Counted from the first letter of the stretch, positions 1 to 55,060 are shown. The stretch: DNA of 55,060 nucleotides from Haloterrigena salina JCM 13891 (GCF_000337495.1 NZ_AOIS01000030.1:25804-80863), one strand, 5' to 3'. Translations and numbers: made by a program. Notes: a model not told the origin generated them from the letters alone.

Positions 1-1
1 C

Positions 2-124
2 CGCGGGGTCGACCGGATCGTCGTCGGCAGTCACGGCCGGTCGGGAATCTCGCGGGTCTTGCTCGGGAGCGTCGCGGAACGGATCGCCCGTCGATCGCCG
101 GTTCCGGTGACGATCGTTCGCTGA
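2..124 (+). CDS. Universal stress protein, C-terminal fragment
   Basis: This is the last 40 codons of a gene that begins left of the window. The translation ends with GVDRIVVGSHGRSG, then a hydrophobic stretch and PVPVTIVR before the TGA at 122-124. The G-x2-G-x(9)-G-S/T ATP-binding signature of the UspA family is visible as GSHGRSG followed by LLGSVAERI. Members are small cytoplasmic proteins that bind ATP or AMP in stress responses. The exact role of this one cannot be read from the fragment. A second, complete Usp gene lies at 5539-6003. Confidence 0.85.
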   Translation, partial: RGVDRIVVGSHGRSGISRVLLGSVAERIARRSPVPVTIVR

Positions 125-250
125 CGGTCGTCGACCGAGCGAGCGCGTCGTCCCGCCCGAGAGGTCCGGAAGGCGGCTGAATCGGCGCTGGGACGTCTCT
201 TCCCCCGCCTTCGAAATTCGTTGTCTGGGGACGGACACTCCACCGCAACT

Positions 251-260
251 GAATAAACTA
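251..260 (+). promoter_or_regulatory. TATA-like element for the flavoprotein gene
   Basis: The AT-rich stretch GAATAAACTA sits about 30 nt before the ATG at 288. In archaea transcription starts about 25 nt after the TATA box, so this would give a nearly leaderless mRNA. It supports the ATG at 288 over the in-frame ATG at 261, which would lie upstream of the predicted transcript start. Confidence 0.45.
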
Positions 261-287
261 ATGTGGCTTCGAAATAGTTTCGGCGGT

Positions 288-1529
288 ATGAACAACCGCT
301 ACGATGTGGTCATCGCCGGTGCCGGTCCGGCCGGGGGACAGTGCGCGCGTGACCTCGTTGCCAGGGGCTACGACGTCGTGGTCCTCGAGACCGAGTCGGA
401 AGACGAGTTCCCGCGCCAGAGCAACAAGTCGACTGCGGGGACGTTCCCGTCGATGATGGCCTCCTTCGGAATCCCGGACGACGTCGTCATGCAGTACACC
501 AACAACGTCGTCCTCGAGTCGCCGACCGATCACTACGTCCAGGAACAGCCCGGCGCGGTTCTGGAGTTCGCCGACTTCAAGCGCTACCTCGTCGAGGACG
601 GTCGCGACGGCGGCGCGGAGTACCTGTTCGACGCCCGCGTCACCGCCCCGATCATGGAGAACGGCGAGATCGTCGGCGTTCGGTACAACGGCGATGAGGA
701 GGTCTACGGCGACGTCGTCATCGACGCGACGGGACCGTCCGCACCGCTGGCGAAGAAACTCGACGTCGTCGACTTGAAACGGGAGAACCACGCGATCGGC
801 ATCGAGTACGAGTTCGAGGGGATCGACATCGACCGTCCCGGGTTCGCCGACCTCTCCGACGCGATGATGCTCCGGCTGGACCACGAGATCGCGCCCGGCG
901 GCTACTCGTGGATCTTCCACACTGGCGAGGACTCCGCCAAGGTCGGACTCTGTTACATCCAGAACGAACACCACAGTCGGTACGCCAAGGACGGCCACAC
1001 GGTCGACGACTACCTCGAGCACTGGCTCGAGACGGATCCCCGCTTCGCGAACGCGACGCGCCTCGAGGGGAAACAACACCGGGGCTCGGCTCACATCCAG
1101 CTGCCGGAACGGATGCACACCGACCGGTTCCTGGCCATTGGCGACACCGTCCCGACGGTCGACCCGCTGTGGGGCGAGGGGATCAACAAGTGCATGCAGT
1201 CCGGTCGCGTCGCGGCCGTCGCCGTCGACAGCTGTCTCAAACACGGTCTCGAGCCGACCGCCGAGAACCTCGAGGTGTACGACACCCTCTGGCACCGCGA
1301 CGTCGCGCCCAACCAGCGCAAGCGACTGCTGATGACCCAACTGCTCTACCTCGCGCCGAACGAACGCTACGATCAGTTCATGGCCGATCTCCACCGCCTC
1401 GACGAGGAGACGCTCGCGGCGGCGAACAACGGCAACATCCTCGCTCTCGCGAAGCTGTTTGATATCGACGACGCGCCGCTGCTCGCCCGCTTCGCGAAAC
1501 AGCAGCTCAAACTCGGTCAGTTCCTGTAG
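288..1529 (+). CDS. Geranylgeranyl reductase family FAD-dependent oxidoreductase
   Basis: 413 aa. The N-terminus carries a dinucleotide-binding fold, YDVVIAGAGPAGGQCARDL (G-x-G-x2-G), followed by an acidic residue ending strand two (VVVLETE). A second FAD motif, AIGDTVPTVDPLWGEGINKCMQSGR, lies near residue 290, the usual GD-x(6)-P place. The family includes geranylgeranyl and digeranylgeranylglycerophospholipid reductases, which saturate isoprenoid chains of archaeal lipids, and also halogenases and monooxygenases. A lipid or carotenoid/quinone side-chain role is likely but the substrate is not shown. The start was set at 288 because a TATA-like element lies about 30 nt upstream and the dinucleotide fold begins within five residues. 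It is monocistronic. Confidence 0.85.
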   Translation: MNNRYDVVIAGAGPAGGQCARDLVARGYDVVVLETESEDEFPRQSNKSTAGTFPSMMASFGIPDDVVMQYTNNVVLESPTDHYVQEQPGAVLEFADFKRYLVEDGRDGGAEYLFDARVTAPIMENGEIVGVRYNGDEEVYGDVVIDATGPSAPLAKKLDVVDLKRENHAIGIEYEFEGIDIDRPGFADLSDAMMLRLDHEIAPGGYSWIFHTGEDSAKVGLCYIQNEHHSRYAKDGHTVDDYLEHWLETDPRFANATRLEGKQHRGSAHIQLPERMHTDRFLAIGDTVPTVDPLWGEGINKCMQSGRVAAVAVDSCLKHGLEPTAENLEVYDTLWHRDVAPNQRKRLLMTQLLYLAPNERYDQFMADLHRLDEETLAAANNGNILALAKLFDIDDAPLLARFAKQQLKLGQFL

Positions 1530-1737
1530 CGCTCCGTCCGTTCTCGCCGAAAACGGCGAGTCCGATTTCGACCGGTGACAGATCGTCGTCCGTCGACCGC
1601 TCGCCGATGCGTCGAACTGTTGATGCACCCAGGATCGGCCACAGGTCGAACGCTGCGGTGATGTCCTCGAGGTGGGGCAGCCCGGTCCCGAGAACGACCG
1701 TAACCAGCAGCGCCGCGATGTGGCGGGGCCCGCTCAT
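1507..1737 (-). CDS. Possible small membrane protein
   Basis: A 76-aa reading frame antisense to the intergenic region, overlapping the 3' end of the flavoprotein gene by 23 bp. The N-terminus is hydrophobic (HIAALLVTVVLGTGLP) and could be one membrane helix. It is followed by LEDITAAFDLWPILGA and a polar tail. Third codon positions in the first half are GC-rich, as in real genes here. I recognise no family, and it may be a chance frame in GC-rich DNA. Confidence 0.25.
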   Translation of the reverse strand: MSGPRHIAALLVTVVLGTGLPHLEDITAAFDLWPILGASTVRRIGERSTDDDLSPVEIGLAVFGENGRSATGTDRV

Positions 1738-1920
1738 CGCTTGCCGCCGGAACGACCGACTCGCTGGCCGATCCCATCACGTCATCCGGGAGGCGTTGTC
1801 AGCGATCCGCAATCTGGGTATCGCGACGCTCGAGCGCGCCGTCGCGGCCGGCGACCGCCCGCCGACCCGGAGACGATCGACCGCCGGCTCTTTCCGGCCG
1901 CTCTCCGATTTTCTGTGTAG
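1530..1920. other. Intergenic region, 391 bp
   Basis: Apart from the weak minus-strand frame at 1507-1737 I see no convincing gene, RNA or repeat. The last 100 bp presumably hold the promoter of the ZIP transporter, but no strong TATA box is obvious. Confidence 0.4.
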
Positions 1921-2718
1921 ATGGCGCTTCTCGAGAATTTCGTGTTGGTGTTCGTCGCCGGCCTCGTGACGGCGCTGGCGACCGGGCTCGGCGCCGTCCC
2001 CTTCCTCCTGTTCGATTCGATCAGCGACCGCCGGAACGTCGTTCTCTGGGGGCTCGCCTCCGGGATCATGCTCTCGGCGTCGACCTTCGGGCTCGTCGAG
2101 GAGGGGCTGGCCGAGGGGACGCCACTGGAGATCGCGATCGGGATGGCCACCGGCGTCGCGCTCGTGATCGTCGCCCACGACGTGTTGCTGGACGTCGACA
2201 TCGATCCCCGCGACTACGAGGAGGCCGATTTCAAGAAGCTCGTGCTCATCCTCGGCGTGTTGACCGTCCACAGCTTCCCCGAAGGCGTCGCGATCGGTGT
2301 CTCCTTCGCCGATCTCGGCCTCGAGGGCGGCACCCGGCTCCTCGGGTTTACGGTCCCGCTGCTGGCGATCTTCATGACCGTCGCGATCTCGATCCACAAC
2401 GTCCCCGAGGGGACGGCGATCTCGATCCCGCTGTCGGCGATGGGCGTCGCGAACTGGAAGCTCGTCTGGTGGGCCGTCTTCTCGAGTCTGCCCCAGCCGA
2501 TCGGGGCGGTGCTGGCGTTCGGCTTCGTCCGCTACGCCCGGGAGTTTCTCCCCTACGGCTTCGGGTTCGCGGCGGGCGCGATGATCTACCTCGTGCTCAC
2601 GGAGTTCGTCCCCGAGGCGCTCGACGTCGGTCGGGAGCTTCCGCGAGGCGGCAAGCCGGAACTGGCCGCCGGGCTCCTCGTCGGCGCGCTCGTCATGGTT
2701 CCGCTCACGTTCGTCTGA
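1921..2718 (+). CDS. ZIP family divalent metal transporter
   Basis: 265 aa with about eight hydrophobic segments. Two signature metal-binding helices are visible: HSFPEGVAIGVSFADLG around residue 118 and HNVPEGTAISIPLSAMG around residue 160. These are the H-S/N-x-P-E-G motifs of TM4 and TM5 of ZIP proteins (ZupT/GufA subfamily), which bind Zn2+ or Fe2+ in the transport path. The short acidic loop between TM3 and TM4 (DVDIDPRDYEEADFKK) replaces the His-rich loop of eukaryotic members. It sits in the cytoplasmic membrane and takes divalent metal into the cytoplasm. The exact metal is not deducible. Confidence 0.88.
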   Translation: MALLENFVLVFVAGLVTALATGLGAVPFLLFDSISDRRNVVLWGLASGIMLSASTFGLVEEGLAEGTPLEIAIGMATGVALVIVAHDVLLDVDIDPRDYEEADFKKLVLILGVLTVHSFPEGVAIGVSFADLGLEGGTRLLGFTVPLLAIFMTVAISIHNVPEGTAISIPLSAMGVANWKLVWWAVFSSLPQPIGAVLAFGFVRYAREFLPYGFGFAAGAMIYLVLTEFVPEALDVGRELPRGGKPELAAGLLVGALVMVPLTFV

Positions 2719-2760
2719 CGGCCGTTCGATCCGAATCGCGACCTGATCTGCAACTGGCCC

Positions 2761-3228
2761 TCACTCGAGGACGGCCCCGTGTTCGTCGATCTCCCCCTTC
2801 ACGATCCGCGTCGAAGAGATTCGCTCACCGTCTGCGGCGAGGACGTAGGGGGCGACGATCCCCGAGATGGGCTCGAGGTCGCGGCGGCGGCGCCGGTCGT
2901 TGATCGCCTCGAGTTCGGGCGCCGTCTCTGGGGAGACGACCAGCGCGTCGATCGAGGGGTCGTCCTCGGCGATGTCGTACTCGCTCGTCAGTTCCCGGAA
3001 CTCGACCTCGCGGCCCCACGTATCGAGTTCGGCGACGGCGTCGGTCACCGCCGCCACGCGCTCGTCGAACACGGGGATCTCCCGGGGTTCGTGGCGCGTC
3101 TCGACCGCCAGATCGTCGCTCGTCAGGGCGACGACGACGCCGTCCTCGCCGAACCGGAGCGCGTGCTCGAACAGGGTCCGATGGCCGTCGTGGAGCGGGC
3201 CGAACGTACCGGCGACTGCCACTCGCAT
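2761..3228 (-). CDS. coaD: Phosphopantetheine adenylyltransferase, archaeal type
   Basis: 155 aa nucleotidyltransferase. The N-terminus VAVAGTFGPLHDGHRTLFEHAL holds the T/HxGH motif (HDGH) that binds ATP phosphates. The C-terminal ISSTRI is the second conserved signature of the cytidylyltransferase superfamily. The archaeal/eukaryal PPAT type transfers AMP from ATP to 4'-phosphopantetheine to give dephospho-CoA, the penultimate step of CoA synthesis. The length matches archaeal PPAT. It is the last of three minus-strand genes, 67 bp after the hydrolase. Confidence 0.88.
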   Translation of the reverse strand: MRVAVAGTFGPLHDGHRTLFEHALRFGEDGVVVALTSDDLAVETRHEPREIPVFDERVAAVTDAVAELDTWGREVEFRELTSEYDIAEDDPSIDALVVSPETAPELEAINDRRRRRDLEPISGIVAPYVLAADGERISSTRIVKGEIDEHGAVLE

Positions 3229-3295
3229 GGCTCAGCCGAGTACGGGAAGCCCCATAACTGTGCGTCTCGGGTTCGGTCCGGTCGACCGTCGTCCG

Positions 3296-3868
3296 TCACG
3301 GCTCGAGCAGGTCGGCCGTCGTCGCGACCGTCGCGAACTCCCCCTCGAGGTGGGCCAGCGCGGTCCGGTGGACCGTCTCGGCGTCGAACCGCTCGCCGTC
3401 GAACTCGCGGTCGAAGGTGGCGGTCGCGTCGGCGGCGACGATCGGCTCGAAGCCGAAATTCTCGGCCATCCGCGTCGTCGTCGAGATGCAGTGGTCGGTC
3501 GTGAGGCCGGCCACGATGAGCGTCTCGAGACCGCGCTCGCGGAGCCACGCCTCGAGATCGGTCCCGATGAACGCGCTGTTGACCGACTTCACCATCGTCG
3601 GCTCGCCCTCGAGGGGCGCCGTCTCGGGTTTGTACGCGAATCCGGGGTCGTCGCTCCGAAGCGGCGAGTCGGCCTCCGTCGAATCGTGGCGGACGTGGAC
3701 CAGCGGCCGGTCGGCGTCGCGCCAGCGCTCGAGCAGGCGCCCCGCGTTCGCCTCGGCGTCGGGGTTGTTCCGGTCGCCCCACGAGGGATCGTCGAACCCT
3801 CGCTGGAAGTCGACGAGGACGAGCGCGGCGTCCTCGAGTCGGTCGGCGTCGGTCGGTGCACCCGTCAT
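3296..3868 (-). CDS. Isochorismatase-family cysteine hydrolase
   Basis: 190 aa. The catalytic triad of the family is visible: Asp20 in [11 protein letters not shown], Lys94 in MVKSVNSAF and Cys127 in [11 protein letters not shown], with the preceding cis-peptide region VAGLTTD. Members include nicotinamidase, isochorismatase, N-carbamoylsarcosine amidase and ureidoacrylate hydrolase. The motif spacing does not settle the substrate, though nicotinamidase is plausible. The start at 3868 was chosen because the ATG overlaps the TGA of the upstream MOSC gene by four bases (ATGA), a translational coupling arrangement. Upstream in-frame sequence is Arg-rich and not protein-like. Confidence 0.85.
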
Positions 3869-4329
3869 GATTCGAGCGGTTCGACGTCGTCTCCCGGTCG
3901 CAGGTCGCCGCCCTCGAGGATCCGCGCCCGAAGGCCGCCGCGATGAACCAGCGCCTCGCGCACGCCCCGCTCCTCGAGGTGGCGTTCGAGGTACGCACAC
4001 GGTTCGCACAGTTCCGTCCCCTCGCAGACGACCTCGCCGACGCGGAACCGCTCTCCGTCGAGGTGGTTCAGCGCGACGCCCTCGGTCGTGACATTCCGGC
4101 GGTGAACACCCGGATCGAGCGCGATGTCGTAGTCGCGTTCGACCGCCTCGAGGGCCTCGCGCTCGATGAAGGTGATATCGCTGCCGTCGCGGTCGGCGAA
4201 CGTTCCCTCGGTGTCGTAGTACCGGTCGCCCTCGAGTCCGCGGCCGGCGACGGCCGTCGCTTCCTCGACTCGTTCCGTCGGCGCCCCCTGTTCGGGCGCG
4301 ATGTGGATCGATCGGACGCTACCGTTCAT
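3865..4329 (-). CDS. MOSC domain-containing protein
   Basis: 154 aa and essentially one MOSC domain. [10 protein letters not shown] near residue 30 and the conserved cysteine in [14 protein letters not shown] (about 105-118) fit the molybdenum cofactor sulfurase C-terminal family (YiiM/MoaC-associated type). These domains bind Moco and transfer or hold sulfur in the active sites of sulfurases and amidoxime-reducing proteins. As a stand-alone protein its partner is unknown. It is the first gene of a minus-strand group and overlaps the next gene by 4 bp. Confidence 0.85.
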
Positions 4330-4695
4330 ACCGGTGCATCGAGGGGTCGTGTGAAGTCGTTATGGTTTGGCGACTCGATTACGCCGGGCACCCCCTCTAA
4401 CGCGTTCGGCTGCCTCTCACGAACCGGCTGCTGCGTCGATCAGTGTACTGAACGGGTGATCCGACAGTGAACCGGGACGAAGATGCATGTCCTGCTCCCG
4501 TAGACACGAGGGATTTCACACCCTCCCCGACCGATTCGCTTCACTGCGTTCGCTCATCCAACGGGAGACGCTTCGCGTCTTCCAAGCCGTCACTCGCTAT
4601 CGCTCGAGACGACCTCGTACGGCTTTATCGGCCGTCTTGCTATCACTCGACGGCCGACAGCGCGCCACCGCAGATCACGTATAACCGCTGGCGGC
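4330..4695. other. Intergenic region, 366 bp
   Basis: No gene supported. It contains a short hairpin AGACGC-TTC-GCGTCT near 4566-4580. GC content and base pattern look like ordinary haloarchaeal spacer. The MOSC promoter should lie just right of 4330. Confidence 0.4.
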
Positions 4696-5436
4696 TCACA
4701 CCGTCTCGGGCAACCAACCGCCGTCGACTTCGATATTTTCGCCGCTGACGTACTCGCTGTCCGGGTCGAGGAAGAAGTACAGCGGCGCGATCAGATCCTC
4801 GAAGCTCGCGGGCCGGTCCCGCGGGAGTTCGTCGGGGAACTCGTCGGAGTTCTCGACGACGTACGGCGAGACGGCGTTGACGGTGACGGGATCATCCTGC
4901 GTGTCCGCGGCGAGCATCCGGGTGAACATCAGGACGCCGGCCTTCGCGACGAAGTACGGGAAGTTCTTCGGGCTCACGAGGCCCTTCTCGCTCGAGGCGT
5001 AGCCGACGTTGACGATCCGGCCGTAGTCGCCCTCGCGCATCTCCGGCAGCGCGCGCTTCGAACAGAGGTAGGTGCCGTTGAAGTTGGTCTCGAGGACGCG
5101 GTTCCAGGTCTCGAACTCGATGTCGGCCCAGTGGGCGGGCGCGAAGTCACCGACGTTGTTGACGAGCACGTCGACGCTCCCGAGTTCCGACTCGACGGCG
5201 GAAAAGAGGCCGTCGACGCTCTCGGGGTCGGTGACGTCGCCCTGAACTGTCATCGTCTCGGGGGCGCCGCGAGATTCGGCTTCGGCGGCCACCTCGCGGG
5301 CCGCGTCGGCGCTCGTGTGGTAGTGAACGGCGGTCTTCGCGCCGCGGTCGGCCGTCGAAAGCAGGAGTTCGCGACCGACGCCGCGCGCGCTGCCCGTCAC
5401 GAGTACCGTCCGGTCCGAGAGGTCTGGTCCGTCCAT
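4696..5436 (-). CDS. Short-chain dehydrogenase/reductase (SDR)
   Basis: 246 aa classical SDR. Visible motifs are the cofactor-binding TGSARGVG near residue 15, the NNVGD structural motif near residue 90, and the catalytic Y-x3-K as YFVAKA near residue 165. The C-terminal SGENIEVDGGWLPE is typical of the 3-oxoacyl-ACP reductase/FabG-like subfamily. Such enzymes are cytoplasmic NAD(P)H-dependent oxidoreductases acting on alcohols or ketones. The substrate is not deducible. It has its own minus-strand promoter region, divergent from the Usp gene 102 bp away. Confidence 0.88.
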   Translation of the reverse strand: MDGPDLSDRTVLVTGSARGVGRELLLSTADRGAKTAVHYHTSADAAREVAAEAESRGAPETMTVQGDVTDPESVDGLFSAVESELGSVDVLVNNVGDFAPAHWADIEFETWNRVLETNFNGTYLCSKRALPEMREGDYGRIVNVGYASSEKGLVSPKNFPYFVAKAGVLMFTRMLAADTQDDPVTVNAVSPYVVENSDEFPDELPRDRPASFEDLIAPLYFFLDPDSEYVSGENIEVDGGWLPETV

Positions 5437-5538
5437 GTCGCTCCCGTCGGCGACGGCGTGGAAAAAACGTCCGGAACGGGGGCTCGCGGTCGACGCGTCG
5501 GAAGTGGATTTACGGTGCTCCCCGAGAGAGAGGTCAGT

Positions 5539-6003
5539 ATGACGCTAGAAACAGTGCTACTCGCCGTCGGACCGGGAGACGCAGAACGAATCGACGAACT
5601 GGCCGAAGCGGTCGTCGAAGTCGCCGAACCCGCCGATGCGACCGTCGTACTCGCCCACGTCTTCACGAAAGGCGAGTACGACGACGTCCTCTCCCGACTC
5701 GAGTTCGACCGGGAGCAGACGGAGATTGACCCCGACGACGTCGCCCGCCGCCACTCGACGGTCCTCGACCTACAGGAGACCCTCGAGGAGTACGGCGTCG
5801 ACTACGAGACCCGCGGTGCGGTCGGCGAACACGGCCCGACGATCGTCGATCTCGCGACCAGCACGGACGCCGACCGCGTCGTCGTCGGGGGCCGTCGCCG
5901 GTCGCCGACCGGGAAGGCGGTGTTCGGATCGACGGCCCAGGAGGTCATGCTGTCGGCGCCGTGTCCCGTCACCTTCGTCCGGAACGACGATCACGGCAAC
6001 TGA
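5539..6003 (+). CDS. Universal stress protein (UspA family)
   Basis: 154 aa single Usp domain. The N-terminus TVLLAVGPGDAERIDELAEAV and the C-terminal VVVGGRRRSPTGKAVFGSTAQEVML contain the G-x2-x-S/T nucleotide-binding region (GGRRRSPTGKAVFGS), ending with APCPVTFVR. Usp proteins bind ATP or AMP and respond to stress. The start at 5539 is preferred because the protein fold begins there and the upstream part of the open frame is antisense to the SDR gene. It is monocistronic. Confidence 0.88.
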   Translation: MTLETVLLAVGPGDAERIDELAEAVVEVAEPADATVVLAHVFTKGEYDDVLSRLEFDREQTEIDPDDVARRHSTVLDLQETLEEYGVDYETRGAVGEHGPTIVDLATSTDADRVVVGGRRRSPTGKAVFGSTAQEVMLSAPCPVTFVRNDDHGN

Positions 6004-6129
6004 GCCGTCCTCGCATCGTCCGCTCGTCGCCGACTAGCGATGGGTATCGGACCGATCGGTACTGGACTCGGTTCCGGGTCGCCAGTACCGAACCGCTGCG
6101 ATCGCGCGACGGTGACGCGGGCGACGGAC

Positions 6130-6594
6130 CTACCGCTTGTCGGACCGCTCCTTCCACGCTCGTTCCTGCCGTCGCTCCGCCACGTGTCGCCGGCCGCCGG
6201 TCAGTTCCCGTCGAACCCGTCTCTCGAGGCCGCGCGCTTCGGCCAGCAGCGTTCGCTGGTAGTTCTCGACGACGTCGTACGACCAGCGGTCGTCGTCGAC
6301 GACGCCGTGAGGTAACAGTTCGTCCCGGACATTGTCGGCGAGGTCGTCGCGACCGCTCTCCCTGAGGAGCCGTTCGGCCTCCCGGAGGTGGTCCATCCCG
6401 TGGCCCGTCGCGTGGTGGAACGCGAGCAATTGGCCCTGGGCGCGCTGGAACCACTCGAGGCCGAGTTCGACCTCGTGGACTGCGCGCCGCTCGGCCTCGA
6501 CCAGATCCGGAGCGGGCTCAGACTCGCTGTCGGCCGGGTCGGGGGCGGACTCGGTCTCGGTCTCGGTCTCGCTGGTCGTCTCCTCTGTGGCCAT
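6130..6594 (-). CDS. Hypothetical acidic helical protein
   Basis: 154 aa, no family recognised. Residues 1-35 are a low-complexity Thr/Glu run (repeated SETETE). The rest is predicted alpha-helical, with HHATGHGMDHLREAERLLRESGRDDLADNVRDELLPHGVVDDDRWSY as its most distinctive part and an Arg-rich C-terminus ending WKERSDKR. There is no signal peptide or membrane segment, so it is probably cytoplasmic. The start at 6594 (MATEET) was preferred to an in-frame ATG 27 bp upstream because the acidic leader begins there. It is divergent from the ROK kinase. Confidence 0.7.
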   Translation of the reverse strand: MATEETTSETETETESAPDPADSESEPAPDLVEAERRAVHEVELGLEWFQRAQGQLLAFHHATGHGMDHLREAERLLRESGRDDLADNVRDELLPHGVVDDDRWSYDVVENYQRTLLAEARGLERRVRRELTGGRRHVAERRQERAWKERSDKR

Positions 6595-6668
6595 ACCTAG
6601 GTGTACGTCATCACATAGCATACAACTGTTCCTGGCGACCGCGATCCCGGAACGGCGCGGGCGTAACG

Positions 6669-6682
6669 TATTGGAAACAATA
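6669..6682. promoter_or_regulatory. Inverted repeat 1 upstream of the ROK kinase
   Basis: TATTG-GAAA-CAATA is a perfect 5-bp inverted repeat. It overlaps by three bases the second inverted repeat at 6680-6697 and lies upstream of the TATA-like element AGTTAAGTAC at 6707-6716. The placement fits an activator or a regulator of the divergent pair. Confidence 0.45.
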
Positions 6683-6697
6683 CTCGTCGGCGAGTAT
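6680..6697. promoter_or_regulatory. Candidate TrmB-type operator
   Basis: ATACTCG-TCGG-CGAGTAT is a perfect 7-bp inverted repeat. Its core reads TACT, seven bases, GAGTA (6681-6696), which fits the published Halobacterium TrmB consensus TACT-N7-8-GAGTA. It ends 10 bp upstream of the TATA-like element of the sugar kinase. In the Halobacterium work sites upstream of the core promoter went with activation when glucose is scarce. Confidence 0.5.
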
Positions 6698-6740
6698 AAT
6701 CTGAGTAGTTAAGTACGGGCGCGATTGTCCCTAGGATAGC

Positions 6741-7712
6741 ATGGACTACTATGCGGGCGTCGATCTCGGCGCGACGAACGTCCGTGCCGTCGTCGCCGAG
6801 GACGACGGGACGACGCTCGGTGTGAGCCGACGATCCACACCGCGTGGCCCGACGGGGATCGACGTCACGGAAGGCGTTTTGCGGACGCTTCGCGAAGCGT
6901 GTGGCGACGCCGGTATCGCACCCACTGAAATCGTCGCGGCGGGGATCGGCTCTATCGGTCCGTTCGACCTCGCGGAAGGGGCGGTCATCGATCCGGCGAA
7001 CCTGCCGGACTCGATCGATCGCATCCCGCTGACGGGACCGATCTCGAAGCTGATCGACAGCGACGAGGTGTACCTCCACAACGACACCAACGCGGGCGTC
7101 ATCGGCGAGCGGTTCCACGCCGATCGCAACCCCGACGACATGGTCTACATCACGATCTCCTCGGGGGTCGGCGCCGGCGTCTGCTGCGACGGCGAGATCA
7201 TGAGCGGCTGGGACGGCAACGCCGGCGAGGTCGGCCACTGCGTCGTCGATCCGCAGGGTCGGCTGACCTGCGGGTGCGGCCGCGACGGCCACTGGGAGGC
7301 CTACTGCTCGGGGAACGCGATCCCCGACTTCGCTCGGCTGCTCGCCGAGGACGATCCGACGATCTCGACGAACCTTCCCCTCGAGGGGCCCGATTTCACG
7401 GCCAAGGACGTCTTCGAACTGGCCGGCGAGGACGAACTGGCCGACTACACCATCGAGCAACTCGCCCACTGGAACGCGATCGGCGTGACGAACGTGATCC
7501 ACTCCTTTGCCCCAATCGTGGTCTCCTTCGGCGGCGCCGTCGCCCTCCACAACGAGGAACTGGTCGTCGACCCCATCCGCGAGCGCGTCGCCGAGATGGT
7601 GATGACCAACGTTCCCGAGATCACGGTCACCGATATGGGCGACGACGTCGTCCTCGAGGGCGCCCTCGCCAGCGCGCTGACCGGCGGCACGGGCGACCGC
7701 AAGCAGCTCTGA
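6741..7712 (+). CDS. ROK family sugar kinase (probable glucokinase)
   Basis: 323 aa. The N-terminus YYAGVDLGATNVRAVVAE carries the phosphate-1 motif (D-x-G-x-T/N) of the ASKHA fold. NDTNAGVIGER near residue 113 holds the catalytic Asp region. The ROK zinc motif reads CGCGRDGHWEAYCSG (near 176-190), with His-Trp where many members have Gly-Cys. The C-terminal SFGGAV region closes the nucleotide site. ROK kinases phosphorylate glucose, fructose, mannose or N-acetyl sugars. Glucokinase is the most likely assignment but is not proven. A TATA-like element about 30 bp upstream suggests a leaderless mRNA, and a TrmB-like site precedes it. Confidence 0.85.
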   Translation: MDYYAGVDLGATNVRAVVAEDDGTTLGVSRRSTPRGPTGIDVTEGVLRTLREACGDAGIAPTEIVAAGIGSIGPFDLAEGAVIDPANLPDSIDRIPLTGPISKLIDSDEVYLHNDTNAGVIGERFHADRNPDDMVYITISSGVGAGVCCDGEIMSGWDGNAGEVGHCVVDPQGRLTCGCGRDGHWEAYCSGNAIPDFARLLAEDDPTISTNLPLEGPDFTAKDVFELAGEDELADYTIEQLAHWNAIGVTNVIHSFAPIVVSFGGAVALHNEELVVDPIRERVAEMVMTNVPEITVTDMGDDVVLEGALASALTGGTGDRKQL

Positions 7713-7844
7713 CGGTCAGTTCTCGAACCGACGGCGCCTCGGGGGCGGGATCCGATCCGGTTTCGACGCCGAGGCGTCGACGACGGTACCGACCCGTGCG
7801 TCCGCTTTCCACGTACTTTTGACGCGAGCGACGGTTGATGACGT

Positions 7845-9254
7845 ATGCAGCGGAGAGCATTCCTCCGGGCGGGCGGGGCCGCCGGCGCAGTCCTGACCGT
7901 CCCGGGAGCGGCCACCGATTCGGCCGCAGCGACGCCGCGCGCCAATCAAGAGGCCCCCGACTCGTTCGAACCGCTCGGGCAGATCGAGCTATCCGGCGGC
8001 GACCCCGCCGAAGTGGTCGTCGGCGACGACGGCGAGACGGCGTACCTCGCCACTACGTACGGGTTCGCGACTGTCGACCTCGGCGATCCGATCGCGCCGG
8101 AGCCGCTCGCCGAACGAAATCAGCTCGCGGTCGACGGCCGGGAGTTCACGCGGATTTTCGACGTCAAAGTCGACGGCGACCGACTCGCGGTCGTCGGGCC
8201 CGCCGACGAGGGGTTCGGCGAGTTCAACGGGTTCGAACTCTACGACATCAGCGACCCCGCTGACCCCGCGGTCGTCGACCGCTACGAGACCGGTTTCCAC
8301 ATCCATAACTGCTTTTTCGCGGACGAACTGCTGTACGTCGTCAACAACGGCCCCGACGATACCGCGCTCGTCATCTACGACACGAGCGACGACGACACCG
8401 AGGAGGTCGGTCGCTGGTCGCTCCTCGATCACGAGCCCGAGTGGGAAGACGTCTACTGGTACGCCCACTATCTCCACGACGTCACCGTCCGCGACGACCT
8501 CGCGCTCCTCCCGTTCTGGGACGCCGGCACCTATCTGGTGGACGTCAGCGATCCGAGCGCCCCAGAGTACGTCTCGCACGTGCGCGATCCCGACGTCGGC
8601 GACGATCGCAGTTACGGGGGAAGCGAGGCCGTCTACAGCCTGCCGGGTAACGACCACTACGCGGCGGTCGACGACGCCGGCGACCTCCTCGCGGTCGGTC
8701 GCGAGTCCTGGACGACTGGCGGCTCGGCGCCGGACGGTCCGGGTGGAATCGACCTCTACGACGTCACCGATCCGACGGCACCGGACCCGCTGGCGTCGAT
8801 CGAACCGCCCGAAAGCGACGACGCGTCCCGCCGAGGCGGCGAGTGGACGACCGCGCACAACTTCGAGTTGCGCGACGGTCGCCTCTACTCGGCGTGGTAT
8901 CAGGGGGGCATCAAGATCCACGACGTCGGAGACCCCGCCGCGCCCGAGGAACTCGCCCACTGGCGGGCGACCGACGAGGCGGCGCTCTGGACGGCGCGCG
9001 TCGCCAACGACGGCGCGACGGTCGTCGCGAGCAGCACGTCGCGGATCCCCGCCACGGACATCGACGGCGCGCTGTACACGTTCCCGACCGGACTCGGGAG
9101 CGACTTCGAGACGGGCGGCGACGACACCGATGGCGGATCGAACGGCGCTCTCAGCGATCGGGTTCCCGGCTTCGGCGGGCTCGGCGCCGGGGTCGGACTC
9201 GCCGGCGGCGCGGCCGCCCTCGAGTGGATCCGCCGTCGCGACGACGATCGGTGA
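7845..9254 (+). CDS. Tat-exported LVIVD/beta-propeller protein with PGF-CTERM anchor
   Basis: 469 aa. The first residues, MQRRAFLRAGGAAGAVLTVPGAA, form a twin-arginine signal. The body has repeated blades such as FATVDLGDPIAPEPLAE, GFELYDISDPADPAVV, TYLVDVSDPSAPEYVS, GIDLYDVTDPTAPDPL and GIKIHDVGDPAAPEEL, the LVIVD-repeat pattern (about 45 aa per blade) of a cell-surface beta-propeller. After a Thr/Asp-rich linker the C-terminus has VPGFGGLGAGVGLAGG, a hydrophobic helix and RRRDDD. This is the PGF-CTERM layout processed by archaeosortase ArtA and replaced by a lipid anchor. It probably sits on the outer face of the cell membrane. No ligand is known. Confidence 0.85.
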   Translation: MQRRAFLRAGGAAGAVLTVPGAATDSAAATPRANQEAPDSFEPLGQIELSGGDPAEVVVGDDGETAYLATTYGFATVDLGDPIAPEPLAERNQLAVDGREFTRIFDVKVDGDRLAVVGPADEGFGEFNGFELYDISDPADPAVVDRYETGFHIHNCFFADELLYVVNNGPDDTALVIYDTSDDDTEEVGRWSLLDHEPEWEDVYWYAHYLHDVTVRDDLALLPFWDAGTYLVDVSDPSAPEYVSHVRDPDVGDDRSYGGSEAVYSLPGNDHYAAVDDAGDLLAVGRESWTTGGSAPDGPGGIDLYDVTDPTAPDPLASIEPPESDDASRRGGEWTTAHNFELRDGRLYSAWYQGGIKIHDVGDPAAPEELAHWRATDEAALWTARVANDGATVVASSTSRIPATDIDGALYTFPTGLGSDFETGGDDTDGGSNGALSDRVPGFGGLGAGVGLAGGAAALEWIRRRDDDR

Positions 9255-9301
9255 CCGAGCGCGCGCCGCCCCGAAACCGTCAGGAACGATCCTGATAGTA
9301 G

Positions 9302-9341
9302 CTAACACGCGTCAAAACCTTATTCAGCGCTCGCGTGTTAG
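9302..9341. promoter_or_regulatory. 10-bp inverted repeat flanking the nifU-like promoter
   Basis: CTAACACGCG at 9302-9311 and its exact reverse complement CGCGTGTTAG at 9332-9341 are separated by 20 bp holding the TATA-like ACCTTATTC. The ATG follows 9 bp after the right arm. A dimeric regulator bound to both arms would bracket the core promoter. Confidence 0.5.
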
Positions 9342-9349
9342 ACCGACTA

Positions 9350-9739
9350 ATGACTGATTCCGACGCGGTATCCGACGCCGAAGCCGACGGCGAGCCGTCG
9401 CTCCGAGAGCGCGTCGAGACCTGGCTCAGCCGGGAGATGCCGATCATCCAGATGCACGGCGGGACCAGCGCCGTCCGCGAGGTCGACTCCGAGACCGGCG
9501 AGGTCATCATCGAGCTCGGCGGCGGCTGCAAGGGCTGTTCGGTCAGCGACGTCACGACGGGCAACATCGAGGCCGAACTCATCAAGTGGCCCGAGATCGA
9601 CGAGGTCACCGTCCGCGTGCCCGACGCCCGCGAGCAACTCGGCGGTCCAGACCAGGCGGAATCGATCATGGGCGTCGACCGCACGGAGGGCGGCCGCGGC
9701 GACTGGGGCTCCTCGAATCCCGGTAAGGACCACCTCTAA
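9350..9739 (+). CDS. NifU C-terminal domain iron-sulfur scaffold protein
   Basis: 129 aa. After an acidic leader the NifU-like domain reads MPIIQMHGGTSAVREVD, then LGGGCKGCSVSDVTTGNIEAEL. The C-x2-C motif (CKGC, near residue 63) binds a labile Fe-S cluster and passes it to apo-proteins. Length and order fit the stand-alone Nfu family. The C-terminus (EGGRGDWGSSNPGKDHL) is an extension beyond the usual domain. The start at 9350 fits a TATA box about 28 bp upstream. It is probably leaderless and monocistronic. Confidence 0.88.
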   Translation: MTDSDAVSDAEADGEPSLRERVETWLSREMPIIQMHGGTSAVREVDSETGEVIIELGGGCKGCSVSDVTTGNIEAELIKWPEIDEVTVRVPDAREQLGGPDQAESIMGVDRTEGGRGDWGSSNPGKDHL

Positions 9740-10294
9740 GTCGACGCCTTCGCTCTTTGTCCTCGTTTTGCGCGTCGCGTTTGATCGATCGAGTCGCAAC
9801 GGCTTTCCACACAAGTACTCCTCGAGACCCCGTCGAACGGATCGGTTTGACGGCTCTTACAGCTGTGTGTGCGGCATCTACGAAGTCGCGCGCCTTGTCC
9901 CGCAGCCGCCAGCAACGGTGGCGAGCCTCGAGTACTGCTCCGCGCGCTCGAGTGGATCAGCCAAGGGTGATAGGACTATCCTGCGTAGTCGTCAGCCACC
10001 ACTGTCCAAGCCTGTGGTTGGCTTTCCAGGAGCGGCGTCTAACGGTACGGAGCGGCGGAGGGCCGTCCGGAACGATCGAACGGGTGGTTCGACTATCGAA
10101 ACCGTCTGCTCGAGCCGCGTCGACCGCGCCGCCGTCTGCCGTGTGGGGACCGCCGCGCCGGACCTTTCGGTCCGTGTGAACGCTCAGCAAACCGCAAGAG
10201 GGCGTCGGGTTCGGCTGAATACGCTTTCGAAATGGTTTTAACCGCAACGAGCCAAAGAGACCGATATAAGCGCCTCTGCGCGTGAGCTACAACA
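9740..10294. other. Intergenic region, 555 bp, with tuf promoter
   Basis: I find no tRNA, no repeat and no reading frame with protein-like composition. The right end holds the promoter of the EF-1alpha gene. GATATAAG near 10262-10269 lies about 30 bp before the ATG, and GGTTTTAACC near 10233-10242 is a possible second TATA element further upstream. The rest (9740-10220) is unexplained. Confidence 0.5.
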
Positions 10295-11557
10295 ATGAGC
10301 GACCAACACCAGAACCTGGCCATCATCGGCCACGTTGACCACGGGAAGAGTACGCTCGTGGGACGACTCCTCTACGAGACGGGGAGCGTACCCGAGCACG
10401 TCATCGAACAGCACCGAGAAGAGGCCGAGGAGAAGGGCAAGGGCGGCTTCGAGTTCGCCTACGTCATGGACAACCTCGCCGAAGAGCGAGAGCGCGGTGT
10501 CACCATCGACATCGCCCACCAGGAGTTCTCGACGGACGCCTACGACTTCACCATCGTCGACTGTCCGGGCCACCGAGACTTCGTGAAGAACATGATCACG
10601 GGCGCATCCCAGGCGGACAACGCCGTCCTCGTCGTCGCCGCTGACGACGGTGTCGCGCCCCAGACCCAGGAGCACGTCTTCCTGGCTCGTACCCTCGGTA
10701 TCGACGAGCTCATCGTCGGCATCAACAAGATGGACATCGTCGACTACGAGGAGTCGACGTACAACGAGGTCGTCGAGGAAGTGACCCAGCTGCTCAAGCA
10801 GGTCCAGTTCAACACCGACGACGCTTCGTTCATCCCGATCTCGGCGTTCGAGGGCGACAACATCGCCGAGCGCTCGGACAACACGCCCTGGTACGACGGC
10901 GAAATCCTCCTCGAGGCACTCAACGACCTGCCGGAGCCGGAGCCGCCGACGGACGCGCCGCTTCGACTCCCGATTCAGGACGTTTACACCATCTCCGGTA
11001 TCGGTACCGTCCCCGTCGGACGTATCGAGACCGGACTCCTGAACACCGGCGACAACGTCTCCTTCCAGCCCAGCGACGTGGGCGGCGAAGTGAAGACGAT
11101 CGAGATGCACCACGAAGAGGTGCCCAAAGCGGAGCCCGGTGACAACGTCGGATTCAACGTCCGCGGCATCGGCAAGGACGACATCCGACGCGGTGACGTC
11201 TGTGGCCCCGCCGACGACCCGCCGAGCGTCGCCGAGACGTTCCAGGCCCAGATCGTCGTCATGCAGCACCCGTCCGTGATCACGGCCGGTTACACGCCGG
11301 TCTTCCACGCCCACACGGCCCAGGTCGCCTGTACGATCGAGTCCATCGACAAGAAGATGGACCCCTCGAGCGGCGAGGTTGCCGAGGAGAACCCCGACTT
11401 CATCCAGTCGGGCGACGCTGCTGTGGTCACCATCCGACCGCAGAAGCCCCTCAGCATCGAGCCGTCCAGCGAGATTCCCGAACTCGGGAGCTTCGCCATC
11501 CGCGACATGGGTCAGACCATCGCGGCCGGGAAGGTCCTCGACGTCCACGAGAAATAA
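10295..11557 (+). CDS. tuf: Translation elongation factor EF-1 alpha
   Basis: 420 aa, typical archaeal length. The GTPase motifs are in order: G1 GHVDHGKST (residues 12-20), G3 DCPGHRD near 89, G4 NKMD near 146 and G5 SAF near 184. Domains II and III follow ([37 protein letters not shown]). The protein delivers aminoacyl-tRNA to the ribosome in the cytoplasm. Its stop codon is followed directly by the ATG of rpsJ, the conserved archaeal tuf-rpsJ pair, so both are read from one mRNA. Confidence 0.98.
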
Positions 11558-11866
11558 ATGCAGCAGGCACGCGTTCGACTCGCGGGTACGAGTCCAGACG
11601 ACTTAGACGACATCTGCGACGACGTCCGCGAGATCGCGAACAACACCGGCGTCAACCTGAGCGGTCCGATCCCGCTGCCGACGAAGACCCTCGAGGTCCC
11701 GACCCGGAAGTCGCCTGACGGCGAGGGCACCGCGACGTGGGAGCACTGGGAGATGCGCGTCCACAAGCGCCTGATCGATCTGGACGCCGACGAACGCGCA
11801 CTCCGTCAGCTCATGCGCATTCAGGTGCCGAACGACGTTTCGATCGAGATCGTCCTCGAAGACTGA
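11558..11866 (+). CDS. rpsJ: 30S ribosomal protein S10
   Basis: 102 aa, full length for the family. [24 protein letters not shown] at the start, [20 protein letters not shown] in the exposed loop and [30 protein letters not shown] at the end are S10 signatures. It belongs to the small-subunit head near S14 and S3. The ATG follows the tuf TAA with no spacer, showing transcriptional and probably translational coupling. Confidence 0.97.
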
Positions 11867-12154
11867 CGATCGCGGTTGCGGTTGCGGTTTTCGCCGTTTC
11901 GTTCGTTCGGTAGCGGTGCAGCCGTCGAGAGTATCGAGAGCGGTGAGTCAGCGACGCTACGGCGCCGGTTTCTCTCGAGTGCACTCCGACCATCACTGCT
12001 TCTGCTTCGTTCGACCGACTCCGACTCGAGCGGACCGAAGCGGCCGTGGTGTCGATTTCCCGTCGCCGGATTACCACCGGCGCTCACAGTAGGCAATCCA
12101 TAGCCGTCGGTGTCGACGCGGACACTTTTGGGGGGCGCGGTCCCACTAGTCCTT

Positions 12155-12847
12155 ATGGCAGATCGCTCGTCGCGGTCGGGGATCGGGATGCGATCGGGGA
12201 CCGGCGCCGAATCACCGGCCGACGACTCGAGTAGTCCGATCGTCGATCTGCTCGCCGTCTTCGTCGTCGTCTTCGTCCTCCAGCAGGTGGCGGCGCTGCT
12301 CAGCGTCGGGCTGATGGCCGGCCTGTTCGTCCTAGCGCCGCCGCTGTCGACGAACCCGTGGACGGTCGTGACGAGCGTCTACGCCCACGGCGGCGTCGGC
12401 CATCTGGTCTCGAACAGCCTCGCGTTGATCGTCTTCGGCTGGCCGGTCGCACGCGCGACGACGCGGCTCCGATTTCACGCGTTTTTCGCGGTGACGGGTG
12501 CGATCGCCGGCGTCGCCCAGATCCTCCTCACGAACGTCGCGGCGTTGGTGACCCCGGTTCCCGCGACGGGCGGCGTGCTCGGCGCCAGCGGCGCGGTCTT
12601 CGCCCTGCTGGGCTACCTGATCGCCTCGAACCGGCTGTCGGCCAGCCTGGCCTCGTTCGTCGAGGTCCCCGCGTGGCTGTCGGGGCTGGTGTTCCTCGGA
12701 CTCGCGATCGCCGTCACGATGGCCACCGCCTCGCCGGGGGTCGCTCTGCTCGCACACTTCACCGGCCTGTTGCTCGGCCTGGCGGCCGGCCGCGCTCGAG
12801 TCCTCAACGTCGGCTCCCCGTCGCGGTCGGGGTCCGCGCGACTCTGA
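12155..12847 (+). CDS. Rhomboid family intramembrane serine protease
   Basis: 230 aa with six hydrophobic segments after a polar N-tail of about 28 residues. The catalytic serine is Ser145 in GASGAVFALLGY, and the partner His is His201 in LLAHFTGLLLG, the G-x-S-G and A-H-x3-G/L signatures of rhomboids. HGGVGHLVSNSLALIVFG near residue 78 matches the H-x3-H-x2-N motif of TM2. It cleaves membrane-anchored proteins within the bilayer. The start at 12155 was chosen over an ATG 45 bp upstream because the acidic cytoplasmic tail of haloarchaeal rhomboids usually begins with MADRSS-like sequence. Its substrate is unknown. Confidence 0.9.
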   Translation: MADRSSRSGIGMRSGTGAESPADDSSSPIVDLLAVFVVVFVLQQVAALLSVGLMAGLFVLAPPLSTNPWTVVTSVYAHGGVGHLVSNSLALIVFGWPVARATTRLRFHAFFAVTGAIAGVAQILLTNVAALVTPVPATGGVLGASGAVFALLGYLIASNRLSASLASFVEVPAWLSGLVFLGLAIAVTMATASPGVALLAHFTGLLLGLAAGRARVLNVGSPSRSGSARL

Positions 12848-12912
12848 GACGCGACGGCCGCGAGTCGGTCGCGGGAGACAAGGTATTTTTCCGACCTGTT
12901 CGTACAGAACGT

Positions 12913-13269
12913 ATGGCACCGACTCAGGTCCAGCGGGCGATCGACGTCGCCGAGCGGGAGCTCAACCTCGCGTGGACGGCCGTCGCCGCCGTCATCCTCC
13001 TCTTTGCGGGTCGACTGCTCCTCGAGGGAACCGCCTCGCTCTCCCGGACCGCGGCCCTGCTCGCCTACGCTGGCGTCGTGACCGCGAGCGCGTTCGTCCG
13101 CGTCCGGCGGTGGGCCGGCATCTGGTTTCTCTGGGCGGCCTTCGCGGCCCACTTCGCGCTGACGTTCTCGGCGGCCGGAATGGTGACCGTCGCGCTCGTG
13201 CTCCTGCTTGCCGCCGGCGTGTTGGCGGTGTTGGGCGTGCAGGACGTTCGTGGTGTACTCGAGCGGTGA
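12913..13269 (+). CDS. Small four-helix membrane protein
   Basis: 118 aa, no family recognised. After a short amphipathic start (APTQVQRAIDVAERELNLAW) there are about four hydrophobic segments: AVAAVILLFAGRLLL, TAALLAYAGVVTASAFV, GIWFLWAAFAAHFALTFSA and TVALVLLLAAGVLAVLGV. It has no catalytic motif. A T-rich stretch near 12879-12889 (GGTATTTTTCC) is a plausible TATA element about 30 bp before the ATG. It lies between the rhomboid gene and the tRNA-Ala gene that starts the accessory region. Confidence 0.7.
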   Translation: MAPTQVQRAIDVAERELNLAWTAVAAVILLFAGRLLLEGTASLSRTAALLAYAGVVTASAFVRVRRWAGIWFLWAAFAAHFALTFSAAGMVTVALVLLLAAGVLAVLGVQDVRGVLER

Positions 13270-13356
13270 TCGGGTGGCGACTCGAGCGTGGGGACGGCTG
13301 TCGCGCCGCTTCCGAAACACAAGCTACAAATAGAAACCCCGGTTAGAAAGGGGCGA

Positions 13357-13428
13357 GGGCTCGTAGATCAGTGGCAGATCGCTTCCTTCGCAAGGAAGAG
13401 GCCCCGGGTTCAAATCCCGGCGAGTCCA
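13357..13428 (+). tRNA. tRNA-Ala (CGC)
   Basis: Acceptor arms GGGCTCG and CGAGTCC pair with one G-T, with discriminator A at 13428. The anticodon stem CTTCC/GGAAG holds the loop TTCGCAA, giving anticodon CGC (alanine, codon GCG). The T arm CCGGG-TTCAAAT-CCCGG is intact. There is no intron and the CCA is not encoded beyond the acceptor. The 3' end is the core of the direct repeats that frame the neighbouring island. Confidence 0.95.
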
Positions 13429-13701
13429 TTTCCTTCCGCTCACTACGTTCGCTCCAGTCACTGGACTCGCCGTAGTCACACTCGCTTCGCTCGCGTGACT
13501 CCCGGCGAGTCCACAGTTGTGTTGAGAGATTTCACCTCGAGGCGAAGTCTGACTGTTGGTGGCGACGCTGTAGGACGGGTGCGTGTCCACTTCCGAGATC
13601 GTTGCCCGCGATTGCCGATCTCGCCGACTTCGTCTCGGATGATCAGCGCGATTCTCGTGTCCCGCGAGGAACTGTGAGTGCTCGTCAAGTTCGACGGCCA
13701 G
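13416..13701 (+). repeat. Long direct repeat, copy 1 (next to the tRNA)
   Basis: About 285 bp starting in the tRNA-Ala 3' end, matching 16895-17180 with scattered substitutions and small indels. Inside it the tRNA-end core occurs again at 13501-13513 in direct orientation, and GGACTCGCCG at 13463-13472 is the core inverted. The repeat thus contains nested attachment-like sites. Confidence 0.85.
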
Positions 13702-13911
13702 GACGAACCGCGACGAATGCGGATCGATACAATCCTCTCACGGCTGAAGGCCGATAGCTTCGAGAACGTCGGCACGATCGCTGCTGAGGCCCTCGAGAAG
13801 TGGTCGAAGTCAGGGAACGATCCGACGATCCTCCGCGGCGCCGAGTTGACCTGGAAGACTCCCGGCGGCGGAACGGAGACCGGATTCGTCGGCGCCGTCG
13901 CCGATCGGTGA
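13678..13911 (+). CDS. Hypothetical small protein inside the island
   Basis: 77 aa (GTG start). The sequence begins LVKFDGQDEPRRMRIDTIL, continues with a helical part LKADSFENVGTIAAEALEKWSKSG and ends TWKTPGGGTETGFVGAVADR. Its first codons lie in the long direct repeat. The second repeat copy has the same first eight or so codons but then diverges, so it may be a composite or truncated gene. No family recognised. Confidence 0.4.
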   Translation: MLVKFDGQDEPRRMRIDTILSRLKADSFENVGTIAAEALEKWSKSGNDPTILRGAELTWKTPGGGTETGFVGAVADR

Positions 13912-14057
13912 ATCGGCCCGAGTAGTGGCAACACTACCCCGTCACTTCATTTAGACAACCACAGTTTCGTTAGCAGCTGATTTTCACAAGTTCCGTTGTA
14001 TTCGCTCACTCGAGGGCGGGGTCGGCGCCGCAATCGCACCGCAACGCCGCGGGGTCG

Positions 14058-14100
14058 TTTCGCGCTTCGCGCGAAAGCCCCCTTGGCGGGTGTCGCCAAG
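14058..14100. terminator. Two adjacent hairpins at the island's AT-rich border
   Basis: TTTCGCG...CGCGAAA at 14058-14076 and CTTGGCG-GGTGT-CGCCAAG at 14082-14100, followed by an A-rich run and the start of the AT-rich segment. They may terminate transcription from the left or mark an element end. Confidence 0.35.
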
Positions 14101-14210
14101 GCGACAGCGCCAAAAAATTACAGTACCCCTCCCCCACCTCTGCATGCTGAACTCCAGTTGATCCACTCGAAATAACGGTCAAGTTGGTTACAAAGTGCTG
14201 CAATCATTAG

Positions 14211-14220
14211 GTTTATCATA
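14211..14220 (+). promoter_or_regulatory. TATA box of the DUF4145-like gene
   Basis: GTTTATCATA lies 23-32 bp before the ATG at 14243, the normal spacing for a leaderless archaeal transcript. This supports 14243 as the start rather than a longer frame opening before the TATA box. Confidence 0.55.
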
Positions 14221-14242
14221 TGTCATTCAAGACTGCTTTCTA

Positions 14243-15475
14243 ATGGCTGTTGACTCAACTCAATCACTCATCGCTCAATTTGCAGGATTCGTATCTTCAA
14301 AAGACATTTCGAAGGAGGATTGGGAAATCATTACAAAAGAGTTTGGAGTTTACGACACCGCTACTGATACTGAGAGGTTTTTTAGAAGTTGGTATTTTGA
14401 CGATGATGATAAAGCCCTCAGGACTACTAACTTTCTAGAAGGTATTCATGAAGAAGATAAAGAGTTGACAATGTCGCTTATTAGCCGAGTCTATAATCGT
14501 GTAGGCCCAGCGAGTGATGACGAGTTTGAAGAATATCCAATGATTGAGGCTATTGAAGATGATATAGATGACGAGGTTTCATTAGTCAACCGCGTCGCGT
14601 ACAATTCAGAACCGTTTATCGAAATAGATAATTTACCAGAGTCTTTTTACCCGAAATTATTGGACGAGATTAACTCTTGCTATCAGAATGGATCATATAC
14701 AGCGGCCTTAATTCTTTGTCGGAAATTGTTAGAAAATGCTTCAATAGATGCTTTACGTGCGAGGTTCGGAATCAAGAAAGGCAAACATCTATTCTTTAAC
14801 GAAGATAGAAGACAATTTGTACAGTTTAGCACCTTGATATCAAACCTGAAAACAGAGATTGATAATTTCAAACCACTATCTGACGGAGCAGACCAAGAAC
14901 TAATTCGACAACTCCATGAAATTCGACACCAGTCAAATGCCGGCGCGCATTCTTTAGAGACCGATATCACTAAAGAAGAGATTGACGAATACAAACATTC
15001 TATTGAAAGAGCAGCTACTATATTGTTTGATCTTCGGACAAAAGCATTTGATGAGGAAAATATATCTCCGAAATCTGAATCACAAGATGATCAGACAAGT
15101 TCCACTGGATTGGATAAGGAAGATTTTCAGGTATCTGACTCTGAGATGCTTAAGAAATATCAAGACAACATCGGAACTCTATTTAGATTCTCAGATAAGG
15201 GTGATTTACACATAAATGAGAGGGATACTCTCTCACTCGAAGATAAAATAATAATCCATTTTATAGCGTATCAATATGCATCTGAGGTAGAATTGGTAGA
15301 ATCGCCAGTTGTTAGCGTAAATGATTTAATTGAATCGTATAATTCAGACATGGGTGAAATCTGGGGAGTGATCAATGATATAGATTGTCTTAGAAATATT
15401 GATAAGGAAAATGGTGAATTTTCATTTAATGTACAAATGCTTCCGGAAGTGATATCTCGGATAACAGAACGCTAG
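14243..15475 (+). CDS. AT-rich DUF4145/HEPN-like protein of unknown function
   Basis: 410 aa and markedly AT-rich compared with everything around it, a sign of transfer. Residues 1-125 are acidic with no recognised fold. Residues about 135-265 resemble DUF4145 of the HEPN superfamily: YPKLLDEINSCYQNGSYTAALILCRKLLEN, then HEIRHQSNAGAHSLE with the conserved R-x-N-x-G-AH pattern (228-236). Residues about 325-410 (LSLEDKIIIHFIAYQYA to the end) look like a winged-helix domain. DUF4145 proteins are often tied to restriction or other defence proteins, so a defence role is a reasonable guess, no more. The start rests on the TATA box at 14211. It is alone on its strand segment and has no partner enzyme beside it. 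Confidence 0.7.
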   Translation: MAVDSTQSLIAQFAGFVSSKDISKEDWEIITKEFGVYDTATDTERFFRSWYFDDDDKALRTTNFLEGIHEEDKELTMSLISRVYNRVGPASDDEFEEYPMIEAIEDDIDDEVSLVNRVAYNSEPFIEIDNLPESFYPKLLDEINSCYQNGSYTAALILCRKLLENASIDALRARFGIKKGKHLFFNEDRRQFVQFSTLISNLKTEIDNFKPLSDGADQELIRQLHEIRHQSNAGAHSLETDITKEEIDEYKHSIERAATILFDLRTKAFDEENISPKSESQDDQTSSTGLDKEDFQVSDSEMLKKYQDNIGTLFRFSDKGDLHINERDTLSLEDKIIIHFIAYQYASEVELVESPVVSVNDLIESYNSDMGEIWGVINDIDCLRNIDKENGEFSFNVQMLPEVISRITER

Positions 15476-15627
15476 TCCGATATCAGTCTACTCCCTGCGG
15501 TTGTACGTCTCGAAGAGTGATTTCCTCGATATGAACACGAACCGAGTATCTTCCGTGTTCATATTCGGCCCATCGCCCACGAGATCGCCCCAGCCACAGC
15601 ACCGATCACGGCGGGTCCGATCCCCTC

Positions 15628-15637
15628 TTTATAAACT
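15628..15637 (+). promoter_or_regulatory. TATA box for the small accessory gene
   Basis: CTTTATAAAC lies about 55-64 bp upstream of the ATG at 15692, which predicts a leader of roughly 30 nt. It is the only strong AT element in this short gap. Confidence 0.4.
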
Positions 15638-15691
15638 AAGACCGCTCGAGTGAACCGAAAAAACTAGGATAGGCGGGTTGTGTTCACGGCC

Positions 15692-15982
15692 ATGTCTCAC
15701 AACGAGACGCCCGGGTCGGTTCGAATCCGGACCGACGACGGGAACGAATGGCAATTCGACGCAATCCAGAAAGCCGCCCAGTTCTACGACTGTAACCGGA
15801 GTAACGCTATCGCATTCGCCTGCGAAGACGTCGGCACGCTCGTCTCCGCGGCCCAGGCCGTCCTCGAGCGCGAGGACCTGACTCGTGAACAGCGCCGAGA
15901 GATCGCCGAGACACTCTCCACTCGAGCGGTACAGTTCGAGGTCGACACGTCGGTCGCAGTGACGACGAAAGGCCAAATGTAA
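15692..15982 (+). CDS. Small haloarchaeal accessory protein
   Basis: 96 aa. The sequence SVRIRTDDGNEWQFDAIQKAAQFYDCNRSNAIAFACEDV, followed by VLEREDLTREQRREIAETLSTRAVQFEVDTSVAV, resembles a small protein family that I recall from haloarchaeal plasmids and integrated elements, apparently an unnamed DUF (possibly DUF7692). It may be a ribbon-helix-helix-like or antitoxin-like regulator, judging by size and charge, but this is inference. GC-rich codon use contrasts with the AT-rich gene just upstream, so the island is a mosaic. ATG at 15692 (MSHNETPG) is preferred over one 12 bp upstream. Confidence 0.65.
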   Translation: MSHNETPGSVRIRTDDGNEWQFDAIQKAAQFYDCNRSNAIAFACEDVGTLVSAAQAVLEREDLTREQRREIAETLSTRAVQFEVDTSVAVTTKGQM

Positions 15983-16090
15983 TCACCGTTTCTTGATTCA
16001 GCGCAGGATCTGAAACTCGTGTTCAGTGTAGTTGGCGCAGGTATCGGTCAGTACAGAATCTGAAAATCTGGTTTTAACACATGCGGTTTT

Positions 16091-16528
16091 TCAACCGACT
16101 ATCGGTGTAGTTCGGTCGTCATTGTTGTCGCGCCGTGCGCCAACACTGAGGGCTATCGCAGCAGTCAGCAACCCCAGTGCTGAGGCCATGAAGAACCATC
16201 CTAACCAGAGACTCAAGACGGAGAGCCCTACGCCAACAATCGCGGTTCCCCATGTTATCCGCCGGCGGTTAGTCCATGTCGCAACGCCGCCGATAGCAAC
16301 GAGGCCTAAGAGAAGCGTTGCCCAGAAGAACAGTGTGGATGCGTCGCCACCAGTCCCTCCAACAAGGTAGTTAATACCCGATACGCAGCCTTCGGCCCCT
16401 CCGCTTGTCTGGCAGGAGACTGGGCCGAATGTACCCATTAGATAGAGAAATCCGTACGTCCCTGTTAGACCAGCCACCCCTGAAGCGATTCGGGCGACAC
16501 GTTGGGGACCATCTGTTGTGTTAGCCAT
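16091..16528 (-). CDS. Haloarchaeal membrane protein in the island
   Basis: 145 aa with four hydrophobic segments: ARIASGVAGLTGTYGFLYLMGTF, STLFFWATLLLGLVAIGGVATW, ITWGTAIVGVGLSVLSLWLGWFF and SALGLLTAAIALSVGA. A loop with two cysteines (SCQTSGGAEGC) lies between TM1 and TM2, probably outside the cell. No family or function recognised. Base composition is intermediate between the AT-rich gene and the chromosome. It runs opposite to its neighbours. Confidence 0.65.
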   Translation of the reverse strand: MANTTDGPQRVARIASGVAGLTGTYGFLYLMGTFGPVSCQTSGGAEGCVSGINYLVGGTGGDASTLFFWATLLLGLVAIGGVATWTNRRRITWGTAIVGVGLSVLSLWLGWFFMASALGLLTAAIALSVGARRDNNDDRTTPIVG

Positions 16529-16649
16529 ATAGAATTATTTGTGAGATAAGGACTTTAACCTTCTCCAGAGACGGATGTAGTTCACTAAGTACGCAGCTGT
16601 AGTTACCGAAAAAGTGATCGCGTTGCTCTCTTCTGAAGTCGTCAGAAGT

Positions 16650-16892
16650 ATCGGAGATCGATATTTTCGCCTGCTTGGTATCCCGATGGTCGCCGCCACC
16701 GTGCCACCCCAGCGTCGGTAACCTCGAGGCCGCGACGGCCGTCGTCTTGAGGATCTGCGTTCCCCGTCCACGTTTCCGATAGACGGCGAAGCCGTACATC
16801 CCACCGTTCGCCTGTAGGCGATCGTGAGAGGTTTTGTAGACCTTGAAGTTGCCCGGTTGGCCGTCCGCGTGGCGGTGTTTCGTCGCTTTGAA
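16650..16892 (-). pseudogene. Truncated gene of a haloarchaeal element-associated protein
   Basis: The minus-strand translation reads REFKATKHRHADGQPGNFKV, then YKTSHDRLQANGGMYGFAVY, RKRGRGTQILKTTAVAASRLP, TLGWHGGGDHRDTKQAKISIS. It is protein-like, highly charged and stops abruptly on its N-terminal side at the repeated tRNA-end core (16895). Past ISD the frame runs on into non-coding-like sequence. I believe similar intact small proteins occur beside haloarchaeal integrated elements, but their function is unknown to me. The 5' part was probably lost when the second attachment site formed. Confidence 0.5.
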
Positions 16893-16894
16893 CT

Positions 16895-17180
16895 CCCGGC
16901 AAGTCCATTTCCTTCCGCTCACTACGTTCGCTCCAGCCAATGGACTCGCCGTAGTCGCACTCGCTTCGCTCGCGTGACTCCCGGCGAGTCACAGTTGTTG
17001 TTCGCGGTTTCATCTCGAGGCGAAGTCTGACTGTTGGTGGCGACGCTATAGGACGGGTGCGTGTCAACTTCCGAGATTGCTGCCCGCGGTTGCCGATCTC
17101 GCCGACTTCGTCGCAGCTGATCAGTGCGATTCTCGTGTCCCGCGAGGAACTGTGAGTGCTCGTCAAGTTCGATAGCCAGG
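16895..17180 (+). repeat. Long direct repeat, copy 2 (distal attachment-like end)
   Basis: Starts with CCCGGCAAGTCCA (16895-16907), one base different from the tRNA 3' end, and matches 13416-13701 to about 17180. It contains a further direct core at 16980-16991, missing one base, and an inverted core GGACTCGCCG at 16942-16951. After 17180 similarity fades. Confidence 0.85.
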
Positions 17181-17233
17181 GCGGCGGATACGAATCGCCA
17201 CGATCCTCTTGATCGGCGCTATCTAGTCTGTTC

Positions 17234-17410
17234 CCCCTCGACTGGTACGTTTCCGTTGAGGGCTTGATGCCGTCTTTGCTGGTTGTAGTACTACACGAAC
17301 TGTTCAAACCGTTCTCGAGTACTCGCCCGACTGCCCACTCATGAATTACGGAAGCGGTCGATTCGCGTTTTGAGAGTGTAAAACCGCTTTTCGATTGCCG
17401 ACGTGCCCGT
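17234..17410 (-). pseudogene. Remnant of a DDE transposase (IS6-like)
   Basis: The minus strand reads GTSAIEKRFYTLKTRIDRFRNS, a stop, VGSRASTRERFEQFV, a stop, then YYNQQRRHQALNGNVPVEG. This matches the C-terminal end of a DDE (rve-type) transposase, with the catalytic Glu in the AIEKRF helix and the usual YYN-x-RRH-x-AL-x(4)-P-x-E ending. Two in-frame stops (TGA where Trp is expected and TAG where Tyr or Trp is expected) and loss of the N-terminal part make it dead. No terminal inverted repeats were found. Confidence 0.7.
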
Positions 17411-17438
17411 AGTACGAATGGATCGAGAGTAGTGAGGG

Positions 17439-18434
17439 TCAGTTCAGTGAGGCAGGGACGCCGAGAAACTCGAACGGTTCGGTCTCGACGAGTTCGGTGG
17501 CGGCATCGCCAGCAAAGGCGTTCGCCTGGTTCTCACCGAGCGGCAGCGATCGAACTCCGGCATCGGCGGCGAAGTCGATCTCGTCGAGGTCCAGCCAGAA
17601 AACGTTCGGTGAGAACGCCGACTCGAAGTAGTAGCGTCGGTCTCGGTGATCGGCGACTGTGCGCCAGCGCGTCGAGGAGATATGTGGTTCGTCCGGCGTA
17701 CTGATCCCGTACGGGACGGAGACGTTGCGGATCACGCCGAAGACGCTCGCCGTTGCGGTTCGACGGTTCTGTGTCTGTGGGATCGCGTCCACGTAGAAAC
17801 TCGCGCGGGCGAACCGGTCAGCTGGGCGATTCGTTCCCGGCAACATGACGGTTCCACCGATCTCCGACCAGTACTTGTCGAGTGCGAGTTGCTGGTCGAA
17901 CGGCGGGGAGTTCGTCATTACCTGATACTCCCGATCGTGATGGATCACTAACTCGCCGTCGATGTACTCGAGGATAGCGCTGTCACCCGTGGCGTCTGAC
18001 ATGGAAAGGTGCAGGGTGGCGAACCGACCTTCGTCCGGGATTTCGTCGGAAACGACGACGAATTCCTCTTTCCGGTGGTTCTCGACCGCCTCGGCGACCG
18101 TCGCGAAGTTGTCGAGGACGTACTGTGCCCACACTGAGATCGACAGTCCAGGCGTGTCGCCGTCCCACTCGGGATAGTCGGATTCGGTGAGCCACAGAAC
18201 GTTCGCGGCCAGACCAGCCTCGTTCATTCCATCGGTTGTCGCGATGTCGTATGCGGAGGCGATGACACTGCCATACTCAGCGGTCCACTCCTTCGAGGCT
18301 GGACCGACCTTGCCCGTTCGATCCGTTCCGCGCGGGAATACCCAGATGTTGGTTCCGATCTCGCTGTGCCAGTCCATCGACCGGCCGGTGAGCACGATGT
18401 CCTCGGTTCCGAGATACATCAACCGCGTACACAT
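17439..18434 (-). CDS. Choloylglycine hydrolase / penicillin V acylase family Ntn hydrolase
   Basis: 331 aa. The protein begins MCTRLMYLG, so the nucleophile Cys2 is exposed once Met is removed. This is followed by GRSMDWHSEIGTNIWVFPRG, with the family Arg and Asp of the active site, and GMNEAGLAANVLWL near residue 79 with the conserved Asn. Length fits the linear amide C-N hydrolase family (bile salt hydrolase, penicillin V acylase, N-acyl homoserine lactone acylase). It hydrolyses a linear amide. Because there is no signal peptide it is probably cytoplasmic. Bile salts are unlikely substrates here, so an N-acyl amino acid or acyl lactone is more plausible. GC is lower than in the core, suggesting transfer. 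Confidence 0.88.
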   Translation of the reverse strand: MCTRLMYLGTEDIVLTGRSMDWHSEIGTNIWVFPRGTDRTGKVGPASKEWTAEYGSVIASAYDIATTDGMNEAGLAANVLWLTESDYPEWDGDTPGLSISVWAQYVLDNFATVAEAVENHRKEEFVVVSDEIPDEGRFATLHLSMSDATGDSAILEYIDGELVIHHDREYQVMTNSPPFDQQLALDKYWSEIGGTVMLPGTNRPADRFARASFYVDAIPQTQNRRTATASVFGVIRNVSVPYGISTPDEPHISSTRWRTVADHRDRRYYFESAFSPNVFWLDLDEIDFAADAGVRSLPLGENQANAFAGDAATELVETEPFEFLGVPASLN

Positions 18435-18497
18435 ATCGGTTGCCCTCTCTGAATGGCGCCTGCCAATTTTCGCACCGATTTCCGTTCTCCCGTCATT

Positions 18498-18995
18498 TTA
18501 GGCTGCGACTTCTTCAGCTGCAAACATCTCCCGAAGCGTATCTTCGTCCGTCGGCGAGAGGTTCGTGCGAATCACTTCCGGATCGTACGACGCGAGATCC
18601 TCGACGATGCGCTCTTCGGAGACATCGTGAGCGAGCATGAACAGCGCGGAGTGGCCAGGTTCGATCGTATCAGATACTTCGTCAATGAAGTCGTCGTCAA
18701 TACCGACATCGGAGAACTTTCCGGCGAGTGCACCGCTTGCGGCTCCGATCGCAACGCCGAGCCACGGCATCCAGAAAACGGTCCCGATGAGCAGGCCCCA
18801 GAACGCCCCGCCTAGGGCGCCCGCACCGACCAGACTTCGCGCCTGTTTCACTTTGACGTGACCGTTTTCCTTCCGGACGACGACCGCTGCGTCGTCGAGT
18901 TGGAGCAACTCTTCTTTCTGAAGTTCGTAAAGTTCGTCACGGACGGCTTTCGCGCCATCCATGGAATCGAACGCGAGGACGATTAGTTCTTTCAT
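18498..18995 (-). CDS. DUF1269 (TMPRSS-like glycine zipper) protein
   Basis: 165 aa. It starts KELIVLAFDSMDGAKAVRDELYELQKEELLQLDDAAVVVRKENGHVKVKQ. It then has a Gly/Ala-rich membrane-associated part (SLVGAGALGGAFWGLLIGTVFW, GVAIGAASGALAGKFSDVGIDDDFI) and ends with GHSALFMLAHDVSEERIVEDLA. This is the layout of the DUF1269 family, whose members carry a glycine-zipper hairpin thought to insert in membranes. Function is unknown. The ATG at 18995 fits the family start, and upstream in-frame sequence is AT-rich and non-coding-like. It lies 63 bp upstream of the Ntn hydrolase on the same strand. Confidence 0.8.
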   Translation of the reverse strand: MKELIVLAFDSMDGAKAVRDELYELQKEELLQLDDAAVVVRKENGHVKVKQARSLVGAGALGGAFWGLLIGTVFWMPWLGVAIGAASGALAGKFSDVGIDDDFIDEVSDTIEPGHSALFMLAHDVSEERIVEDLASYDPEVIRTNLSPTDEDTLREMFAAEEVAA

Positions 18996-19184
18996 CGGCA
19001 ATGAACGCACAGTGACGTTGGTGTTAAATGCTTCACACAATAATTTAGAATAGTATCTATCTAGAAGTTCGTAAGAATTGATGCGCACTTTATCCGATTT
19101 ACCATTCTCGGAAACTCTCGAGGACCTATATTTTATATGCGATAGCGCCGGTACGAGAGTTACCATACCCGGCAACCGTGGTGT

Positions 19185-20159
19185 TTAGTTCTCGGATTCA
19201 AGGGCAGTGATTCGACGGTGCATCTCGTCACGAATCCACGTCGCTAATTCCGGAACGGGTTCGTCGGCTTCCGGTGCCCAGAATTCGAACGCCTGGGCCG
19301 GTTTGAGGAAGGTAACGATTCGATACAGCGGAATCCGCTTTTCGTACCTATCCGGTAAGCTACCAGCCTGATTTCGATACCCTGCTCGTAGTGCCCGCCG
19401 AAGTCGGTCGGGGTCGTGGATTGGCGGTTGCTCAATCTGTGTCGCTTCTACACGGCAGAGGTCAAACGACGGGTCACCGACGAGCGATTCCTCCCAATCG
19501 ACGAGTCCGACCGCGGAATCGTTCGACTGGACTAAGCAGTTCTTTCGGTTTGGGTCGCCGTGGAGGAGCGATACTGGGACATCAGTGAGTACCTCGCGAT
19601 GTTCTTTGAGAACCTGTTGCACACGGTTCGGAAATTCCGTGAAGCGGTCAGAGAAAACCGTCTGTACGCGCTCTTCGATTGTAGTACAGAGGACAGTAAC
19701 CCACGGGTCTTCTTCGAGGGTGAGGTTATCAGCCGTTCCCCCCAGAATCCGACCGCTTTCCTCGAATCGAACTGCGTGCAGATTCGCCATCGCGTGACCG
19801 ACCCGATACAGCATCGACTCGCGCTCGGATGGTGATGCACCCGACCAACGGGTAACGATGGGTTCACCTGAGAGGGCAGCAGTCGCGAGATAATACGGCT
19901 CGCTTTGCACGCGAGTGGACAGTACGCGTGGCACCCGGATTTCTGCATGAGTGTTGAGATACTGAAGAACAGCACCGGCCCTTCGAATCCGACGACTGCC
20001 ACCGTCGGTCACTAGTTTGAGAAACGATTCCTCGCCACTAGCAAACGAAATACGATAGGTTTGATTCCCCGGATGCTGGGATTCTGAGGGGCTGTCTATC
20101 TCAGAGATGTTCCGGTCCGGGAACGCCCGTTCTAATGCATCGGAAAGAATCTGCCCCAT
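19185..20159 (-). CDS. Aminoglycoside phosphotransferase (APH)-family kinase
   Basis: 324 aa. The kinase-like fold shows SFLKLVTDGGSRRIRRAGAVL (ATP-site Lys region) and SLLHGDPNRKNCLVQ near 205, the Brenner motif H-G-D-x4-N. GLVDWEESLVGDPSFDLCRVE holds the metal-binding Asp. Relatives phosphorylate aminoglycosides, choline, homoserine, maltose or other small alcohols. The substrate cannot be told. Lower GC than core genes puts it in the accessory region. Resistance is not implied, since most archaeal members are metabolic. Confidence 0.85.
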   Translation of the reverse strand: MGQILSDALERAFPDRNISEIDSPSESQHPGNQTYRISFASGEESFLKLVTDGGSRRIRRAGAVLQYLNTHAEIRVPRVLSTRVQSEPYYLATAALSGEPIVTRWSGASPSERESMLYRVGHAMANLHAVRFEESGRILGGTADNLTLEEDPWVTVLCTTIEERVQTVFSDRFTEFPNRVQQVLKEHREVLTDVPVSLLHGDPNRKNCLVQSNDSAVGLVDWEESLVGDPSFDLCRVEATQIEQPPIHDPDRLRRALRAGYRNQAGSLPDRYEKRIPLYRIVTFLKPAQAFEFWAPEADEPVPELATWIRDEMHRRITALESEN

Positions 20160-20294
20160 TTGTGTTGGATAGTAGATGATTGCAGAAGAATCTTCGCTCT
20201 GTGTTGAGCAACGACGCTGTTACAGACGGGGATCTAATGAATGTACCACCGCTTCGAGAGCCGGCAACTTCAGACCGATTTCGCCCCCGCAATC

Positions 20295-20606
20295 TCAAGC
20301 CGCAGTTCGCGCCTCGAGCCACTGCTCGAGGCGCTCGACGACGAGCGCGGCCACGACGTCGCCGATCCGCTCGGGGACGTCGCTCAGGTCCCAGACGTAC
20401 TCGCCGTCGCGGGTGACGGTCACCCACTCGACGAAGTCGCCGCGGTCGAGTTCGAGCAGGAGGTCCTCGAGGACGGTCGCGTTGAGCCGACAGCCGAGAG
20501 CGTCTTCGACGCGGCCAGCCAGCTGGGACGTGGTCGCGAGGACTCGGTCCTCGCCCGCGGGAACGGGCCGGTCAGGGGTCGACGGGGCGGGGGGTTGGAT
20601 GGGCAT
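20295..20606 (-). CDS. Haloarchaeal small acidic protein
   Basis: 103 aa, family not certain. The C-terminal half GCRLNATVLEDLLLELDRGDFVEWVTVTRDGEYVWDLSDVPERIGDVVAALVVERLEQWLEAR looks like a small alpha/beta fold with no catalytic motif. The start at 20606 (MPIQPP) leaves a Pro-rich leader. It has its own promoter upstream, where the sequence turns AT-rich, and marks the return of core-like GC content after the accessory region. Confidence 0.65.
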   Translation of the reverse strand: MPIQPPAPSTPDRPVPAGEDRVLATTSQLAGRVEDALGCRLNATVLEDLLLELDRGDFVEWVTVTRDGEYVWDLSDVPERIGDVVAALVVERLEQWLEARTAA

Positions 20607-20724
20607 ATTCGACCGACCGGTAGGAATTCGAGTTATATTAATGTAGGCGGTACTCACGACGCCGTGACTGTCGGGCCGACCGACGCCGCGCGACGCGGTG
20701 GCTCGAGACGCCGCGGCACGCGGA

Positions 20725-22203
20725 TCACAGTGTCTCCATCAGGGCCGGTCTCGGGCCGGCGGCGCACTCGTACGGAAACGACAGCGTCACGACCGTCCCG
20801 CCGTCGGGGCGGTCGGCGAACCGCAGATCGCCGCCGCCGTTCTGGACGATCCAGTTGACGAGCCACAGCCCCAGTCCGGAGCCGTGCTCGAGTTGCGTCT
20901 CCGCGCCGTCGAGGACCGCCCGGCGCTCAGTTTCGGGAATCCCGTCGCCGTCGTCCGCGACCGTGAACTCGAGTCGGAGTTCGCCGCCGTAGTCGACGGC
21001 TCGGACCGCGACCTCGACGGTCGGGCCGTCCGCACCCTCTTCGTCCGCGGCCGAGTTGTGTTCGACGGCGTTGTCGACGAGCTCGTTCAGGGCGTCGACG
21101 ACGCTTCCGTCGACGGTCGGCGCGGTCGCCCTCGCCCCCGACTCGTCGGTTCTGGACGCAATCCGCGCGTCGGGGTAGGCCGATCGCGCGCGGTCGACGA
21201 CCGAGCGAACCGCCGCCGTGGCGTCGATCAGATCGCCGTCCCCGTTGCGCTCGAGCGTCCGTTCGACGCCGCGGGCCTTGTCGGCCGTCTCGATCAGGTC
21301 GGTGGTCTCCTCGAGGATCGGTCTGACGTGCTCGCGCTCGAGGGCGGGTTGTTTCTCGCTGATGAGGCTGGCGTGGCCCTTGATCACGGTCGCGGCGTTC
21401 CGGAGGTTGTGCCGGAGGACGCGGTTGAGCACCTGAATCCGTTGCTCCCGGTCGCGCTGCTCGGTGATATCGCGGGCGACGACCACGTAGCCATGCTCGA
21501 GGGCGCTGACCGTCACGTCCTGGGGAAACGTCGTCCCGTCGGCCCGCTGACCGATCAGCGTCCCGCGCCAGTAGTTTCGCTCGGCGAGGGCCGGACGCAC
21601 CTCGCGGTCGATCGTCGCCTGCGCGGCGTTCGTGTACCGTTCGGCCCACTCGGTCCCCTCGATCGTCGCCGAGTCGTGAACGCCGTAGAGGGAGGCGTAG
21701 GCGTCGTTGACGTAGGCGTGTTCGTCGTCGACGACGACGGCGATCCCGTCCATCGAGGCGTCGACCGCCCGCGAGAGCCGTTCGCTCTCGCGGTAGTAGT
21801 GGGTAAACTCGACGTAGGTGTGGCCGAGCAGGCCGCCGAAGGCCATCCCGGTGCTCAGTGCGCTGATCACCGGCTGGGTGAACCCGCCGGAAAAGCCCAT
21901 TCTGACCGAGAGCAGGTAGATACTCCAGGCGCAGAAGAGCGCGACCATCGCGCCGCAGGTGACCGAACCGACGGTGACGATGTCCGCCCGCCGCGTCGTC
22001 TCCTCGTCGGTCCGCGTCCGCACCCCGTACCAGACGTGACCGAGCCCGATCGTCGTCGGGACGCCCGCCTCGAGGACGAGCAGGAAGACGGGGCCGCCGA
22101 ACGTCACGACGTACGCGGCGACGATCGCGAGCAACCCGAGCCCGGCGATCGAAACCGAGTACTCCCGGACGTACGTCGACGTGCGGCGAGCACTGGTGAA
22201 CAT
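20725..22203 (-). CDS. Membrane sensor histidine kinase with PAS domain
   Basis: 492 aa. Residues 17-130 hold four hydrophobic segments forming a membrane sensor part. A PAS domain follows (about 142-248: SRAVDASMDGIAVVVDDEHAYVNDA to ARDITEQRDREQR). The phospho-acceptor His265 lies in LNRVLRHNLRNAATVIKGHA (HisKA). The HATPase domain shows NELVDNAVEHN (N box), DDGDGIP (G1) and GSGLGLWLV (G2). It autophosphorylates in response to an unknown signal. No response regulator gene is next to it, which is common for haloarchaeal kinases. Confidence 0.92.
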   Translation of the reverse strand: MFTSARRTSTYVREYSVSIAGLGLLAIVAAYVVTFGGPVFLLVLEAGVPTTIGLGHVWYGVRTRTDEETTRRADIVTVGSVTCGAMVALFCAWSIYLLSVRMGFSGGFTQPVISALSTGMAFGGLLGHTYVEFTHYYRESERLSRAVDASMDGIAVVVDDEHAYVNDAYASLYGVHDSATIEGTEWAERYTNAAQATIDREVRPALAERNYWRGTLIGQRADGTTFPQDVTVSALEHGYVVVARDITEQRDREQRIQVLNRVLRHNLRNAATVIKGHASLISEKQPALEREHVRPILEETTDLIETADKARGVERTLERNGDGDLIDATAAVRSVVDRARSAYPDARIASRTDESGARATAPTVDGSVVDALNELVDNAVEHNSAADEEGADGPTVEVAVRAVDYGGELRLEFTVADDGDGIPETERRAVLDGAETQLEHGSGLGLWLVNWIVQNGGGDLRFADRPDGGTVVTLSFPYECAAGPRPALMETL

Positions 22204-22329
22204 CGTCGGAACAGTACGTGATGGGAAGACGACGATGATAAATCAATTGGCAATTCTATCGACACCTCGGCCGGCGACTCCGTTCGCCGACCCCGACTTG
22301 TTTGGTGATAGACGCCGTCTTCGTGCCAC

Positions 22330-23361
22330 ATGAGGACGCTCTACGCGGCGATGCGGGACCGGCTCCGCTGTTACGCGAGCGACGAATCCGAACCGGGCGG
22401 GATGAGCCACGCGAGCACTCGACTCGAGGGCCACAGGATCGAGTGTCTCGCCGCCTCGCGGGCGGCCCCCGAGCGAGTCTTCGTCGGCACCTTCGAGGAC
22501 GGCCTCTACCGCACTCGCGGACAGGCTACCGAGCCGGGTGAACGAGAGTTCGAACGCCTCGAGACGGACTTCGTCAGCGAGGCCGTCACGGCGCTGGCGG
22601 TCAGCCCTCGCGATCCGAACGTGGTCTACGCCGGAACCGAACCGAGCCGCGTCTACCGCTCGGCCGACGGCGGCGACACCTGGACGCACCTCGAGGGACT
22701 GACCGACCTCCCGTCGGCCGACGAGTGGGCGTTCCCGCCGCGACCCCACACCCACCACGTCCGCTGGCTCGAGGTCGACCCCTTCGATCCGGATCGACTC
22801 TACGTCGGCATCGAAGCGGGCGCGTTCGTTCTGAGCCCCGACGGCGGCGAGACGTGGCGCGATCGCCCCGAGGGGTCGCGCCGAGACAACCACACGCTCG
22901 CGACCCACGGCGACCGCGAGGGCCGGATCTACACCGCCGCCGGCGACGGCTACGCGGTCAGCGACGACGGCGGCGACTCCTGGCGCCGTCCCCAGGACGG
23001 CCTCGGGCACACCTACTGCTGGGGGCTGGCCGTCGACCCCGCCGACCCCGACGCGGTCATCGTCTCGAGTGCCAGCGGCGCCCGAACGGCCCACACGGCC
23101 GAGCGGGCCGACTCGCACGTCTACCGTCGGCTCGGCGACGAGCCCTGGGAGCGACTCGAGGGCCGCGGCCTCCCGACGGGCAAGGGCGTCGTCCGCGCCG
23201 TCTTCGAAACGACCGACGCGAACGGCGTCGTCTACGCGCTGCACAACCGCGGGTTGTTCCGCAGCGAGGACTTCGGCGACTCCTGGGACGCTATCGATAC
23301 TGGCTGGGGAGAAGGCCTCGAGGCGCAGGCGCCGTGCGGACTGGTTGCGCTCTCGGACTAA
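22330..23361 (+). CDS. Asp-box (BNR) repeat beta-propeller protein
   Basis: 343 aa. Four Asp-box motifs (S-x-D-x-G-x-x-W) are visible: SADGGDTW, SPDGGETW, SDDGGDSW and SEDFGDSW, spaced as in sialidase/VPS10-like propellers. There is no signal peptide and the catalytic Arg triad of true sialidases is not apparent, so an enzymatic role is not supported. It is probably a cytoplasmic scaffold or ligand-binding propeller. ATG at 22330 is used; in-frame ATGs at 22351 and 22402 are alternatives. It is divergent from the histidine kinase. Confidence 0.75.
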   Translation: MRTLYAAMRDRLRCYASDESEPGGMSHASTRLEGHRIECLAASRAAPERVFVGTFEDGLYRTRGQATEPGEREFERLETDFVSEAVTALAVSPRDPNVVYAGTEPSRVYRSADGGDTWTHLEGLTDLPSADEWAFPPRPHTHHVRWLEVDPFDPDRLYVGIEAGAFVLSPDGGETWRDRPEGSRRDNHTLATHGDREGRIYTAAGDGYAVSDDGGDSWRRPQDGLGHTYCWGLAVDPADPDAVIVSSASGARTAHTAERADSHVYRRLGDEPWERLEGRGLPTGKGVVRAVFETTDANGVVYALHNRGLFRSEDFGDSWDAIDTGWGEGLEAQAPCGLVALSD

Positions 23362-24161
23362 TCGAGCCACCCAGTCGACTGCCGGAGGGCACCGTCTCGC
23401 TCGAGAACGACACCGATCGCGACGGCGTGAACGGGTGCGACGAGGGCGCTGCTCAGCACCGGCCCCACGACCGGGAGAAGCGAGAGCAGCCACGCCGAGA
23501 GTCCGATTGCGAGGAGCAGCGCGAAAAGAGACCAGCCGCGTCCGTCCGCAAACCGGCTGCTCTCCCGGAGTGCCGGCCGCAGCGGTCGCCCGGCGACGAG
23601 CAGTCCCGGAACGAGGAAGAGCCGCACGAACAGTGCGAAGTAGATCGCCAAGGGGACGAACCCCCATAGCCCCATCTCCTGGAGGAGGGCGATGGAACCG
23701 AACAGCCGCTGGAGCAGGTCCAGCGCGACGACGAATCCGAACAGCGAGGCGACGTCCGCAAACCGAACGGGTCGATCCATCGCGCGGGCCATCGTGGCGG
23801 CGCCGGCGATGGTGACTGCGACCAGCGGCAGGACGTACAGGGCGAGCCCCTAGCCGAGGTAGTGCGGTTCGAGCCCGATCAGCGACTCGAGCGGGCGCAG
23901 CGTCTGGCCGATCCCCGTCGGATAGCCGACGTACTCGATCTGGATATTGACTCCGTCCGTACCCAGTCCTGTCCGCTCGAGGGTCGGAATCGGATCGCGT
24001 CGGTGGAGCCAGTCGACGACCGCGAGGAGAAGCCCAACGAGGAGAAACGGGACGAAGAGGACGGGATCGTACCGAAGGCGAGAGAGTGCGACCGAGAGCG
24101 AGTTTCGCTGCCCCCGGCGGAATTCGGGCGGATTCGACTGGTGATCGCGTCCGTCAGTCAT
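23358..24161 (-). pseudogene. Membrane protein gene broken by an in-frame TAG
   Basis: From ATG 24161 (MTDGRDHQSNPPEFRRGQ) the frame runs 103 codons, meets TAG at 23850-23852 and continues in the same frame for 163 more codons to the TAA overlapping the propeller gene. The part after the stop is equally protein-like: GLALYVLPLVAVTIAG directly follows, then several membrane helices such as LWGFVPLAIYFALFVRLFLVPG and SLFALLLAIGLSAWLLSLLPVVG. A TGG-to-TAG change (Trp between HYLG and GLALY) explains this simply. Intact, it would be a 267-aa membrane protein with about five helices. It follows the PQQ-propeller gene by a two-base gap, so the two were one operon. A shorter product could still start at the ATG at 23792. 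The family is not certain. Confidence 0.75.
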
Positions 24162-24163
24162 GG

Positions 24164-25411
24164 TTACTCGGCCTCCTCGAGGGCGAGCAGTCCGTCGTCG
24201 GTGAGGACATACAGCACGCCGTCGCCGACAATCGGCTGCGTGAAGTACGTCGCCTCCTCGTAGCGCCACCGTCGCTCGCCCGTCTCGGCGTCGATCGCGA
24301 CCAGTTCTGGGAACTGATACCCGAGGTAGACGATGCCGTCGGCGACGACCGGATCCGTGTCGGGAACGTACTCGGCGGTCCACTCCCGCTCGCCGCGCTC
24401 GAGGTCGATCGCGTGCAGCGACTCCTCGCCGTCGGTGACGAACACCGTTCCGTCGGCGACGGCGGCGCTGCCGTCGGTAGCGTTCCCGTCGTGGGTGTAC
24501 TCCCACAGAACGCTGCCGTCGGCCGGATCGAGCAACACGACGCCAGTCCGATAGGGAACGACGAGTCCCTCGTCCGTCGCCGTCGGCGGGTGGAACTCGT
24601 AGTAGGTCATCGGCGTCTCTTCCCCGGGATCCGGTTTGGCGCTCCAGTGAACGTCGCCCGTTTCGGCGTCGAAGGCGACGACGTCTCCGGGATAACTCGA
24701 GACGTAGACGACCCCGTCGCGGACCGCCGGCCGATTCGATCCGGTCGACCGTTCGTCGCCGACCGTTCGCTCCCACCGGACGCGACCGCTGCTCGCGTCC
24801 AGCGCGACGACGCGGTCGGTGTTCGGGACGATTCCGTACACCGTTTCGTCCGCGGTGACGGGCGACTGTTCCCGCGGCGACGAACTGGACCATCGCTGAC
24901 TCTCTTGACCGGGACTGTGCCATCGTTCGGTGCCGATCGACCGGCCGAGCACCTCGTATCCGCCGCCGGCGCTCAGGCCGTACAGTCCCTCTCGGCCGCA
25001 GACGGCGAGGGTGTCGCTTCGGTACGCTCGCGCCGGGGCTCGAGCCGGTGACGACCAGTACTGACCGTCCCGCGTGAATCGAATCTCGCCGGTGTCGCGT
25101 TCGAACGCGACGAGCGACTGCTGACCGACCGCGTACAGCGTCTCCCCGACAAGAATCGGCGCCGACAGTCCGTACATGTTCGACTCCGTGTCCTGCTGCC
25201 ACGCGACCTCGACGCCGTCTTCCGGTCCCGTCGCGCTCGGATTGTAGCCGGTTCCGCTGGGATCGTAGCGTGCCATCGGCCAGTCGGTCTCGCCGCTCGT
25301 CGAGGCGGACACGGTGTCGGCGGCGAACTCGACGTCGAGAACGCTCGTACCGCCGGCGATTCCGACGGCGCCGACTCCGACGCCGGCGAGCAGTCGTCGT
25401 CTGGAGGGCAT
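24164..25411 (-). CDS. Tat-exported PQQ-like beta-propeller protein
   Basis: 415 aa from ATG 25411; an ATG at 25426 is the alternative. The N-terminus has a twin-arginine signal (SRRRLLAGVGVGAVGIAGG). The mature part has PQQ-like propeller blades with the A-x-D-x-x-T-G-x-x-x-W pattern: VAFERDTGEIRF, VALDASSGRVRWERTVG, VAFDAETGDVHWS, LLDPADGSVLWEYTHDG, HAIDLERGEREWTAEY and VAIDAETGERRWRYEEA. It acts outside the cell membrane as a beta-propeller resembling BamB or quinoprotein dehydrogenases. Without clear quinone ligands an enzyme role is uncertain. It shares an operon with the interrupted membrane protein downstream. Confidence 0.85.
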   Translation of the reverse strand: MPSRRRLLAGVGVGAVGIAGGTSVLDVEFAADTVSASTSGETDWPMARYDPSGTGYNPSATGPEDGVEVAWQQDTESNMYGLSAPILVGETLYAVGQQSLVAFERDTGEIRFTRDGQYWSSPARAPARAYRSDTLAVCGREGLYGLSAGGGYEVLGRSIGTERWHSPGQESQRWSSSSPREQSPVTADETVYGIVPNTDRVVALDASSGRVRWERTVGDERSTGSNRPAVRDGVVYVSSYPGDVVAFDAETGDVHWSAKPDPGEETPMTYYEFHPPTATDEGLVVPYRTGVVLLDPADGSVLWEYTHDGNATDGSAAVADGTVFVTDGEESLHAIDLERGEREWTAEYVPDTDPVVADGIVYLGYQFPELVAIDAETGERRWRYEEATYFTQPIVGDGVLYVLTDDGLLALEEAE

Positions 25412-25601
25412 CAATCGACCCGTCACGCGGCGAACGTGTAAGTTCTTTCATCGGTTCTGACCGAATTCAACCTCGACTCGACGGATTCGGGGGCCGACGG
25501 ACACGGGTCGATTGCGGATCGTCTCGTCGGCCGGCAACGGTGGGGTGCTTCGAAATCCTTTTAGTCGCGACACGGGGATAGTAGGGTAACTGAGTGATAT
25601 C

Positions 25602-25925
25602 ATGGACGTCGACATCATCTCCGAAACGGAGAATCCCATGTTGCATCGAACCGACGTGACCTTCGAACTGTCCCACGAGGACGCGACGCCGGAGCGCCTG
25701 CAGGTCCGGGACAGTCTCGCGGCCAAACTGAACAAGGACGCCGACGAGGTCGTCGTCCGCAAACTCGACACGAAGTTCGGGATGCGAAAGACCGTCGGCG
25801 AGGCCAAGGTCTACGACACGGCCGACGACGCCCGCGACGTCGAGCAAGACCACATGCTCGAGCGAAACAAGATCGGCGCCGAAGAGGCCGAGGCCGAGGC
25901 GGACGCCGAAGCGGAGGAAGCATAA
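25602..25925 (+). CDS. rps24e: 30S ribosomal protein S24e
   Basis: 107 aa. It begins MDVDIISETENPMLHRTDVTFELSHEDATPERLQVRDSLAAKLN and contains the family signature KLDTKFGMRKTVGEAKVYDTADDA. It ends in an Ala/Glu-rich tail typical of halophiles. It is part of the small ribosomal subunit. Its TAA is followed immediately by the ATG of rps27ae, so the two are one transcript. A TATA-like AGGGTAACTGAG region lies upstream. Confidence 0.96.
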   Translation: MDVDIISETENPMLHRTDVTFELSHEDATPERLQVRDSLAAKLNKDADEVVVRKLDTKFGMRKTVGEAKVYDTADDARDVEQDHMLERNKIGAEEAEAEADAEAEEA

Positions 25926-26060
25926 ATGCCACGACACGAGCTCTACGACGACGACGGCAGCACCGAGCGCGAACAGTGCCCCCGCTGCGGGGACGCTTTC
26001 CTCGCCGACCACGGCGACCGCAAGCACTGCGGCAAGTGCAGTTACACCGAGTGGGAATAG
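25926..26060 (+). CDS. rps27ae: 30S ribosomal protein S27ae
   Basis: 44 aa, too short for many gene finders. The zinc ribbon C-x2-C...C-x2-C is complete: [21 protein letters not shown]. The sequence ends SYTEWE. Archaeal S27ae lacks the ubiquitin fused to it in eukaryotes. It follows rps24e without a gap, and the Kae1-Bud32 gene follows, a gene order conserved in many archaea. Confidence 0.95.
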
Positions 26061-26178
26061 CGAGGATCCGAGCGGAGCAAGGGACGCCGGACGTGCGAAC
26101 GGGCGCGACACGCCCGTAAGCGAGTAACGACCTTCTCTCCGCGTGACTCAATCGACCGAGTAGTTGCAGTATCAACCC

Positions 26179-27882
26179 GTGAGTTCTGACATCCGCATCC
26201 TTGGAATCGAAGGCACCGCGTGGGCAGCCAGCGCAGCGGTGTACGATTCCGCGACCGACGACGTCTTCATCGAGAGCGACGCCTACCAACCCGACAGCGG
26301 CGGGATCCACCCCCGCGAGGCCGCCGAACACATGCACGACGCGATCCCCCGCGTCGTCGAGACCGCCCTCGAGCACGCCCGCGAGACTTACGACGGGCCC
26401 GCCGGCGAGGCTCCGGTCGACGCAGTTGCTTTCTCTCGAGGGCCGGGGCTCGGCCCCTGCCTGCGGATCGTCGGCACGGCCGCCCGCGCGCTGAGTCAGG
26501 CGCTCGAGGTCCCGCTCGTCGGCGTCAACCACATGGTCGCCCACCTCGAGATCGGCCGCCACGCCTCGGGCTTCGACTCGCCGGTCTGTCTGAACGCCAG
26601 CGGCGCCAACGCCCACCTGCTGGCCTACCGCAACGGCCGCTACCGCGTGCTCGGCGAGACGATGGATACGGGCGTCGGCAACGCGATCGACAAGTTCACC
26701 CGCCACGTCGGCTGGTCTCACCCCGGCGGGCCGAAAGTCGAGGCGGCCGCCGAGGACGGCGAGTACGTCGACCTCCCCTACGTCGTCAAGGGGATGGACT
26801 TCTCCTTTTCGGGGATCATGAGCGCCGCCAAGCAGCGATACGACGACGACGTGCCGGTCGAGGACATCTGTTTCTCGCTGCAGGAGAACATTTTCGGAAT
26901 GCTGACCGAAGTGGCCGAACGCGCGCTCTCGCTGACCGGCAGCGACGAACTCGTGCTGGGCGGCGGCGTCGGACAGAACGCCCGCCTGCGGGAGATGCTC
27001 GCGGAGATGTGCGCCCAGCGCGGGGCCGAGTTCCACGCGCCCGAACCGCGATTCCTCCGGGACAACGCCGGCATGATCGCTGTGCTAGGGGCGAAGATGT
27101 ACGAGGCCGGCGATACCCTCGAAATCGAGGAGTCCCGCGTCGATCCGAACTATCGGCCTGATCAGGTCCCCGTCACGTGGCGCAGCGACGAACCGGAGCT
27201 CGCAGCCGGCCGCGGAGCGGACGGCGATGAGACGCAGGTTCGCGGTGCCGAGGCGCTCGTCGACCTCGAACCCGAGACCGGTCGTGTCACGAAGCATCGC
27301 GAGGCCAAGAGCTATCGCCATCCCGAACTCGACGAACGACTCCGCCGCGAGCGGACGACCCTCGAGGCCCGCCTGACGACCCTCGCTCGCCGCGAGGGGG
27401 TGCCGACGCCGGTGCTCTCGGACGTCGATCCGCGGGAGGCGCGCCTGGAACTCGAGTACGTCGGCGAGATGGATCTCCGCGACGGGCTGACCGCCGAGCG
27501 CGTTCGCGACGTCGGTCGACACCTCGCGCGGCTACACCGGGCCGGGTTCGTCCACGGCGATCCGACGACGCGGAACGTCCGCGTCGGGTCCGCGGAACCC
27601 GATGCCTCCGGAACCGAGCGGACGGCCGACGGCGGCGAGCAGACGGGCGATCGCACCTACCTCATCGATTTCGGCCTCGGCTACCACACCGATCACGTCG
27701 AGGACTACGCGATGGACATCCACGTCTTCGACCAGAGCCTCGTCGGCACCGCCGACGACCCCGACCCGCTCCGCGAGGCGCTTCGGGAGGGCTACCGCGA
27801 GGTCGGCGAGGAGCGGGTGCTCGAGCGCCTGCGGGACGTCGAGGGACGGGGCCGGTACGTCACCGACGACGCCTCGGAATAG
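26179..27882 (+). CDS. Kae1-Bud32 fusion: tRNA threonylcarbamoyladenosine synthase and kinase
   Basis: 567 aa, two domains. The N-terminal 330 residues are Kae1/TsaD: RILGIEGTAWAASAAVYD, the metal-binding NHMVAHLEIGRH (H-x3-H) and LNASGANAHLL. The C-terminal 200 residues are the Bud32 (PRPK) kinase: HGDPTTRNVRV and YLIDFGLGYHTDHVEDYAMDIHVF. Together with Pcc1 and Cgi121 they form KEOPS, which installs t6A37 on ANN-decoding tRNAs in the cytoplasm. The fusion is normal in haloarchaea and some methanogens. GTG at 26179 is chosen since the protein fold starts five residues later; a TTG at 26164 is possible. Confidence 0.95.
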   Translation: MSSDIRILGIEGTAWAASAAVYDSATDDVFIESDAYQPDSGGIHPREAAEHMHDAIPRVVETALEHARETYDGPAGEAPVDAVAFSRGPGLGPCLRIVGTAARALSQALEVPLVGVNHMVAHLEIGRHASGFDSPVCLNASGANAHLLAYRNGRYRVLGETMDTGVGNAIDKFTRHVGWSHPGGPKVEAAAEDGEYVDLPYVVKGMDFSFSGIMSAAKQRYDDDVPVEDICFSLQENIFGMLTEVAERALSLTGSDELVLGGGVGQNARLREMLAEMCAQRGAEFHAPEPRFLRDNAGMIAVLGAKMYEAGDTLEIEESRVDPNYRPDQVPVTWRSDEPELAAGRGADGDETQVRGAEALVDLEPETGRVTKHREAKSYRHPELDERLRRERTTLEARLTTLARREGVPTPVLSDVDPREARLELEYVGEMDLRDGLTAERVRDVGRHLARLHRAGFVHGDPTTRNVRVGSAEPDASGTERTADGGEQTGDRTYLIDFGLGYHTDHVEDYAMDIHVFDQSLVGTADDPDPLREALREGYREVGEERVLERLRDVEGRGRYVTDDASE

Positions 27883-27957
27883 GTCGCCTCGAGGGAGTCA
27901 CTCGATGATTTTCGGCTCGATGCGTCTCGGCTCGACGAGTCGACACTCGAGGACTCG

Positions 27958-28179
27958 TCACTTCGCAGCGCAGGAGTCCTCGGTCGTATCGACCCCGAGC
28001 AGGTAGTTTCCGCCGCAAAAGCCCATCCAGACGTTCTGGAGGAGTCCGAGTCCGGCGATGCCCGCTATCGCCGCGCGCTCGCGCTTGTCGTCCTGGTAGG
28101 CCGCCGCGGCCATCACGACCAACCAGATGCCGAGCACGCCGCGTACGATGCGATCGAGTCCACCGACGTTTCGCTGCAT
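27958..28179 (-). CDS. DUF2892 small membrane protein
   Basis: 73 aa. MQRNVGGLDRIVRGVLGIWLVVMAAAAY at the start is the DUF2892/YgaP-like membrane signature (N-x-G-x2-DR-x2-R). A second helix contains AIAGIAGLGLLQNVWMGFCGGNYLLG with a CGGNYLLG end. The family has two short helices and is found alone or fused to rhodanese domains in sulfur metabolism. Here it is alone, with function unknown. Confidence 0.82.
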   Translation of the reverse strand: MQRNVGGLDRIVRGVLGIWLVVMAAAAYQDDKRERAAIAGIAGLGLLQNVWMGFCGGNYLLGVDTTEDSCAAK

Positions 28180-28248
28180 ACGCGGTCCTACGGGCGGCCG
28201 AGTGGAAACCGTTCGGCCGAATATGTCGCCCGCATTTATTACGTCGCC

Positions 28249-28264
28249 TGTCGACTAGTCGACA
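28249..28264. promoter_or_regulatory. 16-bp perfect palindrome before the Bat-type regulator
   Basis: TGTCGACTAGTCGACA is its own reverse complement. It lies between a TATA-like CATTTATTACG (28233-28243) and the ATG at 28276, covering the expected transcription start. Such a place suits a repressor site, possibly for autoregulation by the downstream HTH protein. Confidence 0.55.
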
Positions 28265-28275
28265 GCAACCGATCG

Positions 28276-28932
28276 ATGAAACGCGTTCGCATCACGCTGG
28301 ACCCCGTCGGCGAGTACGCGCCGCCGCTGTACCGGCGGCTCGCGGGCGGGGCGCCGTCGCTCGATCGGGCCCACATCGTCAACTGGAACGTCGCGGCGCC
28401 GCCGACGGCGTTCCTGCTGTGGCTTCGCGGCGACTACCGCCGGTTCGAGCCCGAACTCGAGGCCAGCCGGAACGTCGACGAGTACGAACTCCTCCCGCTC
28501 GCGGACCGGGAGTGTCACTGCTTCCTCGAGGGAGCGGTCGCCGACGCCGCGCGACTCCTGTTCGAGAACTTCACGCGGGGGAGCCTGATCACCGTGCCGC
28601 CGATCGTCTGCAACGACGACGGGACCAACACGTTCTCGTTCATCGGGACGGACGCCGACATCCAGAACGCGATCGAGGGCGTCCCCGACGGCGTCGGCGT
28701 TACCGTCGAGGCGGTCGGCGGGGAGACCGTCGCCCCGAAGAGCGCCGTCGGACAGCTCTCCGAGCGCCAGCGCGAGGCTGTCGAGGCCGCCCTCGAGATC
28801 GGTTACTACGACGTTCCCCGCGAGGCGACGGCAGCCGATGTCGCCCGCGAACTCGACTGTGCGACCGCGACCGCCGCGGAACACCTCCAGAAAGCCGAAT
28901 CGAAGCTGATCGAGGCCTTGCTCGAGCGGTAG
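28276..28932 (+). CDS. Bat-type helix-turn-helix transcriptional regulator
   Basis: 218 aa. The C-terminal about 50 residues, LSERQREAVEAALEIGYYDVPREATAADVARELDCATATAAEHLQKAESKLIEALL, are the HTH-10 (Bat-type) DNA-binding domain. The N-terminal about 150 residues form a sensory domain without GAF or PAS motifs that I can name, with conserved His/Cys (RECHCFLEG). The family is large in haloarchaea, and includes Bat (bacterioopsin activator) and DmsR. The target is unknown; the palindrome in its own promoter suggests autoregulation. Confidence 0.88.
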   Translation: MKRVRITLDPVGEYAPPLYRRLAGGAPSLDRAHIVNWNVAAPPTAFLLWLRGDYRRFEPELEASRNVDEYELLPLADRECHCFLEGAVADAARLLFENFTRGSLITVPPIVCNDDGTNTFSFIGTDADIQNAIEGVPDGVGVTVEAVGGETVAPKSAVGQLSERQREAVEAALEIGYYDVPREATAADVARELDCATATAAEHLQKAESKLIEALLER

Positions 28933-29057
28933 GGCGGCGGCTCTCGTCCCCGCGGAACCGTGATAGGGCCGGCGCTCTCGAGGCCCCGCGGGTGTTCGAT
29001 TCCGCTGACGGAGAGGATCACCAAATACTCTTATCAGGCGAGGTCGTATCTTCTCGT

Positions 29058-29351
29058 ATGGCAGACAAACCGACTTCCGGAGAGATTCTCGGCGTACCGT
29101 ACAACTTCGATCGACCCAGCCTCGGACGGATGATCTCCTCGTACTGGCAGCCCGGCGAGGGAATGCTCGTCGAGAAGCCTTTCGGCGTCGGCTACACCCT
29201 GAACCTCGCCAACTGGCGGTCGTGGATCGTCGTCCTCGTCGCCGGCGCGCTCCTCTGGCAGCAAGAACAGAGCGAGTCCGGCGCCGACGAGGACCGCCGG
29301 GACGAACCCGTCGAGGTCATTGTCGACGACCAGGACGAGTCGGCCAACTGA
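29058..29351 (+). CDS. DUF5808 domain protein
   Basis: 97 aa. SGEILGVPYNFDRPSLGRMISSYWQPGEGMLVEKPFGVGYTLNLANWRSW is a short globular motif I associate with DUF5808, followed by a membrane helix (WIVVLVAGALLWQQE) and a very acidic tail. It is probably a membrane-anchored protein with the conserved part in the cytoplasm. Function unknown. An ACTCTTATCAGG region about 30 bp upstream could be the TATA element. Confidence 0.75.
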   Translation: MADKPTSGEILGVPYNFDRPSLGRMISSYWQPGEGMLVEKPFGVGYTLNLANWRSWIVVLVAGALLWQQEQSESGADEDRRDEPVEVIVDDQDESAN

Positions 29352-29461
29352 GCGCGCACTCGTTTCCGATTCCGTCGCCGTACGATCCCTAGCCGTCCAT
29401 CCCTTTTCGTCGGGACTCGGTTCCGATATCTTATTATTCGTATTAGTATATTGCGTACCAA

Positions 29462-29680
29462 ATGGAGCGGATGTTACTATCGATTACGATATTGACGATT
29501 ATCGCTCAATATCTCGGCTATTTTCTTCTCCGCATCGATATTCGACGAATAGAATACGCGGATTCGAGGATCAGACAGCTTCCGACGCTAACTGCGAGAC
29601 TTCCCCTCCTCGGTGTCGTGGTTCCGTTATGGTACTTGTACCATAGAAATCGCCTGAAACGGGAACCGAACGATCGCTGA
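29462..29680 (+). CDS. Small membrane protein
   Basis: 72 aa. One N-terminal helix (LLSITILTIIAQYLGYFLL) and a second hydrophobic stretch (PLLGVVVPLWYLYH) with a basic end. No family recognised. An AT-rich run with TATA-like ATTAGTATATTGCG lies about 10-25 bp upstream of the ATG. Codon use is AT-richer than the neighbours. It may be a recently acquired or fast-evolving gene. Confidence 0.5.
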   Translation: MERMLLSITILTIIAQYLGYFLLRIDIRRIEYADSRIRQLPTLTARLPLLGVVVPLWYLYHRNRLKREPNDR

Positions 29681-29934
29681 ATCAGAACCGCTGTGCTTCT
29701 GATTCTCCCGTCTGGCCCCACTCTGACGGAAATACGTTCTGGCTCTGCGTTACTGTCGTCGCCGATTCCGCGAACTCGCCCGTGCACACGAGGCTGTGAC
29801 GGGATGGTGCCGTCACCTCGGGTTTCGTGTCGATCCGTCTCCGCGAGGGGTCGTTAGACTCGAGTAGCTCTCCAAATCACGAGACGTCGACGGACCGAAC
29901 CGTTATACCGGACGGCGGCACAACGTGGGGCAGT

Positions 29935-30855
29935 ATGCAGGTCGAGAGCCCCGACTTCGTCGTCGCTCGAGACGGGAGCGGCGATTTCGAGTCCGTTCAG
30001 GCCGCGATCGACGCCGTTCCGGACTTCCGGGACGCGGAGACGACGATCCTCCTCGAGTCCGGGACCTACGAGGAGAAACTGGTGGTGCCGACCTCCAAGA
30101 CCAACGTGACCCTCGTCGGTGAGGACCCCGAGGAGACGATCCTCACGTACGACGACTACAACGGCAAGGAGAACCGCTTCGGCGAGGAGATGGGGACGAC
30201 CGAGTCCTCGAGTTGCTTCCTGTTCGGCGACGACTTCACGGCGCGGGACCTCACGTTTCAGAACACGGCGGGCGCCGTGGGACAGGCCGTGGCCGCCCGG
30301 GTCGACGGCGACCGCGCCGTCTTCGAGAACTGTCGGTTCCTCGGCCATCAGGACACCCTCTACACCCACGGCGAGGACAGCCGCCAGTACTACCGCGACT
30401 GCTACGTCGAGGGGCGAGTCGACTTCATCTTCGGCTGGTCGACGGCCGTCTTCGAGGACTGCGAGATCTTCTGTACCGGCGACGAGGGGTACGTCACCGC
30501 CGCCTCGACGACCGAGGACACCGACTACGGCTATCTCTTCCGAAACTGCGAGATCACGGGTGACGCGCCAGACGGCTCCTTCTACCTGGGGCGACCGTGG
30601 CGACCCTACGCCCAGACGGTGTTCGCTCATTGCCACCTCGGAGAGCAGATCCGGCCGGACGGATGGCACAACTGGCGGGACCCCGACAAGGAGGAGACCG
30701 CCTTCTACGCCGAGTACGAGAACGAGGGCCCCGGCTTTACGCCCGACGAGCGCGTCGACTGGGCCCGCCAGCTGACCGACGGGGAGGCCGCCGAGTACAC
30801 CAGAGAGACCGTCCTCGACGGCTGGGAGCCGCTCGAGCGCCTCGCGGACTCTTAA
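29935..30855 (+). CDS. Pectinesterase-family protein
   Basis: 306 aa from ATG 29935. The family motifs are in order: GDFESVQAAIDAVPD at the start, GAVGQAVAARVDGDRAVFENCRFLGHQDTLY (the QAVA and GHQDTLY motifs with the first catalytic Asp) and DFIFGWSTAVFEDCEI (second catalytic Asp). YLGRPWRPYAQTVFAHC follows with the substrate-binding R-x-W. All key residues of carbohydrate esterase family 8 are present. The enzyme demethylates pectin. No signal peptide is seen, so it is cytoplasmic or exported by another route. A TATA box (GTTATACC near 29900) supports the start. Confidence 0.88.
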   Translation: MQVESPDFVVARDGSGDFESVQAAIDAVPDFRDAETTILLESGTYEEKLVVPTSKTNVTLVGEDPEETILTYDDYNGKENRFGEEMGTTESSSCFLFGDDFTARDLTFQNTAGAVGQAVAARVDGDRAVFENCRFLGHQDTLYTHGEDSRQYYRDCYVEGRVDFIFGWSTAVFEDCEIFCTGDEGYVTAASTTEDTDYGYLFRNCEITGDAPDGSFYLGRPWRPYAQTVFAHCHLGEQIRPDGWHNWRDPDKEETAFYAEYENEGPGFTPDERVDWARQLTDGEAAEYTRETVLDGWEPLERLADS

Positions 30856-30935
30856 TCACCGACCGCGATCAGCGGTCGACCTCGCCCATGATACAGTCGG
30901 GGGCGTCGATCACCGCGACCGACGTTTCGCGGCGT

Positions 30936-31268
30936 CTAATCGGGCAAATACTCCGCGAGCGGCGGCGCGAACGCGTCGATCACGCGACACGGCTCGAGGG
31001 CGCGCACGCCGTGTTCCGTCCCGGGCGGGATGACGTAGGAGCCGCCGGCCTCGACCGTTCCGGAGTACGCGCCGCGGAGTTCGAGCGAGCCCTCGATGAC
31101 GAAACTCGCCTGGGTCGCCTCCTCGTGGCTGTGTGGCTCGCCCTCTTCGCCTTCCGACAGCGAGTAGTGGACCACCATCAGTTCGTCCGTGCAGGCGAGG
31201 ACGCGGCGCTCGCCGCCGCCCTCGAGGTCGTCGATCCGGGTCGGATCGTCCCAGTCAGTGATCTCCAT
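30936..31268 (-). CDS. Cupin domain protein
   Basis: 110 aa single cupin. HSHEEATQASFVIEGSLELRG and GGSYVIPPGTEHGVRALEPCRVIDAFAPP give the two cupin motifs, with metal ligands H-x-H-x(3)-E and the distal H (EHG). Small cupins act as isomerases, dioxygenases or metal-dependent sugar-binding proteins. The substrate here is unknown. Start at 31268 is preferred to the ATG at 31295 because the latter overlaps the TATA-like CCTTATGTT spaced properly for 31268. Confidence 0.8.
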   Translation of the reverse strand: MEITDWDDPTRIDDLEGGGERRVLACTDELMVVHYSLSEGEEGEPHSHEEATQASFVIEGSLELRGAYSGTVEAGGSYVIPPGTEHGVRALEPCRVIDAFAPPLAEYLPD

Positions 31269-31379
31269 ACGATCGAATTCGTGTCGTTCGAACATAAGGC
31301 TCCGCCGGGGTCCGGAACCGGCGCGCCGCGAAACTGCGCGATCGACGGCTATTTTCCGCCCGCGAACGCCGCATCGCGT

Positions 31380-31928
31380 ATGGCCTTTCGATTCGTCACC
31401 GGCAACGAGGGGAAGGTTCGCGAGGCGCGGGACTACCTCGCGGACCTCGAGCCAGTCGACCAGATCGACTACGACTACACCGAGGTCCAGAGCGACTCGC
31501 TCGCCGAGATCGCAGCCCACGGCGCCCGCGAGGCCTTCGAGGAACTGGGCAGCGACGAACCGGTGCTCGTCGACGACGCGGGGCTGTTCGTAGACGCGCT
31601 CGAGGGGTTCCCGGGACCGTACTCCGCGTACGTGGAGGACACCGTCGGCGTCGAACGCCTCTGGCGACTCGCGAGCGAGGAGGAGAACCGCCGGGCGCGG
31701 TTCAAGACGGTGCTCGCGTACGCGGATGAGGACGGTACCGAGACCTTCAAAGGAACGGTCGCGGGCACGCTCGTCGCCCCGCGCGGCGAGGGCGGCTTCG
31801 GCTACGATCCGATCTTCGAGTACAACGGGCAGACGATGGCAGAGATGAGCACCGAGGAGAAAAACGCCATCTCCCACCGCGGCCGCGCGCTGGCCGAGTT
31901 CGCGGAGTGGTACGCCGGACGCGACTGA
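31380..31928 (+). CDS. rdgB: Non-canonical purine NTP pyrophosphatase (XTP/dITP diphosphatase)
   Basis: 182 aa. FRFVTGNEGKVREARDYL is the HAM1/RdgB start motif (T-x-N-x-x-K). VLVDDAGLFVDALEGFPGPYSAYV carries the conserved D-D-A/S-G-L. GGFGYDPIFEYNG and AISHRGRAL are the other signatures. The enzyme hydrolyses ITP, dITP and XTP to monophosphates so that damaged bases do not enter nucleic acids. Length fits the family. ATG at 31380 is the family start. Confidence 0.95.
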   Translation: MAFRFVTGNEGKVREARDYLADLEPVDQIDYDYTEVQSDSLAEIAAHGAREAFEELGSDEPVLVDDAGLFVDALEGFPGPYSAYVEDTVGVERLWRLASEEENRRARFKTVLAYADEDGTETFKGTVAGTLVAPRGEGGFGYDPIFEYNGQTMAEMSTEEKNAISHRGRALAEFAEWYAGRD

Positions 31929-32082
31929 TGAGTCGATAGATCGAGTATTTCCGATTCATCTCTACCAATCCGAATACGTTCTGCAGATCTCCCGAAACCG
32001 ACGATTTCTCGACATTCAGCACTAGACCTTTATATTGGCCCGGAACGTGAGGTCTCGTAGGTGAGGGAGCGCTCGAGAAACC

Positions 32083-32094
32083 GCTCTCGAGAGC
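32083..32094. promoter_or_regulatory. Palindrome before the ArsR gene (candidate operator)
   Basis: GCTCTCGAGAGC is a perfect 12-bp palindrome. An imperfect partner, GCGCTCGAG, lies just to its left (32069-32077). Both lie between a TATA box (TTTATATTGG, 32031-32040) and the ATG at 32130. This is the position expected for an ArsR/SmtB repressor site that blocks elongation or initiation. Confidence 0.5.
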
Positions 32095-32129
32095 AAGGTC
32101 TCGCTCATCATAAATCGAGAAAATACAAT

Positions 32130-32519
32130 ATGAGTTCTGACAACGACGCGCTCGAGGCGGCCTGCCGGAGCCTCGAGGGCGTGTGCGACGACGTCGAGGG
32201 GACCGTCGACGCCCTGACGGAGCAGCGGCCGGCCGAGGACAGGGTCGCGACGCAGGCGGCGGTGTTCGGCGCGCTGGCGAACGAACACCGGGTGCGGATC
32301 CTCGAGGCGCTCCGGGACGGCGAGCGGTGCGCCTGCGAACTGCAGGTCGTCCTCGAGGCGCCCCAGTCGACGGTCGCGACCCACCTCCGGCGGCTCCGGG
32401 AGACGGGGCTGATCAAGGGCCGCAAGAAGGGGAAGTGGACCTACTACCGGATCGCCGACACGGCGGCGCTCGAGTTGCTCGATATCGGCGCCGCCGTCGA
32501 CGTTCCGGAGTCCGACTGA
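32130..32519 (+). CDS. arsR: ArsR family metal(loid)-sensing repressor
   Basis: 129 aa. The winged helix shows VFGALANEHRVRILEALRDGERCACELQVVLEAPQSTVATHLRRLRETGLIKGRKKGKWTYYRI. Its C-x-C pair (CACEL, helix 3) is the place that binds As(III)/Sb(III) in ArsR-type sensors. Acidic regions flank it. It lies 28 bp upstream of the arsenite methyltransferase gene, so they are co-transcribed, and it presumably represses both until a metalloid binds. ATG at 32130 is chosen over an in-frame start 69 bp upstream that would add an Arg-rich, unlikely leader. Confidence 0.9.
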   Translation: MSSDNDALEAACRSLEGVCDDVEGTVDALTEQRPAEDRVATQAAVFGALANEHRVRILEALRDGERCACELQVVLEAPQSTVATHLRRLRETGLIKGRKKGKWTYYRIADTAALELLDIGAAVDVPESD

Positions 32520-32547
32520 CTGCCGACCGATACGAACCGATACCACC

Positions 32548-33435
32548 ATGTCAGGAACCGATACTACCATCGACGACGCGACCGACACGCCGCGCGACCG
32601 GCGGACGCACGTCCGCGAGCGGTACGCCGAGGTCGCGTCCGCCGACGACGACTGCTGCGACGCATCGACGACCGACGCCGATTGCTGTGACGACTCCGCG
32701 GCCGACGACGACACCGAAACAGAGTGCTGTGACACCTCGGAAACCGATAGCGGCTGCTGTGATGCTTCGAACGGCGAGTTCGACCTCGAGGACGATCCGT
32801 CCCGGGCACTGTCGCTCGGCTACGAGCCGGCCGACCTCGAGGCCGCCCCCGAGGAGTCGAACCTCGGACTCGGCTGTGGCAACCCGGTCGCGATCTCGAA
32901 CCTCGAGGCCGGCGAGACGGTCCTCGACCTCGGCTCCGGCGGCGGGTTCGACTGCTTCCTCGCGGCCCGCGAGGTCGGCTCCGGGGGACGGGTCATCGGC
33001 GTCGACATGACCCCTGAGATGCTCGAGCGCGCTCGCGAAAACGCTTCGGACAGCGAACTCGAGAACGTCGAGTTCCGACTGGGCGAGATCGAATACCTCC
33101 CGGTCGCCGACACGACCGTCGATACGATCGTCTCGAACTGCGTCGTCAACCTCTCGCCGGACAAGGGGCAGGTGTTCGCGGAGGCGTACAGAGTCCTTCG
33201 GCCCGGCGGCACGCTCGCGATTTCGGACCTCGTCGCGACCGAGCCGCTCCCGCGGGAGATCCGCGAGAACCCCGACGCCGTCGACGCCTGCGTCGGCGGG
33301 GCCGCGACGGTCGACGAACTGGAAACGCTGCTCGACGACGCCGGCTTCGTCGACGGCTCGATCGCCCTCGAGGGCGAGTGGACCGCGGACCTGCCGGTCG
33401 CGTCCGCGCGGATCGAAGCGAGAAAACCCGTCTGA
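32548..33435 (+). CDS. arsM: Arsenite methyltransferase with four Cys-Cys repeats
   Basis: 295 aa. The SAM-binding core has VLDLGSGGGFDCFLAA and VIGVDMTPEMLERARENA. ArsM-type cysteines are present in LGLGCGNPVAI, SNCVVNLSPDK and DACVGGA. It methylates As(III) to methylated and volatile forms using SAM and thiols. The unusual part is residues 32-75, an acidic stretch with four evenly spaced Cys-Cys-Asp units (Cys pairs 36-37, 46-47, 60-61 and 70-71), which resemble vicinal-thiol metalloid-binding sites. No ars transporter or arsenate reductase is next to it. Confidence 0.9.
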   Translation: MSGTDTTIDDATDTPRDRRTHVRERYAEVASADDDCCDASTTDADCCDDSAADDDTETECCDTSETDSGCCDASNGEFDLEDDPSRALSLGYEPADLEAAPEESNLGLGCGNPVAISNLEAGETVLDLGSGGGFDCFLAAREVGSGGRVIGVDMTPEMLERARENASDSELENVEFRLGEIEYLPVADTTVDTIVSNCVVNLSPDKGQVFAEAYRVLRPGGTLAISDLVATEPLPREIRENPDAVDACVGGAATVDELETLLDDAGFVDGSIALEGEWTADLPVASARIEARKPV

Positions 33436-33500
33436 GTCGCGGTCGGCCGTCTCCGCTCGCGTCCGAACGCGAGCGCCGAAACGACGGCGATCGACGGCCG

Positions 33501-34625
33501 TCAGTCGTCGCCTTCCGCGGCCGCGTTCGCGCTTCCCCCGTCCGATCCCGAGCCGTCGACGGCCTTCGCCGTGCTGTCGACGTCGACGCCTTCCCAGTCG
33601 TGGTCGGCGTGGTAGCCCTCTCGTTCCTTCGCGCTGGCGGCGACGCGGATGAACCCGGCCTTCTCGCGGGCCGCGGGGATCGTGTGGCCGCCGCAGTAGG
33701 AGAGCCCCGACTGGATGCCCGCGCAGAACTCCTCGACGACGTCGGCGACCGGCCCCTTGTACGGGGTCAGCGCCTCGACGCCCTCGTCGGCCCGGACGTT
33801 CTCCTCTTTGTCGTCGCGCTTCTCCGCGGCGGTCGTCGTCGCCATGCCGCGCGAGCGCTTGTATCGCGTGCCGTCGACCTCGACGACCGCGCCGGGGGCC
33901 TCCTCGGTGCCCGCGAAGAGGCTCCCCATCATCACGGTGTCGGCGCCCGCCATCAGCGCCTTCACCGCGTCGCCGGAGGTCCGGATGCCGCCGTCGGCGC
34001 AGACGGTGACCTCGAGGGCCTCGGCCGCCTCCGCGCAGTCGTCGACGGCGGTTAACTGGGGAACGCCCGCCCCGGCGACCTTCCGCGTAGTACAGTGGGA
34101 GCCGGGACCGATGCCGACCTTCACGCAGTCGGCGCCGGCGGCCGCCAGATCCTCGACGCCCGCGGGCGTCGCGACGTTGCCGGCGACCAGATCCGTCTCG
34201 GGGAATTCCTCGCGGAGCCGTTCGACGGCGTCGATGGTTCGCTCCATGTGGCCGTGGGCGACGTCGACGACGAGCGCGTCGACGCCGGCCTCGACCAGCG
34301 CGGCGCTGCGCCCGACGTAGTCCTCGTCGATCCCGATCGCGGCGCCGACCTGCTCGCCGGCGTCTTTCACGCGCGCGACCTGTTCGGCCTGCTCCGACGG
34401 CGTGAGGAAGCGGTGGAGGACGCCGAAGCCGCCGGCGCGCGAGAGCGCGATCGCCAGTTCGGCCTCCGTGACGGTGTCCATGGCGGCCGAGACCAGCGGC
34501 GTCTCGAGCTCGACCGAGGGCGTGAACGTCGTCGAGAGATCCACGTCGCTGCGGCTGTCGACTGGCGAGCGGTTCGGAACGAGGAGGACGTCCCCGTAAC
34601 TCAATCCGGTGCGGAGATCGTTCAT
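33501..34625 (-). CDS. IMP dehydrogenase / GMP reductase family protein without CBS domains
   Basis: 374 aa. The TIM-barrel signatures [18 protein letters not shown] and [20 protein letters not shown] are present, with the catalytic Cys178 that attacks C2 of the purine nucleotide. [15 protein letters not shown] and [14 protein letters not shown] bind phosphate. It lacks the CBS pair usually found in IMPDH. The loop sequence is intermediate between IMPDH and GMP reductase, so it could interconvert IMP and XMP or GMP; the direction cannot be told. The C-terminus is a low-complexity acidic tail. Confidence 0.85.
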
Positions 34626-34703
34626 TGACCCCTCCATACTCGCGGCTGGGTCCGCATAAACATCTCGACTCGAGCGGCCGCGCCGCGATGCTCTTCTCGC
34701 GTG

Positions 34704-35183
34704 TTACTCCGACGCTCGAGGGTCCCGATCCGGACCGGGATACGCCCCGCCCTCGACGGCCTCGTAGAGGCTCTCGGGGTTGAACAGCCGCGCGAACGCG
34801 TCCGGGGGGCGGACGCTGACCGAGACGCGAGGTTGCAGGGAGAGGCCCGCCCGCGCCGATCCCAGTCCCTCGTCGTACGAGAGCAGGTGTGCAGCCCCAC
34901 CTCGGTAGGCCGAGGCGAGCGCCGGGTGGTCGTCCGCCGGCTGGTCGACGGCCACTCGCTCGGCCTCGAGTCGCTCCCGGTGGTCGGCCGCGAGGTCGGA
35001 ATCGGCCAGCACTGCGACGAGCCGTTCGGTTTCCTCGAGCAACCGGTCGCTCGCAACCAGCTCGACCCAGGAGTGACGACGGACGTGATCGAGGGCCTCG
35101 CGGGCGTCGCCGCCGACGAGCAGGTCGGCCGCGAGCACTTCGGGAGCCGCGACGACGCGGGCCGGATTCGGTCGCTCAGGCAT
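34704..35183 (-). CDS. PIN-like domain protein
   Basis: 159 aa. The layout VVAAPEVLAADLLVGGDAREALDHVR, then DRLLEETERLVAVLAD, and DDHPALASAYRGGAAHLLSYDEGLGS matches a PIN nuclease fold: an early acidic residue, a middle Glu and a D-x2-A-x2-A...SYD end, though the first Asp is displaced. PIN proteins are Mg2+-dependent RNases, often toxins. It overlaps by 8 bp the 45-aa gene upstream. The family assignment is inference; I believe haloarchaea have a DUF for it. Confidence 0.65.
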   Translation of the reverse strand: MPERPNPARVVAAPEVLAADLLVGGDAREALDHVRRHSWVELVASDRLLEETERLVAVLADSDLAADHRERLEAERVAVDQPADDHPALASAYRGGAAHLLSYDEGLGSARAGLSLQPRVSVSVRPPDAFARLFNPESLYEAVEGGAYPGPDRDPRASE

Positions 35184-35313
35184 CGTCGCCGGCCTCCGTT
35201 CCCGAGTCGGTCTCCGTCTCGGCCGACAGCTCGTCGGCCGCCGTTCGAACGGTCTCGAGATCCACGTCGTAACCCGCGCCTCGATCGAAGAGTTCGGCCC
35301 AGCTCGCTGGCAT
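35176..35313 (-). CDS. Small acidic protein paired with the PIN-like gene
   Basis: 45 aa: MPASWAELFDRGAGYDVDLE followed by TVRTAADELSAETETDSGTE and a short acidic end. It is helical at first, then low complexity. The stop overlaps the start of the PIN-like gene by 8 bp, so the two are made together, as antitoxin-toxin pairs often are. No known antitoxin family fits. Confidence 0.6.
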   Translation of the reverse strand: MPASWAELFDRGAGYDVDLETVRTAADELSAETETDSGTEAGDDA

Positions 35314-35544
35314 CGGCACACCTTCGCAGTCCGGAGAGAAAAGCCCCGCGTCTCTCGCGTTCGACTGGTTTGATATCGCACCATGTAATTTATCCTGTCG
35401 AAACCGGGGAAGTGACGAACCCAGCCGACAGTCGCCGCTGCACCGCTCGAGCGGCGTCTTCACCTTGGTTTTGCGGGGGATTTGCTACGCTACCGTCGAA
35501 AACAGCACTGACAGTGCGGAAAGACGCCAGCTTCGAGTGACCGT

Positions 35545-36648
35545 TCACTCCGCTCGAGCCAGCGCCCAGAACAGGCCGGCGCCGAGGACGAACGCGACGC
35601 CGACGTTGACGAACAGGCCGACGGCGCCGACGCCGAGCACGAACGCCAGCGAACGGCGGCCCGAGACCGGCTCGAACGCCGCACGAGCCAACTCGAGGGA
35701 GACGACGACGAGCAGGACGCCGAGGACGGCAAACGGGAACGCGGCCAGCAGGGCCCCGGTGGCCACGAGCGCCAGCGCGAGGTAGCCGACCCCGAGCAAC
35801 ACGTTCGCACCCCCGGTTCGAGCGCCGAAGGCGTACTTCCCCGCGAGGCCGCCGCTGCCGTGGCACATCGGTACGCCGCCGAGCGGAATCGCCGCCAGAC
35901 AGGTCACGCCCATGCTCGTCGAGAGCGCGTCCGGCGAGATGTCCCGGTCGTAGAGATCGCCACAGAGCAGGGCGGTCGCGATCGCCGCGTTCCCGACCGT
36001 CATCCCCAACTGTGCGACGGTCCCCTCGAGCGCGGCGCTCGACAGCGTCGGCCCGCCCGCCGGGAAGACGGCGAGGGCGGGCACCTGCGGCGTCGGGAGC
36101 CCCGTCGTCGCGACGGCCGCGATGGCGCCGAGTCCGAGCACGACCAGCACGCTGGCCTGCCGGTAGCCGACCAGCGCTAGCAGGCCGACGACGGCCAGCC
36201 CGCCGATCGCGACCGGGAGGTTCCCCGTCGAGAGGTCGACAGCCGCCTCGAGGAGGAGCAGGGCGACGGCGAACTGGACGCCGCGAATCACGGGTTCGCC
36301 GACGACCCGCTGGAGCCGGCCAACGAGCCCCAGTTTCCCCACCGCGAGCAGTATGCCCCCCGCCAACAGGCCGGCGGCGGCGAGTTCCGCGTAGGTGAGC
36401 GTCCCGACGATCGCCAGCCCGATCAGGGCCTTCATCGGTTCGACGGACAGCGGCAGTCCGTAGTAGAGCCCCCAGACGATCTGGAAGACGCCGAAGCCGA
36501 CCAGCACGTGGGGCAGCGAGACGCTCGTCGTCGCCGCGAGGGCGACCAACAGCGGCAACACCGTAACCGAATCACCTAGCGCGCCCGTCAGCTCGCTCGT
36601 CGAGAACTCGAGCGCGGAGTCGGCCCCAGACCGGAACGAGTACGCCAT
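35545..36648 (-). CDS. MOT1/SulP-like molybdate or sulfate transporter
   Basis: 367 aa with ten or more membrane segments. STSELTGALGDSVTVLPLLVALA near the start and AIPLGGVPMCHGSGGLAGKYAFGARTGG near residue 260 are the signatures of MOT1-type molybdate transporters (N/E-L-x-GA-x-GD and P-M-CHG-x-GG). Plant and algal MOT1 import molybdate with high affinity. No ABC molybdate system is seen in the window. Substrate specificity is inferred from the motif only. It is monocistronic, with the promoter right of 36648. Confidence 0.85.
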   Translation of the reverse strand: MAYSFRSGADSALEFSTSELTGALGDSVTVLPLLVALAATTSVSLPHVLVGFGVFQIVWGLYYGLPLSVEPMKALIGLAIVGTLTYAELAAAGLLAGGILLAVGKLGLVGRLQRVVGEPVIRGVQFAVALLLLEAAVDLSTGNLPVAIGGLAVVGLLALVGYRQASVLVVLGLGAIAAVATTGLPTPQVPALAVFPAGGPTLSSAALEGTVAQLGMTVGNAAIATALLCGDLYDRDISPDALSTSMGVTCLAAIPLGGVPMCHGSGGLAGKYAFGARTGGANVLLGVGYLALALVATGALLAAFPFAVLGVLLVVVSLELARAAFEPVSGRRSLAFVLGVGAVGLFVNVGVAFVLGAGLFWALARAE

Positions 36649-36812
36649 CTATACCCGGTACAGTCGGAGCCCATTTGAGACTTACCGGTAACCGACTTCC
36701 ATTTCGCTTCGTGGCTGAAGCAAAGGGATCTCGTTACTGCTGGACCTCGCGAGCGGTCGATTACTGCGACGGAGACTGTTCCCCGATGGACAACGTGTTC
36801 CACCCGTTCCAC
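36649..36812. other. Spacer before the decayed gene pair
   Basis: 164 bp without a recognisable gene. It should hold the promoter for the transporter. It leads into the ruined coding sequence that starts at 36813. Confidence 0.35.
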
Positions 36813-37075
36813 TCATCGTCGATGTAGCCCGTAGATCTCGAGCAGCGCCGGCACCACCGACTGCCGTACTGCGTCGAGATCGTCCGCGGACTCTGGTCGA
36901 CGAGTTCGCCCGCGGTTCGCGCGATCTCGTAGACGTCGAGAGAGACGGTGACCGGCGCGTAGTCCTTTTCCTCGAGGTCGGCCGCCGCTGGCTGGGCAGC
37001 TGGGCGTCTTCCCGTACGTGTCCGCGACGAACGCTGCAGCGTCTTGCGGGAGGTAGCGTTCGTTTCTACGAGACC
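36813..37075 (-). pseudogene. Decayed coding fragment, family unknown
   Basis: Three pieces in different minus-strand frames read like one protein: ERYLPQDAAAFVADTYG, then AADLEEKDYAPVTVSLDVYEIARTAGELVDQ, then ADDLDAVRQSVVPALLEIYGLHRR and a TGA at 36813-36815. Two frameshifts separate them. Composition and codon bias are those of a real haloarchaeal gene. I cannot name the family. The N-terminal part is gone. It adjoins the DUF1028 pseudogene, so one event or relaxed selection may have killed both. Confidence 0.5.
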
Positions 37076-37181
37076 TGCGTCCTGATCTTCTCTACTGTCG
37101 GGTGCGTAACGCCGAACGACGGGATCGATACGAAATAAATCAAATACAGCTATACCAAACTAGTGGCTTCGCGTCCGGCGC

Positions 37182-37992
37182 CTAGTTATCGACGGACTCG
37201 AGCGAGTCCGCCTCGAAGGCGTCGCTGTACCGCGCTAAGTGGATTCGTAGCCGGTCATCGCGAGCTCGTAGGTCTCGCCAGGTCGGTGATCGGGGTCTCG
37301 CTGGCGTCGATCCGCAGGTCGTTGGACGCCGGCTCCAATCGTGGCGCCGGTCGTCTCGACGATGACCGCCGCGCTCTGGACCGACAGCTCCTCGCGCTTG
37401 TCGCCGCCCTCGAGGTCGCCCGCCGCGAGGGCGTCGATCAGCCGCTTCGCGAGCGGATCGGTTTCGGCGTCTTCACGAACCGCCTCCGGTCCCGTCACGG
37501 GATCGGTCGTCTCGTGGACGGCGTTGGCCGCGTAGTTGGCCGCGGCCGCCTCGAGGACGTCCTCGCCGGTCAAAATGTTGCCGGCGACGGTGAAATTGTC
37601 GCGCTCGAGGTGTCCGGAGTGCTTGACGCACTCCGCGCCGGTGAAGGCGAACGTCTCCTCGCGGTCGACGCCGTGGAGCTGTCGCTGCGGGGCGGCCTCG
37701 TCGGCGTTGAGCAGCGCCTCGAGGGCGTTCATCAGACTACGTCTGCTGGGCCGTCAGAACGCGGACGTTCTGACGACGTCGTCGATCGCGAGCCCGTCCT
37801 CGAGGTAGGCGAGCCCGCGGTCGCCGAGTTCGACGTTGACCAGGCTCTGGGTCGCGACGGCGCCGCGGTCGCTGACGAACGGACAGAGGGCACCGACGCC
37901 GGGCAGGCGAGTCGTCACGGCGACGCCGAATCGGTGGTGGCTGTCGCCGTCGGGGTCTCGTAGGCCTCGTGAGCGCAGATGCTGAAGGTCAT
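37182..37992 (-). pseudogene. DUF1028 family protein gene with several frameshifts
   Basis: The start MTFSICAHEAYETP at 37992 is a DUF1028 N-terminus. A frameshift follows, after which the text reads DGDSHHRFGVAVTTRLPGVG and ALCPFVSDRGAVATQSLVNVELGDRGLAYLEDGLAIDDVVRT. A second shift leads to ALEALLNADEAAPQRQLHGVDREETFAFTGAECV, NFTVAGNILTG and LSVQSAAVIVETTG. A third and fourth shift precede ETYELAMTGYES and the end near 37182. The family is an Ntn-hydrolase-like fold of unknown activity, exported or cytoplasmic. Taken together about 270 codons survive without one working frame. Confidence 0.85.
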
Positions 37993-38346
37993 CGTTCGTG
38001 AGTCACCGGTCGCAGACAAAAATCTCGCGTCGGTCTCGGTGGACGGGGTCGACACCGGATCGTCCTAGACAGCTTCGTTCGTCGGACCGTCGGTCGACGA
38101 GGAGGGTTCCATTCGACATGACTCGAACGTTGCGCCTCACCGGTACAATTTTTGAAACTAAACGGTTTGGAAACATCCCGATCTCGTCGTTCGTTCCGTC
38201 CGACGGAACGGTTTTCCTCGAGTTTTCGGGCGCAACTGCCGGGTACCGCCTCGAGACTCGTTCGCCCGTGTTCGGGGCCAATTCATTCGAAGTCGTGACT
38301 GTGTCTGACGTAAGAACTATACTGGCGGCCGCGGTGGGTTACTCCA
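37993..38346. other. Intergenic region, 354 bp, with sepF promoter
   Basis: No gene supported. AACTATACTGG near 38317-38327 is a likely TATA box about 25 bp before the sepF ATG. The left half is unexplained. Confidence 0.4.
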
Positions 38347-38709
38347 ATGGGACTTATGAGCAAAATCCTCGGCGGCGGTCAGTCTCGGACGGCCGAGGAC
38401 TACGTCGAACTGGATCTCGACGACGCGTCGGCGAGTTCGGCCGAGGCGGCTATGCAGGTACACATCGCCGAAGTCAACGACCAGGCCGACGCCATCGATA
38501 TCAAAGACGCCGTCTACGACGGCGACATCGTCATCGCGGACATCACGCGTCTGCGAACCTCGGACAGCACCGTCGAACACATCGTCGACGAGCTCCGGCA
38601 GGTCGCCCAGGAGGTCGACGGCGACATCGTCCGGAAGGGCGACGATCAGATCATCATCACGCCGACCGGCGTCCACATCAGCCGCGAGAAACTGGGCCAG
38701 CGGGTCTGA
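38347..38709 (+). CDS. sepF: Cell division protein SepF, archaeal
   Basis: 120 aa. The N-terminus MGLMSKILGG is the amphipathic membrane-binding helix, followed by an acidic linker (SRTAEDYVELDLDDASASSAE). The SepF core runs from MQVHIAEVNDQADAIDIKDAVYDGDIVIADITRL to DIVRKGDDQIIITPTGVHISR. In haloarchaea SepF anchors FtsZ2 and FtsZ1 to the membrane at the division site. Length fits. ATG at 38347 is used, with an in-frame ATG nine bases later as an alternative. Confidence 0.92.
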   Translation: MGLMSKILGGGQSRTAEDYVELDLDDASASSAEAAMQVHIAEVNDQADAIDIKDAVYDGDIVIADITRLRTSDSTVEHIVDELRQVAQEVDGDIVRKGDDQIIITPTGVHISREKLGQRV

Positions 38710-39388
38710 ATCGGCGATTCGACTGTTCTGCGGTTCATCTCGTTCGCACTCGAGAGCGGGCGTCCCTTCCGTCGAACCGGCGTCGGGAGAACTGTAACGG
38801 TTCGAACAGAACGACCAGTGTTCCGCGATCTCATACGGCACGGTACGACTCCGTGAGTCGGCACTCTTTCTCGGATTTCGTTGCCGGATCCAGTGACGAA
38901 AGCGGCGAACGGCGACCGCCGGTCTCGAGTCCCCTGCCGTCGATCCCGTCGCTGCAATAAAGGCCGGACGTACGACAGGTAGGGTCACCAGTACGAGGAG
39001 TGGTGTTGAACCGATCGGTCGGTCTCCCGGTTGGGTTGCGACCCACGGTCGCTCGAGGACGGTCGGTCGTTCCGCATCTCTCGGTGCGCTGATCGAGGTA
39101 TTTGCGTCGGCTGGCGGTGTGCCACTACCCTCTGTGTCGGCCGCTCGTGCAGGGTCACTCTGTCGCTGACCGGTCGGGCTCTGCGTGTCGGCTGCCGGTT
39201 TCGGAGAGCTGTACCGGCTGCCCGGACGAGCTATGTGTGTCGCTCGCTCGATCTGGCCACCGCGGTCGGGCGGGACTGAAAGGGGCTGGCCGCTCGCCGC
39301 GGGGCGAGCGGTCCAGGGGCTTTCACGTGTTTTCATCCGGCGGGAATTCCGGTGACGGGTTATTACGCCCAGTGTGTAATCCGTTTCC
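38710..39388. other. Intergenic region, 679 bp, with compound hairpin
   Basis: No reading frame here has protein-like composition. It holds the compound hairpin at 39277-39325 and, at its right end, the promoter of the Bat-type regulator: GGGTTATTACGCC near 39356-39368, overlapped by ATTAC-N9-GTAAT (39362-39380), a short inverted repeat. The part 38710-39270 is unexplained. Confidence 0.5.
39277..39325. ncRNA. Compound hairpin, possible structured RNA
   Basis: Outer stem TGAAAG (39277-39282) with CTTTCA (39320-39325), a symmetric GGG/GGG internal loop, then CTGG with CCAG, a one-base T bulge, and the inner stem CCGCTCGCC (39290-39298) with GGCGAGCGG (39303-39311) closing a GCGG loop. In total 19 pairs over 49 nt. 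The symmetry is too good for chance spacer DNA. It could be an RNA element, a terminator or a dispersed repeat. Confidence 0.45.
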
Positions 39389-40042
39389 ATGACCGGGTTT
39401 CGAGCCACAGTCGTCGTCAAAGACCCCGGGAACTGCCCGATCGCGGACGTGTCGGCGTCTACCGACGAGCTGATCACCTCCGTGACGCGGTCGCGCGCGT
39501 CGACCGACGGGACGGTCGTCGAAGAGTTCGGTATCGCCGCCGACGCTGGGACGGAGTCGATCGACGATGGCACCGCGACCGACCTGACCCCCATTCAGGC
39601 GAACGATCGCGAAGAGATCTACCGATTCGAACGCGAGAGCGAGGCCGACTGCGCGTGCGAAATCGTCGAGGGAACCGGGACGCCCGTCTCTTCGGTCCGC
39701 GCACAGGACGGCGCGCTCGAGTTGACGTTTCGAACCCTCGAACTGACGGAGATCGCCGACATCGTCGACGATCTTCGAGACCGGTTCGAGAGCGTCCTCG
39801 TCGAGGAACTCACGCAGGACCACGACGACGAGACGTCGGATCCGGTGCTCGTCGACCGCGACCTGCTGACGACGCGCCAGCGCGAGATCATCGAGACAGC
39901 CCACGAGATGGGCTACTTCGACTATCCGAAAGGTGCGAACGCGACGGACGTCGCAGAGGAACTGGAGATCGCTCGATCGACGTTCACCGAGCATCTGGCC
40001 GCCGCCCAGACGAAGCTGCTCGATGCACTGCTCGAAAAATAA
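39389..40042 (+). CDS. Bat-type HTH transcriptional regulator (second copy)
   Basis: 217 aa. The C-terminus LTTRQREIIETAHEMGYFDYPKGANATDVAEELEIARSTFTEHLAAAQTKLLDALL is the HTH-10 domain. The N-terminal about 150 residues are a sensor domain with a Cys pair in EADCACEIVEG, perhaps redox or metal sensitive. It is only distantly related to the regulator at 28276. The promoter has a TATA element 25-30 bp before the ATG overlapped by a small inverted repeat. Confidence 0.88.
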   Translation: MTGFRATVVVKDPGNCPIADVSASTDELITSVTRSRASTDGTVVEEFGIAADAGTESIDDGTATDLTPIQANDREEIYRFERESEADCACEIVEGTGTPVSSVRAQDGALELTFRTLELTEIADIVDDLRDRFESVLVEELTQDHDDETSDPVLVDRDLLTTRQREIIETAHEMGYFDYPKGANATDVAEELEIARSTFTEHLAAAQTKLLDALLEK

Positions 40043-40212
40043 TGTAAAATAATTCGCCCCATATAGTGGTTGGTGACCGAACGTCGAATTAGCGGTCCTT
40101 ATAACGGGTTCGATTGACCACACGCACGGAACGAAACGGAGACATCACACGCATTTGGCTGTGACGGCGAACAAACGACAATACTTTTCCAATGGGGTGC
40201 GGAATATCGACT

Positions 40213-41361
40213 ATGGCTGACGATCTCAAAAAAGGACTGGAGGGAGTCCTTGTCGCAGAGTCAGGGCTCAGCTCGATCGATGGTGACGCCGGTCGACTGA
40301 TCTATCGAGGGTACTCGATCGAGGATCTCGCTCGCGGCACGAGCTACGAGGAAGTCCTCTATCTCCTCTGGCACGGCGAACTCCCGACCGCGGACGAACT
40401 CGAGTCGTTCGCCGCGGCGCTCTCGGAGGAGCGCGAGGTCCACGACGACGTTCTCGACGCCATGGAGCGGCTCGCGGCAGCCGACGAACGGCCGATGGCC
40501 GCCCTCCGAACCGCGGTTTCGATGTTCTCGGCCTACGAGCCCGAGAACGACGCTGACCCCGAGGATCTCGAGGCGACGATGCGCAAGGGGCGGCGCATCA
40601 CCGCCAAGATCCCGACCGCGCTGGCGGCCTTCGAGCGCTACCGGCTCGGCGAGGAGCCGGTCGACCCCCATCCTGACCTGGGGCTGGCCGCGAACTTCCT
40701 GTACATGCTGACCGGCGAGGAGCCGAGCGACGTCCACGCCGAAACCTTCGACCAGGCGCTGATCCTGCACGCGGACCACGGCCTGAACGCCTCGACGTTT
40801 ACGTCGATGGTGATCGGCTCGACGATGGCCGACATCTACAGTGCCGTGACCGGTGGTATTAGTGCCCTTTCCGGCCCGCTTCACGGCGGCGCGAATCAGG
40901 ACGTCATGGAGGTGCTGATGGAGATCGACGAGAGCAACCTCGACCCCCTCGACTGGGTCGAGCAGGCGACCGACGAAGGCCGGCGCATTCCCGGCTTCGG
41001 ACACCGCGTCTACAACGTCAAGGACCCCCGCGCGAAGATCCTGCAAGAGCGCAGCAAGGAACTCGCCGAGAGCGGCAACTCGAAGTGGTACGACATCACC
41101 ACCACGATCGAGGAGTACCTCTCCCAGGAGAAGGGGCTGGCCGAGAAGGGGATCGCCCCGAACGTCGACTTCTACTCCGGCTCGGTCTACTACCAGCTCG
41201 GCATCCCGATCGACATGTACACGCCCATCTTCGCGATGAGCCGCGCCGGCGGTTGGGTCGGTCACGTCCTCGAGTACCAGGAGGACAACCGTCTCATCCG
41301 TCCCCTCTCGCGGTACACCGGCCCGGAGGACCAGGAGTTCGTCCCGGTCGAAGAGCGGTAA
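40213..41361 (+). CDS. citZ: Citrate synthase
   Basis: 382 aa. The family signatures are LKKGLEGVLVAESGLSSIDGDAGRLIYRGYSIEDLA at the start, LHADHGLNASTFTSMVIGSTMADIYSAVTGGISALSGPLHGGANQDVMEVL with the catalytic His pair, and GFGHRVYNVKDPRAK with the third active-site region. It condenses acetyl-CoA with oxaloacetate to open the TCA cycle. ATG at 40213 (MADDLKK) fits the conserved haloarchaeal start; an ATG 21 bp upstream is possible. Confidence 0.95.
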   Translation: MADDLKKGLEGVLVAESGLSSIDGDAGRLIYRGYSIEDLARGTSYEEVLYLLWHGELPTADELESFAAALSEEREVHDDVLDAMERLAAADERPMAALRTAVSMFSAYEPENDADPEDLEATMRKGRRITAKIPTALAAFERYRLGEEPVDPHPDLGLAANFLYMLTGEEPSDVHAETFDQALILHADHGLNASTFTSMVIGSTMADIYSAVTGGISALSGPLHGGANQDVMEVLMEIDESNLDPLDWVEQATDEGRRIPGFGHRVYNVKDPRAKILQERSKELAESGNSKWYDITTTIEEYLSQEKGLAEKGIAPNVDFYSGSVYYQLGIPIDMYTPIFAMSRAGGWVGHVLEYQEDNRLIRPLSRYTGPEDQEFVPVEER

Positions 41362-41483
41362 CGCGGCCGCTCGAGCGAGTCAGTTTTTCGGCGTCGCGGG
41401 TTCGTTTCGACGACATCGATACCGGTCCCAGCAGCGCGAGTCCAACCAGTACGGGCAAGACCGTCGAGTGTGTACCCCGACGC

Positions 41484-41888
41484 GTGCTGGTCTTCGTCTA
41501 CGGGACGCTGACCGATCCCGAACGGGTCGCGTCGCTGCTCGCGGACGGTCCCGGCGAGTACGAGTTCGTCGGACCGGCGACGCTCGAGGGGCTCCAGCGC
41601 GTCGACGGCCGGTATCCGACGCTCGTTCCGGGCGGCAGTGTCGAGGGCCGACTCCTCTCGGTCGACGAGTCCGCGCTCGAGCGGCTCGATCGCTACGAGG
41701 GCGTCGATCGCGGACTGTACGTTCGGGTTGCGGTTTCGGGACCGAACGACCGACGCGTCTGGATCTACGTCGGGCAGCCGGATCGACTCGGCGTCGACGC
41801 CGACGGGTGGCCGGACGACCGCCCGTTTCGCGACGCGGTTCGCTCCGCTATCGTGCCGGATGCTACCGTGGTAAGAAGACGCGCATGA
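41484..41888 (+). CDS. Gamma-glutamylcyclotransferase-like protein
   Basis: 134 aa with a GTG start. LVFVYGTLTDPERVASLL is the GGCT substrate-binding motif (Y-G-T-L). The acidic catalytic position is in GGSVEGRLLSVDESALERLDRYEG. Members cyclise gamma-glutamyl amines to pyroglutamate, or hydrolyse related compounds. There is no in-frame ATG, and the GTG at 41484 puts the motif right at the N-terminus as in relatives. It is probably cytoplasmic; haloarchaea use gamma-glutamylcysteine as main thiol, which gives a possible substrate. Confidence 0.8.
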   Translation: MLVFVYGTLTDPERVASLLADGPGEYEFVGPATLEGLQRVDGRYPTLVPGGSVEGRLLSVDESALERLDRYEGVDRGLYVRVAVSGPNDRRVWIYVGQPDRLGVDADGWPDDRPFRDAVRSAIVPDATVVRRRA

Positions 41889-42140
41889 CGGTCGTCTGCC
41901 AACCGTCAGACGCGGGTGTTTCCCCGCTTCTGTGTGGCGATTTCACTTTTACCCTGGAGCCATGAGCTTTATATGCACCGCGTCCCGTTCTACACTCGCA
42001 CGTCACACGCCGTGCATTCCCTGTATTCCCTGTCGTGTTGCCAATCCGGCAACACTGTCCTGTTGGGGTCGCCGTGAGCGCCGGACCGTCCGGCGAGTCG
42101 TCCCCGACAGTCTTACAGTACCCGCCCCGTAGTCGGGCGT
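41889..42140 (+). promoter_or_regulatory. ilvA leader with two hairpins
   Basis: A TATA-like CTTTATATGC (41968-41977) is followed by GTGTTGCC-AATCC-GGCAACAC (42035-42055) and GCCGGAC-C-GTCCGGC (42080-42094), then the ATG at 42141. If transcription starts near 42000 the leader is about 140 nt, long for haloarchaea. The start of a small reading frame at 41962 contains the repeat CIPCIPC. An attenuation or repression role is speculative. Confidence 0.35.
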
Positions 42141-43352
42141 ATGCTCGAACTCGACGATATTCTCGAGGCTCGCGAACGGGTGCGGGAAACGTCCAGACAC
42201 ACGCCGCTCGAGCGGTCCCACACCTATTCGTCGATGACCGGCGCCGAGGTACACCTGAAACTGGAGAACTTCCAGCGGACGGGCGCGTTCAAGATCCGCG
42301 GGGCGACCAATCGAATCGCGACGCTCTCGGACGCCCAGAAGGACGCGGGCGTCGTCACCGCCAGCGCGGGCAACCACGCCCAGGGGGTCGCGCTCGCGGC
42401 CACGCGGTCGGGCGTCGACTCGAAGATCGTGATGCCCGAACACGCCCCGATCTCGAAGGTCAAGGCGACCAGAAACTACGGCGCCGAGGTCGTGCTGTCG
42501 GGTCGCGACTACAACGAAGCCGCCGAGCGCGCCCACGAGATCGAACGCGAGGAGGGGCGGACCTACGTCCACGCGTTCGACGACGAGTACGTCATGGCGG
42601 GTCAGGGGACGATCGGCCTCGAGATCCTCGAGGACTGCCCCGACGTCGAGACCGTCGTCGTCCCCATCGGCGGCGGCGGCCTCATCAGCGGCATCGCGAC
42701 CGCGATCAAGGAGCAGAACCCGGACGTGCGCGTCATCGGCGTCCAGGCCGCGGGCGCCTCGAGCGCCGCCACCTCGCTCGAGAAGGGCGAGCGAATCTCG
42801 ATCGACGAGGTCGACACCATCGCCGACGGCATCGCGACCCGCAGCGTCGGCGAGCAGACCTTTCCCTACATCCAGGAGTACGTCGACGAGGTCGTCACCG
42901 TCTCCGACCCCGAGATCGCCGTCGCCCTGGTCTACCTCCTCGAGCGCTCGAAGACGGTCGTCGAGGGCGCGGGCGCGGTGCCCCTCGCCGCGGTCCTCTT
43001 CGAGAAGTTCGACTACGACGAGGGCGAAGTCATCGTCCCCGCGCTCTGCGGCGGCAACATCGACCTCAACACGCTGACCAACGTCATCGTCCGCGGCCTC
43101 GTCGAGACCGGGCGCTACCTGAAGATCCGCACCGTCCTGAAGGACCGCCCGGGCGCGCTCGAGGATCTCCTCGATGTCTTCACCGCCCACCAGGCGAACA
43201 TCTACGCCATCCACCACGATCGGACCTCCCGCGACGTCGAGATGAGCGATACGGAAGTCGAGATCGAACTCGAGATGCGCGGCCCCGACCACGTCGACGC
43301 CTTCCTCTCCGACCTGCGAGACGCCGGCTACGAAGTCGACGTGCTCGCTTGA
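42141..43352 (+). CDS. ilvA: Threonine ammonia-lyase (threonine dehydratase)
   Basis: 403 aa. The PLP-binding KLENFQRTGAFKIRGATN (Lys in SFK/AFK context), SAGNHAQGVA and PIGGGGLISG (phosphate loop) are present. The C-terminal 75 residues are an ACT domain (LKIRTVLKDRPGALEDLLDVFTAHQANIYAIHHDRTSRD), giving allosteric control as in the catabolic/short biosynthetic type. It converts threonine to 2-oxobutyrate and ammonia for isoleucine synthesis, by way of enamine/imine intermediates. The ridA gene lies two genes downstream. Confidence 0.95.
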   Translation: MLELDDILEARERVRETSRHTPLERSHTYSSMTGAEVHLKLENFQRTGAFKIRGATNRIATLSDAQKDAGVVTASAGNHAQGVALAATRSGVDSKIVMPEHAPISKVKATRNYGAEVVLSGRDYNEAAERAHEIEREEGRTYVHAFDDEYVMAGQGTIGLEILEDCPDVETVVVPIGGGGLISGIATAIKEQNPDVRVIGVQAAGASSAATSLEKGERISIDEVDTIADGIATRSVGEQTFPYIQEYVDEVVTVSDPEIAVALVYLLERSKTVVEGAGAVPLAAVLFEKFDYDEGEVIVPALCGGNIDLNTLTNVIVRGLVETGRYLKIRTVLKDRPGALEDLLDVFTAHQANIYAIHHDRTSRDVEMSDTEVEIELEMRGPDHVDAFLSDLRDAGYEVDVLA

Positions 43353-43441
43353 TCGGTTCGGCACGATCGCTCGTTCGCTTGTGCGACGACTGCGTCCGGT
43401 CAGTTCACTATGCTTTTCCCATCAGTCAGCAATAATCCGAT

Positions 43442-43657
43442 ATGGGAATTCAGGAATACTTCGAATCCGATCTTCGCTTCTACTACGCGATCGGCCTGTT
43501 CGTGATGGGGATCTACGTCTTCGGAATCGCGCTCTCGGCGGTGCTGGACCTCGCCGTCATCGATCACCGGCTCATTCCGCTCACCGTCGGCTTCTTCCTG
43601 TTCATGTTCGTCTACGTCATCTCGGTGAGCGTCCAGGCCCTCGAGCCGGATTCCTGA
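43442..43657 (+). CDS. Small two-helix membrane protein
   Basis: 71 aa. Polar start (GIQEYFESDLRF), then YYAIGLFVMGIYVFGIALSAVL and LIPLTVGFFLFMFVYVISVSVQAL as two helices. No family recognised. It sits between ilvA and ridA on the same strand, 89 bp after ilvA, and may be co-transcribed with them. Confidence 0.65.
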   Translation: MGIQEYFESDLRFYYAIGLFVMGIYVFGIALSAVLDLAVIDHRLIPLTVGFFLFMFVYVISVSVQALEPDS

Positions 43658-43770
43658 CCGCGATTCGACGCGCTCGACACTCGTACTGCGCTCGTGTCGG
43701 TCACTGCGGCCGCCGAGCGCTCGACCACACTTCGGCCGCTTTTAAGCCGCCTCGGCTCGAGTCGTCGACC

Positions 43771-44151
43771 ATGAAACGGATCATCGAAACCGACGACGCG
43801 CCCGCCGCGGTCGGCGCCTACAGCCAGGCGACCAGCAACGACTCGCTGCTCTTTACCGCCGGCCAGATCCCGCTGACGGCCGACGGCGAACTGCTCGACG
43901 ACGAACCCATCGCGGCCCAGACCGAACAGGCTCTCTACAACCTCGACGCCGTCCTCGACGAAGCGGGCGCGTCGTCCGAGGACGTTCTCAAGGTCACCGT
44001 CTACCTCGACGACATCGACGACTTCGACGCAATGAACGAGACCTACGCCGACTACTTCGACGACCAGCCGCCCGCCCGCAGCGCGGTCGAGGTCGCCGCC
44101 CTCCCCAAGGGCGTCGGCGTCGAAATCGAAGCCGTTGCCTCCCTCGAGTAA
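43771..44151 (+). CDS. ridA: RidA family enamine/imine deaminase
   Basis: 126 aa. AVGAYSQATSNDSLLFTAGQIPLTADGELL and PARSAVEVAALPKGVGVEIEAVA are the RidA (YjgF/YER057c) signatures, including the Arg (ARSAVEV) that binds the substrate carboxylate. RidA hydrolyses 2-aminoacrylate and 2-aminocrotonate, made by PLP enzymes such as threonine dehydratase, before they damage other enzymes. The location near ilvA fits this role. The stop overlaps the next ATG by one base. Confidence 0.93.
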   Translation: MKRIIETDDAPAAVGAYSQATSNDSLLFTAGQIPLTADGELLDDEPIAAQTEQALYNLDAVLDEAGASSEDVLKVTVYLDDIDDFDAMNETYADYFDDQPPARSAVEVAALPKGVGVEIEAVASLE

Positions 44152-44435
44152 TGGCTCCGGCGCTGTCCCCGATCGTCCGATCCCATCCCCGAATCGTCTC
44201 GGCGCTCCTGTGGGGCGCCGTCGGCTGGATGGCGTTCCTGGCGCTCGTGCAGGGCTATGCGCTGGTCGTCGACCCGCTCGTGACGTTCGGGCGGGCGGTC
44301 GTCGTCGCCGTCCTCGTCGGAGCAATTACCGCGGGAACGGCCTACTGCCTCGAGCACCGCGTGGCTGTCTGGGCGGCGCGACGCGCGAGGGATGAAACCG
44401 GGGCACACGGCGGCGACGACAAAAGTAAGAGTTAA
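44151..44435 (+). CDS. Small membrane protein coupled to ridA
   Basis: 94 aa. Two hydrophobic helices (VSALLWGAVGWMAFLALVQGYALVV and AVVVAVLVGAITAGTAYCL) and a charged C-terminus. No family recognised. Its ATG overlaps the ridA stop by one base (TAATG), so it is translated from the same mRNA. Function unknown. Confidence 0.7.
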   Translation: MAPALSPIVRSHPRIVSALLWGAVGWMAFLALVQGYALVVDPLVTFGRAVVVAVLVGAITAGTAYCLEHRVAVWAARRARDETGAHGGDDKSKS

Positions 44436-44462
44436 AAGACGGACGCGGTTAGGAAGAGACGG

Positions 44463-44543
44463 GCCAGGATGGCCGAACGGTAAGGCGCACGCCTGGAAAG
44501 CGTGTTCCCTTTGGGATTCAGGGTTCAAATCCCTGTCCTGGCG
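44463..44543 (+). tRNA. tRNA-Ser (GGA)
   Basis: Acceptor arms GCCAGGA and TCCTGGC pair fully, with discriminator G at 44543. The anticodon stem CACGC/GCGTG with loop CTGGAAA gives anticodon GGA (serine, codon UCC). The long variable arm (TTCCCTTTGGGA) and the T arm CAGGG-TTCAAAT-CCCTG are typical of class II tRNA-Ser. No intron. Confidence 0.95.
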
Positions 44544-44689
44544 CTTCTGGACATTCGTTCAATTCTACTAAATATATTTGCGTAAGTGTAGACATAATTC
44601 CCTATTGAGGACGATACCGTTCAATAATCTCCTTCGGACTGGTTGTGGAAATAATAAATTTAATACTATGACAGAGGCGATTATGCTAT

Positions 44690-45916
44690 GTGGCTGGCGA
44701 AGACTACCTGAGACGGACTGCGATTACCCGACCGATCCTTTCTGATGAGCAACAGGAGATGCTTGCGCAGACGCTCAGTGAATGGAAGTCCGCCTGCAAC
44801 ATCGCGAGCCAGATCGGCTGGAACGTCGATGAGACGCGGAAGACGCGTCTCCAACGTCTTGCATACGACGATGTGCGGGACCGAACCCGTCTCGGGAGTC
44901 AACACGCGATTCTCGCGATCCATCAGGCCGCGGCCGCGCTCGCAGGCGTCGAAGAGATCGAAGGCCTCGACAAGGGCTACGATACGTCTCGGCCGACGTT
45001 CACCAGCGATACGCTGACCTATGACGTACGGACGATGACGTTGTTCGACGACGATTCCGTGTCACTGGCGACGGCCGGTACCGGAGATCGAATCAAGTGC
45101 GACCTCGCGCTCCCAGACGACGGAACCGGTTACCAACGTCAGTACCTGGATGACGATGGGTGGGAGCTGACCGAATCGACGCTCTCGAAACGCGACGGCG
45201 ACTGGTATCTCCATCTCGGCTTTCGCAAACCGAAACCCGAGTCGCGCGATGAGACAAAACCTGGCGCCGAGGACAGGACAGTTCTCGGCGTTGACCTCGG
45301 TATCGTCAACATCGCGACTACCATCACCGCGTACTTCGCCTCGGGACGGGAACTGCGACATCGTCATCGCGAGTTCGACCGTATCCGAAGTGGGCTCCAG
45401 CGAACCGGGACGCGGTCAGCACATCGGACCATTCAGCGACTGAGCGGACGGGAAGGCCGGTGCGTTCGACAGACGCTCCACGACGTCGCCAACGATATCC
45501 TCAGGGAGGCGCTCGACCACGGCTGTACCGTTATCGCCATCGAGAACCTGACGCATATCCGTCAACGGGCACCACCTGCCAAGGAATTTCATCAGTGGGC
45601 CCACCGGAAGCTCGTCGATCTGCTCGAGTACAAGGCCAAAGCCGAAGGGATCCGGACTGCGTTCGTCTCGCCGGAGTACACAAGTCAGCGGTGTCCGGAA
45701 TGCGGACATACCAGTGCGGAAAACCGCGTGCGACAGGCTCTGTTCGAATGCGAGAACTGCGGCGCAACGGCGAACGCCGATTACATCGGTGCGAAAAACA
45801 TCGGATGGCGATACGTCCGTCGGGGCCAACAGTCGTCTCGGCGGACGGGCGACAGTCGACTCGCCCTAAAGTCAGGAACCGTCGAGCCGAATCGCGGGTT
45901 TATCCCGGCCGACTGA
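44690..45916 (+). CDS. tnpB: TnpB, RNA-guided nuclease of IS605 family
   Basis: 408 aa with GTG start. The RuvC-like triad is complete: Asp202 in VLGVDLGIVNIAT, Glu285 in VIAIENLTHI and Asp364 in NADYIGAKNIG. The zinc ribbon has four cysteines (335, 338, 354, 357: CPECG and CENCG). The N-terminal half carries the helical and WED-like parts (ACNIASQIGWN, GSQHAILAIHQAAAALAG). TnpB proteins cut DNA guided by an RNA from the element's right end. The C-terminus stops soon after KSGTVEPNRGF, and the next frame continues with FTDKP, a frequent end in relatives, so one base may have been lost. Confidence 0.92.
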   Translation: MAGEDYLRRTAITRPILSDEQQEMLAQTLSEWKSACNIASQIGWNVDETRKTRLQRLAYDDVRDRTRLGSQHAILAIHQAAAALAGVEEIEGLDKGYDTSRPTFTSDTLTYDVRTMTLFDDDSVSLATAGTGDRIKCDLALPDDGTGYQRQYLDDDGWELTESTLSKRDGDWYLHLGFRKPKPESRDETKPGAEDRTVLGVDLGIVNIATTITAYFASGRELRHRHREFDRIRSGLQRTGTRSAHRTIQRLSGREGRCVRQTLHDVANDILREALDHGCTVIAIENLTHIRQRAPPAKEFHQWAHRKLVDLLEYKAKAEGIRTAFVSPEYTSQRCPECGHTSAENRVRQALFECENCGATANADYIGAKNIGWRYVRRGQQSSRRTGDSRLALKSGTVEPNRGFIPAD

Positions 45917-45929
45917 CGTTGGTCTCGGT

Positions 45930-46019
45930 CTCGTCACGTTCACTGACAAGCCCCGAACGGGGTCGTCGGCATCCCAGTCTTGGCGTTCTGTGAAGTATCC
46001 TACTAGCGCTCTTACTTAC
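45930..46019 (+). ncRNA. Candidate right-end guide RNA (omega RNA / sotRNA) region
   Basis: Sense RNAs that overlap the 3' end of tnpB have been described in Halobacterium for this element type, and guide RNAs map to this place in other TnpB systems. The region has a CCCC/GGGG hairpin followed by a conserved-looking end near 46019. Boundaries are guesses. The guide would be the sequence just beyond the element end. Confidence 0.35.
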
Positions 46020-46087
46020 GGAGTGATCAGTGCAATCGCGTCCTCGAAAAATGATGAGCGGTACCGGTATCGTGGAGGCGAGACGGG
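46020..46087. other. Spacer after the IS element
   Basis: 68 bp directly beyond the predicted element end. If the tnpB guide model holds, its first bases would be the guide segment. Otherwise nothing is seen in it. Confidence 0.3.
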
Positions 46088-46198
46088 TTACCGCGTCACT
46101 GTCGCCGGCGAGTCGGTCGCAATCCAGCAGTCGGGGTCGTCCGGATCGCGGAGTTCGAGATTGCCGCTTTGACACACCACCATTTCGTATCGATCCAT
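46088..46198 (-). CDS. Very small acidic protein
   Basis: 36 aa: MDRYEMVVCQSGNLELRDPD, then DPDCWIATDSPATVTR. The pattern D-x2-DPDxWI-x(1)-SD recalls a family of tiny haloarchaeal proteins of unknown function (possibly DUF7331-like). It is alone between the IS element and the SRAP gene, with GTTACGATATCC about 40 bp upstream as a possible promoter. Confidence 0.45.
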   Translation of the reverse strand: MDRYEMVVCQSGNLELRDPDDPDCWIATDSPATVTR

Positions 46199-46433
46199 TA
46201 TCGTGACCCCGTCGTGACCTGCGCCGGGATCGGATATCGTAACGGGGCCCTTACCGGCCGTCTCGGCGATAGTATGAGGCCCATACCGCCCCGCAAGCGG
46301 ACCGGTACTCGTCGCGCGGTCGGGGCTCGAGCGGCCGTCTGCGCCCCGAACTCGTCTGTAGTGCGGTATGTGGAACCGACATTCTCGAACGCCGACGAAC
46401 AACGATTTATCCCGACGGATCGACGGGCGAGGT
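46199..46433. other. Intergenic region with the SRAP promoter
   Basis: 235 bp without a gene. CGATTTATCCCG near 46404-46415 is a likely TATA element about 25 bp before the ATG at 46434, implying a leaderless mRNA. Confidence 0.4.
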
Positions 46434-47156
46434 ATGTGCGGTCGCTACACGCTGATGGTCGAGCGGGAGGTCCTCGAGGAGCGGTTCGACGCGCGGTTCG
46501 CGGGCGGCGGTGACGGGTTCGAACCGCGGTACAACATGGCGCCGGGCCAGCGCCTGCCGGTGATCGCGAACGACGACCCGGAGACGGTCCGGCGACTCGA
46601 GTGGGGGCTGGTGCCGTCGTGGGCCGATGACGACAGCGGCGGGCTCATCAACGCGCGGGCGGAGACGCTCGACGAGAAGCCGACGTTTCGCGAGGCGTAC
46701 GAGCGCCGTCGCTGCCTCGTCCCGGCCGACGGCTTCTACGAGTGGGTCGAGACGGACGATGGGAAACGGCCGTACAGAGTTAGCTTCGAGGACGACCGCG
46801 TGTTCGCGCTGGCCGGGCTGTGGGAGCGATGGGAGCCCGACGAGGAGACGACCCAGGCCGGCCTCGAGGCGTTCGGCGGCGGGCTCGAGGAGAGCGAAGA
46901 CGACGGTTCAGACGGCCCGCTCGAGACCTTCACCATCGTGACGACCGAGCCCAACGACCTCGTCGCGGACCTCCACCACCGGATGGCGGTGATTCTCGAA
47001 CCCGGGAGCGAACGGGAGTGGCTGACGGCCGACGATCCCGGCGAACTCCTCGAGCCCCACCCCTCCGACGGAATGCGCGCGTACCCGGTCTCGCGGGCGG
47101 TCAACGATCCGTCGGTCGACGAGCCGTCGCTGGTCGAACCCCTCGAGACCGGTTGA
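46434..47156 (+). CDS. SRAP (HMCES/YedK) family abasic-site processing protein
   Basis: 240 aa. The protein starts MCGRYTL, so Cys2 becomes the N-terminal residue that forms a thiazolidine with the aldehyde of an abasic site in single-stranded DNA. Other signatures are RYNMAPGQRLPV, EWGLVPSWADD, NARAETLDEKPTFREAYERRRCLVPADGFYEW (with the active-site Glu) and LHHRMAVIL with the His. The protein shields abasic sites at stalled forks. An acidic insertion (ESEDDGSDG) is a halophile trait. The Cys start fixes the start codon. Confidence 0.95.
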   Translation: MCGRYTLMVEREVLEERFDARFAGGGDGFEPRYNMAPGQRLPVIANDDPETVRRLEWGLVPSWADDDSGGLINARAETLDEKPTFREAYERRRCLVPADGFYEWVETDDGKRPYRVSFEDDRVFALAGLWERWEPDEETTQAGLEAFGGGLEESEDDGSDGPLETFTIVTTEPNDLVADLHHRMAVILEPGSEREWLTADDPGELLEPHPSDGMRAYPVSRAVNDPSVDEPSLVEPLETG

Positions 47157-47201
47157 GCCGTCCGAATCGCTGGCGTTCTCCCGCTCGTTCGCTCTGCGCG
47201 T

Positions 47202-48242
47202 TCAGTAGTGGACGCTCCGCGTGAGGACGAAGACAAGCAGCGCCATCAGCAGCGATCCGAGCAGGGTTTCGATGCCGGCGACGGCGCGGGCCCACCCGCC
47301 GACCGGCTGGATGTCGCCGTAGCCGAGCGTGGCGAAGGTGATGACGCTGAAGTAGAGGCTCTTGAGAAACGTTCGAACGAGGACGGGGCCGGGGGTGTCC
47401 GCCGGATCGTCGATTTCGTAGGTGATCGCCGTGTCGGTTCCGACCTCGCGGATGCCGCCGGTCAGCGGGAACAGCCCCGCACAGACGACGATCAGAAGCA
47501 GCGAGGTCGCGACGACGCGCCACGGACTCGTCCCGTAGCGCATGACCCAGCGCGATCCGGCGAGCGTGATCGCCTGCAGGTAGTTTCCGCCCCGCCAGGC
47601 CAGGCGGCGCCGGAGATCCATCTCGCGAAGGTAGTAGGTCTGTGCCTGCTCCGAAAGCGCGTTTTCCCCGTAGAGGCGCTGGAGCTCGCGGTAGAGCCAC
47701 TGTGCGGATTCGGATAGGGCCAGGAAATCCTCGTCCGACGCCCATCTCAGTTCGTTCTCGTACACCGACCGTTCGCCGAACGTCGTCTCGAGGTTGAGTC
47801 GAACGTCGGTCAGCCCCGCACGGTACAGCCTCGCCTCTCGAAAGTCCGCGCCTCGGAGGTCGGCGAAGGTGAACACGGCGTCGTGGAGGTTCGCGCCTCG
47901 GAACGACGCGCCGTGTGCGTCGACGTCCTGAAATCTGGCGCGGCGGAGATCCGCCTCCGAGAGGTCGGCGCCGTCGAGGACCGCGTCGGTGAAGTCCGCG
48001 GCGACGAGCGACCGCCCTGCGAGGAACGACGTCCCGCTCAACATCGTCCCCTCGAGATTCGCTCCGTCGAGCCGTTCGCCCGGCTCCGGCGGATTTCGCT
48101 CGTACTCCTCCGCCGGAACGACGCGCTCGGTGTGCCAGAGACACCGATCGGTATCGTCCCACGTGGGCCGCCAGCAACAGACCGCACCGGCCTCGTCGAC
48201 CCCGCTGCTACTCGTGACGTGTCTACACCGCTGGGCAGTCAT
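47202..48242 (-). CDS. Pentapeptide-repeat protein fused to an ion channel
   Basis: 346 aa. A short Cys-containing start (RCRHV, VCCWRP, RCLWH) may bind metal. Residues about 55-150 are pentapeptide repeats (A-D/N-L-x-x): GANLEGTML, VAADFTDAVLDGADLSEADLRRARF and GANLHDAVFTFADLRGADFREARL. The C-terminal 100 residues have two membrane helices around the pore sequence VITFATLGYGDIQPVGG, the K+-selectivity filter TLGYGD (Ion_trans_2). It is likely a cytoplasmic-membrane potassium channel with a right-handed beta-helix regulatory part. Confidence 0.9.
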   Translation of the reverse strand: MTAQRCRHVTSSSGVDEAGAVCCWRPTWDDTDRCLWHTERVVPAEEYERNPPEPGERLDGANLEGTMLSGTSFLAGRSLVAADFTDAVLDGADLSEADLRRARFQDVDAHGASFRGANLHDAVFTFADLRGADFREARLYRAGLTDVRLNLETTFGERSVYENELRWASDEDFLALSESAQWLYRELQRLYGENALSEQAQTYYLREMDLRRRLAWRGGNYLQAITLAGSRWVMRYGTSPWRVVATSLLLIVVCAGLFPLTGGIREVGTDTAITYEIDDPADTPGPVLVRTFLKSLYFSVITFATLGYGDIQPVGGWARAVAGIETLLGSLLMALLVFVLTRSVHY

Positions 48243-48317
48243 AGCCGTCTTAGCAGCTAGCTGGCCCCTAATAGTAGTGCCTGAATACGTACCGACGCGA
48301 GCCGCGCGGCGCGGCGT

Positions 48318-49247
48318 TCAGTTCAGTTCCGCGAGAATCTCCCGAGCCGCCCGCCGGACGGCCTCGTCGCTCGAGCGCGTCGGCTCCCAGCCCAGCGCCG
48401 AGAGCTTCTCGATCGAGAGGCGCATCTTCGGCACGTCGCCGGTCCAGCCGCGCTCGCCGCCGGTGTACTCGAACTCGGGCTCGAGTTCCATCTCGTCGGC
48501 GACGATGGCGGCGATCCGATCGACCGAGGTCGTCGTCCGCGTCCCGAGGTTGTAGGTGTTCATCGCGTCGTCGGCGTGTTCGACGACGTGGAATATCGCG
48601 TCGAGGCAGTCCTCGATGTCGAGGTAGGACTTCTCCTGTCGCCCGTCGCCCAGGATCGTCAGCGTCTCGGGATCGTCCTGCAGCTTTTCGATGAAATCCG
48701 GAATGACGGCCCCGCGAAGGCGCGGCCCGACGACGTTCGCGAAGCGGAAGTTCCAGACGGTCAGATCGTGGCTGTGTGCCCGCGCAGAGAGCAGTCCCTC
48801 GTCCGCGAGCTTGCTCGCCCCGTAGGCGCTGATCGGCTCGAGCGGGGCGTAGTCTTCGGGCGTCGGCCGCGGGGCCTCACCGTAGACCGTCGAGGTTGAG
48901 GTGTAGGCGATCTCCGTGACGCCGGCGTCGGCCATCGACTCGAGGATGTTGCGGGTCATCCGCGTGTTGTCGTCGAACTGGCCGTGCGGGCGGTCGGTGT
49001 CGACGTGTTTCGACGCCGCGAGGTGGAAGACGAGATCGACGTCGTCGAGGCGACCGTCGAGAACGCCGGGTTCGGTGAGGTCCGCTTCGATGAACGTCGC
49101 GTCCTCGGGAACGCGGTCGGCGTCGCCGTTCGACAGATCGTCGACGATCGTGACGTCGACGCCGTCGGCCAGCAGTCGTTCGGTCAGATGCGATCCGATG
49201 AATCCGGCGCCGCCCGTGACGAGAACCCGTCCGTTCGAGAGCTCCAT
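48318..49247 (-). CDS. NAD-dependent sugar epimerase/dehydratase
   Basis: 309 aa extended SDR. LVTGGAGFIGSHL is the NAD-binding T-G-x2-G-x2-G motif, SAYGASKLADE the catalytic Y-x3-K, and STSTVYGE the active-site Ser/Thr region. GGERGWTGDVPKMRLS near the end binds the nucleotide-sugar, as in UDP-glucose 4-epimerase-like enzymes. Likely roles are supply of nucleotide sugars for glycoprotein or polysaccharide synthesis. No glycosyltransferase lies beside it. Confidence 0.88.
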   Translation of the reverse strand: MELSNGRVLVTGGAGFIGSHLTERLLADGVDVTIVDDLSNGDADRVPEDATFIEADLTEPGVLDGRLDDVDLVFHLAASKHVDTDRPHGQFDDNTRMTRNILESMADAGVTEIAYTSTSTVYGEAPRPTPEDYAPLEPISAYGASKLADEGLLSARAHSHDLTVWNFRFANVVGPRLRGAVIPDFIEKLQDDPETLTILGDGRQEKSYLDIEDCLDAIFHVVEHADDAMNTYNLGTRTTTSVDRIAAIVADEMELEPEFEYTGGERGWTGDVPKMRLSIEKLSALGWEPTRSSDEAVRRAAREILAELN

Positions 49248-49633
49248 ACCGGACGATCCATTGACATCGGGATAATTGTTGTCTTCGCCGTCGATGACTC
49301 AAGTCCTCGCCGCGGTAAGGTCCGAATTATATAGGATATGTGATGATTCGTCCGGCGTCGAGTCGCCAGTGCGTCGCCGCTCGTTCGGTACGTCGGCGTC
49401 CCATCGGCCCTTTCGGAACGGACCACCCCGTCGCGCAAATCGGATCCACTTAAATATGGCGGATGTACCCTCCTTGTGAGCTCCCTCTTGGAATGTTAGC
49501 TTCTCACGTGGATGGGTGCCGAACACCGCGCACTACGGCGGTTTTGCACCGCTCGCTTCGTTTGCTGACGATCGTCACGAGCGTTGAATAGCGTAACGTT
49601 TATGTAGAATCACAATCAATGATTCGACCGACT
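49248..49633. other. Intergenic region, 386 bp, divergent promoters
   Basis: Holds the promoter of the epimerase (near 49260-49340, with ATTATATAGG at 49326-49335) and that of the thermosome (CGTTTATGTAG near 49597-49607, about 28 bp before the ATG at 49634). A TTAAATATGG at 49449-49458 is a further TATA-like element with no gene assigned. A minus-strand open frame at 49299-49526 is not convincing. Confidence 0.45.
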
Positions 49634-51313
49634 ATGAGCCAGCGAATGCAGCAGGGTCAGCCGATGATCGTAATGAGCGAGGATTCCCAGCGCGTCAAGG
49701 ACAAGGACGCGCAGGATTACAACATCAGCGCGGCCCGTGCGGTCGCCGAGGCCGTCCGTTCCACACTCGGTCCGAAAGGGATGGACAAGATGCTCGTCGA
49801 CTCGATGGGCTCGGTCACCATCACGAACGACGGCGTCACCATCCTCCAGGAGATGGACATCGACAACCCGACGGCCGAGATGATCATCGAGGTCGCCGAG
49901 ACCCAGGAGGACGAGGCTGGCGACGGCACCACGACGGCCGTCGCGATCGCCGGCGAACTCCTCAAAAACGCCGAGGACCTTCTCGAGCAGGAGATCCACC
50001 CGACGGCGATCATCAAGGGCTTCCACATGGCCTCCGAGCAGGCCCGCGACGAGATCGACGACATCGCCCAGGACGTCGACACCGAAGACGAGGAGCTCCT
50101 GCGCTCGGTCGCCGAAACCTCGATGACCGGCAAGGGCACCGAGGTCAACAAGGAGCACCTCTCGCAGCTCATCATCGACGCGGTCAAGCAGGTCACCGTC
50201 GAGGACGACGAGGGCAACAACGTCGTCGACCTCGAGTTCCTCAACATCGAGACCCAGACCGGCCGTAGCGCCGGCGAGTCCGACCTGCTCGAGGGCGGCA
50301 TCGTGGACAAGGACCCCGTCCACGACAACATGCCCACCGAGGCCACCGACGCCGACATCCTGCTGCTCAACGAGGCCATCGAGGTCGAAGAGACCGACGT
50401 CGACACCGAGGTCTCCGTCACCGACCCCGACCAGCTCCAGAAGTTCCTCGACCGCGAGGAGAAACAGCTCCGCGAGAAGGTCGACACGATCGCCGACCTC
50501 GGCGCCGACGTCGTCTTCTGCCAGAAGGGCATCGACGACCTCGCCCAGCACTACCTCGCAAAGGAGGGCATCCTCGCCGTCCGCCGCGCCAAGAAGTCCG
50601 ACCTCGAGTTCCTCTCGGAAGTCGTCGGCGCGTCGGTCGTCTCCGACCTCGAGAGCGCGACCGAGGACGACCTCGGCTTCGGCGACGTCACCCGCGACGA
50701 CGCTGACGAGCTGTTCTACGTCGAGGGCGAGGACGCCCACGGCGTCACGCTCCTGCTGCGCGGCTCGACCGAGCACGTCGTCGACGAACTCGAGCGCGGC
50801 GTCAACGACGCACTCGACGTCGTCGCCCAGACCGTCTCCGACGGTCGCGTCCTCGCCGGCGGCGGCGCCATCGAAGTCGAACTCGCCAGCCGCCTGCGCG
50901 ACTACGCCGACTCCGTCTCCGGCCGCGAACAGCTGGCCGTCGAGGCCTTCGCCGACTCGCTCGAGCTCGTCCCGCGCGTGCTCGCCGAGAACGCCGGCCT
51001 CGACTCCATCGACACGCTCGTCGACCTGCGTTCGGCCCACGACGACGGCGACGTCGAAGCCGGCCTGAACGTCTTCACCGGCGACGTCGAGGACACCTTC
51101 GAAGCCGGCGTCGTCGAGCCGGCCCACGCCAAGGAACAGGCCGTCACCTCCGCTGCCGAGGCCGCGAACCTGGTCCTCAAAATCGACGACATCATCTCCG
51201 CCGGCGACCTGTCGACCGACAAGGGCGGCGACGAAGAAGGCGGCGCCCCCGGCGCCCCCGGCGGCGCCGGCGGCATGGGCGGCATGGGCGGCGGCATGGG
51301 CGGCATGATGTAG
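49634..51313 (+). CDS. Thermosome (group II chaperonin) subunit
   Basis: 559 aa. Family signatures: AARAVAEAVRSTLGPKGMDKMLVDSMGSVTITNDGVTIL, EAGDGTTTAVAIAGELL with the ATP-hydrolysis Asp, and the C-terminal nucleotide-site Gly run VLAGGGAIEVELASRLRDYADS. It ends with a GGM repeat tail (GGMGGMGGGMGGMM) as usual for chamber-lining ends. Subunits form eight-membered double rings that fold proteins in the cytoplasm. ATG at 49634 fits a TATA element 28 bp upstream; an ATG at 49619 is too near it. Codon use is extremely biased to C/G endings, as in highly expressed genes. Confidence 0.96.
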   Translation: MSQRMQQGQPMIVMSEDSQRVKDKDAQDYNISAARAVAEAVRSTLGPKGMDKMLVDSMGSVTITNDGVTILQEMDIDNPTAEMIIEVAETQEDEAGDGTTTAVAIAGELLKNAEDLLEQEIHPTAIIKGFHMASEQARDEIDDIAQDVDTEDEELLRSVAETSMTGKGTEVNKEHLSQLIIDAVKQVTVEDDEGNNVVDLEFLNIETQTGRSAGESDLLEGGIVDKDPVHDNMPTEATDADILLLNEAIEVEETDVDTEVSVTDPDQLQKFLDREEKQLREKVDTIADLGADVVFCQKGIDDLAQHYLAKEGILAVRRAKKSDLEFLSEVVGASVVSDLESATEDDLGFGDVTRDDADELFYVEGEDAHGVTLLLRGSTEHVVDELERGVNDALDVVAQTVSDGRVLAGGGAIEVELASRLRDYADSVSGREQLAVEAFADSLELVPRVLAENAGLDSIDTLVDLRSAHDDGDVEAGLNVFTGDVEDTFEAGVVEPAHAKEQAVTSAAEAANLVLKIDDIISAGDLSTDKGGDEEGGAPGAPGGAGGMGGMGGGMGGMM

Positions 51314-51314
51314 A

Positions 51315-51365
51315 ACTAAATTTTGCTCTACGGGCCAGCGAAGCTGGCCCTCGGCAAAATTTAGT
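51315..51365. terminator. Nested inverted repeat after the thermosome gene
   Basis: ACTAAATTTTGC (51315-51326) pairs perfectly with GCAAAATTTAGT (51354-51365). Inside it GGGCCAGC (51332-51339) pairs with GCTGGCCC (51343-51350) around GAA. The stem starts two bases after the stop codon. It would give a stable mRNA 3' structure or a terminator. Confidence 0.55.
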
Positions 51366-51402
51366 ATAAAAGCACTCCTCGCTCCCGAGGGTCGCTCGTC
51401 GG

Positions 51403-51433
51403 CCCGAGTGCGGCGCGTGGCGCCGCACTCGGG
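51403..51433. repeat. 13-bp perfect hairpin
   Basis: CCCGAGTGCGGCG (51403-51415), loop CGTGG, CGCCGCACTCGGG (51421-51433). Followed at 51435-51446 by the palindrome AACGACGTCGTT and by GGTTC-TCC-GAACC near 51450-51462. Together with the nested repeat at 51315 there are four inverted repeats in 150 bp. Confidence 0.5.
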
Positions 51434-51625
51434 GAACGACGTCGTTCGGGTTCTCCGAACCACTCACTCGCCGATACTCGGCCGAGGATGATCAACCGGC
51501 AGTAATTCACTCGCGGTCAGCGGTTTTTTCTCCAGTTCTAATCGCAACACGACTGTCACTCGCGAATCCCACTTCCACTTCGTGGCAAGCCGGCGACCTT
51601 TTGTCCTGGGGCCTGTACGGCGACT

Positions 51626-51766
51626 ATGTCGTCGCAAACGACCTTCGGCTGGTCGCTGTTTACCTCCGGTATCGTCACGCTCGTCCTGAAGGCGCTCCCC
51701 GGCGACTCGCTGTGGTGGGGGCTCATGCTCCTCGCCGTCGGGCTGGTGTTGCTGTACTACCGGTAG
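51626..51766 (+). CDS. 46-residue membrane protein
   Basis: 46 aa: MSSQTTFGWSLFTSGIVTLV, then LKALPGDSLWWGLMLLAVGL and VLLYYR. Two short hydrophobic stretches joined by a PGD turn. No family recognised. It sits between the thermosome and the ABC transporter, on the same strand as both. Codon use is GC-ending. Such tiny two-helix proteins are common but mostly uncharacterised in haloarchaea. Confidence 0.55.
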   Translation: MSSQTTFGWSLFTSGIVTLVLKALPGDSLWWGLMLLAVGLVLLYYR

Positions 51767-51857
51767 CCGCGGCGCCACCGGTGCCGATCCGGCGGTCGAT
51801 GCCATCAGTTGCCGAAATCATGGCCGCTTTCCGTTTCGAACCGAAAGCTCTTCGCCA

Positions 51858-53777
51858 GTGAGTACCACCGAGGACGAGACGCCGTTCGATGCCTACCGCG
51901 AGCACGTCGACCGACCGCTGTGGCGACTCTTTCAGGAATACGCGCCCGATCGGTTGGGCTGGTTCACTGCGGGGATGCTCGCCAACTTCGTCGCCCGGAT
52001 GGCGAGTCTCGTCCCGCCGCTGTTGCTGGGCACCGCCATCGACGCGATCTTCGCCGGCGACGGCGCGTTTGAGTTGCCGATCGTGCCCAACGCCTGGCTG
52101 CCGACCACGCAGATGGCCCAGTTCTGGTTCTCGATCGCGGCCATCGCGGGCTCGTTCCTCGTCGTCGCCCTCTTCACCTGGATCTACGGCGTCACCGCCA
52201 ACCTGTTCGCCCACGGCGTAATGCACGCCGTGCGCGTCGACTCCTTCGAGAAGATGCAGCGTCTCGACATGACCTTCTTCGACGACAAGGAGACCGGCGA
52301 GGTCATGGCGGTGTTGAACAACGACACGCAGAACCTCGAGATGTTCCTCGACAACGCGTTGATGAACTCCGCGCGGCTGCTGGTGATGGTCGGCGGGATC
52401 GCCGGTGTCCTCTTCTATCTCAACTGGCAGCTGGCGCTCGTCACGCTCGTCGCGATTCCGGCGATGATCGCCTTCACGATCTGGTTCATGCGCGTCGTCG
52501 AACCCCGATACGCCCGCCAGCGCTCGGCCGTCGGCTGGCTCAACACCCGCCTCGAGAACAGCCTCTCGGCGGTCACGCTGACGAAGGCGACCAACAGCGA
52601 GTCCCACGAGATCGATCGCGTGCGGCGGGCGTCGCGGCGGCTCTACGAGGACACGATGGCCGTCCTCCGACTTTCGTACTTCTACCGGCCCGGCATGGAA
52701 CTGCTCGCCGGCCTCGCCTTCGCCGGGACCTTCCTCGTCGGCGGCCTCTGGCTCGCCACCGGCGCGGCGCCCGGCCCGCTAACCGGCACCCTCTCGGTCG
52801 GCGACTTCGTCGTCTTCCTCTTTATGACCCAGCGGATCGTCGCCCCGCTGGCCGAGGTCTCGAACATCGTCGACCAGTACGAGAACGCCAAGGCCTCGAG
52901 CGAGCGCGTCTTCGGGCTGATGGACATTCCCGTCCGCGTCGATGACCCCGACGACCCGGCCGAACTCGAGTCCGTCGAGGGTCGCGTCGAGTACGAGGAC
53001 GTCACCTTCAGCTACGACGCCAGCGAGGCCCACGTCGGCGAGGAGATGGCCTTCGAGGAGTCCGTCATCCGGGACGTCTCCGTTACCGCCGAACCCGGCG
53101 AGACGGTCGCGTTCGTCGGCCCGACCGGCGCCGGCAAGTCGACGCTCGTCAAACTGCTCCTCCGGCTGTACGACGTGGAGTCGGGATCGATCCGGATCGA
53201 CGGCCACGACGTCCGCGACCTCTCGCTGTCCGATCTGCGGTCGTCGATCGGCTACGTGAGTCAGGAGACGGTGCTCTTCGACGGGACCATCGCGGACAAC
53301 ATCCGTTACGGCCAATTCGAGGCCGACGATGAGGCGATCCGCGAGGCCGCGCGGGCGGCGCAGGCCCACGAATTCATCACCGGTCTCCCAGACGGCTACG
53401 AGACCCGCGTCGGCGAGGAGGGTGTCAAGCTCTCGGGCGGCCAGCGACAGCGGATCGCGCTCGCGCGGGTCGTCCTCGCGGACCCGGCCCTCGTCGTGTT
53501 AGACGAGGCGACCAGCGCCGTCGACACGAAGACGGAGCTCCAGATTCAGCAGTCGATCGACCGGCTCACCGCGGAGCGGACGACGCTGACGATCGCCCAC
53601 CGGCTCTCGACGATCAAGGGGGCGGACGCGATCCTCGTCGTCGAAGACGGCGAAATCGTCGAACGCGGGGATCACGAGGAGCTCCTGGCGGCGAACGGTC
53701 GGTACGCGATGCTGTGGGCAGCTCAGGCCGGAAACCGCGACACGGCCGCCGAAGCGCTGACCGACGGGGACGACTGA
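51858..53777 (+). CDS. ABC exporter, fused permease and ATPase
   Basis: 639 aa with a GTG start. Residues about 30-330 have six membrane helices of an ABC type-1 exporter domain. The ATPase part shows Walker A GPTGAGKST (near 420), Q-loop YVSQETVLF, signature KLSGGQRQRIALAR, Walker B ALVVLDEATSAVD and H-loop TIAHRLSTI. It probably works as a homodimer or heterodimer that exports lipids, peptides or drugs. No partner gene is adjacent, so a homodimer is likelier. It ends with an acidic tail. Confidence 0.92.
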   Translation: MSTTEDETPFDAYREHVDRPLWRLFQEYAPDRLGWFTAGMLANFVARMASLVPPLLLGTAIDAIFAGDGAFELPIVPNAWLPTTQMAQFWFSIAAIAGSFLVVALFTWIYGVTANLFAHGVMHAVRVDSFEKMQRLDMTFFDDKETGEVMAVLNNDTQNLEMFLDNALMNSARLLVMVGGIAGVLFYLNWQLALVTLVAIPAMIAFTIWFMRVVEPRYARQRSAVGWLNTRLENSLSAVTLTKATNSESHEIDRVRRASRRLYEDTMAVLRLSYFYRPGMELLAGLAFAGTFLVGGLWLATGAAPGPLTGTLSVGDFVVFLFMTQRIVAPLAEVSNIVDQYENAKASSERVFGLMDIPVRVDDPDDPAELESVEGRVEYEDVTFSYDASEAHVGEEMAFEESVIRDVSVTAEPGETVAFVGPTGAGKSTLVKLLLRLYDVESGSIRIDGHDVRDLSLSDLRSSIGYVSQETVLFDGTIADNIRYGQFEADDEAIREAARAAQAHEFITGLPDGYETRVGEEGVKLSGGQRQRIALARVVLADPALVVLDEATSAVDTKTELQIQQSIDRLTAERTTLTIAHRLSTIKGADAILVVEDGEIVERGDHEELLAANGRYAMLWAAQAGNRDTAAEALTDGDD

Positions 53778-53885
53778 TCGAACCGGCGTCGGTCGCAAAC
53801 GCTGCGGTGCGGCGCCGACGCCAAACCCTCGGGTACGGGCTGCTGACTGACGGAGAATCGTCCGAGCCGCCCGCTTCCGTTCGAA

Positions 53886-54347
53886 TTAGCGCTCGTCGAC
53901 CTCGAGTTCGAACTGCTCGTTCTCGCTGACCGCGTTGAGAACGACGCTCGTGTTCGAGGCCTTGATATCCGGGTCGGACAGCAGGTCCTTGATCTCGTCG
54001 TTCATGCCGTCGGTGTCGGTGAACTTGCCGACGGCGATGACGTCGTAGTCGCCGGTCACCTCGTAGACCGAGATCATCTGCGGGTGATCCCGGAGCGCGT
54101 CGGTGACGTCGGGGAGTGCGTTCCCCTCGACCTGCAGCTGAACGACGGCCGTGACGTCGTACCCGACCGCGTCGTAATCGACCTGTGGCGTGTAGCCTTC
54201 GATCACGCCATCGTCCTCGAGGTCGGAGAGGTGGTTCGAAACTGTCGTCACCGAAACGTCGAGTTCCTCGCCGAGGCTGCGGAGGCTCGCCCGCCCGTTA
54301 CCCAGAAGTTCATTCACTAGTTTTGCATCGAGATTTTCGTACGTCAT
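53886..54347 (-). CDS. lrp: Lrp/AsnC family transcriptional regulator
   Basis: 153 aa. The N-terminal HTH ([52 protein letters not shown]) is followed by the ligand-binding RAM domain ([53 protein letters not shown]). It controls amino acid metabolism according to amino acid levels. It is divergent from glnA, with 126 bp between start codons; lrp next to glnA is a known haloarchaeal arrangement. ATG at 54347 is chosen over one 9 bp upstream. Confidence 0.93.
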
Positions 54348-54384
54348 CACGCACACCCACTCGCTAGTCCCATTAGAACTTTAC

Positions 54385-54397
54385 GAACAGTCAGTTC
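54385..54397. promoter_or_regulatory. Candidate Lrp operator in the lrp-glnA intergenic region
   Basis: GAAC-AGTCA-GTTC is an inverted repeat in the 126-bp gap between the divergent starts. It lies upstream of the glnA TATA element (GGTTTTAGTAG near 54432-54442). The lrp TATA is on the other strand near 54375-54385 and the repeat touches it. A regulator here could act on both genes. Confidence 0.4.
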
Positions 54398-54473
54398 CGA
54401 CGGTTGGAGAGAAGATTTGCTTAGAGCAGTAGGGTTTTAGTAGCAGAGTTACTTGGGTAGGACGACGAGAAAT

Positions 54474-55060
54474 ATGACAAGCGGAAACATCACCGAGGCC
54501 GAACAGGCGGTATTAGACGAGATCGAGGAGAAAGACGTCGATTTCCTCCGTCTTCAGTTTACTGACATTCTCGGAACGGTAAAGAACGTCTCCGTTCCCG
54601 CTCGCCAGGCCGAGAAGGCCTTCAGCGAGGGTATCTACTTCGACGGCTCCTCGATCGAAGGCTTCGTCCGCATTCAGGAGTCGGACATGCGCCTGGTCCC
54701 CGACCCTGACACCTTCGCGATCCTCCCGTGGCGCCAGAAGGAGGGCAGTGCCGCGGCCCGGATGATCTGTGACGTCTACAACACCTCGACGGGCGAGCCC
54801 TTCGAGGGCGACCCGCGCCGCGTCCTCAAGAACGCGCTCGAGCGCGCCGAGGACCTCGGCTACGAGGTCAACGCCGCGCCCGAACCGGAGTTCTTCCTGT
54901 TCGAGGAAGACGAGGAGGGCCGCGCGACGACCAACACCAACGACGCCGGTGGCTACTTCGACCTCGCGCCGAAAGACCTCGCGAGCGACGTCCGCCGGGA
55001 CATCATCTACGGCCTCGAGGACATGGGCTTCGAGATCGAGGCCAGCCACCACGAGGTCGC
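54474..55060 (+). CDS. glnA: Glutamine synthetase, N-terminal part
   Basis: 195 codons, cut by the window end. The sequence begins [20 protein letters not shown] and [21 protein letters not shown], followed by [22 protein letters not shown] and [14 protein letters not shown]. This is the beta-grasp domain and the start of the catalytic domain with Glu ligands (APEPEFFLF). It makes glutamine from glutamate, ammonia and ATP, the main ammonia assimilation step. It is divergent from lrp, and a TATA element lies about 35 bp upstream. Confidence 0.96.

Follow-up and report, generated by a model that had tools for sequence, protein, structure and literature searches.

Two layers are superimposed behind a haloarchaeal tRNA-Ala(CGC) gene: a decayed provirus insertion and small hairpin modules that repeat the end of the tRNA gene. 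The modules also stand behind many other tRNA genes. We are nearly certain that they form a real, tRNA-linked family of the Halobacteria. The family is apparently undescribed so far; no published description of tRNA-tail modules was found in the open-access literature. A relic together with mini-element modules at the tRNA tail is, as a whole, the explanation that we favor on balance.

The window, by which we mean the whole stretch of 55,060 nucleotides that was analysed (G000:C30:25804-80863), comes from a draft haloarchaeal genome of 4.84 Mb in 71 contigs. We compared the locus with five congeners (G001 to G005).

Anatomy of the locus

The last 13 bases of tRNA-Ala(CGC) form the first core, CCCGGCGAGTCCA, at 13416-13428. 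An exact copy of this core lies at 13501; the copy at 16895 (CCCGGCAAGTCCA) differs by one change, and the one at 16980 is a base short. Its inverted form, (T)GGACTCGCCG, lies at 13462/13463 and at 16941/16942. The cores are part of a direct repeat with a spacing of 3478-3479 (13409-13705 against 16888-17183, 94% identical over 103 nt and then 90% over 194 nt). An earlier note on this DNA had reported six cores and a direct repeat of ~285 bp, and all of them are present (sequence, ARAGORN, repeat search). The two 285-bp copies are ~9% different, hence a collapse of copies in the draft assembly is unlikely. The locus contains the following features:

13357..13428, + strand: tRNA-Ala(CGC), the integration target (sequence, ARAGORN)
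13429..13513, + strand: module M1, first copy, 85 bp (sequence, repeat search); spacer A 13429-13461, inverted core 13462-13472, spacer B hairpin 13473-13500, direct core 13501-13513
13514..13692, no strand: resident stretch of ~180 bp, first copy, right end of the repeated unit (90% identical to 16992-17183)
13685..13911, + strand: Rep C-terminal remnant (DUF7845 / phrog_3288 = Rep-Arvir, SNJ2 ORF19 family; DNA identity 89-90% to the G001 and G002 provirus copies)
13912..14172, no strand: conserved non-coding stretch directly behind rep (the G001/G002 match passes the rep stop to 14161/14172)
14195..15475, + strand: cargo gene with DUF4145 and a weak AbiJ N-terminal domain match (37% GC against 64.5% for the window)
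15680..15982, + strand: DUF7692 / phrog_4933 protein, common to the G001 provirus (family matches, G001 comparison)
16091..16528, - strand: putative membrane protein (no family match)
16521..16940, - strand: truncated phrog_2095 gene that runs into the core, right end of the provirus (phrog_2095, 3e-32)
16895..16991, + strand: module M1, second (resident) copy (sequence, repeat search; M1 with matching right flank in G001); core with one change 16895-16907, spacer A 16908-16940, inverted core 16941-16951, spacer B 16952-16979, core minus one base 16980-16991
16992..17183, no strand: resident stretch, second copy (repeat search; colinear with G001)

Each 285-bp unit holds one 85-bp module, which consists of core, spacer A, inverted core, spacer B and core. 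Thus the six cores follow from two copies of a module with three cores. The earlier note had taken them as a sign of repeated integration, and this part of its reading has to be given up. Modules also stand alone behind other tRNAs without the 3.5-kb element, so the six cores are not a record of that element's repeated integration.

The spacer-B sequence (up to 3 mismatches) is found at only 4 places in its own genome. All 4 adjoin tRNA-Ala-type cores, more than chance would give. In the five congeners the backbone is conserved up to the end of the tRNA (13428) and again beyond ~20295. Between these flanks the content differs in every congener genome. Hence the 3.5-kb insert, whose fixation in relatives the earlier note had proposed to check, is not fixed, and by this comparison the region 3' of tRNA-Ala(CGC) is an integration hotspot. 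An empty site with one core followed directly by the backbone was not found at tRNA-Ala(CGC) in the congeners compared.

The provirus relic and the second repeat copy

The 3.48-kb segment is very probably the relic of an SNJ2-type (betapleolipovirus-like) provirus. Its Rep-Arvir (DUF7845) gene is present in the window only as the C-terminal fragment 13685-13911, which is recognised by DNA identity; the full-length G001 homologue matches PF25227 (1e-105) and phrog_3288. DUF7845 is the rolling-circle initiator of SNJ2, whose replication requires 210 bp behind ORF19, with the origin within roughly that stretch (PMC13107129). The stretch at 13912-14172 has the position of this origin and, by analogy, may have had the same function. 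By its domain matches the low-GC DUF4145 gene is a possible defence gene; PADLOC gave no match for it. The truncated phrog_2095 gene has a relative at 7133-7516 in G001.

The earlier note had also described an integrated element, associated with the tRNA and now devoid of its integrase, and this description holds. Among the genes, domain matches and PHROG matches of the 3.48-kb segment there is no SNJ2-like tyrosine integrase, and the provirus in G001 has one. We call the segment a relic and not a provirus because it has no integrase. No tyrosine recombinase lies between tRNA-Ala and the backbone in the window; the PF00589 matches lie elsewhere. The spike, VP3-like and ATPase genes, which in G001 are phrog_2231, 3232 and 1979, are absent from the segment. 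The att core at the tRNA 3' end is 13 bp long in the window, with one change at the right end, and G001 has a 16-bp repeat. For SNJ2 an att core of 13-14 bp is reported (PMC8371274).

The relationship to proviruses becomes clear in G001. There the tRNA core and the core preceding the 285-bp unit enclose an element of 15.2 kb, and the unit is followed by a matching right flank (module and right flank, 16894-19265 in the window, 94%). Among the products of the element is a 337-aa tyrosine integrase; 55 bp separate the end of the integrase gene from the core of the unit. The earlier note had asked for a related element that carries an integrase next to the 285-bp unit, and this is one. In Pfam the N-terminal SAM-like domain of the integrase is above the cut-off and Phage_integrase just below. 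Its identity is 60% to Harhisp1, 43% to HHPV4, 41% to HRPV9 and 40% to SNJ2. The element also encodes a DUF7845 protein and the haloviral PHROG proteins phrog_1979, 2231 and 3232, which we read from sequence and gene order as ATPase-like, spike-like and VP3-like. The relic part of the locus is ordinary: a clean case of an SNJ2-type element that decayed to a rep remnant and cargo.

The copy at 16895-17183 is probably the older, resident unit, since G001 has the unit with a matching right flank. The first unit is a mosaic. It is resident sequence up to ~13692 and provirus Rep gene beyond, with the junction at ~13680-13693, and the switch falls inside a shared block, AGTTCGAC..CCAGG. The extra 285-bp copy likely arose when the resident unit recombined with the provirus Rep gene.

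We propose the following order of events. Initially the 85-bp module and ~180 bp would have been resident at tRNA-Ala(CGC) (the copy 16895-17183, common to G001). An SNJ2-type provirus would then have integrated at the first core, between the tRNA and the resident module, an arrangement still seen in G001. Subsequently the left part of the provirus would have been replaced by a second copy of the resident unit, through recombination in the short homologous block at ~13685; the donor may have been the resident unit on another chromosome copy of a polyploid host. Finally, deletion of the structural genes and the integrase would leave the 3.48-kb relic between two 285-bp units.

Two related elements in tandem, an idea also put forward by the earlier note, are a quite unlikely source of the second copy, where each element would bring the 285-bp unit at its left end: the two units are in direct orientation and each has cores at its ends, but tandem integration would not predict the switch from resident sequence to provirus rep at a homologous block, the G001 provirus starts with TCAAGATTTTG and is followed by the unit only after its right core, and in G002, G004 and G005, which hold other relics starting with TCAAGATTTTG or a close variant, this left end directly follows the tRNA or a module. 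In the congener comparison TCAAGATTTTG is the provirus left end; we rejected it as backbone.

Modules behind haloarchaeal tRNA genes

The tRNA-Ala modules are a sub-type of the family, with the last 14 tRNA bases as the repeated piece. In its own genome the 85-bp module also stands behind tRNA-Ala(GGC) (C67:106882, 93% over tRNA and module). The module alone is found behind tRNA-Ala(GGC) in G001 and G005 as well, and in G003 it is displaced behind a ~70-kb stretch. An 82-bp version stands behind tRNA-Ala(CGC) in G003 and G004, 99% identical although the backbone is only ~93% identical. In distant haloarchaea the inverted core tracks the tRNA core: CCCGACGAGTCCA occurs with TGGACTCGTCG and CCCGGCAAGTCCA with TGGACTTGCCG. 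A 39-kb island in C67 behind tRNA-Ala(GGC) was considered and is probably none, its far repeat at 145.8 kb lying at a place conserved in G001 and G002.

Many other tRNA genes carry modules. In the first 300 bp downstream of the gene, 19/48 tRNA genes in the genome of the window have an exact copy of their own 3' end, as do 15/43 in G001 and 11/38 in G003. Upstream, the own 3' end is found in 2/129 cases, and the ends of other tRNAs occur in the same downstream stretches in 12/5432. If mismatches are allowed, there is a module behind 20/48, 22/43 and 16/38 genes, 58/129 in total (~45%), where the sequences are related and the counts are not independent events.

A typical module starts with a T-run and hairpin A. 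An inverted piece of the T-arm (~13 nt) comes next, then hairpin B. The module closes with tRNA sequence repeated directly, beginning at the T-loop (G|TTC) and extending to the 3' end. The inverted arm is specific to its tRNA: 80/117 modules match their own tRNA with at most 3/13 mismatches, against 76/681 for the arms of other tRNAs. Within one hairpin class the arms covary (0.212 against 0.093 when shuffled, and 0/500 shuffles reach the observed value). A G directly precedes the T-loop copy in 93/99 modules, and G is also the usual tRNA base there.

The family is tied to one class of archaea. Across 84,980 species genomes the spacer-B hairpin pattern has 50 matches, all in Halobacteria, and 43 of them lie on the same strand within 300 bp behind a tRNA, of ~20 kinds. 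A covariance model of one hairpin type (R1) has hits in 134/145 genomes of Halobacteria; genomes from the other classes of the phylum give 0/157. Spacer-B types are nearly exact between different tRNAs and between families of Halobacteria.

Possible mobility of the modules and comparison with known systems

The modules may be non-autonomous mini-elements that come and go at the tRNA tail through site-specific recombination, with recombinases acting in trans. Whether recombinases move them stands about even in our judgement. The direct repeats of the modules are the tRNA 3' end (scan of tRNA genes in three congeners). Presence and absence with exact boundaries is seen at Arg(gcg), where only G003 has the module compared with G001 and the genome of the window, and at Glu(ttc) between the latter and G003. 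At Arg(tct) G003 has an extra second module, and at Ala(CGC) G004 differs from G001 and G002. These four loci provide precise empty and filled sites in relatives, although slippage loss between the direct repeats could yield them and restore exact empty sites too, which speaks against mobility.

Modules also change in parts. At Val(tac) the module has an identity of 0.49 between the genome of the window and G001, and it has been replaced between conserved flanks (0.97 and 0.89). At Arg(tct) A is at 1.00 and B at 0.59. At Leu(tag) A is at 0.47, B at 1.00 and the downstream sequence at 0.92. Judged from these alignments, the A and B halves change independently at orthologous loci. A single crossover at the tails does not explain such separate exchange, a second observation against mobility.

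Of the two copies in a tandem pair, the one proximal to the tRNA is the better match to the tRNA in 11 cases and the poorer in 4, with 7 ties, which weakly suggests that modules enter next to the tRNA. Large integrase islands (Gly, Phe and Val in G003 and the provirus at Ala in G001) sit between tRNA and module, so they pushed the module downstream. The modules are not simply cargo-less attachment regions of such islands, as the Gly, Phe and Val islands of G003 have no A or B at their ends. Nor do they appear to be virus-borne; a set of 2.9 million viral contigs has no match to the spacer-B pattern. Both results count against mobility as well.

We infer both the mechanism of mobility and its enzyme. 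The 14-bp direct repeat of the tRNA-Ala module falls within the 16-bp repeat that flanks the SNJ2-like provirus, which makes the provirus integrase a natural candidate enzyme. We found no recombinase tied to the modules and saw no circular or single-stranded intermediate, which likewise speaks against mobility.

The modules could instead be structured RNA trailers. Read-through tRNA transcripts would fold, and the fold would end transcription, shield the tRNA or help to process it, or compete with the tRNA 3' end, while selection on RNA pairing keeps the arms matched to the tRNA. We consider this rather unlikely. The position and orientation behind tRNAs are fixed and T-runs often open the module, as expected for a trailer. 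Of the two strands, tRNA-sense gives the more stable fold (76:20 for hairpin A, 89:9 for arm-B-arm), mainly because of conserved tandem G.A mismatches; the A hairpins of 95 modules contain 82 GA/GA internal loops. But G.T is not in excess over A.C (51 against 66 in the arms, 8 against 8 in hairpin A), so there is no RNA wobble signature, and we rejected selection on RNA pairing at the arms. Orthologous modules are no better conserved than their flanks (body 0.83, flanks 0.88 and 0.92, 21 comparisons), and more than half of the tRNA genes have no recognisable module. Rfam covariance models also give no match; at nine module loci only the tRNA is above the gathering score.

The tandem G.A mismatches suggest a single strand in folded form, possibly RNA, which is a further observation against mobility. 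In our reading the strand may be DNA, with arms that are made at insertion and decay afterwards.

Neutral processes are less probable still. Tail duplication, template switching that leaves inverted copies, and conversion between tRNA loci via the T-loop sequence would produce arms that track the local tRNA, A.C and G.T mismatches in about equal numbers as in decaying palindromes, and separate exchange of A and B. All three are observed. They would not produce spacer-B types shared almost exactly by different tRNAs and families, and nothing comparable was found in other classes of the phylum. The G|TTC boundary is also unexpected from random slippage, even though G is usual there.

If the modules are tRNA-tail mini-elements, then a large proportion of haloarchaeal tRNA genes carry a common small sequence that preserves a direct and an inverted record of its tRNA, with turnover among close relatives. 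This would explain the nested partial tRNA copies around haloarchaeal tRNA genes, which confuse the calling of provirus boundaries, and it would offer a natural system in which to study site-specific recombination at tRNA tails. If the modules are RNA, they would be a new tRNA 3'-trailer element in tractable hosts, for example, Haloferax and Natrinema.

Like the SNJ2, HHPV4, HRPV9 and Harhisp1 proviruses, the relic has a rep (DUF7845) remnant, a conserved stretch behind it and accessory genes in common. Integration also occurs at the last 13-16 tRNA bases, with a complete-looking relative at tRNA-Ala(CGC) in G001. Unlike these proviruses, the copy in the window has no integrase, ATPase or structural genes. 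It has an AbiJ-like low-GC gene in their place, and a duplicated resident unit is joined to it.

The modules resemble the MITEs, PATEs and SMRs of Haloquadratum (PMC3119063): they are short, non-coding, palindromic and present in many copies. Like MITEs they are flanked by target duplications. In contrast, they are tied to tRNA 3' ends, the duplication is the tRNA tail and the inverted copy is specific to the target tRNA. They share direct repeats from T-loop to 3' end and a restored intact tRNA with the tRNA-targeting integrative elements of archaea (PMC8371274), but total only ~70-170 bp, lack an integrase and use ~20 tRNA kinds.

A last comparison leads to a tentative reading. The modules could be integron-like, gene-free cassettes, present across the class, with tRNA genes as entry sites and a folded site whose arm is matched to the T-arm. 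We regard this as a minority possibility. The cut would lie at G|TTC of the T-loop, the cassette would supply a replacement tRNA tail and arrays would accumulate. Hairpins A and B would be exchangeable parts, recognised as folded single strands; the fold asymmetry is only consistent with recombination on such a site.

Integron cassettes form tandem arrays of one orientation at a fixed entry site, and attC sites are imperfect hairpins with conserved mismatches and a G|TT boundary. The modules also form tandem arrays of one orientation, in which new units apparently arrive beside a fixed entry site, and they share the imperfect hairpin, the conserved mismatches and the G|TT boundary with attC. 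Unlike integron cassettes they contain no gene, a tRNA gene is the entry site and the more stable folded strand is tRNA-sense. No integron integrase was found either, since the window has no tyrosine recombinase from tRNA-Ala to the backbone. The paper on archaeal integrons names neither haloarchaea nor tRNA (PMC9668308).

Islands between tRNA genes and their modules

Modules are short tRNA-tail sequences in which hairpin A, an inverted core and hairpin B precede a direct copy of the tRNA 3' end. In the congener G003, about 70 kb separates tRNA-Ala(GGC) from a core, which is followed by the 85-bp module (L048/L055; G003:C1:1870174, 1940522). An integrase pseudogene lies beyond this core and module. 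The stretch is apparently a large integrated element. Three further G003 islands carry an integrase, and each separates a tRNA from its module, which is displaced:

Gly(tcc), L236/L248, ~18.6 kb
Val(gac), L237, ~18.4 kb
Phe, L238, ~12.6 kb

In the window's own genome, G000, inserts displace two modules from their tRNAs: that of tRNA-Val(cac) is ~3.1 kb away (L257, G000:C37:296050) and that of tRNA-Ser(tga) ~0.8 kb away (L256, G000:C67:304019). Tandem tRNA-Asp copies with N bases in between (G000:C11:141783-142371, L079 region) partly reflect assembly uncertainty.

Genes in the relic and the hypervariable stretch

The relic, a gutted provirus behind tRNA-Ala(CGC), contains a DUF4145 gene (window 14195-15475; GC 37%) with a weak AbiJ N-terminal match. 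PADLOC returned no match for it; it is possibly defence cargo. The hypervariable stretch holds a choloylglycine-hydrolase-family gene (PF02275, window 17439-18434) that G001 also has; its DNA has no match at the same locus in G002-G005.

Palindromes and hairpin A

A palindrome chain at G000:C67:145847-145975 (L009, ~3847-3975) combines spacer B of the tRNA-Ala module with a tRNA-Ala-type core. It is flanked by two protein genes, with no tRNA directly before it, and is kept in G000, G001 and G002 (relatives' loci L052, L046).

According to fold counts on 95 modules from three congeners, most A hairpins have an internal loop of tandem GA/GA, which resembles sheared-pair motifs.
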